Shown here piece after piece: positions 1 through 64,000 of a stretch of 64,000 nt of DNA. This stretch comes from Verrucomicrobiales bacterium. GTDB lineage: Bacteria > Verrucomicrobiota > Verrucomicrobiia > Verrucomicrobiales > DEV007. Numbering within the stretch: position 1 is the first letter of the stretch; every line of letters begins with the position of its first letter. Under the pieces are notes generated by a model. It was not told the origin of the DNA. It saw only the letters and a list, made by a program, of their open reading frames with translations, and ran no database searches. The DNA lies in the NCBI GenBank assembly GCA_029213065.1, contig JARGPH010000020.1:16124-80123 (forward strand), read 5' to 3'. The position numbers and the translations under genes are program-made.

Positions 1-575
1 TAGTGATCCCCCTGACCGATGTGCGGGATGAAAATTTCCCAGATACCGTTGCGATTGCGCATCGGGTGAACGCGACCGTCCCAGCCGTTGAAATCACCCA
101 CGACACTGACGCGATGAGCGTTTGGTGCCCACACTGAAAAGCTCACTCCTTTGACTCCGCCGAACTCTTTGGGATGGGCGCCCATTGACTCCCAGAGGCG
201 GCGGTGATTGCCTTCGCTGAAATAGTGAAGGTCCTGGTCTCCAAGGACAGAACCGAACGAGTAAGCATCGGACTGCCAGTCCGTGGAGATCTCCCCGAAC
301 TGGAATTTTAGCTGGTAGTTAAAGCGTTCTTTCGCATCGGTAAAGACGTGCTCGTAGAAGCCATCGCGATTGAGGCAGCTCATCTCGATCTCGGAACCAC
401 CTTCGGGAAGGACGACTACTTTTCCTGTCTGAGGACGAAACACTCTGAGCACAAATCCGTCGCCTGCGGGGTTCCTGTGAAGGCCCAGAAACCCGAAAGG
501 ATCGCCATGCGCGGCCCCGAGAATCAACTTGAGGGCATTGGGATCAGTGGTGGATGACGGGATTTTTGATGGCAT
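1..575 (-). CDS. glgB: 1,4-alpha-glucan branching enzyme, N-terminal part (cut by window edge)
   Basis: The reverse strand from an ATG at 575 reads open to base 1, giving 191 residues of a GlgB protein. GlgB makes alpha-1,6 branches in glycogen in the cytoplasm. Visible are the GlgB N-terminal beta-sandwich (roughly residues 15-105, with [14 protein letters not shown] near the start) and the beginning of the CBM48 domain, with the typical [20 protein letters not shown] signature near residues 150-170. The catalytic GH13 barrel lies outside the window. The gene diverges from the RNA methyltransferase gene at 657, leaving about 80 bp for both promoters. The identification rests on the family-specific N-terminal motifs; the start codon is the only ATG that keeps the complete GlgB_N domain. 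Confidence 0.93.
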
Positions 576-656
576 AGCGATTCAGTGTAATAGAAAAAGG
601 ACTTTGCGAAAGTCTACTTCTCACAGAATAGATACCCTGAAAGCACATTTCAAGCC

Positions 657-1880
657 ATGCCTAAAGCACCTCGAAAATTCAACCCTGAGCCCTTCGCTTA
701 CCACCACGAACTCGAACTCACTATCGAGTCCCTCACAAACCTCGGGAAAGGGGTTGGCAGAGTCGATGACTGGGTCGTTTTTGTGCCCTACGTGCTCCCC
801 GGGGAAAAGGTTCGTGCCCGGGTTTTTCGTAATTTTTCGACCTATTCAGAGGCCGATCTCATCGAAGTGCTCGTGCCAAGTCCCAACCGGGTCGAGCCGG
901 TTTGCCCATACTTCGGCGAATGTGGCGGTTGTCAGTATCAGAATCTCTCCTACGAGGCTCAGCTCCAGTGGAAGCAGGATCAAGTCGGCGAGCTTCTCAA
1001 GCGCATGGCGGGAATTGAGTTTCCGGTGGATCCTGTCGTTCCTTCGCCTTTGACCTATGGGTATCGTTCCAAAATCACGCCTCATTTTCAGAAGCCGAAA
1101 AACGGGGTGATGGGGCCGATTGGATTTCTTCTCCAGGGGCGGCGGCAGCAGCTTATCGATGTCGAGGCCTGTCCGATCGCCTCGGATACGATCAATGCGA
1201 AGCTTCCTGAAATACGCCGGGAATGTAAGTCTCAGGCGAAGCATTATAAGAAGGGCGTCACCCTTTTGCTTCGGGATTCGCTCAATGGGTATGTCTGCAC
1301 TGACTCCACTGAGATGTGTGAGCAAATGGTCGGCGATCTCCGTTTTTCGTTTCACGCCGGTGAGTTTTTTCAGAACAACCCTCACATTCTCCCTGCCTTC
1401 GCTGATCATGTCACGAGTGAGGCGAAAGGCGACGGGAGTGTTACCCATCTCGTCGACGCCTACTGCGGCTCCGGATTGTTCTGCCTCAGTGCGGCGGGGC
1501 AATTCGAAGAGGCTGCCGGGATAGAGATCAGTGAGTCCTCAATCGACTGGGCGAAGCGCAACGCGAAACAAAATGAGATTGAGAACTGTCGTTTCATACA
1601 GGGCGATGCGACGAACATTTTTGCTGAAGTGACGTTCCCTGCTTCGAAGACCGCCGTCGTGATCGATCCGCCGCGCAAGGGGAGCAGTCCGGAATTCCTT
1701 GCCCAGCTTATTTCTTTCGGTCCGAAGCGTGTTGTCTACGTGAGCTGCAATCCCGCGACCCAGATCCGTGATCTTGAGATCTTGAAAGATGTTTACGACA
1801 TCACTCGAATTCAGCCTTTTGATCTCTTTCCACAGACGAAGCACCTCGAGTGCGTCGTGACCCTTGAGCGAAAGGGGTAG
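657..1880 (+). CDS. Fe-S class I SAM-dependent RNA uracil-5 methyltransferase (RumA/RlmD/TrmA family)
   Basis: This 407-residue protein methylates C5 of a uridine in 23S rRNA or tRNA using SAM. An N-terminal TRAM domain (about residues 15-72) is followed by a four-cysteine iron-sulfur site: C83, C89 and C92 in the segment VCPYFGECGGC, plus C172. The C-terminal Rossmann methyltransferase has the SAM motif VDAYCGSGLFCL, the VVIDPPRKG motif and the catalytic nucleophile C364 in VYVSCNPAT. FFQNNP, typical of the family, is also present. Length matches RumA-type enzymes. Which uridine it modifies (23S U747, U1939 or tRNA U54) cannot be told from sequence alone, so no symbol is given. It stands alone, divergent from glgB. 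Confidence 0.93.
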   Translation: MPKAPRKFNPEPFAYHHELELTIESLTNLGKGVGRVDDWVVFVPYVLPGEKVRARVFRNFSTYSEADLIEVLVPSPNRVEPVCPYFGECGGCQYQNLSYEAQLQWKQDQVGELLKRMAGIEFPVDPVVPSPLTYGYRSKITPHFQKPKNGVMGPIGFLLQGRRQQLIDVEACPIASDTINAKLPEIRRECKSQAKHYKKGVTLLLRDSLNGYVCTDSTEMCEQMVGDLRFSFHAGEFFQNNPHILPAFADHVTSEAKGDGSVTHLVDAYCGSGLFCLSAAGQFEEAAGIEISESSIDWAKRNAKQNEIENCRFIQGDATNIFAEVTFPASKTAVVIDPPRKGSSPEFLAQLISFGPKRVVYVSCNPATQIRDLEILKDVYDITRIQPFDLFPQTKHLECVVTLERKG

Positions 1881-1901
1881 ATGCCTTTTGCCAAAAGGCA
1901 T
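1881..1901. terminator. Hairpin directly after the RNA methyltransferase stop codon
   Basis: ATGCCTTTT at 1881-1889 and AAAAGGCAT at 1893-1901 form a perfect 9-bp stem with a 3-base loop starting one base after the stop codon. No clear U-tract follows, so it may be a weak terminator or an RNA-stabilising hairpin. Confidence 0.35.
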
Positions 1902-1996
1902 TCACGACGTTCTTAAATCACGGGAGTTCGTAAATCTCTATCGCTTTACCCCGCGGGAGACGCCGGGCCTCTTTCCCTGTATTGATAGATCTATCG

Positions 1997-3823
1997 TTAG
2001 AGCTTTCTCACCATGATTTTCCGGAAGGCGACGCGACCGCTGTTGAGCTGCAGCCCGATGCGGTTGCCTTCGGAGGGTGAGTCACCTGCGTAATCGACAA
2101 TTTCTTTGCCGTCGAGTTTGACGGTTACCCGGGCGTTCTCGACCCGGATGTCGAACTCCCGCCAGTCGTCGCTGTCGCCTGCCCCTGCGTACTTCGCGCG
2201 GGCGACGAGGCTGCCGGTGGGGAAGGGATTCTCCGGTGGCGCGATGTTGAGTTCGTAACAGTCGCGAGTGAGTTCTTCGGGGTTTGGTTTGGTGTTGAGG
2301 AAGACACCGCTGTTGGTTTCCCGGTCGGCTTTGAACTCAACACGCAGTTCGAAATTTGCGTAAGTGTCCTCGTGGAGGAGGAATCCTTTTTCACCGGAGT
2401 CGACGACGATTGCGCCGTCTTCGACCCGCCAGTTTGCCCGGCTCGTGGCTTCCCATCCGTCGAGTGTCTTCCCGTCGAAAAGAGTGGTCCAGTGATCGGC
2501 GGGAGTGGTGCTCTTAAGTCCCGCGGTGTTCACTGTGATGACTTCGTATCGATGTGCTTTTCCGTCGACGGTAGCATCGTCGGTATAGCGCATTTCAACG
2601 AGCGGCTGGATCGGCGTGTCGCTGTATTGAAGCCCCTGAAAAAGCTGGCGACCGAACGGGTTTTTGGTTTCCTCTCCAACTGTGGTGAGGAATTCACCGT
2701 CCCGCTCAATGATGAAATGACTGATCCCGCTTTCGAGGTCGGCCTCGGCATTCCATGTGATTTCATTCCCCTTTATTTGAATCTCAGTGGGGGCCGGGGG
2801 TGGGGTTGTGTCAGGGATCCGGGTGTCTTTCACATACGCCATCCAGGCCTTTGCGATCGCTTCATTCGGCAGCCAGACAGCGGTCGATTTGTCGCCGGAG
2901 AATTCGGAAGCGGGAACAGCGGTCGTTCCAGTGAGCGGTGCGAGCCACGGTGACTCTGTCGGCATTGCATTGAGGGGATCGCCTCCGCCTGAGGGGAGTC
3001 GAACTGAGAGGCAATGATCGAGCCACGGAATCGCGAGGTAGCGTTGGTTGCCGCATTCGTGGGCGGTGAGGGGATCGACGGCAACACCGATGAGGCTTCC
3101 CTTGGCTCGCATCGCGGTGAAAAAGGCTTCATTGGCGGGCCAGACGCCGGCGAATCGTCCGTCTTTGACCGTGAAGCCTTCTTTGGTTCCGGGGTTGCAC
3201 ATTATGGGAACACCGGTGGCGGCATCGGGAACGGTGTGGGGTTTGATGGCAGGACGGGATTCGTTCGCATTGAGCAGCGGCACGCCGGAGCGAAGCCATA
3301 CCGCCGCGACCTTTTCGGGATGGAGAAGCGTCATGCCGCCGGCCCAGTGCCCGCCTCCGCTATGCCCCCAGAGTGCCCAGGGCACAGTCGCGAGTTCGGG
3401 GTGTTCTGACATTCTTCCGAGATCGGTAAGCGACTTGATGAACGCGTCGCCGGAGCCATTTCGGGGATCGCACCAGAGCTGGCAATCCGCGTCCTGTGGC
3501 TGCTCGTAGGAAGGGGCCATCAGCGCGCAATGGTGTTTCTTTGCGAGAGCCTGCCAGTGGAGGTCGAATGCTCCCGTGAGCCCCGATTTGCAGGAGCCTT
3601 CACCGCACCCGTGTTGATGGACGATGACGCCTTTGAGCTGGTCGACGTCCTCAGGAATCCAGATCGTGTATTTGACGGGAAAGGCAAGTTCACCGGGTTT
3701 GTCCGACGCTTCGTAGCGGACCCGGTAGTAGGGAGCTTCTGCTTCCGGGAAGATATCGTAGGGAGCTTCCTGCGCAGAAAGTGTCGAGGCAATCAGGAGT
3801 AGGAAAAGTGTTGGGAATCTCAT
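1997..3823 (-). CDS. Exported alpha/beta hydrolase fused to a DUF1080 (3-keto-disaccharide hydrolase) domain
   Basis: The 608-residue product starts with a signal peptide (residues 1-18, cleavage after SAQ). Residues about 45-330 are an alpha/beta hydrolase: [13 protein letters not shown] resembles the oxyanion-hole region and the nucleophile elbow is GHSGGG with S155. Residues about 340-435 ([20 protein letters not shown]) look like a fibronectin-III-like linker. The last ~165 residues, from [13 protein letters not shown], are a DUF1080 concanavalin-like domain with NSGVFL and the usual C-terminal strands. DUF1080 domains are much expanded in Verrucomicrobiota and Planctomycetota and include 3-keto-glycoside hydrolases. 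The substrate is not readable; an extracellular or periplasmic carbohydrate or ester role is an inference. A dyad symmetric site lies 30 bp upstream of the ATG. Confidence 0.85.
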
Positions 3824-3852
3824 GGGAAGCTGAGGGGGATCGTTGGGGAAAT

Positions 3853-3879
3853 ACGATCTCTAATCAAGTCCGAGATCGT
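3853..3879. promoter_or_regulatory. Perfect 8-bp inverted repeat in a divergent promoter region
   Basis: ACGATCTC (3853-3860) and GAGATCGT (3872-3879) are exact reverse complements separated by 11 bases, 30 bp upstream of the reverse-strand hydrolase gene. The spacing suits a dimeric regulator. A second, longer-looped dyad (AAAAGAGTT 3896-3904 / AACTCTTTT 3926-3934) follows towards the forward gene. Confidence 0.35.
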
Positions 3880-3978
3880 GGGAGGAGGACGAAGGAAAAG
3901 AGTTTTTTCGATCGTTATGAGGGCGAACTCTTTTTTCAAGGGCGCAGTATCGTGATTGAAGTGCTTCTGTGAATGTGA

Positions 3979-4914
3979 TTGTATCTCGCTGTGCGTGTTT
4001 CCTCCTTTATTGTTGCGCTTATGGCGTTTTGTCAGGTTTTCGTGTTCCGTGCTACGGCTCAGGATTCGAGTAAGCCGCCGTTGCGTCCTGTTTTTGAGGC
4101 GGGTAACACGTATCGCTTTGTCACGACGACGGAAGTTCACATGCAGATGACGCCACAGTCGGTGCGTAAAGTGGTCGTGGAACAACAGGCGCGTTTCGAT
4201 GCCTCTGTTAGAGTTGATGGAAAAAAGGGAGTGAAGCTGAAAGGGCTTACGGAAAAACTTTCGGTCAAGTTGCAGTCGGGCGAGCGGAAGCTCAGCTATG
4301 ATTCACTCAAGCCGGAGGACAAAGCGACGACATTGGGGCGCCATTTTCAGGCATCGCTGAACCGCTGGGTGGATTTGACCCTCGACGATGATATGCGGGT
4401 AGTGGCGTCAGAGGAGCACGGGCGGGCCGGCGTTGCCACCCCTTTGCCGGGATTACCTCAATTCGGGCCCGATGAGTTGAAGCAGCTCGTTTCAAATATC
4501 AGTCAGGGGTTCACCGAGCCGAATGCTTCAGAAGGGGACGAGTGGGTTCTTCAGGGAAGCCGCAAGGTGGGCGACGTCGGAGAACTTGTTTTCGAAATCA
4601 CGTATCGCCATCGTGGCCTTGCTGAGTTTGAAGAGCATCGTTGCATCAACATCGAATTCGGCGGGCGGATGAACGGGGATGTCGAATTGCCCGGTAGCGG
4701 AGCGAGCGTTTTTTCGAAAGGGAAAATGGGCTTTCAGGGGAACGGGCTCGAGGGGCGCATTTTCTATGATCCCACCGTGAAGATGGTGCGCCATTCCGAG
4801 CAGAACATCGTGATGACACTCCAAATTCCGGGAAAGGCGGGAGATGAACCCCGTCAAATTCCGATGCAGCAGCGCGCTATTGTAAGGCTGCTTCACGTAG
4901 TTCCGGTTCAGTGA
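3979..4914 (+). CDS. Exported DUF6263-like protein of unknown function
   Basis: A 311-residue exported protein with an N-terminal signal sequence ending near RATAQ. The mature part (FEAGNTYRFVTTTEVHMQM, later long alternating strands and RIFYDPTVKMVRHSEQN) resembles the DUF6263 family of secreted beta-rich proteins common in Bacteroidota and the PVC group. No catalytic motif is visible. A stop codon sits just upstream, so the start is TTG 3979, GTG 3991 or ATG 4021; GTG 3991 also gives a good signal peptide. It converges with, and overlaps by 7 bp, the hydrolase at 4908. Family assignment is from general resemblance only. Confidence 0.72.
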   Translation: MYLAVRVSSFIVALMAFCQVFVFRATAQDSSKPPLRPVFEAGNTYRFVTTTEVHMQMTPQSVRKVVVEQQARFDASVRVDGKKGVKLKGLTEKLSVKLQSGERKLSYDSLKPEDKATTLGRHFQASLNRWVDLTLDDDMRVVASEEHGRAGVATPLPGLPQFGPDELKQLVSNISQGFTEPNASEGDEWVLQGSRKVGDVGELVFEITYRHRGLAEFEEHRCINIEFGGRMNGDVELPGSGASVFSKGKMGFQGNGLEGRIFYDPTVKMVRHSEQNIVMTLQIPGKAGDEPRQIPMQQRAIVRLLHVVPVQ

Positions 4915-5933
4915 GCTGAGTCCCGGTGATCGAGACAGAAGCGGACTATCTTTTCGTAAAGTTCGTCTCCTCCCTCTGCGAGCACATCGGAGTGATAGGC
5001 TGTTGGAATCTCAACGTACTGCCTCGGTTCAGAGGAGGCTTGGAAGAGACGGTGGGAATGCTCGACGGGAATGACTCCATCGCGTTTGCCGTGGATTAGA
5101 AAAAGTGGGGTCGTGCTGACTTCAACGCTCCGGATCGGTTCGATAAGAAAAGGGTCGAAGCCTGCGATATGTCCGCCCCGTTTGATTGCGAGGTGGCGGA
5201 TCCAACGGGGGAGTCGGGGGTGGATCTTCCGATCGATGGACCGTTCAATGATGGGGCGCAAGTCGGCGAAGGGAGCCGTCGCGATGGCGACATCGATGAC
5301 GGTTTCGCCCTCCAGTGACTGCAGAATAACGGCGGCGCCGAGTGAATTACCGAAGGCGCAGAGTTGTCCGAAGTCTTCTCCCCGCTCTTTAATTTTTGTG
5401 CGGTAAAATTGGATCATGGCGTTGAGATCCTCTTTCTCCCTTTTACCGAAGGTGCAGAATTTCCCTTCGCTGGACCCGTGGGCGCGGGCGTCATAGACAA
5501 TGCAGCGGTAGCGGGCCGCGACAAATCGCTGAGCGACTGAGAGCATGTTTTCTTTAAGGCCGCCGCGTCCGTGCAGCAGGATGACGGTTCCGGGACAGTC
5601 GTCCGGCAGTGCCACCCGGTGCGCTTTGAGTCGTTCCTCGAGGCGTGTCGTATTGGCGGCTTTCCCCGGAATAGTGGAGCGGGTTGCGAGAATGGATCGC
5701 AAGACAACGCCGTCGGGCATGGTGACGTCGTGTGGTTCGAGAGTGAGTCCGTACTCGGAAGGGGTTTCGAGAAGTTGGTGGTGGCGGGTTTCGAGGAGGC
5801 GTCGTTTCGGTGTGATGAGCCGTGAGGCGCCGACGTGAATCATCACGGAGACGGCAAGTGCTGCCAGTGTAACCACGATAAGGAAAGCGGTGAACATTGA
5901 TTTAAGGGAGGGGGAGGTGAATTTGAAACACAT
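4908..5933 (-). CDS. Membrane-anchored alpha/beta hydrolase (serine aminopeptidase S33 / YqkD-like)
   Basis: A 341-residue protein with one N-terminal membrane segment (about residues 12-35) and an alpha/beta hydrolase domain. The nucleophile elbow is FGNSLGAA with S197; the likely acid is D285 in HGKRDGVIP and the histidine H314 in AYHSDV, so the triad is complete. VILLHGRGGLKENM forms the oxyanion-hole strand and YDARAHGSSEG the family-typical region. Proteins of this kind are lipases, esterases or peptidases; the substrate cannot be assigned. It is followed upstream by rsmE on the same strand (39-bp gap), which may be cotranscribed. Confidence 0.85.
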   Translation of the reverse strand: MCFKFTSPSLKSMFTAFLIVVTLAALAVSVMIHVGASRLITPKRRLLETRHHQLLETPSEYGLTLEPHDVTMPDGVVLRSILATRSTIPGKAANTTRLEERLKAHRVALPDDCPGTVILLHGRGGLKENMLSVAQRFVAARYRCIVYDARAHGSSEGKFCTFGKREKEDLNAMIQFYRTKIKERGEDFGQLCAFGNSLGAAVILQSLEGETVIDVAIATAPFADLRPIIERSIDRKIHPRLPRWIRHLAIKRGGHIAGFDPFLIEPIRSVEVSTTPLFLIHGKRDGVIPVEHSHRLFQASSEPRQYVEIPTAYHSDVLAEGGDELYEKIVRFCLDHRDSAH

Positions 5934-5972
5934 GGATGGCGATACGAATCGAACCGGTTTCTTCTTTCACCT

Positions 5973-6722
5973 TCAGCCCATGAGCTCGTATCCGACAATG
6001 CTGAGCGCGTAAATGGCGGCCGTTTCGCTGCGGAGGATGATGGGGCCGAGGGACAGTGCCGCGAATCCTTCGTCTGCGGCTTGCGACATCTCGGCAGGAG
6101 TGAAGTCACCTTCCGGCCCGATCAGGAGCGTTGCCGTTTCCGGCCCCGGCCGGTTGCCGTTTCGTATTTCAGAAGTAATTGCCTTGAGACTCTCCGCCTC
6201 GGGGCTGATCGCCGCGATGAGTCGCAGGCCGTCCCTTCTCTCTTTGGTAAAGGTGGCAACATCGACCGGCGTTTCGACGGAGGGGAGCCAGTTCTGGCCG
6301 CATTGCTTGCACGCCTCGATGGCGACGCGTTGCCACTTCTGCCGTTTTTTCTCAAGATCGCGCGGGTTCAGTTGGACCACGGTGCGGTCGGAAAGCAGGG
6401 GCACAATTTTCGAAACGCCGAGCTCGGTGGCTTTCTGGATGATCAAATCCATGTTTTTCCCCTTGGGGATGGCCTGACCGAGTGTGATTGCGGCGGGCGG
6501 TCTCGCTGTTTCGGTGACGTGCAGCGTTTTCAGGGTGGCATTGCGCTTGCCGGCTGAGAGGATCTCGGCCTCGGCTTCGATGCCTTCCCCGTTGAAGGTA
6601 ATGATGCGATCGCCCTCTTTTCCTCGCATCACGTCGAAGCAGTGATGCGCCTCGTCCCCGGACAGAGTCAGGTTTTGCGAGTCCCATTCGCTGGCGGGGA
6701 TATAAAATCGATGCTTTGCCAT
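5973..6722 (-). CDS. rsmE: 16S rRNA (uracil1498-N3)-methyltransferase
   Basis: The 249-residue product matches RsmE over its full length: an N-terminal PUA-like part (MAKHRFYIP ... LSGDEAHHCFDVMRGKEGD) and a C-terminal SPOUT (trefoil-knot) methyltransferase with LLIGPEGDFTPAEM and LSLGPIILRSETAAIYAL, which form the SAM-binding knot. It methylates N3 of U1498 in the decoding region of 16S rRNA. It is divergent from mazG with an 80-bp gap. Confidence 0.95.
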   Translation of the reverse strand: MAKHRFYIPASEWDSQNLTLSGDEAHHCFDVMRGKEGDRIITFNGEGIEAEAEILSAGKRNATLKTLHVTETARPPAAITLGQAIPKGKNMDLIIQKATELGVSKIVPLLSDRTVVQLNPRDLEKKRQKWQRVAIEACKQCGQNWLPSVETPVDVATFTKERRDGLRLIAAISPEAESLKAITSEIRNGNRPGPETATLLIGPEGDFTPAEMSQAADEGFAALSLGPIILRSETAAIYALSIVGYELMG

Positions 6723-6801
6723 TTTGAAATCAATGTCAGCTTGTCGTGTATTTAATCAACTGTCTCCTCTCACGGCTATTCAATCGACCTGACTCTTCTT
6801 C

Positions 6802-7623
6802 ATGGCGCATCCAGTTCCCTCCTCCACGATTCCTCCTCTAGATCGTCTTCGGCAAATTATGCACATACTTCGGGCGCCGGGCGGGTGTCCCTGGGATGCG
6901 GAGCAGTCGCATGAGAGTTTGAGAAAGCATCTCATCGAGGAGGCCTATGAAGTGGTGGAGGCGATTGAGTCCGGCGATCGCGATGCAATCGTGGATGAGC
7001 TCGGCGACCTGCTTCTTCAGCCGGTCTTTCACGCGGAGATTGCCTCCGAGTCGGGCGCGTTTGATCTCGATGACGTCGCCACTGCTATTTGTGAGAAATT
7101 GATTCGGCGCCATCCTCATGTTTTCGGTGATTCGGTAGTGGAAAACTCCGAGGGTGTCCTGTCTCAGTGGGAGCAAATTAAAGCGGGTGAAAAAGGGGCT
7201 GCAAAATCGGAATCAATACTCAAGAGCGCTAACGAGGGGCTTCCGTCGCTGATGGCTGCGCAAAAGATTCAGGCGAAGGTGGCAAAGGTCGGATTCGACT
7301 GGCCGGACATGGGGCCGGTCATTGCAAAGATCAGGGAGGAACTGGATGAAGTGGAAGAGGCGATGGAGTCGGGTTCACAGGAAGCGTTGTCTCTCGAGAT
7401 TGGTGACTTGTTGTTTGCGGTTGTTAATCTGGCCCGGAAGACGGGAAACGAGGCAGAATTGAGCCTTCATCAAACAAATCGGAAATTCGTGGATCGGTTT
7501 CAGCAAGTCGAAAGCACGATTGCTGATCGTGGGAGTTCTCTGGAAGACTCAACGCTTGAGGAAATGGATGCGGCCTGGGAGCTGGCCAAGCAATCGGAGA
7601 GAGGAAACGAGGGAAAAAAATGA
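6802..7623 (+). CDS. mazG: Nucleoside triphosphate pyrophosphohydrolase
   Basis: A 273-residue MazG with two all-alpha NTP-PPase repeats, as in the E. coli enzyme (263 residues). The first repeat carries the metal-binding residues in LIEEAYEVVEAIESGD ... VDELGDLLLQ, the second in EELDEVEEAMESG ... LEIGDLLFAVVN. The GCPWDAEQSHESLRKHL opening is diagnostic. MazG hydrolyses (d)NTPs to monophosphate and PPi and is linked to house-cleaning and the stringent response. It stands alone between rsmE and a small lipoprotein gene. Confidence 0.95.
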   Translation: MAHPVPSSTIPPLDRLRQIMHILRAPGGCPWDAEQSHESLRKHLIEEAYEVVEAIESGDRDAIVDELGDLLLQPVFHAEIASESGAFDLDDVATAICEKLIRRHPHVFGDSVVENSEGVLSQWEQIKAGEKGAAKSESILKSANEGLPSLMAAQKIQAKVAKVGFDWPDMGPVIAKIREELDEVEEAMESGSQEALSLEIGDLLFAVVNLARKTGNEAELSLHQTNRKFVDRFQQVESTIADRGSSLEDSTLEEMDAAWELAKQSERGNEGKK

Positions 7624-7703
7624 AGAAGTGGTCGGGAAATATCACGTTTTTCTACGTGACAAGGCAGGTAACTGGAAGAAAGCTATGAGCTGTCGCTGAA
7701 AGG

Positions 7704-8186
7704 ATGAAGTCAGGAAGCCCCGTATCTCTTTTTACCCCCCTAATCGTCGCAATTTTTGCGCTCGTTGGGTGTTCTGTTCCCAAAGAGGGACCTGCAACGA
7801 TCACGAAAGTGAATCCGGAACATTTTTATCCCGGAAAGGTTGTGAAAACCACCGACCGAATGGTTCAGTTTGAGAGTCTGCGGAGAACACACGGATTGCT
7901 CGATTCGGCTGATTACAAAGAGGCATACGGAAATTATTTCTCGGTATTCTGGGTGAGCGAAGACAAACGACCTGTCACGGTTCGCTTTGACTATCGGCTC
8001 GGAAAGACGGCATCACAGGTTCACTCGAAAGAGTTAGTGATCGATTCGCCGAAATCGAAGAACGTAACCAAATTTCAAGTCACTGGCGACGAATACGCAG
8101 ACCAGGGCCCCGTTACCCAATGGAAGTTCTCCGTTCTGGACGGCGGCTCGGTCATTACCGAGTACAAGTCGTATCTTTGGAAATAA
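7704..8186 (+). CDS. Predicted lipoprotein of unknown function
   Basis: A 160-residue protein with a lipoprotein signal: a short charged start, a hydrophobic run and a lipobox ending ALVGC at C23. The mature part has many short strands (KVVKTTDRMVQFESL, RPVTVRFDYRLGK) but no family I recognise. It lies 80 bp after mazG on the same strand. Membrane-anchored at the periplasmic face is inferred from the lipobox. Confidence 0.7.
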   Translation: MKSGSPVSLFTPLIVAIFALVGCSVPKEGPATITKVNPEHFYPGKVVKTTDRMVQFESLRRTHGLLDSADYKEAYGNYFSVFWVSEDKRPVTVRFDYRLGKTASQVHSKELVIDSPKSKNVTKFQVTGDEYADQGPVTQWKFSVLDGGSVITEYKSYLWK

Positions 8187-8238
8187 AAACCCCACCCCGT
8201 TTCGAACTTTGAATTTGTTGTTTTCTTCAGCCGCGGTT

Positions 8239-8254
8239 GGAGAGGCGCCTCTCC
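8239..8254. terminator. Perfect 16-bp palindrome between the lipoprotein and STAS genes
   Basis: GGAGAGGCGCCTCTCC is an uninterrupted palindrome that can fold as a 6-bp stem with a GCGC loop. It sits 52 bp after the lipoprotein stop and is followed by TCAGTTTTAG, so it may act as a weak terminator; an operator role is equally possible. Confidence 0.35.
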
Positions 8255-8326
8255 TCAGTTTTAGAAATTCTCCCCCCTGCCTTCGGGAATGATGTGTGAT
8301 CACTTTCTGAAGAGCTTGCTTAGATT

Positions 8327-8857
8327 TTGAGTGCTAAAGGTTCCATCCTTGTTGGTTGTTTAGGTTCAGTAGCCTGGGTTCGCATTTCCGGTGCCGCAAA
8401 TCACCACAATGCCGGGTGTGTTCGCGATTTTCTTTCAAGTTGTTTCGAAAAGGGATGGCGCAGTTTCGTAGTCGACCTCGACGATAACAAAGGGATCGAC
8501 TCGACGTTCATCGGGATGCTTTACCGTCTTGCCTGCAGGGTGGATGGTGATGAGAAGAAAGGGACTGTCGATGTGATCAACCCGGGAGAGCGCAATGCCT
8601 CTTCGATTCGCAAACTGGGTCTGGATCGGCTCATCAATGTGGATGGAAAGAATGAACGATGGCTCGATGAGCGAAAGCTCGTGGAGCAGAATTTGATGCA
8701 GCCATTGCCCTGTTCGCCTCTGGAAAAGACCGAGCACACAGAGATGGTCCTCGATGCGCATGAGGCGCTCGTCGCTGCCAATGAAGAGAATCGAAGCCGG
8801 TTCTGCGACGTTATTGAGTTCCTGAAGCAGGATCTCGAGTCGGATGAGGAAGATTGA
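8327..8857 (+). CDS. STAS-domain protein (anti-sigma-factor antagonist type)
   Basis: The first ~105 of 176 residues form a STAS domain of the SpoIIAA/RsbV kind: SVAWVRISGAANHHNA, then FVVDLDDNKGIDSTFIGML, where D58-S59 occupies the position of the phosphorylatable serine. About 70 further residues form a helical tail with many acidic residues (DAHEALVAANEENRSRF). The start is a TTG at 8327; no ATG in frame would keep the first strand. The stop overlaps the next gene, a PP2C phosphatase, so the two are almost surely cotranslated and act as substrate and phosphatase in a partner-switching pathway. No HATPase anti-sigma kinase or sigma gene is in the window. Confidence 0.87.
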   Translation: MSAKGSILVGCLGSVAWVRISGAANHHNAGCVRDFLSSCFEKGWRSFVVDLDDNKGIDSTFIGMLYRLACRVDGDEKKGTVDVINPGERNASSIRKLGLDRLINVDGKNERWLDERKLVEQNLMQPLPCSPLEKTEHTEMVLDAHEALVAANEENRSRFCDVIEFLKQDLESDEED

Positions 8858-10308
8858 TATCCGGAATGGAACATGTGATCTACATTTTCCTTTTTGTGAT
8901 ACTGGCTGTTATCGCGCTTCTTGTCTGGAGGCGTGAGCATGGCGTCGCTGTTGCCGCGAAGGGGGAGAAGGATGCGATCGAAGTTGAAGAGCGACGTATG
9001 TTCAATTTTCTGCATGGGTTGGGCGAGACCTTGCAGAAAGACAATTCGCCGCCAAGCATGCATCGTTACATCGTGGACGGTGTCATTGATGTGGTGGGGG
9101 CCGAGGCCGGAATTCTCTATCTGCTCGATGGGATCACGAAGCACCTCGTGGTTGTGTATCAGAGCTCGGGAGTCGTTGTTCCGGTTCTGCGAATCCCTGA
9201 TGAGATTGCTGCGATTCAGGAAAGTGAAGAAAGGGACCACCAGTATCGAAACATTTTACGGCTTTCTGCTCTTGAGAAATCCGATCCCTTAATCGGTCGC
9301 ATTATCAGCAAGGTTGAGCACCTCGCGATTGATGATCTTGCCACCTACGAGGGTTTCGGGGAGTCCACGGTCGAATTACAGGATGGTGTCAGTTTCATGG
9401 GGTCCCCTCTCATCTACGGAAGGAAGAAGGTGGGCGTCATTGTCGTGACCAGAGGGGGGAATCGTCCTTTTACCCAGAACGACAAGGAGGTTTTTGAAAG
9501 TGTTTCAGAGCAGAGCTCATTCGCCCTCGGAGGGGCCATCATTCATGCGGATGCGGCGGAGAAAAGACGTCTCGAGCGTGAGCTGAATCAGGCGAGTGAG
9601 ATTCAACGCGTTTTGCTGCCGCAAAGTGCTCCGGAGCTTTCCGACTATGATGTCGCAGCGGACTATATTGCGGCGCGGATCGTAAGTGGTGACTATTACG
9701 ATTACATTCGAGTGGACGATGATCGTTACGGAATTGCGATCGGGGATGTCTGCGGAAAGGGTATCGCCGCATCACTGATCATGGCGATGTGTCGGTCGAA
9801 TTTACGAAGCCGCGCCCCGGAAAATCTTTCGCCAGCATCGGTTCTTCACGCGGTGAACCGGTCTATTTTTCCCGATATCACCGGTGATAAATTTGTGAGT
9901 CTGCTTTACCTCATTGCGGAGCGTGGCTCGAACGAAATTACAATGGCGAGAGCGGGGCATGAACCGCCGATCCTCTTTCGTAAAGAGACAGGGGAAATCG
10001 AAGTGCTTGAGCCTCCGGGGCTTGCCGCGGGGATTGACGCAGGTCCGGTCTTTAAAAGGTCGGTTAAGGATCACCGTTTCAATTTATTCCCCGGGGACAT
10101 TCTGGTCCTCTATACCGACGGGATCAACGAGTGCGAAAATCCTGATGGCGATGAATACGGAATCGACCGTCTCTGCGACGTGATCCGCGCGAACAGTGAG
10201 CTTTCTTCGCAGAGTCTCGTCGACACCATTATCCGGGATGTGAAAGATTTCTCGAATGGAATGGCGCAAATTGACGACATCACCTTGATTGCGATTGAGA
10301 AACGGTGA
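8854..10308 (+). CDS. GAF-domain PP2C/SpoIIE-type serine phosphatase, membrane-anchored
   Basis: A 484-residue signalling protein: one N-terminal membrane segment (YIFLFVILAVIALLVW), a GAF-like sensory domain (about residues 50-230), a short linker (ERELNQASEIQRVLLPQ, the coiled-coil seen before RsbU-type phosphatases) and a PP2C/SpoIIE catalytic domain (about residues 255-484). Metal-binding aspartates are visible in SGDYYDYI, GDVCGKGIAASL, LYTDGINE and IDDITLI. It probably dephosphorylates the STAS protein encoded just upstream. TTG 8854 overlaps the upstream stop codon as TTGA; ATG 8866 is the alternative start and leaves the membrane segment intact. Confidence 0.9.
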   Translation: MISGMEHVIYIFLFVILAVIALLVWRREHGVAVAAKGEKDAIEVEERRMFNFLHGLGETLQKDNSPPSMHRYIVDGVIDVVGAEAGILYLLDGITKHLVVVYQSSGVVVPVLRIPDEIAAIQESEERDHQYRNILRLSALEKSDPLIGRIISKVEHLAIDDLATYEGFGESTVELQDGVSFMGSPLIYGRKKVGVIVVTRGGNRPFTQNDKEVFESVSEQSSFALGGAIIHADAAEKRRLERELNQASEIQRVLLPQSAPELSDYDVAADYIAARIVSGDYYDYIRVDDDRYGIAIGDVCGKGIAASLIMAMCRSNLRSRAPENLSPASVLHAVNRSIFPDITGDKFVSLLYLIAERGSNEITMARAGHEPPILFRKETGEIEVLEPPGLAAGIDAGPVFKRSVKDHRFNLFPGDILVLYTDGINECENPDGDEYGIDRLCDVIRANSELSSQSLVDTIIRDVKDFSNGMAQIDDITLIAIEKR

Positions 10309-10310
10309 AT

Positions 10311-10345
10311 AGTCCCGCCCCGCGCCCGGCGAGGTGAGCGGGACT
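10311..10345. promoter_or_regulatory. GC-rich hairpin upstream of grpE
   Basis: AGTCCCGC (10311-10318) and GCGGGACT (10338-10345) pair exactly, with a 19-base GC-rich loop. The hairpin begins 2 bp after the phosphatase stop and ends 25 bp before the grpE start. It has no U-tract and is not a CIRCE element. It may insulate grpE from upstream transcription or act in the 5' leader. Confidence 0.35.
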
Positions 10346-10370
10346 AAGAAATTCATCGTTTTTCAAACCT

Positions 10371-10952
10371 ATGAGTGAAGTCGAAAACAGTACCGAATCC
10401 GAAGAGATCGAAGAGACCCCGGAGATTGATGAGATCATCGATACTTTAGCGGAAGACTCTGTCGAAGAAGTTGAAAGTGTCGAGCCTGAGGCTCTCAGCG
10501 TCGATGAGCAGGTCAACAAATGGAAAGACGTCGCAGCCCGTTCGCAGGCTGATCTCGACAACTTTCGCAAGCGCATGGCGCGGGAGAAAAGCGAGGCGAT
10601 TCAATATGCAAACCGTTCTCTCCTCGAGCAGCTGCTTCCTATCATCGACAATTTCGAGATGGGCTTGAAAGCGGCGACTGCGTCCGAGGGCGATTCGTCT
10701 GTTATTCTCACGGGAATGAGCATGGTCTTTAAGCAGATCAACGATTTCCTCACCGAGCAGGGGGTCGAAGTGATCGAATCCGACGGAAAGGCTTTTGATC
10801 CGAATGTCCACGAAGCGTTGAAGCAGGAGCCCAGTGCGGAGGTTCCGGAGGGGCAGGTCATCTACACGATGCGGCGTGGTTTCCGGATGAAAGACCGGGT
10901 CCTTCGCGCTGCGAACGTGGTCGTCTCTTCCGGTCCTGCTGAAGAGGGATAG
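10371..10952 (+). CDS. grpE: Nucleotide exchange factor GrpE
   Basis: A 193-residue GrpE. The first ~45 residues are very acidic and disordered (MSEVENSTESEEIEE...), followed by the long coiled-coil dimerisation helix (DEQVNKWKDVAARSQADLDNFRKRMAREKSEA) and the beta-rich head that contacts DnaK (FDPNVHEALKQE, GFRMKDRVLRAANVVVS). It releases ADP from DnaK. It forms an operon with dnaJ 35 bp downstream; dnaK is not in the window. Confidence 0.96.
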   Translation: MSEVENSTESEEIEETPEIDEIIDTLAEDSVEEVESVEPEALSVDEQVNKWKDVAARSQADLDNFRKRMAREKSEAIQYANRSLLEQLLPIIDNFEMGLKAATASEGDSSVILTGMSMVFKQINDFLTEQGVEVIESDGKAFDPNVHEALKQEPSAEVPEGQVIYTMRRGFRMKDRVLRAANVVVSSGPAEEG

Positions 10953-10987
10953 TCCCTGATATTTGATTCGAACCGCCAGAATTCGAC

Positions 10988-12151
10988 ATGGAAAAACGTT
11001 GTTATTACGAAGTGCTCAGTGTCAGCAAGGACGCTGACACGACGGTAATCAAAAAATCATATCGCAAGCTCGCGGTGAAGTATCATCCGGACAAAAACCC
11101 GGATGATAAGGAAGCAGAGGAGAAGTTTAAGGAGCTCGGCGAGGCCTATACAATCCTCATGGACGATCAGAAGCGAGCTGCTTATGATCGCTACGGTCAC
11201 AGAGCCTTCAGTCAGGGGACAGGCCCTTCGGCGGCCGGTGGCGGTTTCGGCGGTGCCGACCCGTTCGATATTTTCCGCGAAGTGTTCAGCGGCGGTGGCG
11301 GCGGCGGTGCCGGCAGCATTTTTGAAGAAATGTTTGGCGGCGGCGGTGGGCGTGGTCGTTCCGAGCGTCGCAAGCGGGGTTCGGACCTTCGCTACGATTT
11401 GCAGATCTCACTGGAAGAGGCTGCCTTCGGCGTTGAGAAAGAGCTCAAGATCGAGCGTCTCGTTGGATGTGACAGCTGTGACGGCAAAGGGGCGAGCGGC
11501 GGAAGCGCTGATATTCGCTCCTGCGCGACCTGCGGCGGCGTTGGTCAGGTCATCACGAGCCGTGGGTTTTTCCAGGTGCAGCAACCGTGCCCCACTTGTG
11601 AAGGCACTGGTGAATCCATTTCCAATCCCTGCCCTAAATGTTCCGGTGACGGGCGTACTGACGGAAGCAGTCGTATCAAACTGAAGATTCCGGCAGGAAT
11701 CATGGAAGGGGCGAGACTCCGCTCAGTCGGGCACGGAGATTCGGGGCGTCAGGGTGCTTCATCCGGCGATCTCTATGTCGTGATTCATATCAAGGAACAC
11801 GAAGTTTTTGAGCGTGATGACACGGATCTCTACTGTGAGGTTCCCCTGCCGTTCACGCTTGCAGCGCTCGGTGGTGAATTGAAAGTGCCCACTCTGAACG
11901 GGGAGGCCAAAGTTAAAGTGCCTGCGGGAACGCAGACGAACACCTCTTTCCGACTCAAGGACAAAGGAATCCCACACCTCCAGTCTGGGCGGAAAGGCGA
12001 TCTCCTCGTCAATGTGCAGGTCGAAGTGCCGGTGAAGCTCAGCAAGTCTCAGGAGAAATTGCTCGAAGAGTTTGCGGGAACGATCACCGGAAAGAACCAG
12101 CCGCTCGGTGGAAGCTTCTTCGAGAAAGCGAAACGCTTTTTCGGGGGGTAG
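10988..12151 (+). CDS. dnaJ: Chaperone protein DnaJ
   Basis: A full-length 387-residue type I DnaJ. The J domain (residues 4-70) has the HPD motif in [10 protein letters not shown] Gly/Phe-rich linker (about 75-130, with long Gly runs) precedes the zinc-binding domain with four CxxCxGxG-type repeats ([32 protein letters not shown]) and the C-terminal substrate-binding domains. DnaJ delivers substrates to DnaK and stimulates its ATPase. It follows grpE closely. Its 3' end converges with the NAGPA-like gene with 21 bp between them. Confidence 0.97.
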
Positions 12152-12172
12152 ATTCCCTTCAGGTGTTCTCAG

Positions 12173-12976
12173 CTACTTGACGACCCTCGGGACGATTCCG
12201 AGGAAATTGCGCACCGTCTTGAAGGGCTCGACATGGATGGCGGGGTAACTTTCCCCGCGATTGATGTAGAGCCCGCTTGAGGTGCCGCCATCAAGGTTCA
12301 ACCCCCGATGGATCTTTCTCGCGGGGGAGAAGGCTTTGTGGGCGAGGACTTCGGCGAGTTGAGCGAGAGTGAGAGCGTCACTCAGCCCGATCGCGAAGCC
12401 GTTCTCGCCGTCGTGAAGAACGAAGGTGCGTCGTCGCGCGTTCTCTTTCGAAAGGCCTGCAACCGGCTTTCCCTGATCGACGAGGAAGGGGCCGGTTTGA
12501 ATGAGGTCGGTTGGCTTGTATTTGGGCCCGTACTCGGCGCGTCTCAGGACATAGGGATTGACGTTCCCGCTGGAAAGAATGACCCCGCTGAGGAGGCCTC
12601 CCCGGCCGAAGCGCCCCGTCGATTCTCCGCCCGCGATCATGAGCCCGGAAGGGGAGTGGTCTTTGAGGAAAAAGCCGCCGTTACAGCCTGCGAGGCAACC
12701 GTGGGTGGTCATCGCTGTCGCGAGGTTGGGGAAAGTTGTCGCGCCGGCGGGGCCGTTGTCGATCACCTTGAAGGTGTGCTTTTTGGCATCGAACCAGACC
12801 AGATCGATGCGCTTGCTTGCGAAGAAGCTGGTGTCGCCCACCTCAGAAACGGTGAATCGTTCGTAGATGAGGGGGGAGTCGCTGCTCTGGGCCGGCGAAT
12901 TGTCGGTCACTTTCCAGTCCGCGCAGGTGAGCGTTGCCGAAAAAACGGAGAAGAAAAGCAGGGTGAGAAATTTCAT
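12173..12976 (-). CDS. Exported phosphodiester glycosidase-like protein (NAGPA / DUF2233)
   Basis: A 267-residue exported protein with a signal peptide (cleavage near TLTCA). The remainder matches the NAGPA domain found in mammalian GlcNAc-1-phosphodiester alpha-N-acetylglucosaminidase and bacterial DUF2233 proteins: CNGGFFLKDHSPSGLMI, the RRRTFVLHD strand and the conserved NLDGGTSSGLYI near the C-terminus. The bacterial members act in the cell envelope, possibly on cell-wall sugar phosphodiesters; the substrate here is unknown. It ends 16 bp from the ArsR-methyltransferase gene stop-side on the same strand and could be read from it. Confidence 0.87.
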   Translation of the reverse strand: MKFLTLLFFSVFSATLTCADWKVTDNSPAQSSDSPLIYERFTVSEVGDTSFFASKRIDLVWFDAKKHTFKVIDNGPAGATTFPNLATAMTTHGCLAGCNGGFFLKDHSPSGLMIAGGESTGRFGRGGLLSGVILSSGNVNPYVLRRAEYGPKYKPTDLIQTGPFLVDQGKPVAGLSKENARRRTFVLHDGENGFAIGLSDALTLAQLAEVLAHKAFSPARKIHRGLNLDGGTSSGLYINRGESYPAIHVEPFKTVRNFLGIVPRVVK

Positions 12977-12991
12977 TCAGTCAACTCAGCC

Positions 12992-13927
12992 TCATGAAAC
13001 TTTCGTTCCAAGAGCCATGATCGTCTGAAAGTGCGGTGGATCGGCCTCCCGATCAACTACGGAGATCTCAATATCACAAAAACCCTCATTTTTCAGGAAG
13101 CGGGAGATATCCAGTTCCGAAAATCCCAGCCAGGTATCCGCATAAAGATCGCGGGCATCCTCGAATTGATGCTTGAGCAGATCCATGATCACGATTTTGC
13201 CACCCGGCTTGAGGATGCGGTGGGCTTCGGAGATCGCGCGGGCGGGCTTCTCGGCGTGGTGCAGCGCCTGACTGAAAAAAGCGATGTCGACGGTATCGGA
13301 GTCGATCGGGGCCTCGTCGAGACTGCCGAAGCGGTATTCGAGGTTCTCGTAGCCGTTCTCGCGGGCTATCTTCGTGCCGAATTCGACCATCTTTTCGGAA
13401 TTGTCGATCGCAATGACCTTTTCGGCACGCTGCGCGAGAAGTTGAGAAAAGGTTCCTTCACCGGCTCCGAGATCGGCAATGACCATCGGAGGCATCAGCT
13501 TCAGGAGTGTTTCAGCAAGGGCTTTCCAGGAACGGCCGGGGCAGTAGGTTTTCCCGAATTTTCCGGCGAGTTCATCGAAATAGGCCCGTGCCTTGTCGGA
13601 GCGCTTCTTCACTGCAAGGCTCAGAGCGTCACGGTCGTCTTTGATCTCTTCGATATCGGAGGCGGCCAGTTCGAGGGTCTGAATCATCCGCTCGTCGACC
13701 GGAGCACTTTCGTTTCCAAAGGTATAGATGATGTTCTTCCCGGATCGGCGATCTGATACCAGCTCCGCCTCCTTGAGCTTGGAAAGGTGGGAGGAGATAC
13801 GGGACTGCCCCATCCCGAGAATGTCCTGAAGTTCGACCACGGAAAGGTCTTCATGCCGAAGCAGGCAAAGCATTCTCACGCGGGTCGGATCGGCAATGAG
13901 CCTGAGAGATTTTAAAATTGACGGCAT
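12992..13927 (-). CDS. ArsR-type HTH regulator fused to a SAM-dependent methyltransferase fold (SahR-like)
   Basis: From the ATG at 13927 the product is 311 residues. Residues about 1-95 are an ArsR winged helix (IADPTRVRMLCLLRHEDLS, then the recognition helix SRISSHLSKLKEAELV and wing SGKNIIYTF). Residues about 130-311 are a class I methyltransferase fold with the SAM motif VIADLGAGEGTFSQLL, the acidic IDNSEKM after strand 2 and HHAEKPARAISEAHRILKPGG. ArsR-methyltransferase fusions beside methionine-cycle genes are known in Proteobacteria as SahR, which senses S-adenosylhomocysteine. Here the gene is divergent from metK-ahcY, so a SAM/SAH-responsive repressor of that operon is the best inference. 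No metal-binding cysteine motif typical of ArsR is evident in the recognition helix. A TTG at 13954 is possible but would run into the operator region. Confidence 0.88.
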   Translation of the reverse strand: MPSILKSLRLIADPTRVRMLCLLRHEDLSVVELQDILGMGQSRISSHLSKLKEAELVSDRRSGKNIIYTFGNESAPVDERMIQTLELAASDIEEIKDDRDALSLAVKKRSDKARAYFDELAGKFGKTYCPGRSWKALAETLLKLMPPMVIADLGAGEGTFSQLLAQRAEKVIAIDNSEKMVEFGTKIARENGYENLEYRFGSLDEAPIDSDTVDIAFFSQALHHAEKPARAISEAHRILKPGGKIVIMDLLKHQFEDARDLYADTWLGFSELDISRFLKNEGFCDIEISVVDREADPPHFQTIMALGTKVS

Positions 13928-13974
13928 AAATGCAAGGCTTAATGTATCAACCAATCAAGATTTGTAAATACGAC
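13928..13974. promoter_or_regulatory. Short divergent promoter/operator region between the ArsR-methyltransferase gene and metK
   Basis: Only 47 bp separate the two start codons, so regulator and metK must share promoter space. It contains the small palindrome AATC-AA-GATT (13953-13962) and a direct repeat of ATCAA (13947-13951 and 13954-13958). It is too short for a SAM or SAH riboswitch, which fits control by a protein. Confidence 0.5.
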
Positions 13975-15180
13975 ATGGCAAACTCCTATATTTTCTCGTC
14001 AGAATCCGTTACCGAAGGTCACCCCGATAAAGTGTGTGATACGATTTCCGATTCTATTCTCGATGCTTGTTTTGAGCAGGATACGGCAAGCCGCGTTGCT
14101 TGTGAAACGATGGTAAAAGACAACGCTGTCATCCTTGGCGGTGAAATCACGACCTCCGCTGAATTTGACTACGAGAAGATCGTTAAGGACGCTCTTGTCG
14201 AGATCAATTACGACAGCAAGTATGCTGAAGGCACTGACTACAGCTACACTTGTAAGTTCGATGCACAGAATTTCTTCTTCATGAATCTGCTCGGTCAGCA
14301 GAGTCCCGACATCGCTCAGGGAGTTGACGCCGCCGGGGCTGATGACAAGGAAACCGAAGAGCAGGGTGCCGGTGATCAGGGCATTATGTTCGGTTACGCC
14401 TGTAATGAGACGCCTGAACTCATGCCGGTTCCTATCGCTTACAGCCACCGCCTCGGTGAGAACATCACGAAGCTTCGTAAAGATCGTTCACAGAGCTGGC
14501 TTCGTCCTGACTCCAAAACTCAGGTGTCGGTTGAGTATGTGGACGGAAAGCCGAACCGCATCACTGCTGTGGTTGTTTCGACGATGCATGCGGCTGAGAT
14601 CACCACCGCTGAGATTCGTGAGATCCTCAAGAAGGAGCTTATCGAGAAAACACTTCCTACCGACCTTCTCACTGACGAGACCGCTTATCACATTAACCCA
14701 ACCGGTCTTTTTATCATCGGTGGACCTGAAGGTGACTGCGGCCTGACCGGACGTAAGATCATCGTCGATACCTACGGTGGCATGGGCCGTCACGGTGGCG
14801 GTGCTTTCTCCGGAAAAGACCCAAGCAAGGTGGATCGCTCCGCTGCTTACATGGCTCGCTACGTGGCTAAAAACGTTGTCGCAGCCGGTCTCGCTGACCG
14901 TTGTGAGCTTCAGCTCGCCTACGCGATCGGATTCCCCGACCCTGTCTCCATTCACGTTGACACATTCGGAACCAGCCACGTCGACGAAGCGAAAATCGTT
15001 TCCGCAGTCAAAGAGGTGTTCTCCTTCAAGCCCGCTGATTTCATCCGCGATCTTGATCTGCTCCGCCCAATCTACCGCAAGTCGACCAACTATGGTCACT
15101 TCGGCCGTGAAGACGACCTCAACTCTCTCACCTGGGAGAAAACCGACAAAGTCGACGCCCTCAAGAGCGTTTGTGCCTAA
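13975..15180 (+). CDS. metK: S-adenosylmethionine synthetase
   Basis: A 401-residue MetK that makes SAM from methionine and ATP. The start [16 protein letters not shown], the ATP-binding [18 protein letters not shown] and [19 protein letters not shown] are all present, so the enzyme is complete. ATG 13975 is preferred over ATG 13930, because the extra 15 residues of the longer frame are not part of MetK and would overlap the operator region. ahcY follows after 27 bp in one operon. Codon choice is strongly biased to GGT/GCT/CGT, typical of high expression. Confidence 0.97.
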
Positions 15181-15207
15181 CCCGATACCCTTTAAAAAAC
15201 AAAACAG

Positions 15208-16629
15208 ATGGCTACAGCAATCACAGAAACTTACAAAGTCGCGGACATCAGTCTTGCTGATTTTGGACGCAAAGAAATCGAAGTCGCCCAGCACGAGATG
15301 CCGGGCCTCATGGCAACCCGTGCCAAATACGCAGCCGAGAAACCTCTCGATGGTGTTCGCGTTATGGGTTCCCTCCACATGACTATTCAGACAGCCGTTC
15401 TCATCGAGACCCTCGTGGACCTCGGTGCTGACGTCCGCTGGTGCAGTTGTAACATTTTCTCGACTCAGGACCACGCCGCTGCTGCAATTGCTGCGACTGG
15501 AACACCTGTTTTCGCCTGGAAAGGTGAGTCGCTTGAGGAATACTGGGACTGCACCGAGGCAGCTCTGACCTGGCCTGACGGTAGCGGTCCTGAAATGATC
15601 GTTGACGATGGCGGTGACGCGACGCTTTTGATCCACAAAGGAGCTGAGCTCGAAGCGGGAGACACGAGTTTCATCGATTCCGAGTCAGAGAGCGAAGAGG
15701 AAGAGGTCATCAAGAATCTCCTTCGCCGCATCCACGGTCATTCTCCACAGAAGTGGACGAATTACATGAAAGACTGGAAAGGTGTTTCCGAGGAAACCAC
15801 GACCGGTGTTCACCGTCTCTATCAAATGTCTGAGGCTGGTAAGCTTCGCGTTCCAGCAATCAACGTGAACGATTCCGTGACCAAGTCCAAGTTCGACAAC
15901 CTCTACGGGTGCCGTGAGTCACTCGTTGACGGCATCAAGCGCGCCACAGACGTTATGGTTGCCGGTAAGGTAGCTGTTGTCTGCGGATACGGAGATGTTG
16001 GAAAAGGTTGTGCACAGACCCTTCGCGGATTCGGTGCTCAGGTCGTTGTCACGGAGATCGATCCGATTTGTGCGCTTCAGGCGGCAATGGAGGGATACCG
16101 TGTTCTCCCTGTCGAAGACACCCTCGGCTGGGCTGACATCTACGTCACCACGACCGGTAACAAGGACATCATCCGCCTCGATCACATGCTTAACATGAAA
16201 GATCAGGCAGTGGTTTGTAACATCGGTCACTTCGATAACGAAATTCAGGTCGCCAAGCTCAACAACCACGAGGGCGTCACCAAAGAAGAGATCAAGCCAC
16301 AGGTCGAGCGTTACACCGTTCCCGGTGGAAATCAGCTCTTCATGCTCGCTGAAGGTCGCCTCGTGAACCTCGGTTGTGCTACCGGTCACCCAAGCTTCGT
16401 GATGTCTAACAGCTTCACCAACCAGACCCTTGCTCAGATCGATCTCTGGAAAAACAAAGAGACTTATGCTCCCGGCGTTTACGTGCTTCCCAAGAAGCTC
16501 GACGAAGAGGTGGCAAGACTTCACCTCGAGAAGATCGGCGCGAAGCTCACACAGCTTACCCCGGATCAGGCAAGCTACATCGGCGTTCCTCAGGAAGGTC
16601 CCTACAAGCCTGAGTTGTATCGCTACTAG
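15208..16629 (+). CDS. ahcY: Adenosylhomocysteinase
   Basis: A 473-residue AhcY, which splits S-adenosylhomocysteine into adenosine and homocysteine with bound [19 protein letters not shown] and [16 protein letters not shown] are in the substrate domain. [13 protein letters not shown] is the NAD-binding glycine motif. [16 protein letters not shown] includes the catalytic lysine region, and the C-terminus KPELYRY is the subunit-crossing tail. The length fits the longer bacterial type with a ~40-residue insertion. It is the second gene of the metK operon and ends at a strong terminator. Confidence 0.97.
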
Positions 16630-16654
16630 TCGTTGCTGATACTAACCAATTCAC

Positions 16655-16689
16655 AAAAAGGCCGACGGGAAACCGTCGGCCTTTTTTTT
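16655..16689. terminator. Strong intrinsic terminator, usable in both directions
   Basis: GGCCGACGG (16660-16668), a GAAA tetraloop and CCGTCGGCC (16673-16681) form a perfect 9-bp stem followed by eight T residues on the forward strand. AAAAA precedes it, giving a T-run on the reverse strand. It ends metK-ahcY and probably also the convergent DUF2293 gene. Confidence 0.95.
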
Positions 16690-16739
16690 GTTTTCGTTGA
16701 AGTGAGATTTTACGGAGGGTGCTGTTTCCGAAATACTAA

Positions 16740-17429
16740 TTAAGATTCCGACTCCAGCGCCTTCGCGAGCGGGCAGGCAGGAGGTCTCTTTGCGCCATCT
16801 CGATAGTCGTTTAAAAGTTGCTTGGAGCGCTTCGCGAGGGCGCGGCGCACTTCGCGGCGCTTTCCTTTTACCCGCGGGATGACCATGTCGTCGTAGGCGG
16901 TGGTCTGGTGCCGCATCCAGGCGATGGTGGCGGCTTCAGCCCGACGTTCGATTGGAATCTGTTTGGTCCGTGCGACGGTCCCGCTGCCGACAGGGGTGGC
17001 GTGGGCGGCGATTTGGTGAGCCATCTCTTTCGCGAGACTTTCGTATTTTTCCGCGAAGGCGAGGTAGTTGAAAACGGAGCGTTCGAAGTCTGCCGCGTAG
17101 GCGACCTGTTCCTTTTCACGGCGCGCTCGACCGGCGTCGAGTTTCTTCTGGTAGGCGGGATCTTTGCGTTCCTCTTCGAGAGCCGCCCGCAAGGCTGCGA
17201 TTCGTTCAGCGGGGGCCCAGATCCCCTGGGAAAAGGTGCGACGCCCTTTCTTCTCCTTCACCGTCCAGGTGGGGCCGTCCTTCTTGATCCGGCGGGTCAG
17301 CGCGGCGTCGCCGGGGGGGAGTAAATCCCAGTTCTCCGGGATTTTGAGCTCTTTCCCTTCGAGGGTGACGACATATCCCCGCTTTGAGGACGGGCGGACT
17401 TCAGCAATCGTTTCGACTTGGTCTGACAT
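16740..17429 (-). CDS. DUF2293 domain protein
   Basis: A 229-residue, very basic protein. The C-terminal ~75 residues (RRAEAATIAWMRHQTTAYDDM, VKGKRREVRRALAKRS, LLNDYR) match DUF2293, a domain of unknown function found across many bacteria. The N-terminal part has LEGKELKIPENWDLLPPGDAALTRRIKKDG, seen in several members. The charge suggests nucleic-acid contact, but this is only inference. It lies 10 bp downstream of the ABC exporter gene on the same strand, so the two are probably cotranscribed. Confidence 0.82.
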   Translation of the reverse strand: MSDQVETIAEVRPSSKRGYVVTLEGKELKIPENWDLLPPGDAALTRRIKKDGPTWTVKEKKGRRTFSQGIWAPAERIAALRAALEEERKDPAYQKKLDAGRARREKEQVAYAADFERSVFNYLAFAEKYESLAKEMAHQIAAHATPVGSGTVARTKQIPIERRAEAATIAWMRHQTTAYDDMVIPRVKGKRREVRRALAKRSKQLLNDYRDGAKRPPACPLAKALESES

Positions 17430-17439
17430 GGGATCTCTC

Positions 17440-19179
17440 TTAGGTCATGAGGCTCTGACGGCAGAGCATCGCGTAGATGCCATCTTCCTTGATCAGATCG
17501 TCGTGGGTGCCTTCCTCCGCAACCTGTCCGTGGTCGAGCACGTAGATACGGTCGGCGTTGCGGACCGTTGAGAGACGGTGGGCGATGACGAAACTGGTCC
17601 GGTTCGCCATCAACTTTTCGAGGGCGGCCTGAATCAGTTTCTCCGTCTCGGTATCGACGCTGGCAGTGGCCTCGTCGAGCAGAAGGATAGGCGGATTTTT
17701 CAAGATAACCCGGGCAATTGCGACGCGCTGTTTCTCCCCGACCGAGAGCTTCACGCCGCGCTCTCCGACGTTGGTGTCGAGTTGCTGAGGAAGTGCCTTC
17801 ACGAATTCCTCAGCGTTGGCGGCGCGGAGGACTTCCCACATCTCTTCGTCGGTGGCACCGTGCTTGGCGAGTTCCAGATTTTCCCGCATCGACCCGTTGA
17901 AGAGAAAGCTCTCCTGAGTGACGTAGCCCATCGCATCGCGAAGGGAGGATTTCTTCAGGTCATTGATCGCCTGACCGTCAATTGAGATCGTTCCGCTGTC
18001 GGCTTCGTAGAAGCGTGTCAGGAGGTTGATGATCGTGGATTTCCCGGCTCCGGTATGTCCCACCAGCGCGATCATCTGGCCGGGTTCGGCGCGCATCGCG
18101 ACGCCTTTAAGGGTTGAAATATCGTCACCGTAGGAAAAGCGAACCTCGTCGAGGACAACCTCGCCTTTGATGGGGCGTTTCAGATCTTCGCCGATGTCGA
18201 TGTCGGGTTCCTCCTCGGCGTCGACGATTTCAAAGACGCGTTCCCCCGCAGCCCGGCCGGCCTGGAAAATCTGATTCAGTCCGTGAAGTCGTGTGATTGG
18301 CTCGTAGAACAGCGAGAGGGCGACGAGAAAGGCGACAAAGACACCGGTCTCCTTCTCCAGGGTAGCTTGATCGGGTGCCTGCATCACAGACCATGCGCCG
18401 AAGCCGACGACGAGGACGTAGCCGAGGTTCCGGCAAAACTCCATGCTCGGGCTGTAGCTCGCCCAGACCCGCATGAGCCGGAGTGTTGCCTGTCTCACGA
18501 GGTCGCTTGCCTCGTTGAAACGACTCAGTTCCGCCTCTTCGCGGGTGAAGGTTTTGATCTGCTGGATGCCGTCGATGTTGTCATGTAAGAGCGAGTTCAT
18601 GTCGCTCGTGGCGTTGCGGACGCGGCGGTGGCGGGCCGGTGCCGTTTTGGTGTAGGTCCACGCTCCAATGACGAGAAAGGGCATCGGGATCATCGCGATG
18701 AAGGCGAGGGTCATATTCTCTTTGAAGAGGAAAAATCCCACCACGAGAATTTGCAGCACCGCTACGACACCCTGTTCGATCCCGTCGATGAGAACCCGTT
18801 CCATCGCGGTGACGTCTTCCGTGACCCGGGTCATAACGTCTCCGGTTCGTTTGTTATCAAACCAGCGCATCGGGAGTCGCTGGATTTTTTCATACAAATC
18901 GGACCGAATATCAAAGATCACGCTCTGCTCGAACGTATTGTTGAGAATAATGCGGAGAGCATTGAACAGATTGGTGACGAAGAAAGCGCCCGCGGCGATG
19001 AGCGCCAGGGGAATGAGGCGGTCGAAGTCACGGTTCGGGATCACTTCCCCGGTGATGGTTTTCGTGACCTCGGGAAAGACAATCACCATCAAAGTCATGA
19101 TCACCGCGCAGGAAAGCTGCGAAATGGCGAGAACCGGATAACGTTTTAAGTAAGAGAAGATTCGCGGAATCGTCTTCAT
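17440..19179 (-). CDS. ABC exporter, fused permease and ATPase (MsbA-like)
   Basis: The 579-residue half-transporter has an N-terminal six-helix exporter domain (residues about 15-310) and a C-terminal nucleotide-binding domain. The latter has Walker A GHTGAGKSTI, the signature LSVGEKQRVAIAR, Walker B ILLLDEATASVD and the H-loop AHRLSTVR. Such homodimers flip lipids (MsbA) or export drugs or peptides; the substrate cannot be chosen from sequence, though no peptidase domain is present. It is likely first in an operon with the DUF2293 gene. Confidence 0.93.
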   Translation of the reverse strand: MKTIPRIFSYLKRYPVLAISQLSCAVIMTLMVIVFPEVTKTITGEVIPNRDFDRLIPLALIAAGAFFVTNLFNALRIILNNTFEQSVIFDIRSDLYEKIQRLPMRWFDNKRTGDVMTRVTEDVTAMERVLIDGIEQGVVAVLQILVVGFFLFKENMTLAFIAMIPMPFLVIGAWTYTKTAPARHRRVRNATSDMNSLLHDNIDGIQQIKTFTREEAELSRFNEASDLVRQATLRLMRVWASYSPSMEFCRNLGYVLVVGFGAWSVMQAPDQATLEKETGVFVAFLVALSLFYEPITRLHGLNQIFQAGRAAGERVFEIVDAEEEPDIDIGEDLKRPIKGEVVLDEVRFSYGDDISTLKGVAMRAEPGQMIALVGHTGAGKSTIINLLTRFYEADSGTISIDGQAINDLKKSSLRDAMGYVTQESFLFNGSMRENLELAKHGATDEEMWEVLRAANAEEFVKALPQQLDTNVGERGVKLSVGEKQRVAIARVILKNPPILLLDEATASVDTETEKLIQAALEKLMANRTSFVIAHRLSTVRNADRIYVLDHGQVAEEGTHDDLIKEDGIYAMLCRQSLMT

Positions 19180-19262
19180 AAGAAGGTATTTGAATTGAAA
19201 AGAGGGATTTTAAGGAAATGTTAAGTATCGTTCGCCACTTCGGCGCGAATGCAGATTGAATC

Positions 19263-19928
19263 ATGCCCCGCAAACGAAAGCGCTCTATCTTTTTCTGGCT
19301 TGTTACGCTTCCGCTTCTTCTATTGGTGGCGTTTGTGGTGCTTTGCAATCTCTGGATCGTCGGATCGACGAGAGAGAGGGTTTTCGCCACGGTTTCGGAT
19401 GTGACGGAAGCACCCGTCGGGTTGGTCCTTGGGACGTCGAAGAAGGTTTCCCCTGACACTTTGAATCTGCATTTTCAAAACCGGGTCAAGGCCGCCGCCG
19501 AGCTGATCAAATCGGGACGGGTCGAGACATTGCTCGTGAGCGGCTACCGGGATTCACGCTACTACGACGAAACCCGCGATATGATCAAAGGGCTCACGGA
19601 AATGGGCGTCCCGAAGGCGAGCATCATTGCGGATGACAAAGGGGCGAGAACCCTCGATTCCCTGAGCCGGGCGAAGTCCGTCTTCGGGTTTGAGGATGTC
19701 GTCATCGTTTCCGACGATTTTCACGTGAATCGTGCCCTCTTTATCGCTGATCACGTCGGGGTGAAGGCCGTTGCGCTCGAAAGCGCCGAAGTTGACCGGA
19801 TGGATTCCCGGAGCGTTCGGATTCGCGAATGCTTCGCCCGTGTCAAAGCGGTCATCGATCTCTACTTCGTAAGGCCCGAAGCGCAGCGGGAAGCGATTTC
19901 CAATACCGCTTCCTCGGATCCAATCTGA
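19263..19928 (+). CDS. SanA/ElyC-like DUF218 envelope protein
   Basis: A 221-residue protein with one N-terminal membrane helix (FFWLVTLPLLLLVAFVVLCNLWIV) and a DUF218 domain: GLVLGTSKKV, NLHFQNRVKAAAELI, LLVSGYRD, and NRALFIADHVGVKA. The match is closest to the SanA subgroup, which affects vancomycin resistance and envelope barrier function in enterics. It is divergent from the ABC exporter and converges with the propeller gene. Confidence 0.88.
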   Translation: MPRKRKRSIFFWLVTLPLLLLVAFVVLCNLWIVGSTRERVFATVSDVTEAPVGLVLGTSKKVSPDTLNLHFQNRVKAAAELIKSGRVETLLVSGYRDSRYYDETRDMIKGLTEMGVPKASIIADDKGARTLDSLSRAKSVFGFEDVVIVSDDFHVNRALFIADHVGVKAVALESAEVDRMDSRSVRIRECFARVKAVIDLYFVRPEAQREAISNTASSDPI

Positions 19929-19941
19929 GAAAGGATTCTGT

Positions 19942-20508
19942 TTACTTGCGCTTCGTTGTCTTCAGGAGTTCTCCCGATTGGCTGAAGGTGGATACCATTT
20001 CGTCTTCGCCGTTTGAGTGATAGTGCAGGACCTGGATCACGTCATCGTGAAGCTGAATCGCATCAGGCCACCACATGTCGTCGGCGGCGTAGCTCCATTT
20101 CACTTTCCCGTCCGGGGCGACCGCTGTGATCACGGGGCCGTAGTAGCCGCTGCAATATATAGTGCCATCCTTCCCCACGACGGGTTGATGGGAGCAGGCG
20201 CCCACTTCCGTTTTGCGAAAATTAATCGTTCCGGTAGCAAGGTCGATGGAGTGCAGTTTCCCGCCGATGGTGACCAACACGGCTCCATTCGAAACGACAT
20301 GCGGGGAGACGGGATCCAGTTCCGTTTGAGGGAGGTCCAACCAGGATTTCTCCCAGAATTGTCTGTCAGCGCTCCAGCAGCTTAACGAAAAATCAAAAGT
20401 TCCCTGGTTGTCGGTGAGTTTTGCTTTCACTTCCAGCGGCTGCGCTTCCTGCGCTGAGGCAGGGGAAAACAGGAAGAAACCAAGAAATAGCAGAATCCAC
20501 TTTTTCAT
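19942..20508 (-). CDS. Exported PQQ-like beta-propeller fragment protein
   Basis: From ATG 20508 the product is 188 residues with a signal peptide (MKKWILLFLGFFLFSPASAQ). The mature part has short repeated strands of the PQQ-propeller type: NGAVLVTIGGKLHSIDLATG, GTIYCSGYYGPVITAVAPDGKVKW and QSGELLKTTKRK. There are too few repeats for a complete propeller, so it may be an open or dimer-completed one. A longer frame from 20616 exists, but the signal peptide fixes the start. Confidence 0.75.
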   Translation of the reverse strand: MKKWILLFLGFFLFSPASAQEAQPLEVKAKLTDNQGTFDFSLSCWSADRQFWEKSWLDLPQTELDPVSPHVVSNGAVLVTIGGKLHSIDLATGTINFRKTEVGACSHQPVVGKDGTIYCSGYYGPVITAVAPDGKVKWSYAADDMWWPDAIQLHDDVIQVLHYHSNGEDEMVSTFSQSGELLKTTKRK

Positions 20509-20654
20509 ATTAAACAGGAACAGGGAAAATTGGATCGATGGCAAGAGGTATTCCTGCCATGATGTCGGGCGACCTGCGGGGTCGGCAGGTCGTGACAGGA
20601 TGCCGCGAGACGACAAACAGCCCGGCGTTACCGGCGATGTTTTGTGTTCCCGAT

Positions 20655-20683
20655 TAAAAACGACCGCCTCGATTGGAGGTCGT
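20655..20683 (-). terminator. Intrinsic terminator of fabD
   Basis: Read on the reverse strand, ACGACCTCC and GGCGGTCGT (20683-20675 and 20668-20660) pair over nine positions with one mismatch around a 6-base loop. They are followed by a run of T, and the whole starts 4 bp after the fabD stop codon. A second stem without a U-tract (CGACCTGC 20570-20577 / GCAGGTCG 20585-20592) lies further along the gap. Confidence 0.75.
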
Positions 20684-20687
20684 AAAA

Positions 20688-21620
20688 CTAGCTGTTCAGC
20701 TCGGCGACGACTTTCTCAAGTCCTTCGACATCAGCAAAACTGAGACAGGTTTTCTTGCGGTCGATGCGACGCATCATCCCCGCGAGAACGCGCCCGGGGC
20801 CGAGCTCGATGAAAAGTTCCTCGCCCTTGTCGATAAATGCCTGAACGCTCTCGCCCCAGCGAACTGAACCGCTCACCTGAGCTTCAAGCGTTTTGCGAAT
20901 GTCATCTCCTTCGCTGACTTCTCTGGCTTCGACGTTGCAAAAGACGGGAACCTTGGGTGTATTCAGTTCCAGGCTTTGCAGGACCGCTGCGAGTTTTTCC
21001 TGTGCCGGAAGCATGAGCCGTGAGTGATACGCGCCGGCCACTTCGAGCTCCTGTGCGATGCGAACGCCGAAATCACTGGCGCAGGCGACGGCCGCCTCGA
21101 TGCCTTCTTTCGTTCCTGAAATCACGATCTGTCCGGGGCAATTGAGATTCGCGACATCGACGTCGCATTTCTCGGCGAGCTTGTAGATGTCCGCCTCTTC
21201 ACCGCCGATGAGCGCTGCCATCGAGCCTTTTGTCGCGCTGGTGGCCTCTTCCATGAAGGCGCCACGCTTCGCGACGAGATCGAGACCGGTTTCAAAATCA
21301 AACGTTCCCGCCGCGGCGTGAGCGGTGAATTCTCCGAGAGAAAGTCCTGCGCATCCTGCGATCTCGAGGTCGGGCACCTGCGCCTTGAGCAGTTCGAGAC
21401 AGGCGAGGCCGTGGGCGTAGAGTGCCGGCTGGCAGATCGAGGTGCGGGTGAGCTCTTCGGCGGGTCCGTTGAACATTTTCTCACTGAGGGAAAACCCGAG
21501 CTGCGCGTCAGCCTTGTCGAAAAGCGCCTTCGCTGCGTCAAATTGCTCAGCGAGGTCGCTTCCCATCCCTACGGATTGTGCTCCCTGCCCGGCGAATAAA
21601 AGTACTGCTCGTTTTCCCAT
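20688..21620 (-). CDS. fabD: Malonyl-CoA:ACP transacylase
   Basis: A 310-residue FabD that loads malonyl groups onto acyl carrier protein for fatty-acid synthesis. Visible are the opening LLFAGQGAQSVGMG, the nucleophile motif GLSLGEFTAHAAAG, the arginine-containing KRGAFMEEA, and AYHSRLM with the catalytic histidine. The start ATG 21620 gives MGKRAVLLFAGQG; an upstream in-frame ATG at 21638 adds six residues of no likely value. No other fab gene is nearby, which is unusual since fabD often sits with fabH, fabG and acpP. Confidence 0.95.
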   Translation of the reverse strand: MGKRAVLLFAGQGAQSVGMGSDLAEQFDAAKALFDKADAQLGFSLSEKMFNGPAEELTRTSICQPALYAHGLACLELLKAQVPDLEIAGCAGLSLGEFTAHAAAGTFDFETGLDLVAKRGAFMEEATSATKGSMAALIGGEEADIYKLAEKCDVDVANLNCPGQIVISGTKEGIEAAVACASDFGVRIAQELEVAGAYHSRLMLPAQEKLAAVLQSLELNTPKVPVFCNVEAREVSEGDDIRKTLEAQVSGSVRWGESVQAFIDKGEELFIELGPGRVLAGMMRRIDRKKTCLSFADVEGLEKVVAELNS

Positions 21621-21892
21621 AATCAGGTCGCAACTCAATCGCGAATCAGACGAACTGCAAGCCTTTTCGGCGGAGGTTGCAATGACGGCGTGGCGCTTCT
21701 TGCGTTAGGGCGTGAGTAAAGGTCGTATCGTTTTGTCCATGGAGAGGCTGCATCCTGCTGCCCGGCGGAGACTCCGGGCAGGGCTGGTGCTGGCGGCTGG
21801 AAGCGGGCCACTCCTTGAGGCCGGTGTGTTGGGTGATCGGTTAAAATCCACATTCCCATCTCCGCCGTGTTCTGGTATGGAGAGAGCATCTT

Positions 21893-23395
21893 ATGAATTT
21901 CTTTATCCGCAGTTTTCGCAGACATAACCCTGTCAGGTCACTGACCTTACCCTGTTGGGTCGCTGCTTTGCTTCTTCTCCAGTCTTCGACCTTCGCTGAT
22001 TCGAAAAAGCCGAATGTCCTTTTTATATCGGTGGATGACCTTGCGAGTTCGCTCGGTTGCTATGGGGATCTCATCGCGCAGACGCCGAACATTGATCGGC
22101 TCGCGGCGTCGGGAGTGCGGTTTGATCGGGCCTACAATCAGCTCCCGCTTTGCAATCCGACACGGGCGAGCATCATGACGGGCCTCCGCCCCGATACGAT
22201 CAAGGTTTACGATCTCGACCAGCATTTCCGTGAGGCGGTTCCGGATGCGGTGACGCTGCCGCAGCTTTTTAGGAAGGCGGACTACTTCTCGGCTCGTGTC
22301 GGGAAAATCTATCACTACAACGTGCCGGCGAGCATCGGGACGGACGGGTTTGACGATCCTCCTTCCTGGGAGCGGACCGTGAATCCGAAGGGCCGTGACA
22401 AGGATGAGGAAGATCTCATTTTCAACGCGGAGCCTCATCGCAAGATCAGCGGGGCGTTGAGCTGGCTCGCGGCAGAGGGCACGGACGAGGAGCAAACCGA
22501 CGGGATGATCACGACGGAGGCGATCAAGATCATGGAGGAGAAAAAAGACGAGCCGTTCTTCCTCGGGGTGGGATTTTTCCGACCTCATACGCCGTATGTT
22601 GCGCCGAAGAAGTATTTCGATCTCTACCCGAAGGAGAGTCTGAGACTGCCCTACGCACCGAAAGGGGACCGGGATGACATCCCTGTTCCGGGATTCGCTC
22701 ATAACTGCCCGATTCCGAATTACGGGCTCGAGGAGCCGGTCCTGCTGGGAGCATTGCAGGCCTATTATGCCTGTGTCTCTTTCGTCGACGCACAGGTCGG
22801 GCGGCTTCTCGATGCGCTGGAGAGGCTTGAGCTGGAGGATGATACCATCGTCGTTTTCTGGAGCGATCACGGGTATCACCTCGGCGAGCACAACGGGGTT
22901 TGGCAAAAGCGGACTCTATTTGAAGAATGCTCGCGGACGCCGCTCATCATTCGCGTTCCCGGTGCCGCTGGGAATGCGCAGGATTGCAGCCGTATCGTCG
23001 AGTTTGTCGACATTTATCCGACGATTGCAGAGGCGGCGGGGCTCGCTCTGCCTGAGGAGCTGGAAGGGAAAAGTCTTGTACCGTTGTTAGAGGATCCCAT
23101 CGCAGAGTGGGACGGTTATGCGATCACACAGATTCTGCGTCCTCAGGATGACCGGCTCGACACGCCGGTGATGGGCTGCAGTATCCGGACGGATCGCTGG
23201 CGCTTCACGGAGTGGGCGGAAGGCGCTTCGGGGGAGGAGCTATACGATCACTGGGCAGACCCGATGGAGTTTGATAATCTCGCGGTTGACCCGTCGCCCG
23301 CGGACAAGGCAGTCATGGACGAACTGCGACCGCTGTTGAGAGCAAAGGCGAGTGGAAAAATCCCGACGACGCCGTTCAACGAGCCGCGGTTGTAG
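21893..23395 (+). CDS. Exported sulfatase (iduronate-2-sulfatase type)
   Basis: A 500-residue sulfatase exported by an N-terminal signal (about residues 15-36). The metal site begins with SVDDLAS; the formylglycine motif is CNPTR with C87 in [14 protein letters not shown], which needs a maturase (FGE or anSME) that is not in the window. [17 protein letters not shown] and [18 protein letters not shown] carry further metal and substrate ligands. It removes sulfate esters from polysaccharides, in line with a marine polysaccharide-degrading lifestyle. The first ~20 residues are encoded by a dispersed 22-bp-period repeat (21926-21955), so the true start could lie slightly downstream. Confidence 0.92.
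21926..21955 (+). repeat. 22-bp-period ACCCTGT repeat, two units, inside the sulfatase signal-peptide codons
   Basis: AACCCTGT at 21926-21933 and TACCCTGT at 21948-21955 lie exactly 22 bp apart. The bases between them (GTCAC, then a purine- and pyrimidine-matched stretch) align with the element upstream of the pectate-lyase gene at about 26 of 34 positions by eye. Confidence 0.7.
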
Positions 23396-23439
23396 GGCTT
23401 GAGATCTGTGGTCGGAACGATTCCCGTGCCGCTACCCAG

Positions 23440-23464
23440 AAACCAAGAACCAAGAACCAAGAAC
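23440..23464. repeat. Short 7-bp tandem repeat (ACCAAGA x3)
   Basis: Three perfect copies of ACCAAGA lie in the 77-bp gap between the convergent sulfatase and the gene at 23473. It is a simple-sequence tract with no coding capacity. Confidence 0.85.
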
Positions 23465-23472
23465 GGACTACC

Positions 23473-24408
23473 TCACTTCGGGCTCGACTGTGTTTCCGGG
23501 GCAGAACGAATCACGAGAGGGGGGCGGGACTGGTCGTCTTTCTCGTAATCGATCGTGGAGCGATACGATTTCTTCGCCGCCGGAATGTGATAAATGCTGG
23601 AGCGGGGAAGTTTGGGGAGGCCAATTGAGTTCACACTTCCGGCCGGGCTGATGACTTGTTGACCTGCCATCTCCGGGCTGGTTGAACCAGTTTTGCCTTC
23701 GTTGAAACGTGACTCGTCGAGTCGGATATCATCACTGGCACGAGAGGAATCATCGATCGACACTGGCTTGGGAACCAGTTTGCGCTCGTCCACTTCGTCG
23801 ACGGGAAACGCGTTATCCATGAACGATTCGTCAGCATTGGCGCTGGCGCGTGATACCCGGACCTCGTCGCGGGTTTTGTATTTCACCGGCTTTTCGGAAA
23901 GTTTCTGTTCGGGCCAGTTTTTGCCTTCGACCTTGGCGGTCATGCGGGCGATGGCCTCACGAATGTCTTCGTCCATCTCCATTGCTTCAGGCGGAAGCTC
24001 CGTGTTGGCGCGGGCTGAATCGGCAAGGCTTTTGGCAACGACCGCTTCATCTGCGGTGAAAGCGTCACGGATAATGTTTCCGAATTCCGGTGCGGCGAGC
24101 AATACCGCTTCTGCTATGGAGTTGTCCTCGTTGGGGAACTCGTTCCGGGCGACGTAGATGAGCTGGGTGAGCAGATTTGAATCCGGATTTGAAGATTCAA
24201 TCGCTTTGATCATGAGATCGCGACGGCAGCCCGGGTTGGTTTGCAGTGCATCCTGGAAGAACATGAGGACGTGATCGGGCTGAGCCTGAATTCCCGCGAC
24301 GAGCGTTTCAATGGCGCTGCTGCAATCCTCAGCGGATTCAGAAGCGGTCGACCATGTGGGAAGAATAGTGCCAATGGTCAAGGCAATCAGAGGGATAGCG
24401 AGCTTCAT
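23473..24408 (-). CDS. Exported protein of unknown function
   Basis: A 311-residue protein with a signal peptide (MKLAIPLIALTIGTILPTWSTA). Residues 25-130 are helical, with EDCSSAIETLVAGIQAQPDHVLMFFQDALQTNPGCRRDLMIKAIESS and two cysteines that could pair. The remainder is polar and low in complexity, with several Asp/Ser/Arg-rich stretches (MDNAFPVDEVDERKLVPKPVS). I do not recognise a family. It lies just downstream of tRNA-Gly on the same strand (16 bp). Confidence 0.7.
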   Translation of the reverse strand: MKLAIPLIALTIGTILPTWSTASESAEDCSSAIETLVAGIQAQPDHVLMFFQDALQTNPGCRRDLMIKAIESSNPDSNLLTQLIYVARNEFPNEDNSIAEAVLLAAPEFGNIIRDAFTADEAVVAKSLADSARANTELPPEAMEMDEDIREAIARMTAKVEGKNWPEQKLSEKPVKYKTRDEVRVSRASANADESFMDNAFPVDEVDERKLVPKPVSIDDSSRASDDIRLDESRFNEGKTGSTSPEMAGQQVISPAGSVNSIGLPKLPRSSIYHIPAAKKSYRSTIDYEKDDQSRPPLVIRSAPETQSSPK

Positions 24409-24424
24409 AAGAATCGATTTGAAG

Positions 24425-24498
24425 TGGAGCGGGTAGTGGGAATCGAACCCACATAACTAGCTTGGAAGGCTAGGGCTTTACCACTAAGCTATACCCGC
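24425..24498 (-). tRNA. tRNA-Gly (anticodon TCC), CCA encoded
   Basis: The reverse strand folds as a complete cloverleaf: acceptor GCGGGTA/TACCCGC, D-arm with AGTGGTAAAG, anticodon stem CTAGC/GCTAG around loop CTTCCAA (anticodon TCC), T-arm GTGGG-TTCGATT-CCCAC, discriminator T and a genomically encoded CCA (24427-24425). T73 is the glycine identity base. Confidence 0.97.
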
Positions 24499-24515
24499 AA
24501 TCGCTATAACATCTC

Positions 24516-24532
24516 AAAGTTTTATAAACTTT
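24516..24532. promoter_or_regulatory. Inverted repeat upstream of tRNA-Gly
   Basis: AAAGTTT-TAT-AAACTTT is a perfect 7-bp dyad 18 bp upstream of the mature tRNA 5' end, within AT-rich sequence between the tRNA and comEC. It could be part of the tRNA promoter region, but no convincing -35/-10 pair at correct spacing was found. Confidence 0.3.
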
Positions 24533-24628
24533 CAATTAAATTTTAATAAACTTAACCTTTAACTGAGTTTTAGAAACTGAGCTGTTCCTCACGGAGTGAC
24601 CCGCGAGGGATGTGAATTTAGCGATGTC

Positions 24629-24642
24629 TTGGCAAATGCCAA
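24629..24642. promoter_or_regulatory. Palindrome TTGGCA-AA-TGCCAA upstream of comEC
   Basis: This perfect 6+2+6 palindrome ends 27 bp before the comEC GTG start, where an operator would overlap the promoter or leader. It does not match the sigma-54 -24/-12 spacing. Confidence 0.4.
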
Positions 24643-24669
24643 CCTGATTTTTAAGAAATTTACAGATTC

Positions 24670-27054
24670 GTGAAAAAGACCCTGAAACGCTGGCGAAAAC
24701 GAGGAGGTGAGTTGCTGATTTTGGCACCGCTTTTCGTGGTTTGCCTTTTTGCGATGGTGGGAATTGTCGCGGTGGATCTTCGCCTTTTCCCGTTGGCCGG
24801 ACTGGTAATTGTCTCTTTGGCAGGGCTTTCGATGGTTTCGTGGAAAAGAGAAGGCACCTTTGTTTCTCTCTTCGTCGCTTCCATCGCGGTTTTGCTCGTG
24901 GCGGGAGGCGTTCACGAAAATCGTCTCAGACAGATTGCTTCATTTCCTTTCGCGGTGAGCCTTGGTGAAGGGGATTCCTTTGAGGTGGAGATTTCAGGGT
25001 GGGTCGCTTCTCAACCAAATCCCCGCGCAAATTCGACTCAGGCTATCGTCGAAGTCGAAGCAATTTCGATTTCCGGTGAACCTTTGGAGACGAGGCATCG
25101 GGTTCCTGTTCTGATTCGGAAAGGTGATCTTCAGCTGGAATACGGGGATCGTATCCGCGCGACAGGCGTGCTCTCGCCGCTGGATCCCCCGATGGTCCCG
25201 GGTGGCTTTGATGCGAGGGAGTTCTATTTCCGGCAATCCGGTTCTCTGGGGCAGTTCGAGGTCAGTGCCGGGGATGAGTTCGAGATGCTTGAGGGACGAC
25301 GCGGCTGGGAGTTGATCCGGTTTGCCCATCGATCAAGAGCGGTCATGGAGGAGTTGCTCCTGAGAGGGCTGAGTTCCGCTGACCTACCCTACGCGGGCCT
25401 GATCGCGGCGATGTCGCTGGGGGCGCGGGACAGCGCACCGGCGGATATCGAGGAGTTATTCAAGCTCTCCGGGACGACGCACCTTTTTGCGGTTTCGGGA
25501 ATGCATGTTGCGATTGTGGGTGGGCTCTTCCTCGGCCTCGCGCTCCTTCTGCGAATTCCGAAACGGCGGGCCATCTGGATTGTGATTCCGCTGATTCTTT
25601 TCTACGCGGTTCTCACGGGGCTGCGCCCCTCGGCGGTCCGGGCGGCGGTGATGTTTTCGATTTTTCTGCTGGGGTTTGGAATCAAAGAAAGCCCGAGGCT
25701 CTTCAATCTGCTCGGGTGTGCGGCGCTCCTGATTTTGCTCGTCGATACACAGCAGCTTTTCCTTCCCGGGTTTCAGCTTTCGTTCACGGTGCTGTTTTTC
25801 ATCGCTTTGTTCGGGCACGGTTTGAGAAAACTGATCGAGGCACCGTTTCGGTCGGATCCTTTTATTCCCCGGCGACTCATCAATCCGATGCGCCATTCTT
25901 TCAACGCGGGCGTTTCATGGTTCGCCGCGATTCTCGCGATATCGGTGACCTCCTGGATCGGTTCGGCGGGTTGGTTGAGCTGGCACTTTCACAGCCTCGC
26001 GCCGGTCGGGGTGATCGCGAATCTGTTCATGGTGCCGCTCGCCGGGCTCGTCATCATGATCGCGTTTGCCTCGCTCGTCCTTTCGGCGCTGCATCTCGGG
26101 CCGGTCGTGGCTTTGCTCAATCAGCTGAATGTCGGTGCTGCGATTCTCCTGACGAGCTGGGCGCAGTTTTTCGCGACGCTTCCCGGGGCGACGCATCACG
26201 TGGGAAGCCAAGATCTCTCCGCTGCTTTCGAGGCGGATGACACCTTGCGAATCGATAGCATGGGTGCTTTCGGAGCTGCCGCGAACTTGATTCAAATACC
26301 TCTCTCAGCTGCCGCGGGTGGTCAGACCTGGGTGATCGATAGCGGTGATGATCTCACCTATCGAAACCAACTCCTGCCGCTCCTTCGGTATCGGGGGATC
26401 AATCACATCGACTCGCTTGTGATCACTCACGGGGACATGGCCCACATCGGTGCCGCGCCCGGGATGATTGCTCATTTTCGTCCCGGTCTACTTCTCGAAT
26501 CAAACGCAGAAAACCGTTCACCGGTCTACTCTGATATTCGGGATTTGTGTGATCTTCATTCGATTCAGCGGTTGAGTGTTTCGGCAGGGGGCCGCATCGA
26601 ACCGGGCGAAGGAATCCACATTGAGGTACTCGCTCCGGAGGAGGGCAATAATGGGCGACTCGCCGACGATAGAGCTCTCGTCATGAAACTGGTCTACGGT
26701 GACTGGTCGGTATTGTTTAGCTCTGACGCAGGATTTGAAACGGAAAAGAAACTGCTCGAAGCCGGCGTCAATCTCCGGGCCGATGTCTGGATTCGCGGTC
26801 AGCACAGCGCTTCGCCGTCGGGGCTTCCGGCCTTTCTCGAAGCGATCTCGCCACGGGTTGTCATTTCGAGTCATGCTGATTTTCCCGCGAGTGAAGCGAT
26901 ACCGGAGCGGCTGAGAGAAAATTTGCGTGAACGGGGGATTCCGCTCTTCGATTATCAACGGCACGGAATGGTCAGTCTCTCTATCGAGCCCGAAAAAATG
27001 AGAGTAAGTCCGTACAAGCTTCCCGGAGAGGGAAGAAATCTTTTTAAAAAATAA
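24670..27054 (+). CDS. comEC: ComEC/Rec2 family DNA-uptake channel protein
   Basis: The 794-residue protein has the full ComEC layout. N-terminal membrane helices (about residues 15-80) precede a DUF4131/OB-like periplasmic domain (85-220), the Competence domain with about ten helices (SGTTHLFAVSGMHVAIVGG ... LTGLRPSAVRAAVMFSIFLLGF), and a C-terminal beta-lactamase-like domain (from about 545). ComEC passes single-stranded DNA through the inner membrane during natural transformation. The metallo-lactamase motif reads SLVITHGDMAHIGA, where family members usually have HxDxDH; the second aspartate is alanine here. The start is GTG 24670. It is divergent from tRNA-Gly and has no other com genes nearby. 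Confidence 0.92.
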   Translation: MKKTLKRWRKRGGELLILAPLFVVCLFAMVGIVAVDLRLFPLAGLVIVSLAGLSMVSWKREGTFVSLFVASIAVLLVAGGVHENRLRQIASFPFAVSLGEGDSFEVEISGWVASQPNPRANSTQAIVEVEAISISGEPLETRHRVPVLIRKGDLQLEYGDRIRATGVLSPLDPPMVPGGFDAREFYFRQSGSLGQFEVSAGDEFEMLEGRRGWELIRFAHRSRAVMEELLLRGLSSADLPYAGLIAAMSLGARDSAPADIEELFKLSGTTHLFAVSGMHVAIVGGLFLGLALLLRIPKRRAIWIVIPLILFYAVLTGLRPSAVRAAVMFSIFLLGFGIKESPRLFNLLGCAALLILLVDTQQLFLPGFQLSFTVLFFIALFGHGLRKLIEAPFRSDPFIPRRLINPMRHSFNAGVSWFAAILAISVTSWIGSAGWLSWHFHSLAPVGVIANLFMVPLAGLVIMIAFASLVLSALHLGPVVALLNQLNVGAAILLTSWAQFFATLPGATHHVGSQDLSAAFEADDTLRIDSMGAFGAAANLIQIPLSAAAGGQTWVIDSGDDLTYRNQLLPLLRYRGINHIDSLVITHGDMAHIGAAPGMIAHFRPGLLLESNAENRSPVYSDIRDLCDLHSIQRLSVSAGGRIEPGEGIHIEVLAPEEGNNGRLADDRALVMKLVYGDWSVLFSSDAGFETEKKLLEAGVNLRADVWIRGQHSASPSGLPAFLEAISPRVVISSHADFPASEAIPERLRENLRERGIPLFDYQRHGMVSLSIEPEKMRVSPYKLPGEGRNLFKK

Positions 27055-27119
27055 GCTAAGAGATCCCCATCAGATCCGTGTTATACAGAACAAATTCCTC
27101 ATTTAGTTTTACGATTGGG

Positions 27120-27134
27120 CTATAAAAATTATAG
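27120..27134. promoter_or_regulatory. AT-rich palindrome upstream of the 3D-domain gene
   Basis: CTATAA-AAA-TTATAG is a perfect 6-bp dyad in the 171-bp gap between comEC and the 3D-domain gene. The stretch 27105-27150 is much richer in A+T than its surroundings and is the probable promoter region. Confidence 0.35.
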
Positions 27135-27225
27135 TATTCTAAATCAAATCGTGATACTTTAAGGGTGGAGCCGCAGAGCATGTTGACTAATCGTGTTTTT
27201 TGCGTCATTGAAACAGTTCATAAAC

Positions 27226-27999
27226 ATGCGAAGCACAATTCCCATACGCTCCCGGTTTTTTCTCCTTTTAGGAGGTGCATCTCTCTTGGTTTCAACGAGT
27301 TGCACAACTACCTCAAATCTTTCAGGTGTGACCGCATCCAACATCAATGCGGTGAACCGCATTGCCGATGAAGATGTTCAAGAGGTGGCTTCTCCCGGTG
27401 ACGTAAGTGCCCCGACACCAGCGGAATCCATCGTTGGTGCGCCCGCAGTTGAGCAACCCGCTCAGGTGGAGCAAGTTGCTCAGAAGCGGGATTATGAGCC
27501 CAAGCCGGTCGTGAGTTTGACGACCGTTCCCCGCACTTCGGTGGGAAACCGACCCACCAATCAGATCATGATGGTGAGAACAACCGCTTACAGCCATCTT
27601 CAGGCGGACAGTTTGCAATACGGTCGCCTCAGTGCTGCCGGAAACACTCTTCAGTATGGTAATCAGGTTCGAAGTGCCGCCGCTGACTGGTCCAAGTACC
27701 CTCTCGGAACCCGCTTCGTGATTGAGGGGCTTCCTTATCAGTATGTCGTCGACGATTATGGCAGTGCGCTCTGCGGCACAGAGACCATTGATATTTACAA
27801 GCCCAATCTCAGTGGCATCGGTGACTGGGGGGTCCGTAATGTTCCGATTCGCGTTCTTGAGTGGGGTTCTTTTGAGGAGAGTGCTAAAATTCTCAACGAG
27901 CGCAAGCACGTCAAACATGCCAATCATGTTCGGAAGATGCTCAGCGATATTGAGCGCAAGGGCCTCGCCGGCTACAAGAAATCCGGTGGCAGCGCCTAG
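27226..27999 (+). CDS. Exported 3D-domain (RlpA-like double-psi barrel) protein
   Basis: From ATG 27226 the product is 257 residues. An N-terminal signal ends in VSTSC and may be a lipobox. A low-complexity linker rich in Val, Pro and Gln (AVEQPAQVEQVAQK) follows. The C-terminal half is a 3D domain: VRTTAYSHL, the basic/aromatic segment around QVRSAAADWSKYPLGTRF, and VVDDYGSAL with the conserved aspartates, ending ETIDIYKP. 3D domains occur in lytic transglycosylases such as MltA and in cell-wall-binding proteins, so a role in peptidoglycan is likely. nth follows after 20 bp. Confidence 0.82.
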   Translation: MRSTIPIRSRFFLLLGGASLLVSTSCTTTSNLSGVTASNINAVNRIADEDVQEVASPGDVSAPTPAESIVGAPAVEQPAQVEQVAQKRDYEPKPVVSLTTVPRTSVGNRPTNQIMMVRTTAYSHLQADSLQYGRLSAAGNTLQYGNQVRSAAADWSKYPLGTRFVIEGLPYQYVVDDYGSALCGTETIDIYKPNLSGIGDWGVRNVPIRVLEWGSFEESAKILNERKHVKHANHVRKMLSDIERKGLAGYKKSGGSA

Positions 28000-28019
28000 T
28001 TTTCCTTTTTCTGCGGCGC

Positions 28020-28670
28020 ATGACGAAAGCGGAGCGCGCAGCGTTTGTTCTCACGGAGCTTGAACGGCTCTATCCGGAGACTCCGATCCCGCTGGATCAC
28101 ACGAGTTCCTATACGCTTCTCATTGCGGTTTTGCTTTCCGCGCAATGCACCGACGAGCGGGTCAACACGGTGACTCCCGCCCTTTTTGCTCTCGCCGATA
28201 ACCCGGCGGATATGGCGAAAGTCCCCGTCGAAGAGATCAAGGCAATCATCCGTCCCTGTGGACTGTCACCGCGCAAGTCGGCTGCGATTTCGGAACTGTC
28301 AAAAATTCTCGTCGAGCAGCACGACGGGGAGGTTCCCGCTGACTTTGCCGCGCTCGAAGCGCTTCCCGGGGTTGGACACAAAACCGCCTCTGTCGTCATG
28401 GCCCAGGCCTTCGGGTTTCCAGCTTTTCCGGTCGACACGCACATTCACCGTCTCGCACAGCGCTGGAAGCTGACCTCGGGGAAAAATGTTGTCGAGACCG
28501 AGAAAGATTTGAAGCGAGCGTTTCCTGAAGAGACCTGGAACAAGCTGCACCTCCAGTTCATTTTCTATGGACGCGAGCACTGCACGGCACGCGGTTGCGA
28601 CGGCACTGTGTGTGGTTTTTGCCGGACCCTCTTTCCCGATCGGAAGCGGGCTGTTAAGACGAAGAAGTGA
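28020..28670 (+). CDS. nth: Endonuclease III (DNA glycosylase/AP lyase)
   Basis: A 216-residue Nth that removes oxidised pyrimidines and nicks AP sites. The helix-hairpin-helix LPGVGHKTASVVMAQ contains the catalytic lysine, and the catalytic aspartate follows in FPVDTHIHRL. LLSAQCTDERVN near the N-terminus is family-typical. The C-terminal Fe-S loop is unusual: cysteines occur in HCTARGCDGTVCGFC as C-x4-C-x4-C-x2-C instead of the canonical C-x6-C-x2-C-x5-C, and no cysteine follows. The gene ends 12 bp from the convergent pectate-lyase-3 gene. Confidence 0.93.
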   Translation: MTKAERAAFVLTELERLYPETPIPLDHTSSYTLLIAVLLSAQCTDERVNTVTPALFALADNPADMAKVPVEEIKAIIRPCGLSPRKSAAISELSKILVEQHDGEVPADFAALEALPGVGHKTASVVMAQAFGFPAFPVDTHIHRLAQRWKLTSGKNVVETEKDLKRAFPEETWNKLHLQFIFYGREHCTARGCDGTVCGFCRTLFPDRKRAVKTKK

Positions 28671-28682
28671 AGCTGCGACGCG

Positions 28683-30557
28683 TCACTTGCTCAGGTAGAC
28701 CCAGGGGCGTTCCTGCAGTTCCTTTGTCTCGTCTCCCTGCGTTTCTGAAACCCAGAATGAGACGGGGCTGCGGTTGAAATTGCGTTCATTGATTCCGCGA
28801 AGAATGGCGGTGCTGTCCATGATGAGGAAGGCGGGAACGTCTTTGTCCCAACCTGTATTCGAGTAGAGAAAGAGTCCATTCACCTCGGTGAGGCCTCCGT
28901 TGGTGGTTTCGATGACCGTCCCGACATTTTCCGTTTTCATGCCGAGAATCCAGAGTTTGCCGCCTGTGTTGCGGCATTTGGTGCCTTTCCGCTCGCTGTT
29001 GAGCTGGCGGCACCAGGCGCTTTGATTGGGAGCGACGCGGTCGAGATGACCGCTGAAGTCCTCGAGGAAAAGGTCACCTGTGTTGTGGCCTTCGACGTTA
29101 AAGCCCATCGTCGAACTCACAATAAGCGTTCGTTTGCTCTCGTGGCGTATCAGCATTGGCGCGGCACCGCTGCGACCGCTGATGCGTTCGATAATCACGG
29201 CAGGTGAATCTTTGAGGCCGGCGGGGTGATTGTTGTCGACGAACTTCCAAAGAGGTGTTCCCTCAGTCGTGAAGCGCCCTTCGAGACCGATGATTCTTTG
29301 AACGGGGCCGCGGATTCGCACTTCGGAATCGAAGCGAAATGTGGCTCCGGCAGGGAGGTAGACCGTTTTCGCTCCCGAGTCGATCGCCCGCTGCAGGGCT
29401 GGGCTGGAATCTTTCTCGCCGGTAGGGTCGGCGCCGAAGCCGTTCAGATTCGCCCAGTCTTTGCCGGGATCTCCCCAGGGGACCGTCGGAGTCTCTTTGA
29501 TTGGGAGCGAGGGAAGGTCTTCGATGCCATCGAGAGAGTTGTCTTTCAGTTCACGGAAAAGGGAGGCAACGTTGCGATGGGAGGTGTCGTTCGTAATGAG
29601 GCCATCCTCATCGACGTCGCCTTTGTCCCTGTTCTTATCGGAGTGGTCGACGGGTTTTCTGTAGTCAAAGATCTCGACGTTTTGAAACACCATCTGCCGC
29701 TGATTCAGAATCCCGGGGATATGGTGGGGCGCTTTAATTCCGTGAAGGTGCGAATCCATGAGGACGATCGAACCCCATGAGTTGCGTTCGTTGTAAAGCG
29801 CGGTGACGCGATTTTCGCTGCTGAGTTTGCGCACGAAAATCATCTGGTGATAGTTCCACCAGCCGAATTTCCGCTGGTCCCTTAGGGTAATAGTTTCAAA
29901 GGTGGCCGAGTTCACCGGCCACTTTGTGCTGATGCCGACCTCGAAGCCATCGACGGTGAGGTTTTTCACTAACAGGGGGCCAATCTCATCGGTGTGGCCG
30001 AGATCGAGTCCGATTTTGCCCGAGCCGTTTTCCGATTCGATCGTGACATTCCGGATTCCGCCCTGATTGCTCGCGTTGAATTGCATCCCGATCGCGTTCC
30101 AATTGTCTTTCCGGATCCTGATCGTGAGATCGCGGACCGCGTTGCGAAATCGTTGTGCCGGCTTGTTGCCTGTCCAGATCACCGGTGAATGCTGGCCTTC
30201 GGTAAACTTTTTTGTCTTTTCCGGAACTTCAAGAATACTGAGGGCCTCGCCGGCTCCCTGAAGAATCGTCCGCTTCTGCGCCACTCCGGGATGATCGCCA
30301 TCGGGCCATTTCAAGGTGTCAGTGACCCGATAGGTGCCGGGCGGCAGGTAAATGATGCGGTTACCGGCGGGGTGGAAGTTCAGCGCCTCCTGGATCGCTT
30401 TGGTATCGTCCTTGCCGTCGTCCGGAACCGCACCGAAATCGAGGACGTTGATAATTCCTCCATCAGCGGGAAAAACAATCGGCACCGGTGCTTCCTGAGC
30501 CGGCAGTAACGTGAGGCTCAAGAGGGGTGGGAATGCGATGTAACAGAGGCGAATCAT
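28683..30557 (-). CDS. Exported pectate-lyase-3 / GH55-like beta-helix protein
   Basis: The 624-residue product has a signal peptide (to about residue 20) and two right-handed beta-helix modules. The first begins INVLDFGAVPDDGKDDTKAIQEALN, the diagnostic start of Pectate_lyase_3/GH55 proteins, and the second begins near residue 370 with NLNGFGADPTGEKDSSPALQRAI. Repeated short strands with Asn-rich turns lie between. Members include polygalacturonases, exo-beta-1,3-glucanases and phage tail spikes; substrate is undetermined. A dispersed 22-bp-period repeat lies 8-37 bp upstream of its start, and a FucP-like permease gene lies upstream on the same strand. Confidence 0.86.
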   Translation of the reverse strand: MIRLCYIAFPPLLSLTLLPAQEAPVPIVFPADGGIINVLDFGAVPDDGKDDTKAIQEALNFHPAGNRIIYLPPGTYRVTDTLKWPDGDHPGVAQKRTILQGAGEALSILEVPEKTKKFTEGQHSPVIWTGNKPAQRFRNAVRDLTIRIRKDNWNAIGMQFNASNQGGIRNVTIESENGSGKIGLDLGHTDEIGPLLVKNLTVDGFEVGISTKWPVNSATFETITLRDQRKFGWWNYHQMIFVRKLSSENRVTALYNERNSWGSIVLMDSHLHGIKAPHHIPGILNQRQMVFQNVEIFDYRKPVDHSDKNRDKGDVDEDGLITNDTSHRNVASLFRELKDNSLDGIEDLPSLPIKETPTVPWGDPGKDWANLNGFGADPTGEKDSSPALQRAIDSGAKTVYLPAGATFRFDSEVRIRGPVQRIIGLEGRFTTEGTPLWKFVDNNHPAGLKDSPAVIIERISGRSGAAPMLIRHESKRTLIVSSTMGFNVEGHNTGDLFLEDFSGHLDRVAPNQSAWCRQLNSERKGTKCRNTGGKLWILGMKTENVGTVIETTNGGLTEVNGLFLYSNTGWDKDVPAFLIMDSTAILRGINERNFNRSPVSFWVSETQGDETKELQERPWVYLSK

Positions 30558-30564
30558 AAACCAG

Positions 30565-30594
30565 ACAGGGTCAAGCCGGTGACTTAACAGGGTT
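30565..30594 (-). repeat. 22-bp-period ACCCTGT repeat upstream of the pectate-lyase-3 gene
   Basis: On the reverse strand AACCCTGT (30594-30587) and GACCCTGT (30572-30565) lie exactly 22 bp apart, with GTCAC in between as in the sulfatase copy. It occupies the space just before the start codon at 30557. Confidence 0.75.
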
Positions 30595-30680
30595 GGATCA
30601 CAGACTATACCCTATTGAACGCGATGTCGGGTGCGGAAGGGCGTATCATTTTGGCGTCTCCTCAAGGGGGGGATCGTCGA

Positions 30681-31991
30681 TCAGGAGACTTGTGCCTTCG
30701 ATTTCCTTGTGACGCTCCATCCATACAAAGCAATCACGATGAAACAGATTGCGGGGAGAAAGAAGGAAACGCGGGCGCCGATGAGTCCGAACACGGTTTC
30801 CTGATCGATGATCATGGCCTGCAGGGGCGGCATGAGACAGCCGCCGCCGATCGCGAGAATGAGGCCGGCGGATCCGAGTTTTGCGTCATCGCCGAGGCCA
30901 TCGAGCGCGAGGCCGTAGATGGTCGGGAACATCAGTGACATGCAGGCCGAGATCCCGATGAGGCACCAGAGACCAATCATCCCGGGGAGAAAAATCGTTC
31001 CGAGTGCAAGCAGACCGCCTCCAATCGCGAGTCCGAGGAGGAGCTGGCCGGGGCTGGTGTAGTGCAGAAGAAAGGTGCAGATAAAACGGCTCGATACGAA
31101 AATGATCATCGCGATAATGTTGTATCCTTGGGCCTCCTCCTTGCTCATCCCCATGGTCGCTCCGGCGTATTGGATGATGAAAGTCCAGCACATGATTTGT
31201 GCACCCACGTAAAAGGCCTGTGCGACGACGCCGCGCCGATAGCGGCGGTTCGCGAGGAGGCGCTTGATGGTGCCCCCGAGATCCAATGAGCCGGGGCCAC
31301 TTTCGCCGGTTCGTGGCAGTCGGGAGATCGCGAAGACAACAAAGGCAACCGCAACAACGATACCGAGGATCAAATAGGGGCCGACGATGACGTCGAGATC
31401 GCTCTTCGCGATCGCGGCAAAAGCATCGGGATCAGTCTCAAGCATTTCACGCCGCGTGCCTTCGTCCGTCTTGTCGAGGCGGGCGAGGATGAACTCTTTC
31501 GCGACGAACATGCCGGTGATCGATCCGATGGGGTTGAATGCCTGAGCGAGATTGAGACGTCGTGTCGCGGTTTCCTCCGGCCCCATCGAAAGAATGTAGG
31601 GGTTCGCGCTCGTCTCGAGAAAGGAGAGGCCGCAGGTCATCACGAAGTAGGCGAGAAGGAAGGGGGCAAATTGCTGCAGGTTGCCCGCGGGAATGAAAAG
31701 GAGGCAACCGAGTGCGTAGAGCCCCAGACCCATGAGGATGCCGCTTTTGTAGGTGAAGCGCTTGATGAAAATCGCCGCGGGGATTGCCATGACGCAGTAG
31801 CCGCCGTAGAAGGCGGACTGGACCAGTGAGCTTTGGGTGTTGGTCAGGAGCAGAATATTCTTAAACGCCGCGACCATGGGGTTTGTCACGTCATTCGCGA
31901 ATCCCCAGAGTGAGAACAGCGTCGTCACGAGGATGAAACCGAAAAGATAGGACTTCGGGATGGTTTTCGGGGAAGTGGCTGGTTGGGACAT
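30681..31991 (-). CDS. Sugar:proton symporter of the FucP/GlcP major-facilitator family
   Basis: From ATG 31991 the product is 436 residues with about twelve membrane helices. FSLWGFANDVTNPMVAAFKN is the FucP-type motif with the protonation aspartate in helix 1. FLETSANPYI, with the conserved glutamate, and NLAQAFNPIGSITG are also family-defining. Members import L-fucose, glucose, galactose or N-acetylglucosamine with protons. The neighbouring beta-helix hydrolase suggests uptake of a breakdown product, but which sugar is open. An earlier in-frame start would add 14 residues lacking membrane character. Confidence 0.92.
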   Translation of the reverse strand: MSQPATSPKTIPKSYLFGFILVTTLFSLWGFANDVTNPMVAAFKNILLLTNTQSSLVQSAFYGGYCVMAIPAAIFIKRFTYKSGILMGLGLYALGCLLFIPAGNLQQFAPFLLAYFVMTCGLSFLETSANPYILSMGPEETATRRLNLAQAFNPIGSITGMFVAKEFILARLDKTDEGTRREMLETDPDAFAAIAKSDLDVIVGPYLILGIVVAVAFVVFAISRLPRTGESGPGSLDLGGTIKRLLANRRYRRGVVAQAFYVGAQIMCWTFIIQYAGATMGMSKEEAQGYNIIAMIIFVSSRFICTFLLHYTSPGQLLLGLAIGGGLLALGTIFLPGMIGLWCLIGISACMSLMFPTIYGLALDGLGDDAKLGSAGLILAIGGGCLMPPLQAMIIDQETVFGLIGARVSFFLPAICFIVIALYGWSVTRKSKAQVS

Positions 31992-32050
31992 GAGGCAGGA
32001 TTTGAAGACTCTGCATCCAATCGCTTTTGTCATGAAAAGGCAAGATCGCG

Positions 32051-32237
32051 ATGCTGTGAAGTGGAACGAGTTTCGTTCCTCTACGCGCGTTGGGAGCTGA
32101 TCGAGGGTAGAGGAAGGAGCATTCCTTCCATGCAGATGCCCCGGGGGCTTCAGAGTCGTGATGCTGTGAAATGGAACGAGTTTCGTTCCTCTACGCGCGT
32201 TGGAAAGCGGATCGAGGGTAGAGGAAGGAGAATTCCT
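32051..32237. repeat. Two ~76-bp direct repeats with internal palindromes
   Basis: Copies at 32051-32126 and 32161-32236 begin 110 bp apart and are nearly identical (differences mainly around the middle). Each holds GGAACGA-GTT-TCGTTCC and an outer dyad CCTCTAC...GTAGAGG, so each can fold into a two-stem structure. The second copy runs into the dtd stop codon. They look like REP/BIME-type intergenic elements. Confidence 0.85.
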
Positions 32238-32688
32238 ACTCGCGGTTTCGCGAGTCGATCATGATGGTAACGGGGCCGTCGTTGACGAGGGCGACATCCA
32301 TCATTGCTCCGAACTGGCCGGTGGGAACGGGGCGCCCGAGCCCTTTCTCAAGCTCGCTGACAAATTTTTCATAGAGTGGGATCGCCTGCTCGGGTCTTGC
32401 GGCGCGTTCAAAGCTGGGGCGGTTTCCTTTTTTGACGCGGGCGTGGAGAGTGAACTGACTCACGACAAGGGCGTCCCCGCCTGTATCGAGAATGGAAAGG
32501 TTCATTTTGCCGGCTTCGTCCTCGAAAATCCGCATTCCGAGGATCTTTTTGACGAGCCAATCGATGTCGGATTCGTCGTCAACCTGCTCGATCCCGAGCA
32601 AAATGAGAAAGCCGGGGCCTATCTCGCCGTTTACAGTGCTGTCGATCGTGACAGAAGCTTCACTCACTCGTTGTAGCAGGGCTCGCAT
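32236..32688 (-). CDS. dtd: D-aminoacyl-tRNA deacylase
   Basis: A complete 150-residue DTD that frees tRNA from wrongly attached D-amino acids and glycine. The start [15 protein letters not shown], the [17 protein letters not shown] active-site segment and [22 protein letters not shown] with the cross-subunit Gly-cisPro-type region are present. The stop codon lies in the edge of a repeat copy. It is divergent from rseP with a 111-bp gap. Confidence 0.95.
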
Positions 32689-32727
32689 GATGATTTAATT
32701 CTTTGTAAAATTTAGATTTACTAGACT

Positions 32728-32755
32728 TTGCCTCTCCGGCGGGCGGTGTTATATT
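32728..32755 (+). promoter_or_regulatory. Candidate promoter of rseP
   Basis: TTGCCT (32728-32733) and TATATT (32750-32755) are spaced 16 bp apart, which would start transcription near 32762, 38 bp before the rseP ATG. It is the best sigma-70-like pair in the gap, but is only a visual match. Confidence 0.35.
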
Positions 32756-32799
32756 CCGCTCCCTTCGATTTGGGGCTCCCATTCACTTTACCTTACTTT

Positions 32800-34275
32800 A
32801 TGGACATTCTCGTTTCCGTTTTACGTTTCATCGGCATTCTTTTCCTCGTGATCATGATGTTCAATATCATGATTGTGGTTCATGAGTGGGGCCATTTTCT
32901 CGCCGGTCGCTGGCGTGGACTTTACATTGATCGCTTTCAGATCTGGTTCGGCAAGCCTATTTGGAAAAAGACTTACAACGGTGTGCAGTATGGACTTGGT
33001 TCGATTCCTGCAGGCGGTTTTGTATCGCTTCCCCAGATGGCACCAATGGAGAGCATCGAAGGGAAAGTCGATGACGGTGAGGGAGATGAGACTCCGAAAA
33101 ATCTGCCACCGATTTCAGCGCTCGACAAAATCATCGTTGCCGCAGCGGGGCCACTTTTCAGTTTTCTCCTCGCCTGTGTCTTCGCCTGCATCGTCTGGGC
33201 AGTGAAAAAGCCGGTCTCGGAATCGGTTGCGACGACCACGGTTGGGATGGTCGCGCCGGGGACTCCTGCGGAGAAGGCAGGTCTCCTTCCCGGGGACAAG
33301 ATCACCTTCGTCGATGGTAAAGAGGTGAAGCGTTTTCAGGGAATGGATCGCTCCATCATGTGGACGATTATTTCGAGTGATAACAAAGACATCGAGGTTG
33401 ATTTTATCCGTCCCGGAAAAGGTGAGATGAGCGTTATCGTAGAGCGACCTGAAGCGGCGGAAGTCGCGGTCGTGGAAGGATCCGCCTTGAAAAAATTCTG
33501 GGCGAAAATCAGTTCCCGTCCACCGCTCAGAACCATTGGAATTCGTCCCCGGCTCTCCGCCGTGGTCGGACGCGTCATGGAGAACAGCCCTGCGGCCGAT
33601 GCGGGTCTCGAGACCGGCGACATCATCACCCATTTGAATGGAGAGCCTTCTGTCAGTCAGATGAGCGTGAGCACCTTCGACTGGAAGGCGGGAGAAAAAG
33701 TCAACCTGACCCTGAAGCGCGGCGACGAGACTCTGGAAAAGGAGATCACGCCACGTGTGCCGGAGGTTGATGGGAGTAAAGCGATGCTCGGCGTCGCCTG
33801 GGACGGTGATGGGATCCGCACTCTTGTGCGTGAGAATCCGGTCACTCAGGTCGTGAACAGCTTCAAGTCGATTACGAAAACGCTCCAGGCGGTTTTCTCT
33901 CCGAAGTCAGATGTGAAGGCGGGACACCTCAGTGGTCCGGTTGGGATCATGGGCCTCTACTACGATCTTTTTCAGCACAGCGAAGGCTGGCGCCTTGCCC
34001 TGTGGTTCAGTGTCCTTCTCAACGTGAACCTCGCAATTTTGAATATGCTGCCGTTCCCGGTTCTCGATGGCGGACACATCGTCATGGCCCTGCTCGAAGC
34101 GGCTCGCCGTAAGCCGATTCCGTTCAAGGTTCTTGAAGTGGTGCAGACCGCCTTTGTCCTCATGCTGCTCGGGTTCATGGCTTTTGTGACCCTGAAAGAT
34201 GTCGGTGATCGAGTGCCCGATGGCGCTGCGCCGGTGGAGCAAAAGGTTCCGAAATTTCTCCCTCTGAAAAAATAG
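32800..34275 (+). CDS. rseP: Site-2 intramembrane zinc metalloprotease RseP
   Basis: From ATG 32800 the product is 491 residues. The zinc site HEWGH (H28, E29, H32) is in the first membrane helix, and the third ligand is in the C-terminal NMLPFPVLDGGH motif. Two PDZ domains lie between (GMVAPGTPAEKAGLLPGDKI and GRVMENSPAADAGLETGDII). RseP cleaves membrane-bound anti-sigma factors or signal-peptide remnants in regulated intramembrane proteolysis. The neighbour ispG, 39 bp downstream, is probably in the same transcript; rseP-ispG adjacency also occurs with dxr in other bacteria, but dxr is absent here. Confidence 0.94.
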   Translation: MDILVSVLRFIGILFLVIMMFNIMIVVHEWGHFLAGRWRGLYIDRFQIWFGKPIWKKTYNGVQYGLGSIPAGGFVSLPQMAPMESIEGKVDDGEGDETPKNLPPISALDKIIVAAAGPLFSFLLACVFACIVWAVKKPVSESVATTTVGMVAPGTPAEKAGLLPGDKITFVDGKEVKRFQGMDRSIMWTIISSDNKDIEVDFIRPGKGEMSVIVERPEAAEVAVVEGSALKKFWAKISSRPPLRTIGIRPRLSAVVGRVMENSPAADAGLETGDIITHLNGEPSVSQMSVSTFDWKAGEKVNLTLKRGDETLEKEITPRVPEVDGSKAMLGVAWDGDGIRTLVRENPVTQVVNSFKSITKTLQAVFSPKSDVKAGHLSGPVGIMGLYYDLFQHSEGWRLALWFSVLLNVNLAILNMLPFPVLDGGHIVMALLEAARRKPIPFKVLEVVQTAFVLMLLGFMAFVTLKDVGDRVPDGAAPVEQKVPKFLPLKK

Positions 34276-34314
34276 AGTGTGGCGTAGCGTAGAGAGTTGT
34301 TTGATCATTGAAAT

Positions 34315-36111
34315 ATGAGCCGCTACTACGCTCCTTCCCCCCTTACCTCGAAACGCCGCCCCACCCGATCCGTCGCGATCGGGCCGGTTGGTGTCGGAGG
34401 TGAGAATCCGATTCGGGTTCAGTCCATGCTCACGAGTGATACCCGTGAAACGGACGACTGTGTCGCCGAAACGATGGGGCTCGTCGAGGCTGGTTGTGAG
34501 ATCGTCAGGGTCACAGCGCAGACGAAAAAGATCGCTGCCAATCTGGAAAACATCGTTGCCGGTGTTCGTGCGAAGGGGAGTGAGGTTCCGATCGTCGCCG
34601 ACATTCATTTCAAGCCCGACGCGGCGATGGAGGCGGTGAAGTGGGTTGAGAAAGTTCGCGTTAATCCGGGTAACTACGCGGACAAAAAGAAGTTTCAGGT
34701 CCGTGAATACACCGATGATCAATACGCGGAGGAACTGGTTCGCCTTGTTGAAGACTTCGGTCCGCTCGTCGACGAGGCGATCAGGCGCGGCGCGGCGATG
34801 CGCATCGGCACCAACCACGGTTCGCTGAGTGATCGCATCATGAACCGCTTCGGCGATACCCCGTTGGGGATGGTTGAGAGCGCCCTCGAATTTGCCCGTA
34901 TCGCACGGGACCGTGGTTATCACGACTTCGTCTTTTCAATGAAGGCGAGCAATCCGAAAGTGATGATCGAAGCTTACCGGCTTCTCGTCGCAAGGCTCAG
35001 CGAACTGGGTGAGGACTGGAACTACCCGATTCACCTCGGTGTCACCGAAGCGGGTGACGGCGAAGACGGTCGCATCAAAAGCGCGATTGGAATTGGTTCG
35101 CTGCTCGCCGACGGGGTCGGTGACACGATTCGGGTGAGCCTGACCGAGGACGCGGTTTATGAGATTCCCGTGGCCCGTGCCCTCGTCGATTTGATCGAGG
35201 AAATGCGCAGTAGCACGGATGATATTTCCGAGACGCTGAGCTGGGATGAGGTGACCTGGAATCCCTTCGAGTATGAACGTCGTTCTTCCGAAAAGCTTTC
35301 CATTCAGGGAATCGACCTCGGCGGTGACGAGACGATTCGGGTTTTTACCTCGCAGGAAAAGTGGAACGCGCTTGCGCACAAACTCGCGAAGCTCGGTGAT
35401 TTTCAGCCCGAGATCGTCGTCGAACAATCCGGTGTTGAGGCGATCGATCCTCGTGATGCAGATGCGATTGCGGCGATCAATGCCAGCACGGAGCCGAAGC
35501 TGGTGACGGTCGCTGATGGTCTCAGTATTTCCGTGATTTCAGCATTTCGACTGCTTGCCTCCCGTCTCGATGCGCGGCATCCGATTTTGCTGAAAGACAC
35601 CCTCCATCCCTCAACTGACCCGGATAAAGATTTTCTCCCGACGCTGCTCACCGCAGGGATGAATATTGGATCTCTGATCTGCGATGGGATTGGTGATGCG
35701 ATTTTGATTCAGGGCGAGCAAGCTCCCGGCCAGTCGCTGCGACTCGCTTACAATGTTCTGCAGGCATCCGGAGCGAGAATTTTCAAAACCGATTACGTGG
35801 CCTGCCCGAGCTGTGGGCGGACCCTTTTCAATCTGCAGACAACGACGCAGAAAATCCGCAGTGCGACCGGTCATCTCAAAGGGGTTCGCATTGCTGTGAT
35901 GGGCTGCATCGTGAACGGTCCCGGTGAAATGGCGGATGCTGATTTCGGCTACGTCGGCGGTGCTCCCGGAAAGATTAATCTCTACGTTGGGAAAGAAGCG
36001 GTGAAGTTCAATATTCCTGAAGACGAGGCGGTCGATAAACTCATCGATCTCATCAAAGAGCACGATCGCTGGATCGAAGCCCCGACCGAGGTCGCGGAGA
36101 TTGCGGACTGA
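34315..36111 (+). CDS. ispG: 4-hydroxy-3-methylbut-2-enyl-diphosphate synthase, long form
   Basis: A 598-residue IspG (GcpE) of the methylerythritol phosphate isoprenoid pathway. The TIM barrel starts with VGGENPIRVQSMLTSDT and PIVADIHFKPDAAMEAVKWVEKVRVNPGNY. The C-terminal 4Fe-4S domain has CPSCGRTLFNLQ and GCIVNGPGEMADADFGYVGG, with the three cluster cysteines. Between them lies a ~200-residue insertion (from about residue 300), as in the chlamydial, Bacteroidota and plant forms; the short proteobacterial form has ~370 residues. It needs reduced ferredoxin or flavodoxin. Confidence 0.96.
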   Translation: MSRYYAPSPLTSKRRPTRSVAIGPVGVGGENPIRVQSMLTSDTRETDDCVAETMGLVEAGCEIVRVTAQTKKIAANLENIVAGVRAKGSEVPIVADIHFKPDAAMEAVKWVEKVRVNPGNYADKKKFQVREYTDDQYAEELVRLVEDFGPLVDEAIRRGAAMRIGTNHGSLSDRIMNRFGDTPLGMVESALEFARIARDRGYHDFVFSMKASNPKVMIEAYRLLVARLSELGEDWNYPIHLGVTEAGDGEDGRIKSAIGIGSLLADGVGDTIRVSLTEDAVYEIPVARALVDLIEEMRSSTDDISETLSWDEVTWNPFEYERRSSEKLSIQGIDLGGDETIRVFTSQEKWNALAHKLAKLGDFQPEIVVEQSGVEAIDPRDADAIAAINASTEPKLVTVADGLSISVISAFRLLASRLDARHPILLKDTLHPSTDPDKDFLPTLLTAGMNIGSLICDGIGDAILIQGEQAPGQSLRLAYNVLQASGARIFKTDYVACPSCGRTLFNLQTTTQKIRSATGHLKGVRIAVMGCIVNGPGEMADADFGYVGGAPGKINLYVGKEAVKFNIPEDEAVDKLIDLIKEHDRWIEAPTEVAEIAD

Positions 36112-36176
36112 GTTTTTGCATTCGAGTTGCTTCGATTCATGCAGGGTGGTACATTTTGGCTTAACAAAGGTATCCA

Positions 36177-36512
36177 ATGGAATTATCTGATCCACATTTA
36201 TATCGGCCTGACAGAGTCTTGATGTGGAATGCAATCGCTGATCGCATTGAAAGGGATCCTACTTGCCTCTCCGTTCCGCTGAACAATATCGAGCGGTGGC
36301 TGAAAAGAGGTCGAGTCAGGGAATCTCCGCTCATTGAGTGGCGTAGGAGAATCGTATCGGCTCAAGGGGGCGCAGCAGAATTTGATGAGTTAATCAACTT
36401 TCTCCGTGCCGAGAATCACGACTCGGAGCCTTTAAAGTCTTGTTCGCCATTTGTAGGGATTCTCAGCCGCGAGGAGTTGGATCAATGTTATCTCGATGAT
36501 TCTTCAAAATGA
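36177..36512 (+). CDS. Small protein of unknown function, partner of the nucleotidyltransferase gene
   Basis: A 111-residue, mostly helical protein. Visible are NIERWLKRG, LIEWRRRIVSAQGG and a C-terminal PFVGILSREELDQCY. The arrangement suggests a DNA- or partner-binding helical protein, but I do not recognise a named family. Its last codons overlap the start of the next gene by 4 bp (ATGA), so the two proteins are translationally coupled. The sequence 36177-37042 looks richer in A+T and uses different codons than its neighbours, a sign of recent transfer. Antitoxin is a guess from gene order and size. Confidence 0.75.
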   Translation: MELSDPHLYRPDRVLMWNAIADRIERDPTCLSVPLNNIERWLKRGRVRESPLIEWRRRIVSAQGGAAEFDELINFLRAENHDSEPLKSCSPFVGILSREELDQCYLDDSSK

Positions 36513-37042
36513 ATCTGGAAGGACTCCGACATTTGAGCCGGTCTGCACGGATCCTTGCAGATGACTGCTCGATTGTCGTTCTGGGATCAGCGTCGTTGTT
36601 GTGCACATTTCCAAATTTAGGCGATCCAGATCAGCCTTTGGAGAATACTTTTGATGCGGATCTATGTCCTGAGCCGTTTGATGAGACTACCGGGAGAATG
36701 TTGAATGAAGCACTTGGTGAATCCAATTCATTTCATCTGCGGCATGGATACCATGCAGACATTCTCCGTCCGGAAATATTTGAAACGCTGCCAAACGGAT
36801 GGCGGGAGCGTCTCGTTCCGGTTCCTTCATGCGAAGAAACTTTTGGGCTTGATCCTCATGATCTGGCCGCTACGAAAATACTTGTGGGAAGAGATAAGGA
36901 CAAGGCATTGGTCGGATGGCTGTGGAGAAATAAGTTGATTGATTCAGAATTAGTCGAAGAGCGGCTAAGGACGATCTCCAAATCTGAAAAGGCCATCATT
37001 CGATCATCGAAGACTTTCAGGGAGGTTTTTGAGCGGATCTGA
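36509..37042 (+). CDS. DUF6036-like nucleotidyltransferase-fold protein
   Basis: A 177-residue protein with the minimal nucleotidyltransferase signature: VVLGSAS (G26-S27), then D49 and D51 in TFDADLC, and a third acidic residue D84 in YHADIL. This is the spacing of Pol-beta-type enzymes such as AbiEii and MNT toxins. The later DPHDLAATKILVGRDKDK is typical of DUF6036 and AbiEii-like proteins. The active site appears complete. Being coupled to a small upstream gene in an otherwise housekeeping region suggests a toxin-antitoxin-like or accessory module; enzyme activity is inferred from motifs only. Confidence 0.8.
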   Translation: MNLEGLRHLSRSARILADDCSIVVLGSASLLCTFPNLGDPDQPLENTFDADLCPEPFDETTGRMLNEALGESNSFHLRHGYHADILRPEIFETLPNGWRERLVPVPSCEETFGLDPHDLAATKILVGRDKDKALVGWLWRNKLIDSELVEERLRTISKSEKAIIRSSKTFREVFERI

Positions 37043-37202
37043 AACCGGTTTCAATACCGATTAGATTAGCCAGGATGGACTCGGCCGCCATTTGACTTCG
37101 ACGAATAAAAGAGCAGCTCGTGAAAACTATTGCTCCAAAAATGGGGATTAAATCACCGATTCACGCGCGTGACTAACGTTTGCTTTTATGTGAGAATTCG
37201 CG

Positions 37203-40200
37203 ATGCGATTTTTTCCTGTCATTCTGGCTTTCCTGCTGATTCCGGTTTTACCGATTCAAAGCGAAGAGTTTCCTCTGGTCTATCAAGATGATTTTTCGAA
37301 GGGGGCTGAAAACTGGACGCCGACAGACGCGAAAGCGTGGAAGATCACAGAGATAGACGGGAATAAAGTTTTCGAGAATCTCGGCGGTTCGAAATACAAA
37401 GCGCCCTATCGCAGTCCTCACAATATCGCGCTTCTGAACGATCACGTCGTCGGTGATTTCGTGCTCACCGCGCGGGTGCAGTCGAAACAGGAGCCGCGCG
37501 ATCATCGCGACATGTGCCTCTTTTTCGGCTATCAGGATCCTGCGAATTTCTACTATGTGCACCTCGGGCAAAAGGCCGATCCTCACGCCAATCAAATTTT
37601 CCTCGTGAATGAAGCACCCCGTGTCGCCATTTCAGAAAAGGCGTCCGAGGGCACTCCATGGAAAAGCGATACCTGGCACGAGGTGAAAATCGTCCGCACT
37701 GTCGCGACCGGTCTTATCGAGATCTATTTCGACGACATGGAAACGCCCACCCATGTCGCGCATGACAAAACATTCGTGTGGGGGCAGATCGGGATCGGAA
37801 CCTTCGATGACAAAGGTCTCTGGGATGATATCGAATTGCGGGGCGTGAAGGTGGAGCCACCGCGGCGTGAGCAGGCGAGCCCGAAGCAACTCAAGTTCAC
37901 CAAGTGGACTCCGGACTTTCAGGTTCCCGATCCGGTTGCGATCAGCTTCGATCCTCAGGGGCGGGCCTACGTCACGCAGACGATGCGCCGCAAAGCCAAT
38001 GACCTCGACATCCGGCAGAATGCGGACTGGATTCCGGATGATCTCAGTTTTACCTCACCGAAGGATAAAGAGGATTTTTACAAAGCCAAGTTCACGGAAG
38101 CGAACAGCACGGCGAATGCGCACCGGGTCAAAGATTATACAGGAGATGGGATTCACGATATTCGGGATCTCACCGCGTTGAGCGAACGAATCCATTTCAT
38201 TGCCGACGAGGACGGTGATGGATTCGCCGACACGATTCAGACCTACGCAGAGGACCTCAATCACCTCATTGGTGGTGTTGCCGGCGGGGTCCTTTTTCAT
38301 GAGGGCAATGTCTACACCTCTCCGGTGCCGGAGATGGTTCGGTTTCGCGATACCGACGGCGATGGAAAAGCGGATGAGAAGAAGGTCATGGCTTCCGGGT
38401 TCGGGGTTCACCTCGCCTACGCGGGGCACGATATGCACGGTCTTCGGGTCGGGCCGGATGGACGGATCTACTGGTCGGTGGGTGATAAAGGCATTCGTGT
38501 GAAAACGGCGGATGGCCTCGATTACCGGTTTCCCAATCAGGGAGGTCTGATGCGTTGTGAACCGGATGGGTCAAATTTCGAAGTGTTTGCTCACGGTCAG
38601 CGCAATATCCAGGAAGTGGACTTTGATCAATACGGGAACTTTTTCGGAGTCGACAATGACGCCGATCTCGCCGGTGAAAATGAGCGACTCGTTTACATCG
38701 AGCACTACCTCGAAACGGGATGGCGCTCGAACTGGCAGTATCTGAAACAGGACTACAATCCGTGGGATGCCGACCTCATGCACAAGCCGTGGCACGAGGA
38801 GCAACCGCGCTGGTTCACGCCACCCTTGAGCAATTACGAGAATGGGCCGGCTGGTTTCAAATTCAATCCCGGCACCGCGCTCGGTGGTGATTATCAGAAC
38901 TACTTTTTCCTGACAAGCGCACCACGCGGTGAGCAGTGGGCCTTCCAGGTGCGGCCTCACGGGGACAGTTTTAAAATGGTAAACGATCACAAGATCGCTG
39001 AAGGCGTTCCACTCGTGGGATTGAACTTCGCTCCTGACGGGGCACTCTACGGGGTAGACTGGGGCGGGGGGTATCCACTGAATGAAGAGGGTGGGATCTG
39101 GCGAATCGATGTGGCGAAAGAAGAGGCCAACGTTCGCCGTGGGAAAACGAAAGCGCTCATCGCTGCTGACTTTTCCAAAATGGAGGTTGAGGAGCTCGTC
39201 GCTTTGCTCGCTGACCCTGACCAGCGCATCCGGCTCAAGGCGCAGTTTCAGCTCGCGACGCTTAAAGAGAGCAAGGTCCTGATGGCGCAGGCCTCGAAAG
39301 TGGAAGCCGATCAACTCAGCCGAATTCATGCTATCTGGGGAGTGGGACAGTTGATCCGTTCCGGTGAGGCTGATCCTGACCTGTTGATTGCGTTGTTTAC
39401 TGACCCTGATCCCGAGATTCGTGCCCAGGCGATCAAGACGTCCACCGACGGATTCGGTGTCAGGCTCGGTCTCGATCGTATTCCTGCTCCGACCGGAAAG
39501 ACGCATGCACTCACTGAACCGCTCGTTGCCCGGTTGGATGACCCTGCGCAGCGGGTCCGGATACAGACGCTGATTGGATTGGGGCGTCTTGGTGATGTTT
39601 CGTCGTCAGGGGCTATTCTTGAAATGCTCCGTCGTAAAGAGCATCAACATTCGATGACCTATGTTCGTCATGCCGGAGTCATGGCAATGGCAGGAGCGAT
39701 TCCGACGAAGACGTTGGTCGAATTAAAAGACGATAAATCGGACTTTGTGAGGGCCTGCGCGGTCGTGGCGCTTCGTCGTCGCGGTGATGCCGCGGTGGCT
39801 GCCTTCCTATCGGACAAGGATCCTATCACCGCAGGCGATGCGGCTCGTGCGATTCACGACGACTGGATGATCCCCGAAGCGATGCCGTCTCTCGCTGCGG
39901 CGCTGGGCACCCACGCCGGCAACGAAGCTTTCACACGTCGTGCCATCAATGCGAATTTCCGGATCGGTGATGCGAAATCAGCTGATCGTGTTGCCGCGTT
40001 CATTGCGGGCGGCAAAGGCGGTGAGGCCAATCTCGAAGCGGGGCTGGAGGCACTTCAGAACTGGACGAGGCCGGGTAGACTCGATCTGGTTGTCGGTCGT
40101 TCCCGGCTTCTTGAGCCCCGTGCTGCTGAGGTGGCTACCGGCGCAATCAAGAAGCACATCGATGCATTGTTGACCTCGGAATTCGCTTCGGTTCGCACCA

Positions 40201-41147
40201 CGACGATGAAGTTGGCCCGACTGGCGGATCTGACGATTAAGAATGAAACGCTCGAAACCGTTTTCTCCAATCCGTCGATCAGCGCAAAATTACGGGCCGA
40301 GGCACTGCGGACACTGTCTTCTCAAAAGGCCCCCGGATTGCAAAAGTCGGTCACGGCGGGGCTGGGGGATAAGGAGGATACGGTGCGAATGGCGGCGCTC
40401 GATATTCTGGCTTCGACTAACCCGAAGAAAGCGGTCGAAGCGATTAAAGGAAGAATTGAGAGCGATGGTTCAGTTTTGCTGAAGCAGCATGCGATTCGTC
40501 AGCTTCCAAAGGTCAAGGCATCTGAGCTGATGAATGCCCTCGTGGATGACCTTGCCGCCGGAACTCTGGCCCCTGCGCTCCAGCTTGATGTTTTTGAGAC
40601 GGCGGGAGAAGGAGCTTTCGCTCAGGATGAGAAAGTCGCCGCTAAACTTTCCGCTCTGACCGCCAAATGGACGGAAGCGGCGGCGGGTGATATGCTGGCA
40701 CCTTTTCTGATTGTGAAAGAAGGAGGCGATGCGCGGCGCGGTGAGTTAATTTTCATGAATCATGAAGCAGCCCAGTGCATCCGTTGTCACAAGGTGGAAG
40801 ATGGCAAAGGTAGCAACGTGGGCCCGAATTTGAAATCAATCGGGGCGAAGAAAGACCGGCAGTATATTCTGGAGAGCCTCGTTGATCCGCAAAAGGTCAT
40901 CGCGAAGGGATACGGAAATATTTCGCTGACATTGAAGGATGGCAGCTCGGTAGCCGGTCAGTTTCGCAGTGAGAAGGACGGTGCCGTGACGATTCGGGAC
41001 ATCGAGAACAAAGAATCGGTGATTGCCGCCGATGAGATTGAGTCCCGCAGTCCTGTTGTCTCAACTATGCCGCCGATGGCCTTCATTCTCCAGAAGGGTG
41101 AGTTGCGCGACGTTGTTGCCTACCTCGCGAGCTTGAAGGCGGAGTGA
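37203..41147 (+). CDS. Giant exported PVC-type propeller / HEAT-repeat / c-type haem protein
   Basis: A 1314-residue exported protein (signal peptide to about residue 20). Residues about 25-220 are a concanavalin-like domain (YQDDFSKGAENW ... NFYYVHLGQKADPHANQIFLV). Residues about 225-640 form the PVC-type membrane-bound dehydrogenase propeller, with VPDPVAISFDPQGRAYVTQT, FRDTDGDGKADEKKV and LNFAPDGALYGVDWGGGYPLNE. Residues about 660-1150 are HEAT-like repeats. The C-terminal module holds one haem site, CIRCH (C1192, C1195, H1196), then GPNLKSIG, and LVDPQKVIAKGY, typical of the PVC haem-binding family. These proteins are thought to oxidise sugars or polyols and pass electrons to a cytochrome chain; the substrate is unknown. 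Confidence 0.92.
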   Translation: MRFFPVILAFLLIPVLPIQSEEFPLVYQDDFSKGAENWTPTDAKAWKITEIDGNKVFENLGGSKYKAPYRSPHNIALLNDHVVGDFVLTARVQSKQEPRDHRDMCLFFGYQDPANFYYVHLGQKADPHANQIFLVNEAPRVAISEKASEGTPWKSDTWHEVKIVRTVATGLIEIYFDDMETPTHVAHDKTFVWGQIGIGTFDDKGLWDDIELRGVKVEPPRREQASPKQLKFTKWTPDFQVPDPVAISFDPQGRAYVTQTMRRKANDLDIRQNADWIPDDLSFTSPKDKEDFYKAKFTEANSTANAHRVKDYTGDGIHDIRDLTALSERIHFIADEDGDGFADTIQTYAEDLNHLIGGVAGGVLFHEGNVYTSPVPEMVRFRDTDGDGKADEKKVMASGFGVHLAYAGHDMHGLRVGPDGRIYWSVGDKGIRVKTADGLDYRFPNQGGLMRCEPDGSNFEVFAHGQRNIQEVDFDQYGNFFGVDNDADLAGENERLVYIEHYLETGWRSNWQYLKQDYNPWDADLMHKPWHEEQPRWFTPPLSNYENGPAGFKFNPGTALGGDYQNYFFLTSAPRGEQWAFQVRPHGDSFKMVNDHKIAEGVPLVGLNFAPDGALYGVDWGGGYPLNEEGGIWRIDVAKEEANVRRGKTKALIAADFSKMEVEELVALLADPDQRIRLKAQFQLATLKESKVLMAQASKVEADQLSRIHAIWGVGQLIRSGEADPDLLIALFTDPDPEIRAQAIKTSTDGFGVRLGLDRIPAPTGKTHALTEPLVARLDDPAQRVRIQTLIGLGRLGDVSSSGAILEMLRRKEHQHSMTYVRHAGVMAMAGAIPTKTLVELKDDKSDFVRACAVVALRRRGDAAVAAFLSDKDPITAGDAARAIHDDWMIPEAMPSLAAALGTHAGNEAFTRRAINANFRIGDAKSADRVAAFIAGGKGGEANLEAGLEALQNWTRPGRLDLVVGRSRLLEPRAAEVATGAIKKHIDALLTSEFASVRTTTMKLARLADLTIKNETLETVFSNPSISAKLRAEALRTLSSQKAPGLQKSVTAGLGDKEDTVRMAALDILASTNPKKAVEAIKGRIESDGSVLLKQHAIRQLPKVKASELMNALVDDLAAGTLAPALQLDVFETAGEGAFAQDEKVAAKLSALTAKWTEAAAGDMLAPFLIVKEGGDARRGELIFMNHEAAQCIRCHKVEDGKGSNVGPNLKSIGAKKDRQYILESLVDPQKVIAKGYGNISLTLKDGSSVAGQFRSEKDGAVTIRDIENKESVIAADEIESRSPVVSTMPPMAFILQKGELRDVVAYLASLKAE

Positions 41148-41170
41148 TAGCGGGGATTTAGGGATTTAGG

Positions 41171-41380
41171 GAACCCCGACGGGGTTCAGGATCATAGCCC
41201 GGGGTTCTCGAACCCCGGGGGCTTCGGCGGGTAATCATGAACCCCACCGGGGTTGTGTAATTGCGCTGCATCGAGCTTGGCGAATGGTTTCGACACAACC
41301 CCGTTGGGGTTGGCGTGTGATGCGTGGTTATCCCCGGGTTCGAGAACCCGGGGCTGGAATACGAAACCCCGTTGGGGTTC
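41171..41380. repeat. Cluster of six GC-rich palindromes (AACCCC...GGGGTT family)
   Basis: Four short palindromes of the form AACCCC-NNN-GGGGTT (41172-41186, 41240-41254, 41297-41311, 41365-41379) alternate with two 22-bp dyads of the form CCCCGGGTTC-NN-GAACCCGGGG (41198-41219 and 41332-41353). The order is short-long-short-short-long-short, so the whole ~210-bp cluster is itself nearly symmetric. It fills most of the 543-bp gap after the giant cytochrome gene and could end transcription from both sides. Confidence 0.9.
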
Positions 41381-41410
41381 CAAAAGGGGGCGGTGTCCGC
41401 GAATGTTTAA

Positions 41411-41571
41411 AGAACGAGGTTGTGGCCTTCATCTGCAGAATGAGCGCGAGTTTGTAGCATCTTCCCGAAGGAGCGGTCGATGGACCGAGATGGCCGAACG
41501 TTCGGAGAACGAGGTCGTGGCCCTCATCTACAGAATGAGCGCGAGTTTGTATCCGCCTCCCGAGGGAGCGG
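41411..41571. repeat. Two ~65-bp direct repeats
   Basis: The segments starting at 41411 and 41506 share AGAACGAGGT, TGTGGCC/CGTGGCC, CAGAATGAGCGCGAGTTTGT and CCCGA-GGGAGCGG-like tails, about 85-90% by eye, 95 bp apart. No promoter or reading frame in either copy looks real. Together with the palindrome cluster they account for the gap between 41147 and 41691. Confidence 0.8.
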
Positions 41572-41690
41572 AAGGGTGCTCTGGAATGGCCTGAATAGCC
41601 AGAGAACGAAGCTGCGGCGCGCGGCTGCAAAAAGGGCGCAAGCTTGATTGCCTGCGCCCTGAAAGTTGCGAAATGAATCAGTCGCAAAAA

Positions 41691-42830
41691 TTAACCTCGC
41701 TCCGCAATCGGAGTGATCGGCTGATCTTCAGTTGGACCAGTGTAATAAGTGAGTGGGCGGTAGAGGCGGTTGTCGTCAAGCTGCTCAAGCACCTGGGCTG
41801 TCCATCCTGCTGCGCGGGAAATCGCGAAGATAGGAGTGAAAAGATCGGTTGGGATCCCCAATGAGTAATAAACCGTTGCTGAGTAGAAATCGACGTTCGC
41901 GTTGAGGCCTTTCTTCTCGCGCATCAACGTGGCGATACGCTCGGACATCTCAATCCACTTCGATTCTCCGAGCTCTTCAGTCAATTCGATCGCCATCTTC
42001 TGAAGGTGTGGCGCACGCGGATCGAGGGTGCGGTAAACGCGGTGCCCGATGCCCATGATCTTCTTCTTGTTGGCGAGGCAATCCTCGACGTAGGCATCGA
42101 CTTTATCGAGGCTTCCGATCTTCTTGAGCATTCTGATGACGCCTTCGTTGGCTCCACCGTGCAGTGGCCCTTTGAGGGTGCCGACCGCTGAAGTGATCGC
42201 GGAAAACATGTCCGACAGCGTCGCGATGGTGACGCGGGCGCTGAAAGTGGAGGCATTCATTCCGTGATCGGCGTGAATGATGTAGGCAACGTCGAGAGTC
42301 TTCGTCGCGCTTGCGCCGGGGACTTCCCCGTTGATGAGGTAAAGAAAGTGACCTGCTTCGGAAAGATCATCGCGAATTTCCGGGAGATCGAGTCCCTGGC
42401 GGGCGCGGTGGAAGTAAGCGACGATGATTGGAATCTTCGCGCAAATCGCGAGAGCGCGCTCTTCGTTGATTTCACGATTCTGGTCTTCGCCGCGGTTGTC
42501 GTAAAGACCGAGCATGCTCACGCCTGTGCGAATCACGTCCATTGGACCTGCGTCCTTGGGAGCGTTCTTGATAAACTCAATCACGCCATCGGGAAGAGAA
42601 CGTTGAGCGCGAAGATTGGCCGTGAAAGTGTCGAGCTGCGCCTGGGTCGGGAGACTGCGGCGATGAAGCAAATAAGCAACTTCCTCAAAGGTGCAATTCT
42701 CGACGAGATCGTCGATATTGTAGCCGAGATAGCGAAGGTTTCCCTGCTCCCCCAGCACTTCACTGAGGCATGATTCATTCGCGATTACTCCTGCGAGTCC
42801 CTTGGCATATTCCGGTTTTTCCGACATCAC
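41691..42830 (-). CDS. gltA: Citrate synthase
   Basis: A 379-residue type II-like citrate synthase that condenses acetyl-CoA and oxaloacetate. Catalytic residues are seen in IIHADHGMNAST, LKGPLHGGANEGV and MGIGHRVYRTLDPRA, and NVDFYSATVYYSLGIP holds the aspartate. The length matches the shorter Gram-positive-like CitZ class. It lies upstream-to-downstream after sucC-sucD on the same strand (97-bp gap), forming a TCA cluster. Confidence 0.95.
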   Translation of the reverse strand: MMSEKPEYAKGLAGVIANESCLSEVLGEQGNLRYLGYNIDDLVENCTFEEVAYLLHRRSLPTQAQLDTFTANLRAQRSLPDGVIEFIKNAPKDAGPMDVIRTGVSMLGLYDNRGEDQNREINEERALAICAKIPIIVAYFHRARQGLDLPEIRDDLSEAGHFLYLINGEVPGASATKTLDVAYIIHADHGMNASTFSARVTIATLSDMFSAITSAVGTLKGPLHGGANEGVIRMLKKIGSLDKVDAYVEDCLANKKKIMGIGHRVYRTLDPRAPHLQKMAIELTEELGESKWIEMSERIATLMREKKGLNANVDFYSATVYYSLGIPTDLFTPIFAISRAAGWTAQVLEQLDDNRLYRPLTYYTGPTEDQPITPIAERG

Positions 42831-42927
42831 TTACTTTTCTATAGATAATCTTCGCTTAGTTCAATTCCAAGGTTTGGAATTGAGCGTTTTTATGGTGCCT
42901 CCCGGTTAGTGGGAGGCGCTCTTAAAT

Positions 42928-43821
42928 TCAACCCATCGCGCGGACGAGTGCTGCGCCCATATCGGACGGATTCTGTGCAACTTCAATACCGGCATCACGC
43001 ATTGCTTCCATTTTTGCTTCAGCGGTCCCCATTCCACCGGAAACAATCGCTCCTGCGTGTCCCATGCGGCGGCCCGGAGGCGCTGTTGCACCGGCGATAA
43101 ATCCGGCGATCGGCTTGTCGCAATTGTCTTTTGCCCAGGCGGCGGCTTCTTCCTCAGCGGTTCCGCCGATTTCACCGATCATGATGATCGCTTCAGTCTC
43201 AGGGTCCTCGTTGAACATCTTCATGATGTCGAGGTGCGAGGTTCCATTGATGGGGTCTCCACCGATACCGACACAGGTGCTCTGACCGAGGCCGAGGTTT
43301 GTGAGCTGGTAAACGGCTTCGTAGGTGAGTGTTCCGCTTCGTGAAACCACACCGACTTTACCGCGCTTGTGGATGTAGCCGGGAGCGATCCCGATACGGC
43401 AGCCGCCGTGTGAATCTTTGCCAAGACCGGGAGTGACAACGCCGGGGCAGTTTGGTCCGATGAGACGGGTCTTTGAACCGAGCATTGCAGCGCGGACACG
43501 CATCATGTCCATGACTGGGATTCCTTCAGTGATTGCGACAGCAAGATCAACCCCTGCGTCAACGGACTCAAGAATCGCATCTGCTGCGAAAGGCGGGGGA
43601 ACGAAGATCGCGGAAACGGTCGCTCCGGTCTCGGCAACCGCTTCTTCGACGGTGTCGAAAATCGGAACGCTTCCGCCGAATGTTTGCCCGCCTTTGCCCG
43701 GAGTGACACCGGCAACGAGTTGAGTGCCGTAGTCAAGACTCAGCTGTGCGTGTCGTCCTCCAAAAGATCCCGTGATCCCCTGAATCAAAACCTTTGTATT
43801 TTCGTCTACGAGAATAGCCAT
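42928..43821 (-). CDS. sucD: Succinyl-CoA synthetase, alpha subunit
   Basis: A 297-residue SucD. The CoA-binding fold has [35 protein letters not shown], and the phosphohistidine is in [29 protein letters not shown] and the alpha/beta interface segments are complete. With SucC it makes ATP or GTP from succinyl-CoA. It is second in the sucC-sucD operon, 41 bp after sucC, a gap filled by a short tandem repeat. Confidence 0.96.
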
Positions 43822-43828
43822 GGTATTT

Positions 43829-43859
43829 AAGTTTTCAGTTTAAAGTTTTCAGTGTTCAG
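43829..43859. repeat. Short tandem repeat between sucC and sucD
   Basis: AAGTTTTCAGT occurs at 43829-43839 and 43843-43853, then a partial GTTCAG. The spacer of this otherwise compact operon consists almost entirely of the repeat. Confidence 0.75.
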
Positions 43860-43862
43860 GGA

Positions 43863-45044
43863 TTAGGCAGCGATCGCGGCGACGGCTTTTTCAGCGGCGT
43901 CAGCCAGGGTATCCGCGGCGATGAGATCGACATCGGAGTTGGCGAGGGTTTCTTTGCCGGCGGCAACATTGTTTCCTTCGAGGCGAACCACGAGTGGAAT
44001 GTTCAGGTTCACTTCGCCGCAGGCAGCGACGATTCCCTTGGCAATCACGTCGCAATCCATGATTCCACCGAAGATGTTCACGAGGATTCCCTTCACGTTT
44101 GGATCACCGAGGATGATTTTGAAAGCATTGCGGACCTGCTCCTGAGTCGCGCCGCCCCCTACGTCGAGGAAGTTGGCCGGTTCGCCACCGCAGTGTTTGA
44201 TGATGTCCATCGTCGCCATCGCGAGTCCGGCTCCGTTCACGAGGCAGGCAATGTTGCCATCGAGTCCGATATAGTTGAGGTCATACTTGGCTGCCTCGAC
44301 TTCGCGGGGATCTTCCTCGGTGGGATCGTGCAGCTCCTGAATGTCAGGGTGACGGTAAAGAGCGTTGTCGTCGAAATCGAACTTCGCATCGAGTGCGAGA
44401 ACCTGTCCGTCGGGAGTGGTTACGAGCGGGTTGATCTCAACCATGGAGCAATCGCATTCCATGAACAGTTTGAAGAGGCCTTTGAGCAACTTCGCGAACT
44501 GTTTCGCAGTGTCGCCGGAAAAGCCGAGCTTGGAGGCGACGTTGCGGATCTCGTATGGCTGAAGGCCGAGGAGAGGGTGAATCTTTTCGTTGTGAATCAG
44601 TTCAGGAGTCTTTTCAGCGACTTCCTCAATGTTCACTCCGCCTTCGGTGCTCGCTACGATGACCGGTGAGCGGCTTTCGCGATCCATGAGGATGGCGAGG
44701 TAATATTCTTTTTCAATGTCAACCGCGTCAGCGATCATGACTTTGCTGACGAGCTTGCCTTCTTCGCCGGTTTGATGGGTGACGAGCGTCTGCCCGATCA
44801 TCTTTTCAGCGATAGTGGCGGCTTCGTCCGCGTTTTTTACGAGGTGAACGCCACCCTGGAAACCATTTTTGAAAGTTCCTTTTCCGCGGCCTCCGGCATG
44901 CACCTGGGCTTTTACAACAATTTCAGAACCTAAGCCTTGTGCCGCTTCGCGGGCAGCTTCAGGAGTGTCGGCGACTTGGCCCTTCGGGGTGGGAACTCCG
45001 AATTTTTCGAAAAGTTCTTTGGCTTGATACTCGTGGATATTCAT
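43863..45044 (-). CDS. sucC: Succinyl-CoA synthetase, beta subunit
   Basis: A 393-residue SucC. The ATP-grasp domain (about 1-240) has [19 protein letters not shown] and the metal-binding [34 protein letters not shown]; the C-terminal CoA-ligase domain has [34 protein letters not shown] and [16 protein letters not shown]. It pairs with SucD. The start [22 protein letters not shown] is exact for the family. Confidence 0.97.
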
Positions 45045-45257
45045 TGACTGGCGTGACTTTTTAGCCGGGGCGCCAACTTAAAGGGCGGCCCCGAGAGGTC
45101 AAGGTGGAACTCACATATCCGGCATGAATACGCATCTCCGTAACCATGAAAAACGCTCACCTTGATTCGCCGCGCTGTAAGCGCTCAAACTGTGCCAATT
45201 TCGGCAGGAAATGTTGACGGGCCACTACCGTGAACAGGGGACCTGCCGCGAGGGGTG

Positions 45258-45292
45258 GCCTCCATCATTTTCAAGGGTGAAATGATGGAGGC
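45258..45292 (-). other. 13-bp perfect hairpin overlapping the 3' end of tRNA-Cys
   Basis: GCCTCCATCATTT (45258-45270) and AAATGATGGAGGC (45280-45292) are exact reverse complements around a 9-base loop. The right arm contains the tRNA CCA, discriminator and last acceptor bases. On the transcript the trailer could therefore pair with the tRNA 3' end. No U-tract follows on the tRNA strand. Confidence 0.85.
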
Positions 45293-45359
45293 GAGGGCGG
45301 GAATCGAACCCGCGATAGAGCTTTTGCAGAGCCCGGCCTTACCACTTGGCTACCTCGCC
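45286..45359 (-). tRNA. tRNA-Cys (anticodon GCA), CCA encoded
   Basis: The reverse strand folds as acceptor GGCGAGG/CCTCGCC, D-arm with CAAGTGGTAAGG, anticodon arm with loop reading CTGCAAA (anticodon GCA), T-arm GCGGG-TTCGAAT-CCCGC, discriminator T73 (a cysteine identity base) and encoded CCA at 45288-45286. It lies between the sucC and cys operons. Confidence 0.96.
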
Positions 45360-45423
45360 GAAACCGTCCGATTTTGAACGGGCGGTAGTAAAAACCCGAA
45401 GTGCACTTCTGTCAACGTGCTTC

Positions 45424-45475
45424 GCACCGTAAAAAGGTGGGAAGGTCAGAAAGTAGAAAGGTCGGATGGGCTTCG
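45424..45475 (+). repeat. Purine-rich dispersed repeat, copy downstream of cysN
   Basis: The stretch has CGTAAAAAGGTGGGAAGGT, GAAAGTAGAAAGG and GTCGGATGGGC, and aligns with the copy at 48396-48450. A related reversed tract (GACTTTCTCACCTTCTAAC) is at 45603-45621. These tracts fill much of the 292-bp gap 45360-45651, in which no gene is seen. Confidence 0.7.
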
Positions 45476-45651
45476 GGCCACGTTTTTGGCAAACGCGGCT
45501 ACTTAATCAATAGCTGCCGTTGCGAGACGGTGGTTCGTAAAGACTCAGCGCATTCCCCGAAGCGAGACGCTTGCATCGCTTCTTTTCACCGAAAAGAAAG
45601 CCGACTTTCTCACCTTCTAACTTTGCCACTTTCATACGCGGCCCCGGGCCG

Positions 45652-46950
45652 CTACACGATCATCCCTGCGGCGACCGTTTCGTTGGTCTGGGCGTCGATG
45701 AGAATGAAGCTTCCGGTGTTGCGGTTGCGGCGATAGGAATCGTAGAGCAACGGCGCGGAGGTCCGGAGCGTGATGCGTCCAATCTCGTTGAGTCCGAAGG
45801 TGGTGTCGTCTTCGATTTTGTGCAGGGTATTGATGTTCACCTTGTATTTAATCTCCTGGACGATCGCTTTCACCTCTTTGCTGGTGTGGCGGAGGATGTA
45901 TTTGCCGCGGGGCGTGAGTTGCTTGTTTTCTGAAAACCAGCAGACCATCGCCTCGATCTCCTGCCCTTTTTCGGGCGGGTTGTTGGCTTTGACGATCATG
46001 TCGCCGCGGCTGATGTCGATCTCGTCTTCGAGGGTGATCACTGCGGAAAGAGGGGCAAAAACCTCCTCCATCTGTTCGCCGTTTGTCTCGATCGTTTTGA
46101 TTTTTGTGGTGAAGCCGGATGGCTGGACCGTCACTTCGTCGCCGGGTTTGAAGACGCCTCCGGCAACGCGACCGGCGTAACCGCGGAAGTCGTGATACTC
46201 GTCGGAGTGCGGGCGGATCACCCACTGGACGGGGAAGCGCGCGTCGACGTGGTTGTGATCGGAGCCGATGTAAACAGACTCGAGATGGTAAAGCATCGTC
46301 GGTCCGTCATACCAGGGCATGTTTTCTGATTTGTCGACGACGTTGTCACCGTGGAGGGCGCTGATCGGAATTGTGACCATGTCGACGATGTTGTCGAGGC
46401 GTGAAGCGAACTCTTCGAATTCGGACTGAATTTCGTTGAAGCGCTCCTCGCTGTGGTCGACGAGGTCCATCTTGTTCACTGCAACGATGACGTGGCGGAT
46501 CCGAAGAAGATTCGCGATAAAGGCGTGACGGCAGGTTTGCTCGATCACTCCGGTGCGGGCGTCGACAAGGATGATAGCAAGGTTCGCGGTCGAGGCACCT
46601 GTGACCATGTTCCGGGTGTACTGGATGTGTCCCGGAGTATCAGCGATGATAAATTTACGCTTCGGAGTCGCGAAGTAGCGGTAGGCCACGTCGATGGTGA
46701 TTCCCTGTTCGCGCTCGGCACGAAGGCCATCGGTGAGAAGGGCGAGGTTGACGTGCTCGTCGCCGCGTTTCTTGGAATCGGCTTCAACAGCCACCATCTG
46801 ATCGTCGAAAGTATTTTTCGAATCATAGAGAAGTCGGCCAATGAGAGTGGACTTGCCGTCGTCGACGCTGCCTGCTGTCGTGAAACGCAGAAGGTCCATG
46901 TCGAGGTAACCGTCGTCGGTAGGAGGGGTGAGCGTTGGGTTTTCGGTCAT
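45652..46950 (-). CDS. cysN: Sulfate adenylyltransferase, GTPase subunit
   Basis: A 432-residue CysN that couples GTP hydrolysis to APS synthesis by CysD. The translation-factor-type GTPase domain has the P-loop SVDDGKSTLIGRLLYD, switch II DTPGHIQYTRNMVTGAS and NKMDLV. EF-Tu-like domains 2 and 3 follow. No C-terminal APS-kinase fusion is present, consistent with a separate cysC. In most operons cysN follows cysD directly; here an S23-family gene sits in between. Confidence 0.95.
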   Translation of the reverse strand: MTENPTLTPPTDDGYLDMDLLRFTTAGSVDDGKSTLIGRLLYDSKNTFDDQMVAVEADSKKRGDEHVNLALLTDGLRAEREQGITIDVAYRYFATPKRKFIIADTPGHIQYTRNMVTGASTANLAIILVDARTGVIEQTCRHAFIANLLRIRHVIVAVNKMDLVDHSEERFNEIQSEFEEFASRLDNIVDMVTIPISALHGDNVVDKSENMPWYDGPTMLYHLESVYIGSDHNHVDARFPVQWVIRPHSDEYHDFRGYAGRVAGGVFKPGDEVTVQPSGFTTKIKTIETNGEQMEEVFAPLSAVITLEDEIDISRGDMIVKANNPPEKGQEIEAMVCWFSENKQLTPRGKYILRHTSKEVKAIVQEIKYKVNINTLHKIEDDTTFGLNEIGRITLRTSAPLLYDSYRRNRNTGSFILIDAQTNETVAAGMIV

Positions 46951-46960
46951 CGTGAAATTG

Positions 46961-46996
46961 GGTAAGAAGGTTGGAAAGTGGGAAGGTGAGAAAGTG
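46961..46996 (+). repeat. Left purine-rich flank of the S23 gene
   Basis: The tract has the words GTAAGAAGG, TTGGAAAGTG, GGAAGGTGAG and AAAGTG. It is the inverted counterpart of the tract at 47409-47443 on the other side of the S23-family gene. Confidence 0.75.
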
Positions 46997-47028
46997 CTTT
47001 TGCGGTCGTCAGGTGTGGTTGCCCTATT

Positions 47029-47406
47029 TTAATTTTTTCGGACGCTTGATTCGAGTGCGGAAATGCTGCGGGAAAGTTTTTCAGAGTTGCTTCGGTAGGA
47101 TTGGGCGCTTTCGGAATTGAGGTAGCCGAGGTCTTCGGCGAGGTAGAGCATGGAACGGACTTCTCCGCAGGAGGCTTTTGCAATTTTTAGAAATCTGGCA
47201 AATTCAGTTTGATAGCCGCGCTCAAATCCTTCTGCGATATTGTTCATAACTGATACTGAGGCTCGTTGAATCTGATCTCGGAATCCAAAGTCCCGGGATG
47301 CTGAGGTCTGATCGCCAAATTCGCGATACAGTTGGCTTGCCTGAACTCGAGCGTCCTGCCAAACCCTTAAATCTTCAAATCGCTCTGCAAAGTTCGATCG
47401 GCTCAT
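47029..47406 (-). CDS. S23/IVP four-helix-bundle protein (23S rRNA-intervening-sequence protein family)
   Basis: A 125-residue all-helical protein. FEDLRVWQDARVQASQLYREF, FGFRDQIQRASVSVMNNIAEGFERG, FARFLKIAKASCGEVRSMLYLAEDLGYL and LSRSISALESSVRK correspond to the four helices of the TIGR02436 family. First described inside 23S rRNA intervening sequences, the family is also found as stray genes in intergenic spaces and is distantly related to the Avd protein of diversity-generating retroelements. Function is unknown. Here it is inserted between cysD and cysN on the operon strand and flanked by inverted purine-rich repeats. The ATG start at 47406 directly follows AGAAGGTG from the right repeat, which may serve as its ribosome-binding site. 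Confidence 0.92.
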   Translation of the reverse strand: MSRSNFAERFEDLRVWQDARVQASQLYREFGDQTSASRDFGFRDQIQRASVSVMNNIAEGFERGYQTEFARFLKIAKASCGEVRSMLYLAEDLGYLNSESAQSYRSNSEKLSRSISALESSVRKN

Positions 47407-47408
47407 CA

Positions 47409-47443
47409 CCTTCTTACTTTCCTACCTTTGCACATTCCTACTC
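47409..47443 (-). repeat. Right purine-rich flank of the S23 gene
   Basis: Read on the reverse strand it has AGAGTAGGAATG, then AAAGGTAGGAAAGTAAGAAGG. It points towards the S23 gene, as does the left flank, so the two form an inverted pair. Confidence 0.75.
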
Positions 47444-47461
47444 TTAAAAGGGCGCTGCGTG

Positions 47462-48379
47462 CTAGAAGTAGCCCTCCTTCTTACGGTCTTCCATCGCGGT
47501 TTCTGAGCGTTTGTCGTCGGCTCTTGTGCCTCGTTCCGTTTCGCGGGCGGTGGCGACTTCCTGGATGATGGCGTCGAGATCGCTTGCGTCGGAATAGACG
47601 GCTCCGGTGCAGGTCATGTCTCCGATGGTGCGGAAGCGGACTGTGGCATCTTTTTCGACGCGCTCGCCTTCCTGCGGCACGACGACGTCTGAAATTGCGA
47701 GCATCGCTCCGGCGCGGTGAACGACGTCACGTTTGTGGGAGAAGTATAGATTGGGGAGAGGAATTTCCTCGGCCTTGATATACTGCCAGATGTCCATCTC
47801 GGTCCAGTTGGAGAGCGGGAAAACGCGGAAGTTTTCGCCGTGATGCTTCCGACCGTTGAAGAGGTTCCAGAGCTCGGGGCGCTGGTTCTTGGGATCCCAC
47901 TGACCGAAGTCATCGCGGTGGGAAAAGAAGCGTTCTTTGGCACGGGCTTTTTCCTCGTCGCGTCGACCGCCGCCGAGGCAGGCGTCGTAGTTGTTGTCTT
48001 CGATCGCATCGAGAAGTGTCACCGTCTGGAGTGAGTTCCGGCTCGCGAAGGGGCCCTTTTCCTCCTGAACGCGGCCCTGGTCGATGGAATCCTGGACCAA
48101 TGCCACTTTTAAGTCGGCGCGAATTTCTTCGGCGTAGCTGTCGCGGTATTCGAGCGTTTCGTCGAAATTGTGTCCCGTGTCGACATGGAGCAAAGGGAAG
48201 GGAAGGCGCGATGGGAAGAAGGCTTTCTTCGCAAGATAAGCCATGACGATGGAATCTTTACCTCCTGAGAAAAGCAGGGCGGGGCGTTCGAATTGCGCCG
48301 CAGTTTCCCGCAGGATGAAGATGGCCTCGGACTCAAGCTGAGCGAGGTGATTGACTCGGTAGGAATGTCGTTTTTCCAT
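47462..48379 (-). CDS. cysD: Sulfate adenylyltransferase, catalytic subunit
   Basis: A 305-residue CysD that adenylates sulfate to APS. The PP-loop ATP-pyrophosphatase motif LLFSGGKDSIVMAYLA is followed by FPLLHVDTGHNFDETLEYRD, ACLGGGRRDEEKARAKERFFS and NWTEMDIWQYIK. The C-terminus ends in RKKEGYF, as is usual. It needs CysN for efficient turnover; both are in this operon. Confidence 0.96.
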   Translation of the reverse strand: MEKRHSYRVNHLAQLESEAIFILRETAAQFERPALLFSGGKDSIVMAYLAKKAFFPSRLPFPLLHVDTGHNFDETLEYRDSYAEEIRADLKVALVQDSIDQGRVQEEKGPFASRNSLQTVTLLDAIEDNNYDACLGGGRRDEEKARAKERFFSHRDDFGQWDPKNQRPELWNLFNGRKHHGENFRVFPLSNWTEMDIWQYIKAEEIPLPNLYFSHKRDVVHRAGAMLAISDVVVPQEGERVEKDATVRFRTIGDMTCTGAVYSDASDLDAIIQEVATARETERGTRADDKRSETAMEDRKKEGYF

Positions 48380-48395
48380 AGTGGTTTGGCGCTGC

Positions 48396-48450
48396 GCGCC
48401 GTAAAAGGTGAAAAAGTTAAAGGTAAGAAAGTAGGAATGTCGGATGGGCT
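48396..48450 (+). repeat. Purine-rich dispersed repeat, copy between cysC and cysD
   Basis: The stretch has CCGTAAAAGGTG, AAAGGTAAGAAAGTAGGAA and GTCGGATGGGC, matching the copy at 45424-45475 at both ends and differing in the middle. It fills the 112-bp intergenic space within the cys operon. Confidence 0.7.
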
Positions 48451-48491
48451 GTGTAGCGGATCGAGAATCGTTCCGCCGTTTGGTAGCGGCC

Positions 48492-49088
48492 CTAGGTTGT
48501 TGAGGCTGCTTCGATTAAAATTTTGAGGCTCTCTTCTTCGCTGTGGGCTTCGGTGTCGATGATGAGATCGGCACGGTCGGGCTCCTCAAATCCGGAGTCT
48601 TTTCCAGTGAACTGCTTTACCTCGCCCGCCTTCACTTTGGCGTAAAGACCTTTGGGGTCGCGTTCGGCGCAGGCTTCGAAGGAGGCTTTTACGTAAACTT
48701 CGAGAAGGTCTTCGTCTCCGATGATTTCACGGGCGAGCTTTCGAAGCTCGTTGTTCGGTGTGATGAACGAGGCGATGACGATGGCCCCGGTTTCGGCGAA
48801 GAGCTTCGCGACTTCAGCGACGCGCCGGATGTTCTCGAGTCGGTCCTCGTCGGAGAATCCGAGGTTTTGATTGAGTCCGCTGCGGATGTTGTCGCCGTCG
48901 AGAACTTTCACGAGTCGGCCTTCGGCGTGGAGGTGTCGCTCGAGAAGATTGGCGAGGGTGCTTTTGCCGGAGCCGCTGAGCCCATACATCCAGATAACGC
49001 GCCCCTTCTGACCCAACAGTTCCTCCTTTGCTTCGCGGGGAAGCATTTTGTCAAAGACGGGGTAGATGTGGTCGAGATGGGAGCTCAT
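48492..49088 (-). CDS. cysC: Adenylylsulfate kinase
   Basis: A 198-residue APS kinase that makes PAPS. The P-loop is IWMYGLSGSGKSTLANLLE; KVLDGDNIRSGLNQNLGFS is the substrate-binding region with the catalytic aspartate, and AIVIASFITP and VYVKASFEACAERDPKGLY complete the fold. It is the second gene of the cys operon, 27 bp after cysH. Presence of CysC fits a PAPS-type, not APS-type, reductase. Confidence 0.96.
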   Translation of the reverse strand: MSSHLDHIYPVFDKMLPREAKEELLGQKGRVIWMYGLSGSGKSTLANLLERHLHAEGRLVKVLDGDNIRSGLNQNLGFSDEDRLENIRRVAEVAKLFAETGAIVIASFITPNNELRKLAREIIGDEDLLEVYVKASFEACAERDPKGLYAKVKAGEVKQFTGKDSGFEEPDRADLIIDTEAHSEEESLKILIEAASTT

Positions 49089-49115
49089 GGTCGAAAAGCG
49101 GAACAGTGTCAGGCT

Positions 49116-49868
49116 TTAAATTACAAAGTCGAGATCTTCGTTCAGTCCGCACTCGCGTTTCAGGCCGAAAAAGCGGCTTTCCTCGGCAGACATGCCGTCG
49201 GTGAGTTTCCGTGAAGTGTGCCAGTCGCCGATCGAGACATAACCTTCATCCCAGAGCGGGTGGTAGGGGAGATCGTTCTTTGTCAGGTATTCGCCCACGT
49301 CCATATCGGTCCAGTCGATGATGGGATGCACTTTTACGCTGCCCTTGCGGGAGGCGAGGATGGGAAGGCTTTCCCGCGTGCTGCTTTGCTGGCGGCGGAT
49401 TCCGGAAATGGTCGCATTGAGCCCGAGCTCGTTGATGGCCCGTTCCATCGGCTCGACCTTATTCATCTGATTGTATTTCTCGATGCCTTCGACACCGTTC
49501 TCCCAGAGTTTTCCCCAACGGGCTTCCTGCCAGGCCGACGAAAGCGGGGCGCGGTAGACTTTGAGATTGAGACCGAGTCGCTCCGTGAGTTGATCGACAA
49601 ATTCGTAGGTCTCTTTAAAGAGGTAACCGGTATCGAGAAAGATCACGGGAATATCGGCCTGTAGGCGTGTCACCATGTGAAGCAACACCGCGGACTGGGC
49701 GCCGAAGCTTGAGCTCAGGGCGATGGAGCCTTTGAAATGCTCAAGCCCCCAGGCGACACGGTCTTCAGCGGGGCGTGAGTCGAGATCACGGGACGCTGCG
49801 GCGAGCTCTTCCATTGAAATGGAAGGCGTTGCTGCGGGCGTTGGAATCGTTGTGGGTGCTTCTGACAT
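49116..49868 (-). CDS. cysH: Phosphoadenylylsulfate (PAPS) reductase
   Basis: A 250-residue CysH that reduces PAPS to sulfite with thioredoxin. The modified P-loop region [46 protein letters not shown] and [11 protein letters not shown] are conserved. The catalytic cysteine is C240 in [13 protein letters not shown] at the C-terminus. The two CC/CxxC cysteine pairs of APS reductases are missing, so the enzyme has no 4Fe-4S cluster and should use PAPS. It is the first gene of the operon; a candidate operator lies just upstream. Confidence 0.95.
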
Positions 49869-49874
49869 GTTAAA

Positions 49875-49900
49875 CTACCTATTCTTGATAGGATTAGTAG
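49875..49900 (-). promoter_or_regulatory. Candidate operator of the cys operon
   Basis: CCTAT (49878-49882), five bases, and ATAGG (49888-49892) form a dyad with partly matching outer arms (CTAC at 49875, TAG at 49898). It starts 7 bp upstream of the cysH ATG, in a position to block initiation or act in the leader. The 5-base centre and A/T-rich core recall sites of Rrf2-type (CymR/IscR) regulators, but this is only resemblance. Confidence 0.45.
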
Positions 49901-50249
49901 GGAATTGAACTTTCTCAACAAAACGCAGAAGAGAGTAAAGGTCAACCGCTTCGATGAAAATTAATAAAATACTTTTTGTAAGGTAGGGGGCACTGCGCGG
50001 CGTGGGAAGGTTGGGTGGGCTTTGCGGAGAACAGTTGGTCTATGATCATCTCTCCGAGCGAGTTGTCATTACGGGCCATGGTCCCGATTAGCGATTGGCA
50101 GCGCCCAATTAGCGGCTGGCTTTTCTTTTCGCTTCCGAAACTGCGTCGTTTCCGTGGTTGACTGAAGCGGGGAAAGATTCATTTTGCGCAGTCGATTGGA
50201 TTTGGCTCGTTTAAGTCCAACGGCACCCGAAACTAACCTTCTAAAAATT
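49901..50249. other. Divergent region between cysH and the peroxiredoxin gene, with a 13-bp direct repeat
   Basis: No gene is seen in these 349 bp. ATTAGCGATTGGC (50087-50099) and ATTAGCGGCTGGC (50108-50120) are near-identical and 21 bp apart, two helical turns. A stretch at 49995-50032 (GCGTGGGAAGGTTGGGTGGGC) resembles the purine-rich repeats of the cys operon. AT-rich DNA at 49950-49985 is a likely promoter region. Confidence 0.55.
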
Positions 50250-50879
50250 ATGTCAGTACTCGTAGGAAAATCCGCTCCCAGCTTCAGCGCCAACGCTGTG
50301 GTCAATGGTCATATCGTCGAAAATTTCTCTCTCGATCAGTATAAAGATTCGAAATACGTTCTTTTCTTCTTCTACCCTAAGGACTTCACTTTTGTTTGCC
50401 CGACAGAGCTTCATGCTTTTCAGGACAAGCTCGCTGAGTTCGAGAAGCGCAATGTAGCCGTGGTCGGTTGCTCAACGGATACCGAAATGTCCCACTGGGG
50501 CTGGCTCCAGGTTCCTCGCAACAAAGGTGGTATCGAAGGCATCACCTATCCGCTTGTCGCTGACACTAACAAAACGATCTCCGCTGCTTACGATGTGCTC
50601 GTCGGTGATTACGGCTTCGACGAGTATGGTGATCTTGCTGTTGAAGGTGAGCTCATCGCCTACCGCGGTCTTTTCCTGATGGACAAAGAAGGCATCGTTC
50701 AGCACCAGCTTGTAAACAACCTCCCACTCGGTCGCTCCATCAAAGAGGCGCTTCGCATGGTTGACGCTCTCCAGCACTTTGAAGAAAACGGAGAAGTCTG
50801 CCCGATGGACTGGGATATTGGTTCCGATGCAATGGAGGCCAACCACGCCAGCACCGCCGCGTATCTCGCGAAGGGCTGA
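50250..50879 (+). CDS. Typical 2-Cys peroxiredoxin (AhpC/Prx1 type)
   Basis: From ATG 50250 the product is 209 residues. It removes hydrogen peroxide and organic hydroperoxides. The peroxidatic cysteine is C50 in DFTFVCPTELHAF and the resolving cysteine is C184 in NGEVCPMDW. FYPKD and the later VNNLPLGRSIKEALRMVDALQ are family-typical, and the C-terminal YLAKG tail is longer than in AhpC. No ahpF-type reductase is adjacent, so thioredoxin is the probable donor. Codon choice suggests high expression. An upstream frame from 50184 adds 22 residues with no peroxiredoxin character. Confidence 0.95.
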   Translation: MSVLVGKSAPSFSANAVVNGHIVENFSLDQYKDSKYVLFFFYPKDFTFVCPTELHAFQDKLAEFEKRNVAVVGCSTDTEMSHWGWLQVPRNKGGIEGITYPLVADTNKTISAAYDVLVGDYGFDEYGDLAVEGELIAYRGLFLMDKEGIVQHQLVNNLPLGRSIKEALRMVDALQHFEENGEVCPMDWDIGSDAMEANHASTAAYLAKG

Positions 50880-50892
50880 TTTTTTGACATTC

Positions 50893-50967
50893 AACCCTGT
50901 CTGATCACCGATCTAACAGGGTTACGTCTCTGATTTAACAGGGTTGGGTGTGATGCCTGACCCTGTT
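50893..50967. repeat. Four-heptamer 22-bp-phased ACCCTGT array
   Basis: ACCCTGT or its complement ACAGGGT occurs with centres at 50897, 50919, 50941 and 50963, each exactly 22 bp from the next, in the order forward, inverted, inverted, forward. Outer pairs can form 8-bp hairpins (50893-50900 with 50916-50923; 50937-50944 with 50960-50967). The array lies between the peroxiredoxin stop and the TPR gene, 94 bp before the latter. Confidence 0.9.
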
Positions 50968-51060
50968 TGCTGTACCGCGGGGCGGCTCAGGGTAATTTTT
51001 TTCAGCATTGTGGCACGTCTCGGGGTGATTGACGATAGCATGGGCGTCGCTTAACGTCTC

Positions 51061-54000
51061 TTGCATTGGCTCATTCCCCTCGTGATCTCTCAACCTGACA
51101 GTCAATTTTCCACCTCCTTAAGCCGATCGGTTTTCGCGGCGCTCGTGTTGATGTTTGTCATGGTGATTCCGGGCGTTCATTTCGCTCAGGATGATGTCGG
51201 GGAATCCATCGTCGAGCCGTGGACACAGGCGGACACTCGTCTCGCGAATCACTACATGCAGATCCTGCAAAAGGATCCGCAGTACGGGAATGTTCTCAAT
51301 CTGCTTTGGGATCTTTACGCGAAGAAAAATCAGACGCCTCTGCTGCTCGGTTATTTTGAGGGAATCGCGAAACCGGGTGTTCCCGTCGCTTCACTGATCT
51401 ACGCGCACCTCTTGCGTAAGAATGACCAAATCGACGAGGCGCGGAATTTTTATGACATCGTTCTCGACGAGGACGAATCGAATCTCCCCGCTCTCAAGGC
51501 GCTCGCGGAGATCGCTGATCAGCAGGATCGCGAGGGGAAGGCGCTTTCTCTGTATACCCGGCTGGCGGCGCTTATGCAGACGACCGATGAGGAGGGACTT
51601 GCGGTTCATTTGCGGTTGGCTGCTTTGTATCAGCAGCGGGGACAACCGGAGGAGGCCGTTGCGATTTGGAACGAACTTCTGCGATTGCACGCTTCGGATC
51701 AGGCGCTGCGGGGACAGATCACTTCCCTGCTTCTGGAATCCGGCGAGACGGAAAGCGCGATTCAGGCGCTCGTGGCGGAACGTGATTCGGGGGATCCGCG
51801 TCGCAAACTGGATGCGCTTATCGAGCTGAACCGGCTTTACGAATTCATCAGCGACTTCGAGGGGGCGGTCGCTTCGGCGAAAGAAGGCATGGGGCTTCTC
51901 CATTTCCGAAATCATCAGTATGGCCAGCTGTTCTCCCGTCTCGTTCGGGTGCATGAGCGTTTTGATCGCCTCGAAGAGCTTGAGTCCGAATTGCTCGCTG
52001 TCGCCGATCAGGAGAAGGCGAGTGAAAAAGCGCTCTACGATATCGCAGAGTTCTATCGGCTCTCCGCCAATTTGGAGAAAGAGGAATCGGCTCTTTCCCG
52101 TCTCGTTTCGATCCTGCCAAAACAACTCGAGTATCGGATTCGGCTCACGGAGTTGCAGATGAGAAATGATCACTACGCGCTCGCGGCGGCGACGTTGGAT
52201 GAGGTTCTGACGCCTCACAGTAACCCGCCCCTTCATTTGATTTTGCTCCGCTCGGAGATTGCGTTGCGCGGCGAAAGTCGCGAGGCGGCTGCGGACCGGC
52301 TCAGTCGGCATCTCGATAATCACGCGGTTTCCAATGATGAGCGGTCTGAAGTGCTGGCATTTGCCCGCACTCACTACCTCGACGAACTCGTCGAGCGTTT
52401 GCTGAAGAAAGACGCGATGGAAACAGGGACGAAGGCAGGGGCTTCTCCGATCGATCTCGCGCGATTTCTTCATGAGCGGGGCCGGGCGAAAGAGGCGCGG
52501 ACGACTCTTGATGACTATGTCGAGGCGGCGGAGGACGGATCGTTGGAACGGGGGAGACGCTTGCAGGAAATGGTTTTGATTCTTCGTGAGCTTGGTGAGG
52601 AGGAGGCCGCGATTGTGGCGATTGAGGAGGCGTTGAAGATCACTCCGAACAACGACAGTCTTCTTCTCGCGAGGGCGGGGATTCTCGTGGATCAAAAGAA
52701 GATCGAAGCGGCGATTGAGCAGTATGAAATGATCTGGAATCTCCGTGAAACCTTTGCGGATCGAGCCGACATCGATCAGCGGATTTTCAGTCTCATGCGC
52801 GGGCACTATTCGACGGCTGTCCCGGTGCCGGGAGGTTCCAGTTTGCTGAACAGCAAAGGGGAAATCAGAACGAATGCCGAATTTCGTCGTCTTGCGATGG
52901 CGGCATCCCAGTCGGGGCGCAGCGCTGATGAGCCGCCACCACAGGAATTGCTGGCCTATTACGATGGGATTAAAAAGACAGCCAATCAGTCCAAAACGAC
53001 CTCGAATCGCTACCGCGCCGCCTGGTGGGCTTTCAAGCTTCAGCAGAATCAGGAATGTTATTTTCAGCTGAAATCGGCGAACGAAGAGGCGGGGGCTCCG
53101 GTGGTTGAGGTGGAGGAAATGTTGCTGGAGCTCGCGGAGCTGAACGAGCGGCCCACTCTCATGGTTGATCACTTGTCGACGCTCATTGATATCGATCCGG
53201 AGAATGCCGACGAATACCGGCAGCGTCGCGCTGAGATGCGTTTTGAGCTTGGCTTCGAAGATGAAGCGGTGCGGGAACTGAAGATTCTCGCGGCGAAGCC
53301 GGATGCGTCTTTGAGCACCTTGGGCACCCTCGCGCGGGTATATGAGCGTCAGGGGAGTTCGCAGCGGCAGTCCGAAGTGTGGAAGCGCGCTTACCGCGAA
53401 GCGAACGTTTTCGAAAAGCGCAGCATCATCAAGCAGCTTTCCAGTGTTCTCATTGAAACGGGAAAACCCGAAGAAGCCCTCGAGGCGCAGATCGAACTGC
53501 TCGCCCGCGAGAGTGATCCGGTGCAGCGCCGGAAGCAGCTCGATACTCAACTTACCCTAGCAAAAGCACACTTCCTTCTCGACTGGATGTTGGAGGAGTA
53601 TAAGGAGCTCATTCAGCAGCACCCTTTTGACCGGTTCTACCCGGAAGCGCTCGCGCGTGTTTATCGTGCTGCGGGGAATGATGCCGAGGCCTTCGCGATG
53701 ATGAAGAAGGCTTACTACATGTCGAATCAGAATGAGAATTTGTTAGGCGAACTCGGCGAACTCGCTGATCAGCTCGGGGATCTCAAATCCGCGATCTACT
53801 ACCGGCGTCAGCTTCTCGCCCGCGGGGAGGGGGATACCCTGGAGAACTGGCAGAGTTTGGTGGAGATGTTAGAGAAAGATTTACGGGTCGGGGAGGCTGA
53901 CTTGCTTCGTCGCCGCCTTGAATCCAAGTTCGGAACCGATCCTGATTTCCTCACTGAACTGGCTGCCTTTTATGTCAAAGGCAGTCAGCTCACCGATGCG

Positions 54001-57000
54001 GATCGCGTCTTTCGCCGTCTCGTTGAATTGCGGGAGTGGGATTTGGAAGCCCGTTTTCAGCTCGCTCTGATTCAGCGGGCGCGGGGAGAATTGCGCGAGT
54101 CGTTTCACAGTTTTAAAGCACTGATCGCGAAGACTGATTCAGTGGATTACCCCGTGAATTTCGGCGAGCAACACATGCCGCTGATCCGCACCGAGCTGCT
54201 CGACGCGGATCAGAAAGTCAGTCACGGAACGGAGCTCGATAATTTTGTCTACACAGTGGAGAGCTACCCGTTTGTGGGGGGGGATTTGCAGGATGAAATC
54301 GCGGATCGCCTTCAGGAGCCGCATTCCGAATTTCGCTATCTGCCGAAGCCGGATCATCTCATCCGCGTGCGCGCGATTGAAGAGGCCGCTTCGCTCGCGG
54401 CGGAGCTGGGAGTGGCGGGACAGTGGAAGAGTGAGTGGCTCGATGAAGGGATTCCCCTTGTCGAGCGGCTCTGGGCGATGCGCTATTCCGGCGCGATGAC
54501 CGAGTTTGCGGGACTGCTCGGGGAATACGCCGATTCCGGTTCTCATTTTGATCAGCTCTTTCTCGCCTACGGGCATATTCTTTCCGGTGACAGGGCGCGT
54601 CTCGATGAGTGGATGGAGCAGGCAAATGCACTTGCTGAGACCCCGCAGCCCCGTTCGCTCTATGTGGGGATTGCAGCGCTTCTCCTTCTCAAAGATAACG
54701 CGGAAGACCCGCAGTTCGATGCCGGGTTCATCTATGACTTGCTCGAAGATCTGCCGATGACGCAAACAGTCGCGCTGCACTTTTTCACCGAGCTTCGCAA
54801 GGCGGCGCGGTTTGAAATGGCGTATCAGGTGGGAGAGGCGCTCTTGAAAAATAACGCTCAGGGCGAAGGGCTTTCCACCCACGGGAATTTCGTTTTCGTT
54901 CTTTCGCAGGTCGCGGGATGGGCGGGGCGGGAGAATGAGCGCGCCGACCTGCTTGATCAGTCACTTGCGATCATGGCGGAGCAAAAGCAGTCGAGAACGC
55001 CGGACCAGTTCTTCACTGCTCTGACTGAAAAGCTGAGTCTCTTTTCCGATGATGCAGAGCGGTCTCTGTATTTGAAAACGCTTTCCGATGACTACCTCTC
55101 GCGACATGGGTCATATGATTCCGACGATCTTGAACGGGAGATCCTGTTTGCGATGGCGGGTCGCAGAGACGACGAAGTGATCCGGAAATTGAAAACGCTC
55201 GCGAGCCGACAGATTGCAACGATTCGTCCGCGGGACGATGATGAGGAGCAGGTTCGTTTTCAGCAGTCGAAGAGCTGGCAGCGCATGAGCGCGATGCTTC
55301 ACTACTACGAGGATCGGATTCAGTTCAACCGGGAGCGCGGGCAACGTTTCGTCGACGCGATCGGGGGGCATCCGCTGGCGCCTCCCTCGGAGCCGTCGGT
55401 GATTGCCGCTTTCGAGCAGTTCAAAATTGATCAGGTGTGCGTCGAGCTGAACTGGCTCAATGCCCCTGAGCGTCTCGCCCGCGTCGAGCAGGTTCACAGT
55501 CTCTTTCACGATCGCGAGAGCACGATGGAACTTGGGAAAACGCTGGAGCAGAACGGTTTCCATCGCGAGGCAATTTCGGTTTATGAAGTCGAGGCGCTTC
55601 AGCGGGATCGTGATTACGCGCCGCTTCAGGGACTTTTCGAAGCCTGCCTCGAGGCGCTTGAGCCGTCCGTAGGGATTGACATCATCCGGCGGATTGATTC
55701 ACGCGATTTCCCGGCGCCGCCCGGGTTGACTGCGGATTACCTGAACGAGCAAAATGCGCGCTTTCTCCTCATTTCGCGGGACATCGAGCGGCTTTCCCAG
55801 CTCAGTCGTTTCCCCGCTTCGGTGAACGATAAAATCCCGGTGACGGCCCGCAGTCATCTTCCCTTTCAGGATGCGCTCGTCGAGGCCTACCGTCAGCGGG
55901 GCGATGACGAGCCGTTGCTGCGCTTGCTCCGGCACATGAGAAATAAAGAGTATGCCAGTCATGAGCAATTGCTTCTCGGAGCCGACCTGTTGAAAAGATC
56001 GGGCCGACACGAGGAGGCTTTTGAATGGCTCCAGGAAGTGCTCGATGCCTCTCCGGAGCCGGAGCACGAAAAATCAGCGGGGCGCGCCTATCTCGCGCTG
56101 CTTCGCGAGCAGGGCTGGCCGGATAATGACTGGATCGTTGAATTTGCGAAATCCAGTCTTTCCAGGCAGCCGGCGTCCTTTGTTATGGAGATTTCTGATG
56201 CGCTTGTTGAGAGCGGCGCTCCGGACCGGGCGGCGGGTTTGTTGCAGCTTCTTTATCGGAAATCCTCAAGACTTGCCCAACGAACGGAATTGAATTTCGA
56301 CCTGCTCAAGCTTTCATCAAAGGAGACAACCGTCGAAGAGTTGTCAGGAAGACTGGAGACTCTCTTTCATGATTTTGAATATGAGGTCGAGCCGAAACGG
56401 GACAGAAAGAGCTTCCCTCAAGTGAACCCCGAAATGGTTTCTCCAAACGCGTTTCGCATTGCGGGATGGGTCGCGGGTATCGGGGGGGATGAGGAGCTGG
56501 CGACGCGGGTCGCTGCGAGCCTCGGGATGGTCTATGCGCCCGCAGATTCGCATTGGCTGAAGCAACTTCTGCTCGCGCATTTGAATGGGAATCTTGAGGT
56601 GGAGGCGATTTCGCTTTTTGCCGATGCAGGGCCTGAAATTGAGGGGCAAATTCTCGAGACGCTTCCCGGTTTCGGAGCCGTCGGGATTGAAGTGGCTCAG
56701 GCGATTGTGAACGAAAGCGCTGCTCCGGGGACATCGCTTTTTACTCATGAACCGGTTCGGCAGATTTCCTTCTTTCACCGGATTGGTGATCGGTCACGAC
56801 TCATTGAGGTGTGTGATCAGATCGTCGAGCAGTCTCAGTCGGATCTCTTTCATCAGAACGGTCTCGACTCGATTTATCCCACCCTGATGTCGAATCAGGC
56901 GCTGCCCGCTCTGCTCGCCGGGCTTGGGGAAACGGGGCTTGCCTCACGGATGTTCAGAGAATTTCACGGGGCGATCAGTCATTACCAGTGGAATCACGAA

Positions 57001-57267
57001 TGGTTCCTCGAGGCCTATGCCCGCTTTCTGATTGAAAACGGTGACTTCGATGAGGCGTATCTCCTCCTGGAGCGGGTCCTCCGAAAAACGATCCAGTTTG
57101 ATCTTCGATTGCTCGTGAAATACTACGAGGCGACGGGGAAGCTTGACCGGTGGGAAGAGGAATCGGCGGGGCTTTTCCTCAGTGAGGGGCAACGTGTTCT
57201 GATGCAGGATTGGAGGACGGCGCTTGCTGAAGGTCGCGAAATGGTGGAAAGTAAAAATTCATGGTAA
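51061..57267 (+). CDS. Very large exported tetratricopeptide-repeat-like protein
   Basis: A 2068-residue exported protein. The hydrophobic segment SRSVFAALVLMFVMVIPGVHFAQ near residues 20-45 is a signal sequence, and the rest is an almost unbroken helical solenoid of TPR/SEL1-like pairs (for example ALKALAEIADQQDREGKALSLYTRLAALMQ and RLEELESELLAVADQEKASEKALYDIAEFYRLSANLEKEESAL). No catalytic domain is seen. Such solenoids usually scaffold envelope complexes. A stop codon lies 9 bp before TTG 51061; GTG 51082 is an alternative start. The 3' end overlaps the next gene by 7 bp. The phased repeat array lies upstream. Confidence 0.87.
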   Translation: MHWLIPLVISQPDSQFSTSLSRSVFAALVLMFVMVIPGVHFAQDDVGESIVEPWTQADTRLANHYMQILQKDPQYGNVLNLLWDLYAKKNQTPLLLGYFEGIAKPGVPVASLIYAHLLRKNDQIDEARNFYDIVLDEDESNLPALKALAEIADQQDREGKALSLYTRLAALMQTTDEEGLAVHLRLAALYQQRGQPEEAVAIWNELLRLHASDQALRGQITSLLLESGETESAIQALVAERDSGDPRRKLDALIELNRLYEFISDFEGAVASAKEGMGLLHFRNHQYGQLFSRLVRVHERFDRLEELESELLAVADQEKASEKALYDIAEFYRLSANLEKEESALSRLVSILPKQLEYRIRLTELQMRNDHYALAAATLDEVLTPHSNPPLHLILLRSEIALRGESREAAADRLSRHLDNHAVSNDERSEVLAFARTHYLDELVERLLKKDAMETGTKAGASPIDLARFLHERGRAKEARTTLDDYVEAAEDGSLERGRRLQEMVLILRELGEEEAAIVAIEEALKITPNNDSLLLARAGILVDQKKIEAAIEQYEMIWNLRETFADRADIDQRIFSLMRGHYSTAVPVPGGSSLLNSKGEIRTNAEFRRLAMAASQSGRSADEPPPQELLAYYDGIKKTANQSKTTSNRYRAAWWAFKLQQNQECYFQLKSANEEAGAPVVEVEEMLLELAELNERPTLMVDHLSTLIDIDPENADEYRQRRAEMRFELGFEDEAVRELKILAAKPDASLSTLGTLARVYERQGSSQRQSEVWKRAYREANVFEKRSIIKQLSSVLIETGKPEEALEAQIELLARESDPVQRRKQLDTQLTLAKAHFLLDWMLEEYKELIQQHPFDRFYPEALARVYRAAGNDAEAFAMMKKAYYMSNQNENLLGELGELADQLGDLKSAIYYRRQLLARGEGDTLENWQSLVEMLEKDLRVGEADLLRRRLESKFGTDPDFLTELAAFYVKGSQLTDADRVFRRLVELREWDLEARFQLALIQRARGELRESFHSFKALIAKTDSVDYPVNFGEQHMPLIRTELLDADQKVSHGTELDNFVYTVESYPFVGGDLQDEIADRLQEPHSEFRYLPKPDHLIRVRAIEEAASLAAELGVAGQWKSEWLDEGIPLVERLWAMRYSGAMTEFAGLLGEYADSGSHFDQLFLAYGHILSGDRARLDEWMEQANALAETPQPRSLYVGIAALLLLKDNAEDPQFDAGFIYDLLEDLPMTQTVALHFFTELRKAARFEMAYQVGEALLKNNAQGEGLSTHGNFVFVLSQVAGWAGRENERADLLDQSLAIMAEQKQSRTPDQFFTALTEKLSLFSDDAERSLYLKTLSDDYLSRHGSYDSDDLEREILFAMAGRRDDEVIRKLKTLASRQIATIRPRDDDEEQVRFQQSKSWQRMSAMLHYYEDRIQFNRERGQRFVDAIGGHPLAPPSEPSVIAAFEQFKIDQVCVELNWLNAPERLARVEQVHSLFHDRESTMELGKTLEQNGFHREAISVYEVEALQRDRDYAPLQGLFEACLEALEPSVGIDIIRRIDSRDFPAPPGLTADYLNEQNARFLLISRDIERLSQLSRFPASVNDKIPVTARSHLPFQDALVEAYRQRGDDEPLLRLLRHMRNKEYASHEQLLLGADLLKRSGRHEEAFEWLQEVLDASPEPEHEKSAGRAYLALLREQGWPDNDWIVEFAKSSLSRQPASFVMEISDALVESGAPDRAAGLLQLLYRKSSRLAQRTELNFDLLKLSSKETTVEELSGRLETLFHDFEYEVEPKRDRKSFPQVNPEMVSPNAFRIAGWVAGIGGDEELATRVAASLGMVYAPADSHWLKQLLLAHLNGNLEVEAISLFADAGPEIEGQILETLPGFGAVGIEVAQAIVNESAAPGTSLFTHEPVRQISFFHRIGDRSRLIEVCDQIVEQSQSDLFHQNGLDSIYPTLMSNQALPALLAGLGETGLASRMFREFHGAISHYQWNHEWFLEAYARFLIENGDFDEAYLLLERVLRKTIQFDLRLLVKYYEATGKLDRWEEESAGLFLSEGQRVLMQDWRTALAEGREMVESKNSW

Positions 57268-57935
57268 GCTTTCCCCATCGATGCGCGCGACTTCTCGCGA
57301 TGGCTTTTCTGCCTGTCTTGCTGTGTCAGTGCAAGACGCAGCGAACCGTGTTGGGAACACGCCCGGGCTCAGTATCGTTTGCCGGCGGTGAAAAGACCGG
57401 GGACACGAAAGAGATTCGGAAAAAGTGGGCGGATAAGGGTTACAAGATCGACGAGAACGGTATGATCAAGGCTGATAATACGGATCTGTATTCCGGTGAG
57501 AAAGCCGAGGGGATCAGCAAAGAGTTCGGGAAAAAGCAGGCAAAGCTCGGGAAGTCTCAGTCCTTCAACAAAGAGTTTAAAACGCCGGAGTTCATCAAAC
57601 GCCAGGAGTTCGATGGCGTTTCTGAAGCGCGGGAGACCGGTGATGCCGCCCGCGAAAGCAATAAGAGCAACAGGGCGGGGAGTAAGCTCTTCGGCAGTAA
57701 AACGAAAGCCACTTCCTCCATGTCAGCGCTGGACACCAAGGGGTTCGGCGATTCGGACAAGGTTTTCGGCACTTCGGAAAATGCTTCGGTGAATCGTGCT
57801 TTGGAAAACTCACCCCGCGCCACGGGATCACCGGCGCAGATGGGATACCGCGACAACGCTGCGATGTCCTTTGACGACGTGAAGAAAATGCTCAACCCCG
57901 GTTCCTATGCGAGGAACGCGGAGTTGAGCAATTGA
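57261..57935 (+). CDS. Predicted lipoprotein of unknown function, coupled to the TPR gene
   Basis: A 224-residue protein with a lipoprotein signal (MAFLPVLLCQC, cysteine at about residue 24). The mature part is polar, low in complexity and rich in Lys, Ser, Gly and Asn (FGKKQAKLGKSQSFNKEF, TSSMSALDTKGFGDSDKVFG), so it is probably largely disordered. I do not recognise a family. Its start lies inside the end of the TPR gene, so the two are translated together and may work in one envelope complex. It converges with nagZ, leaving 8 bp. Confidence 0.75.
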   Translation: MVSFPHRCARLLAMAFLPVLLCQCKTQRTVLGTRPGSVSFAGGEKTGDTKEIRKKWADKGYKIDENGMIKADNTDLYSGEKAEGISKEFGKKQAKLGKSQSFNKEFKTPEFIKRQEFDGVSEARETGDAARESNKSNRAGSKLFGSKTKATSSMSALDTKGFGDSDKVFGTSENASVNRALENSPRATGSPAQMGYRDNAAMSFDDVKKMLNPGSYARNAELSN

Positions 57936-57943
57936 GAGGTTTC

Positions 57944-59053
57944 TCAGTAAAGCTCGACCGGGGAGCGCTTCCCGTCTTCCACGGAAAGATTCTTTGCCTC
58001 CTCGAGCCCGAGTGTATCAACGCGGAGATCCCAGATCTGACCGTCGATCTCCTTGAAACGATCCATTGACCACCCATAGGGCGATTTAATCTTTTTCTTG
58101 GCAGCTTCGATCCTGACAAGGGCATCATCGATGACCGGATTGGGAAGTGTTGCGATAACTTCTGCGGCTTTCTCGACGAGTTCGACACGGTGGCAAATCA
58201 TCGCGAGATCATTTCCCGCCTCGATGCAGGCGCGGATCGTTTCTTCGAAGGTGACCTCGTTGAGAACCGCCCCCATGTCGAGATCGTCCGTCATGACGAG
58301 GCCTTCGTAGGCGAGTTGATTACGGAGGAACCCCGTGATGATGTTTTTAGAAAGTGAAGCAGGCCAGCGCGGGCGATCCGCATCCCAGCACGGGTAGTGC
58401 GAGTGACAGGTCATGAGGCTGTCGAGGTCGGGGAGGAGGGCACGAAACGGCTTCAGTTCGTCCGCTTCCATTTCTTCGAGCGTTTTGTTGATGACGGGCA
58501 GCTCGTGGTGCGGATCGCATTCGGCTGAGGCGTACCCGGGGAAGTGCTTTCCACAACTCAGGATGCCCTCGCCCCGCAGTCCCATATTGAAAACGGACGC
58601 GTTGTGAATCACTTCTTTTGCGGTGGTTCCCCAGCAACGGCCTTTGAGTGAGTTGTCGGCCTCGTCGTCGAAGGAGAGGTCGAGAACGGGGCAGAGGTCG
58701 AGGTTGAAACCGAACATCCGGAGGATTTGTCCGGTGAGGATCCCGTGGCGTTCGATCAATTTGAGATCGCCCTTTTTGCGAAGCGCCTGCGCGTTGGGTG
58801 GTTCGCTTCCAATGAGGCGGAGACGGGAAACGCGTCCGCCCTCCTGATCAATGGTGATGAAAGGCTCGATGTCGCTGAGGTCGCGGAGATCGTCGATCAG
58901 CTTCCGGAGCTGCTCCGGTGATTTGATGTTCCGGCCGAAAAGAATGAATCCTCCGGGCTGGAGCTTTTTGAAGCGGGCCGCGGTTTCCGGATCGAGTTCG
59001 GTGCCGGGAACTCCGGTGAGCAATAATTGACCTAAAGGTGCGCTGGAAGACAT
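57944..59053 (-). CDS. nagZ: Beta-N-acetylglucosaminidase of glycoside hydrolase family 3
   Basis: A 369-residue GH3 enzyme of NagZ size that cuts N-acetylglucosamine from peptidoglycan fragments during recycling. GGFILFGRNIKSPEQLRKLIDDL and FITIDQEGGRVSRL are in the barrel. KHFPGYASAECDPHHELPVI carries the Asp-His dyad loop (CDPHHE; the usual form is KHFPGHGDT..DSH), and the nucleophile is the aspartate of LVMTDDLDMGAV. No signal peptide is evident, in line with cytoplasmic NagZ. Confidence 0.92.
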   Translation of the reverse strand: MSSSAPLGQLLLTGVPGTELDPETAARFKKLQPGGFILFGRNIKSPEQLRKLIDDLRDLSDIEPFITIDQEGGRVSRLRLIGSEPPNAQALRKKGDLKLIERHGILTGQILRMFGFNLDLCPVLDLSFDDEADNSLKGRCWGTTAKEVIHNASVFNMGLRGEGILSCGKHFPGYASAECDPHHELPVINKTLEEMEADELKPFRALLPDLDSLMTCHSHYPCWDADRPRWPASLSKNIITGFLRNQLAYEGLVMTDDLDMGAVLNEVTFEETIRACIEAGNDLAMICHRVELVEKAAEVIATLPNPVIDDALVRIEAAKKKIKSPYGWSMDRFKEIDGQIWDLRVDTLGLEEAKNLSVEDGKRSPVELY

Positions 59054-59174
59054 TCCGAAGACTAAACCGGAACCGTGAATTTGCTCAACGGCTTTTTGCA
59101 GATTCGCGAGTGTGCCGCGTTTCCTGGCTGGATTGATTCGGCTTGGTCATTGGGCCCGCACTAGGTAGGCTGGG

Positions 59175-59657
59175 ATGATGTTTTCAGGACCGGCGGCGAA
59201 ATCAGAAAAGAGGAAGGTCTGGAAGGCCGGTTGTGGGGGCGCTCTGATCGTTGGTGTGCTGTTTTTGGCTTGTTTGACTGTGACGATGTCACGGACCGTT
59301 CAGGTGCGTTACTTCTTTCCGTCTGCTACCTTCACTGATGAAGAATTGGGCCTGATTAAAACTCGGGTGGATCGCCATATCGAGGCGAACTATCAGCGGA
59401 AAGATGGCGAGAGCAGTGGCTCTACCTGGGTTTTGGAATTATTGCCCGAGCGCTCCGACAAAGGGGCCGAGCCTGTCTATTTCAGCGATTCGATGAATGA
59501 GAACGGGTACTCCATCGGTGCGTCGGGAGGTCGTGGTTTTCGCAAATGGAGGGGCGAATTGGAATACCTGTTCGAGATCGATCCTTATGAGGGATATAAG
59601 GTCGAGCGAACTTCGAAGTGGGAGAAGTCGCTGCAGTTTATCCGGTCGGAATTCTAG
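59175..59657 (+). CDS. Small membrane-anchored protein of unknown function
   Basis: A 160-residue protein with one membrane helix (GCGGALIVGVLFLACLTVTM, residues about 18-37) and a short soluble domain beyond it. RYFFPSATFTDEELGLIKTRVDRHIEANYQRKD and FRKWRGELEYLFEIDPYEGYKVERTSKWE look like a small alpha/beta fold. No family is recognised. It converges with the PL7-like lyase gene. Confidence 0.65.
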   Translation: MMFSGPAAKSEKRKVWKAGCGGALIVGVLFLACLTVTMSRTVQVRYFFPSATFTDEELGLIKTRVDRHIEANYQRKDGESSGSTWVLELLPERSDKGAEPVYFSDSMNENGYSIGASGGRGFRKWRGELEYLFEIDPYEGYKVERTSKWEKSLQFIRSEF

Positions 59658-59675
59658 CGACTTGGGGAGGGTTCT

Positions 59676-60395
59676 TTATTTGTGCGTTACGAAAACGCTT
59701 TTAAATGCGGTCTCGCCGAAGGATTCCGGTTTGTCGCCCTTTTCGGGGGCGGAACGTGTCTGGCAGCCAACTCTGAAAAAGAGGCCGTCGTGTTCCACCT
59801 CCCATTCCATGATCTGCTTCCGCTCGTAAAGGGCGCGAATCCTTCCGTTGTCAGCGATGATCATGAGATTGAAAAACGTCCCCGGTTCGTAGTTGTCATC
59901 GAGGATAACAGGTTTGGAATTCTCCCGGTCAATGAGCAGCTTCCTGTCCTTGAGGCGCACCGTGAGGAGGTCTTTTTCGGAATCTCCGATCCGGGCACAG
60001 ACAACGTCTCTCGATTGGTCCGGCGCCGCGAGAAAAGCGGCTGAGAAGGTAAGGTTGTGAACTTTCCCGTCGTTGGTTCCCCAACTGGTTTTGACGGTTC
60101 CGCCTTTCTTCATTTCCCGCAATTCACTGCGGGGATACTTCGAGCCCTCTGATTTCGGGGCATCGCTTCGAGCCCGGAAAACGACGCTGTCTTTGTCCTC
60201 CGAGAGGTGAAAGAAATCGGGATCCTCAAAGAGCCGGAGGGTCGGCATGGTGACCTCGTCGGCCACGTCGTCACCGTTGTCATCCATCGGGATGATCAAT
60301 TTCCAAATCGACAGATTGATGACGTCGCCGGCGTCTTTAGCCGCGACGTCGCCAATCAATCCAAGAGCTAAAACAGCGGTGAGCCACCTGTTCAT
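59676..60395 (-). CDS. Exported alginate-lyase-like protein (polysaccharide lyase family 7)
   Basis: From ATG 60395 the product is 239 residues with a signal peptide (MNRWLTAVLALGLIGDVAA). The jelly-roll has the PL7 motif RSELRE (YPRSELREM) that binds the uronate carboxyl, and a C-terminal FFRVGCQTRSAPEKG near the usual YFKxGxYxQ. The third catalytic motif, normally QIH or QVH, reads VVCARIGD, so the expected histidine is not there. It may cleave a different uronide or be a binding protein. It lies downstream of zwf on the same strand with a 32-bp gap. Confidence 0.8.
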   Translation of the reverse strand: MNRWLTAVLALGLIGDVAAKDAGDVINLSIWKLIIPMDDNGDDVADEVTMPTLRLFEDPDFFHLSEDKDSVVFRARSDAPKSEGSKYPRSELREMKKGGTVKTSWGTNDGKVHNLTFSAAFLAAPDQSRDVVCARIGDSEKDLLTVRLKDRKLLIDRENSKPVILDDNYEPGTFFNLMIIADNGRIRALYERKQIMEWEVEHDGLFFRVGCQTRSAPEKGDKPESFGETAFKSVFVTHK

Positions 60396-60427
60396 CGTGA
60401 GCAGGTTAGCAGAAAACTTCGCGGTTC

Positions 60428-61972
60428 TCAAAGGCGTCTCCAATCATTGCCGTCGTGATCCAGAAGCTCATCCGCTTCTTTGGGACCCCAGGAACCGGCA
60501 GGGTATTCCGCCATTTTCGGAGGAGTCGGAGACTTGTGCCAGGCATCCTCGATCTGATCGACGTATTTCCACGCGGTTTCCACTTCGTCCTTACGGGCAA
60601 AGAGGGTCGCATCGCCGGCCATAGCATCGAGGAGAAGGCGCTCGTAGGCTTCCGGACTGCTTTTGCCAAAGCTGGTCTGGTAGCGGAAATCCATTTTCAC
60701 CGGCTGTAGAGTCGCGGCAGGTCCGGGGCGCTTTGAACGCATTCCGAGAGAAATACCTTCGTTCGGCTGAATGCGAATCACGAGGACGTTGCCGGGCATC
60801 GCTTCGGCGCCGACTGAAGCGTTGTAGAGAACGTTGGGACCCTGTTTGTAGTGGATCGAAATTTCGGTTCCCTTCTTGGGAAGTCGTTTCCCCATGCGGA
60901 CGTAGAAAGGGACGCCTTCCCAGCGCCAGTTGTCGATCATCACTTTGAGGGCGACGTAGCTTTCCGTCATTGAGCCCGGATTGACGCGATCCTCGCGGCG
61001 GTATCCAACGACCTCTTCGCCGTTCACGGTTCCGGCGGTGTACTGCGCGCGGACGACGTTTTCACCGACATCATCGGCGTCTTCAAAGGGGCGAAGCGAC
61101 TTGAGCACTTTCACTTTCTCATCGCGAATGCCGTCTGCAGTGAGATCGGCAGGTGGCTCCATTGCGATGAGACTGAGGAGCTGCAGAAGGTGGTTTTGGA
61201 CCATGTCACGCAGGGCTCCCGATTTCTCGTAGTAGCCGCCGCGACCGCCTTCCATGCCGAGCGGCTCGGCGCAGGTGATCTGAATGTGATCGATGAAACG
61301 ATTGCTCCAGAGAACCTCGAAAAGGTTGTTCGCGAAGCGCAGCACCATGATGTTCTGCGCGGTCTCTTTGCCGAGATAGTGATCGATCCGGTAGGTGTCT
61401 TTCTCGGGGAAAACGTCGTTCACAACCTGGTTGAGATGCTGCGCTGTAGCGAGATCAGTCCCGAAAGGCTTTTCGACGACAGCACGGCACCAGCCGGTTT
61501 TCGACTGATTGAGCCCCGCTCCGCGAATGTGCAGGAGGATGTCGTCGAAGAACTCAGGCGCAGAGGCGAGATAATACATCCGGTTCGGGCTTGCGCCTTC
61601 CGCTTCCATTTCGTCGAGGCGCTCTTTGAGGGCTGCATACCCGTCGGCGTCGTTAAAATTGCTCTCGTGGTAGGTGATGCTTTGCGAAAACTGCTCCCAG
61701 AGATCGTCGTTGTGGCCCTGACGGGACACTTCTTTGTTCAGCTTTTCGAGACCTTCACGAAATTCTTCGTCGGATTTCTCACGGCGGGCAAAACCCACCA
61801 CTTTCAGGCCGGGAGGCAGATCGCCGTCTGCGGCCATATTATAAAGCGCAGGGATTAGCTTGCGGTGCGTGAGGTCTCCGGTCGCTCCGAAGATTACCAG
61901 GACACAGGACTCGGGGTGATTGCGCAGACTGAGATCTGCTTCTCGAAAAGGATTCGCTTCCATCTCCCGCAC
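60428..61972 (-). CDS. zwf: Glucose-6-phosphate 1-dehydrogenase
   Basis: A 514-residue Zwf that oxidises glucose-6-phosphate and makes NADPH. The cofactor site is VIFGATGDLTHRKLIPALYNM, the substrate motif RIDHYLGKETAQNIMVLRFAN contains the catalytic Asp-His region, and IRIQPNEGISLGMRSKRPG and YERLLLDAMAGDATLFARKDEVETAWKYVD are conserved. The start is GTG 61972, with AAGGA just upstream, or ATG 61963. No gnd or pgl gene is adjacent. Confidence 0.96.
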   Translation of the reverse strand: MREMEANPFREADLSLRNHPESCVLVIFGATGDLTHRKLIPALYNMAADGDLPPGLKVVGFARREKSDEEFREGLEKLNKEVSRQGHNDDLWEQFSQSITYHESNFNDADGYAALKERLDEMEAEGASPNRMYYLASAPEFFDDILLHIRGAGLNQSKTGWCRAVVEKPFGTDLATAQHLNQVVNDVFPEKDTYRIDHYLGKETAQNIMVLRFANNLFEVLWSNRFIDHIQITCAEPLGMEGGRGGYYEKSGALRDMVQNHLLQLLSLIAMEPPADLTADGIRDEKVKVLKSLRPFEDADDVGENVVRAQYTAGTVNGEEVVGYRREDRVNPGSMTESYVALKVMIDNWRWEGVPFYVRMGKRLPKKGTEISIHYKQGPNVLYNASVGAEAMPGNVLVIRIQPNEGISLGMRSKRPGPAATLQPVKMDFRYQTSFGKSSPEAYERLLLDAMAGDATLFARKDEVETAWKYVDQIEDAWHKSPTPPKMAEYPAGSWGPKEADELLDHDGNDWRRL

Positions 61973-62179
61973 GAATCCTTAGTTTTCCGTCCAATGCAAC
62001 CAATTAGGCTGTTGATTTTGAGTAAAAGAATTCATTCGAATAACGGCAATTTGTCATGAGAGGGGGAAGCTGTTCGTCCAGATCACATAAACGACACAAA
62101 GATACGCGGGACAGGACGGTCTGTTTTTGCCTATCCTTCCCGTGTCGTTTCTGCAAATCCAACACCCACTTGTTTTGAT

Positions 62180-63232
62180 ATGAAATCCATTCGCACTTTT
62201 ATTCTCGTCGCTGCACTTTCACTGTCCGTCCTTCCGCTTCGGGCCGCGACTCCGATCGGCGGCCTCACCGTCGCAGTCTCCGAAGACGGTTCTCAACTCG
62301 TTGCGGGCGGGGATACCCGCACCCTCCTGGTCCTCGATCCGGAAACGCTCGAGGTGAAATCGCGTCAGTGGGTGGGCACTTCGATTGTCGACCTGACCTT
62401 TAATGGAGATGGCAGCGTTCTCGCCGTGGTTGACAGCTCGGACAACGTTTTTCTCTATTCCACCGCTGACTGGAGTCTCATTAAAGAGGTTGCGAAAGTT
62501 GCCAATTTTTCAGCGGCTCCCGAAGCGGGACTGTTTGCAGGACGCGCGGGAAGCTACAGCGAGCCAAGTCTGGAAGTCTACAGTTTCGCCGACGGCACGG
62601 TGAAGACGACCATCCCTGTTTCGAAAGAGCTTAAAGTGGCCATGCTCGCGCTGAAGGGCGACGGATCGAAGATCGCGGTTCTCACTCAGGGGGACACTGA
62701 TCCCGACGAGCCGAAAGTGGAGCGTGCGGATATTCCTAAAGAACTGAAAGGTTTTGAACTGAAGGAGTTCGAGCAGCGCAACGACGGGAAAACTTCATCC
62801 TACATTATTTTTGATGTCGCCGGGGGTGCGATTGAAAGTGAGGCGAAGACATTCTACGAAGAGCGGTCCGGATCGATGGTCTACAACGGCGATACCGTGC
62901 TCATCGTCGCTTACGGAAACGAAAACGTCTCGATCAGCCCCGAGGGCGAGTTCACTCTTTTTCAGCTGGATAACAGCTACAACTACGGTCGCGGGTTCAC
63001 ACGCGGCAACGGCATGATTCTTACCGGCGGTCTCGCCAACTACAGTCTCACGCCGGTGGACACGATGCAGGCGGTCACAGGAAAAATCGACAAGCTCCCC
63101 GGTTGGCCTGAATACTGGAAAGGCTTCAGCGGCACCGCCGACGGGAAATCTCTTTACGGCGCCTCCTCTGCCTATCGTGTCGTGAAATTCAATCCCGACG
63201 GTACCGTTGCTGCGAAAATGGAGGGCCATTGA
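62180..63232 (+). CDS. Exported WD40/YVTN-like beta-propeller protein
   Basis: A 350-residue protein with a signal peptide (MKSIRTFILVAALSLSVLPLRA). Repeated blades are visible: GLTVAVSEDGSQLVAGGDTRTLLVLDP, VDLTFNGDGSVLAVVDSSDNVFLYS, MLALKGDGSKIAVLTQGD and the closing GTADGKSLYGASSAYRVVKFNPDG. This suits a seven-bladed propeller used for binding, without visible active-site residues. No partner gene is evident. Confidence 0.8.
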   Translation: MKSIRTFILVAALSLSVLPLRAATPIGGLTVAVSEDGSQLVAGGDTRTLLVLDPETLEVKSRQWVGTSIVDLTFNGDGSVLAVVDSSDNVFLYSTADWSLIKEVAKVANFSAAPEAGLFAGRAGSYSEPSLEVYSFADGTVKTTIPVSKELKVAMLALKGDGSKIAVLTQGDTDPDEPKVERADIPKELKGFELKEFEQRNDGKTSSYIIFDVAGGAIESEAKTFYEERSGSMVYNGDTVLIVAYGNENVSISPEGEFTLFQLDNSYNYGRGFTRGNGMILTGGLANYSLTPVDTMQAVTGKIDKLPGWPEYWKGFSGTADGKSLYGASSAYRVVKFNPDGTVAAKMEGH

Positions 63233-63274
63233 TCGGTGCTTGATTCCTTCGCCTGATTGTTCACCATCCGGGTT

Positions 63275-63646
63275 ATGAAAGTAAACGAAATCGCCTTCTC
63301 CTGTTATCCTGTCACCGATATGGCCCGATCCAAAGCCTTCTATGAGGGGGTTCTCGGGTTGAAGGTGACGATGGATCACGAGATGGAAGGCGGTCACTGG
63401 GTGGAGTTCGATATCGGAGCGGGCACTCTTGCCATCGGAATTGCCCCGGGCATGGATCCGAGTCCGGATGGCTGCAGCGTTGCCCTGGAGGTGGATGATT
63501 TTGAAGCCGCGGTAGCTGAACTGAAAGCCGCTGAGGTCGAGTTCAATTTCGGACCGATCGAGACCCCGGTCTGTCACATGGCCTTCGTCCGCGATCCGGA
63601 TGGCAATTCCATCGGGATCCACAAGCGGAAGGAAGGGCATTCGTAG
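63275..63646 (+). CDS. Glyoxalase/bleomycin-resistance-type (VOC) protein
   Basis: A 123-residue single-module VOC protein. EIAFSCYPVTDMARSKAFYEGVLGLKV is the first beta-alpha-beta unit, GGHWVEFDIGAGTLAIGI the second strand pair, and MAFVRDPDGNSIGIHKRK the closing unit. Members act as lyases, dioxygenases or binding proteins, usually as dimers with a metal site; the reaction cannot be named from this sequence. ATG 63275 fits the fold best. Confidence 0.88.
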   Translation: MKVNEIAFSCYPVTDMARSKAFYEGVLGLKVTMDHEMEGGHWVEFDIGAGTLAIGIAPGMDPSPDGCSVALEVDDFEAAVAELKAAEVEFNFGPIETPVCHMAFVRDPDGNSIGIHKRKEGHS

Positions 63647-63663
63647 GGCGATCGAAAGGGGGA

Positions 63664-64000
63664 ATGTCTCGCTTACGCCACTCGCGGTTCTTCAGGGATC
63701 TTCATGATCACTTGGGGAATTACGGCGCGGCGTACCTTTTTATACCAATAATCGCCGGTTTCCTTTGGTTTTCACAACAGAGGGAAAGGCACACGATTGC
63801 TTCATTGGAGTGGCCGGTTGCGACTGCAGTTATTTTAGAATCTGAAGTTAACGAGCGCTCTAACTCCAGTCGGACAAGCGTCGGAACCCGGATGGCGATT
63901 TCTCTTCTCGTGGCGTATTCAGTGGATGGAGTCGACTACAGGGAGCCTGTCACAAGATTGTTTCCACGAACTAACGATAGCGATTACAAAAATCTCTTAC
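63664..64000 (+). CDS. DUF3592 membrane protein, N-terminal part (cut by window edge)
   Basis: An open frame starts at ATG 63664 and runs to the window end (112 codons). It encodes a membrane helix (YLFIPIIAGFLWF) followed by WPVATAVILESEV and VAYSVDGVDYREPV, the pattern of DUF3592 proteins, which have a small beta domain between two membrane helices. The second helix would lie outside the window. Confidence 0.72.
   Translation, partial: MSRLRHSRFFRDLHDHLGNYGAAYLFIPIIAGFLWFSQQRERHTIASLEWPVATAVILESEVNERSNSSRTSVGTRMAISLLVAYSVDGVDYREPVTRLFPRTNDSDYKNLL

Follow-up and report, generated by a model that had tools for sequence, protein, structure and literature searches.

An S23-Family Gene and Its Two Inward Repeat Arrays as a Probable Operon-Dwelling Cassette Between cysD and cysN

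An intact gene of the S23/IVP family lies between cysD and cysN of a Verrucomicrobiales bacterium, and it is bracketed by two arrays of short, imperfect repeats that point inward at it. We consider it probable, at roughly 0.6, that the gene and its two arrays are one genetic unit: an operon-dwelling cassette whose gain, loss, and exchange involve the whole unit, whose arms can pair with each other, and whose S23 protein most likely recognizes its own arrays.

The S23 Gene and Its Two Arms

cysD and cysN normally touch. In the stretch of DNA analyzed here (64,000 nucleotides, hereafter the window), cysD, the S23 gene, and cysN are all on the minus strand, with the S23 gene in the middle. The features of the locus and its surroundings are as follows.

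45429-45462, plus: four-unit left half of an inward array pair that has no S23 and stands between cysN and a tRNA gene (array scan)
45604-45637, minus: right half of the same pair, four units, spacer of about 142 nt (array scan)
45652-46950, minus: cysN, the downstream neighbor (GTP_EFTU and GTP-eEF1A_C domains; 82-87% identity to congeners)
46962-46995, plus: downstream arm, four imperfect octamers directed back toward the S23 gene from the other strand
47029-47409, minus: S23/IVP (PF05635) gene, intact, 126 aa (Pfam profile match)
47408-47441, minus: upstream arm, (GTNNNNNN)x4-GT, four imperfect octamers reading into the S23 gene
47462-48379, minus: cysD, the upstream neighbor (PAPS_reduct domain), which adjoins cysN in congeners without S23
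48401-48440, plus: solo array of five units on the upstream side of cysD (array scan)

A preliminary description had placed an S23-family gene with inward purine-rich flanks at this position, and the observation is confirmed. The protein matches the PF05635 (23S_rRNA_IVP) profile at 113.3 bits against a curated cut-off of 33.8 (E = 7.8e-33), has 2gsc and 2rld as its relatives in the Protein Data Bank, and starts at either a GTG at 47409 or an ATG at 47406. G+C content is 48% in the S23 gene vs. 56-57% in its neighbors. According to the open reading frames of the window and Pfam, S23 is the sole gene between the arms and no transposase gene lies there; no direct repeats longer than 13 nt were found around the cassette. 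An Rfam scan of the whole window returned two tRNAs only, and the cassette is not within an rRNA gene.

The purine-rich tracts proved to be four-octamer arrays, each unit consisting of GT and then six bases, mostly purines. The upstream arm reads GTAGGAAT GTGCAAAG GTAGGAAA GTAAGAAG GT on the minus strand, and the downstream arm reads GTAAGAAG GTTGGAAA GTGGGAAG GTGAGAAA GT on the plus strand. In the predicted fold of the transcript, the downstream arm pairs with the upstream arm, and the folding energy of the whole cassette RNA is ordinary (z ~ +1). The upstream arm overlaps the likely ribosome-binding region of the S23 gene. The earlier suggestion that this tract supplies the ribosome-binding site is plausible here, where a purine-rich array stands directly before the start codon, but it is not general, because the CTTGGAT or AGTTTTC arms of other S23 genes have no Shine-Dalgarno sequence.

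Altogether, the window holds five octamer arrays of 4-5 units, compared with zero arrays of at least three units in shuffled windows. The only structured RNA that Rfam detected at array loci is a tRNA. A small palindrome, GGCGCTGCGCGCC, at 48388-48400 abuts the solo array, many arms have a similar G+C-rich palindrome immediately beyond them (e.g., AAAATCGCCGCGGGCGATTTT, which follows cysD in locus L127), and CGGATGGGC is the terminal sequence of several solo arrays.

Presence, Absence, and Exchange at the Same Site

A cysN match was present in 20 genomes of the genus, and in 19 of these the gap between cysD and cysN was informative. An S23 gene is present in 8 of the 19, the window's genome included, and the gap then spans about 510-565 nt; in the other 11 it is absent, and the gap is 44-78 nt. 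This pattern backs the word "inserted" used in the preliminary description, and it runs counter to the refuting case, in which every relative would retain the gene between unrelated flanks. All eight S23-bearing loci have purine tracts before the gene and pyrimidine tracts after it; an automatic scan recovered arrays of at least three units on both sides in seven of them (the arrays of L125 are degenerate) and exactly four units in 14 of 20 arms at this site. Ten of the 11 S23-less loci are devoid of any array. The exception, L115, retains a single right arm of four units, a likely remnant that suggests the loss of S23 at least once at cysD-cysN. The S23-less intergenic regions are too diverged for an exact empty-site alignment.

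The gene has also been exchanged at this fixed site. The CysD+CysN tree groups L114 with L123 (support 100/99), whereas the tree of the S23 copies groups the window with L123 (support 100/98). In an approximately unbiased (AU) test, for which the groups were chosen after inspection of the distance table, the L114+L123 grouping is rejected by S23 (p-AU 0.004) and the window+L123 grouping by CysD+CysN (p-AU 0.0017). Octamer-type arms are common to the window and L123, whereas the arms of L114 are mostly heptamers. The conflict between the host and S23 trees, together with the common octamer arms, suggests that the gene and its arms moved together relative to the flanking genes, by reinsertion or recombination.

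Inverted Flanks Across the Family and Across Phyla

PF05635 matches occur in 37 of 59 genomes of the same family. When the left flank was scored against the reverse complement of the right flank, the median was 31.5 for 76 S23 genes of the family vs. 16 for 142 control genes taken from the same loci, and 56 of the 76 exceeded the 99th percentile of the controls. A GTDB scan with the window S23 protein returned 80 loci from Verrucomicrobiota, Bacteroidota, Planctomycetota, Kiritimatiellota, Chlamydiota, Patescibacteria, and other phyla. The inverted flank score lies above the 99th percentile of random windows in 57 of 77 cross-phylum S23 loci from 13 named phyla, a set that overlaps the family set in part and is biased toward closer relatives, since the window protein was the sole query. 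Of 134 cassettes, 82% have a predicted transcript in which the 80-nt flanks pair with each other over at least 15 bp, compared with 26% of controls. Arms thus recur at S23 genes across phyla, they accompany the gene wherever it is present at cysD-cysN and are gone or down to one where it is absent, and the S23 tree departs from that of its neighbors, all of which bears out the earlier impression of a self-contained cassette.

Neighboring arrays within 700 nt of each other face inward in 30 cases and outward in 2, and the upstream neighbor is on the same strand as the S23 gene in 64 of 68 resolved cases. Four units is the commonest length of the GT-type arrays at S23 flanks (19 left, 14 right), as a mode and not a rule. 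Inward array pairs without S23 were found in the window, L034, L216, L244, and L245, in addition to many solo arrays. Assemblies probably undercount S23 cassettes, because contigs often end in or near arrays (e.g., L052, L141, L179, L181).

Several other candidate features were set aside. Direct-repeat flanks are not enriched as a general rule (2 of 76 in the family set), the 85-nt hairpin on contig C65 (see below) being a single case. No general excess of basic S23 proteins was seen (median pI 7.8), and a 1277-aa frame around the S23 gene on contig C56 of genome G047 is an artefact of a run of N.

The Array Sequence Follows the S23 Protein

The array motif varies from gene to gene, and it tracks the S23 protein and not the host. 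The window's genome has three S23 genes in total. Beside the gene at cysD-cysN, one lies 3' of pheS, where CTTGGAT/TTGGGCG heptamers run to the contig end, and one (L053, contig C65, 40579-41204) is situated between a gyrB/parE-like and a gyrA/parC-like gene, with a copy of an 85-nt hairpin on each side, both in the same orientation. The hairpin stem, CTTTTTCTTAATCCTAATCTTAATCC, is present at dozens of places in the genome, as a REP element would be. The expectation that every S23 gene of the genome carries the same flanks therefore failed: repeat flanks are found at all three, with a different motif at each.

Among pairs without detected homologous neighbors, the more alike two S23 proteins are, the more similar their arrays tend to be. 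None of 500 label permutations gave a correlation as high as the observed one, a count that serves as a guide and not as an exact probability, because the pairs are non-independent and a few contig-end pairs from the same site may remain. Similar arrays occur in 2-3% of S23 pairs below 40% identity, which is the background, and in 58% of pairs at 60-80% identity. The host background does not explain this trend, since arrays are similar in only 1 of 38 same-genome pairs below 45% identity but in 35-39% of pairs that span two phyla at 50-60% identity. Genome G016 holds three S23 paralogues at different sites (L110, L167, and L175), which are 70-76% identical and whose 90-nt flanks were not scored as similar; these three are the best candidates for recent within-genome spread.

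Operon Slots and Dispersed Array-Only Copies

S23 genes recur in a set of operon slots, namely cysD-cysN, pheS-pheT, sucC-sucD, nuoI-nuoJ, the gyrB-gyrA type, metK-ahcY, and leuA-leuC, where names other than cysD and cysN are putative, being read from the sequences. S23 genes between two ExbD-like genes were also observed (L209, L212, L229, L243, L247), mostly in Kiritimatiellota genomes. Site labels cluster on the S23 tree, with 17 changes vs. 53.8 when shuffled, so sites are stable over long times and movement is rare; sucC-sucD, metK-ahcY, and one further slot each show at least three changes on well-supported branches. Among the S23 loci compared, no transposition event, target-site duplication, or mobilizing enzyme was found.

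Arrays are also dispersed through genomes with no S23 gene beside them. In the window's genome, the octamer pattern has 74 matches vs. 23 for the reversed control, AAAAGGT has 49 vs. 0, and CTTGGAT has 52 vs. 22, the reversed pattern in this last case being similar to CTTGGAT itself. Across 25 genomes, CTTGGAT matches number 52, 22, 22, and 228 in the four known to hold a CTTGGAT-armed S23 gene at pheST and 0-1 in 20 of the remaining 21; the last has 7 matches, to a CTTGGTT variant, the same number as its control. In five S23-less congeners, AAAAGGT arrays are either missing or no commoner than in the control, and several S23-bearing congeners have many of them. The correlation with S23 presence is less clean for octamer and TTAATCC arrays; for instance, octamer arrays also occur in the S23-less genomes G058 and G033, and the window's genome contains CAGTTTTC arrays although its assembly has no S23 gene to match them. 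Some array families are therefore without a tie to a cognate S23. The preliminary description had also raised mobilization in trans. Matching array-only copies in S23-bearing genomes are compatible with it, but neither a movement nor an enzyme responsible for it was detected.

Proposed Mechanism and Alternative Explanations

The cassette sits in sense orientation between operon genes and would have no promoter of its own. On the polycistronic mRNA, its two arms would pair and enclose the S23 reading frame, like the ends of 23S rRNA intervening sequences, and the paired arms may be cut in RNase III-type processing, as in Coxiella. The S23 protein most likely binds its own arrays; such recognition would lead both to the co-variation of array and protein and to the build-up of matching array-only copies in the same genome, which may have been dispersed in trans. 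A further-reaching reading can be put forward tentatively, namely that S23 and its cognate arms make up a distinct, widespread class of minimal operon-dwelling mobile element, in which a ring-shaped, apparently non-catalytic protein would recognize the short tandem array and drive the spread of the gene and of array-only copies via host enzymes.

The strongest alternative, which we nonetheless regard as rather unlikely, is that S23 has become a domesticated RNA-binding regulator, its operon slot and arrays being regulatory sites that tune paired subunit genes and not remnants of mobility. The slots recur between functionally paired genes, S23 persists at a site for long times, solo arrays adjoin start codons, and dN/dS is about 0.11 among the cysD-cysN copies, which indicates purifying selection with dS near saturation. 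On the other hand, a regulator of these genes is hard to reconcile with its occurrence at cysD-cysN in a minority of congeners, with motifs that differ among the S23 genes of one genome, with the lack of a function common to the slots, and with the exchange of S23 independently of its neighbor genes.

It is very improbable that S23 has a reverse transcriptase as its partner, in the manner of Avd in diversity-generating retroelements, and that the arrays spread through cDNA. PF05635 does resemble Avd (PMC10053308), and the Avd/bAvd fold is related to S23 according to the comparison of 2GSC with 4DWL cited there. However, reverse transcriptase was rejected as an S23 partner in the window's genome, which has no RVT_1 match, and the domain is equally absent from G008, G027, G041, G043, and G047. 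Its absence from the window's genome and from several array-rich relatives speaks against an Avd-type route; G008 alone has 16 S23 matches and 209 CAGTTTTC array matches. The cassette also differs from these retroelements in that no template or variable repeats were seen around it.

Ordinary microsatellites, i.e., slippage products that lie near S23 genes by chance, are largely refuted by the control genes of the same loci, which have no matched inverted arrays. Some arrays are long and perfect, as expected from slippage, but the arms are mostly imperfect, mutually inverted, gene-specific, and common to related S23 proteins across phyla, and a direct orientation of flanks is not enriched. Equally remote is the idea of plain operon terminator or processing hairpins unrelated to S23, to which the predicted pairing of the arms and the small G+C-rich palindromes beside some arrays would conform, since S23-less congeners have no arms at the same site (10 of 11) and the arm sequence tracks the S23 protein.

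Relation to Known Systems and Significance

To our knowledge, S23 is a widespread, uncharacterized protein family without known function, known mainly from rRNA intervening sequences, and it has no known nuclease or transposase domain. S23 reading frames within rRNA intervening sequences with paired ends have been described before (PMC4990558; PMC11270868). The intervening sequence of Coxiella burnetii 23S rRNA has a 28-bp stem of inverted ends and is excised by RNase III, and the sporadic distribution of such sequences with an S23 reading frame has been attributed to horizontal transfer (PMC4990558). A solved Xanthomonas S23 homologue, XCC0516, is a ring-shaped homopentamer, as cited in the same paper. 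The cassette is like these intervening sequences in that an S23-family reading frame lies in an element whose inverted ends can pair, here by predicted fold. Unlike them, it lies between protein-coding operon genes and not in rRNA, its arms consist of imperfect 7-8-nt units in arrays that differ from gene to gene, and the genome contains dispersed array-only copies.

In REP elements with RAYT transposases, and in MITEs, inverted repeats likewise flank a gene, and many copies of the repeats without the gene lie elsewhere in the genome. The S23 cassette resembles them in its dispersed gene-less copies, some of which are inverted pairs, and differs in that its arms are degenerate tandem arrays and not palindromes with fixed termini. 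Like the S23 arrays, the STRR of cyanobacteria consist of short units (about 7 nt) in tandem and are scattered between genes. The same likeness extends to the TAACTGA heptameric intergenic arrays of Beggiatoaceae, for which a repeat-binding protein as a mobile element has been speculated (PMC4679880). Unlike those arrays, for which that paper mentions no S23, the arrays here are linked to S23.

Within the open-access literature, no description of operon-dwelling S23 cassettes with gene-specific repeat arms was found. The inverted arms as a rule of the family, the co-variation of arm and protein, the exchange at a fixed site, and the confinement of the CTTGGAT array family to genomes with a CTTGGAT-armed S23 were computed here. 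For the S23 family, the cognate arms are a directly testable candidate ligand. They also provide a possible source for some of the short repeat arrays found throughout bacterial genomes, and they point to rRNA intervening sequences as a special case of a more general element that dwells in operons.
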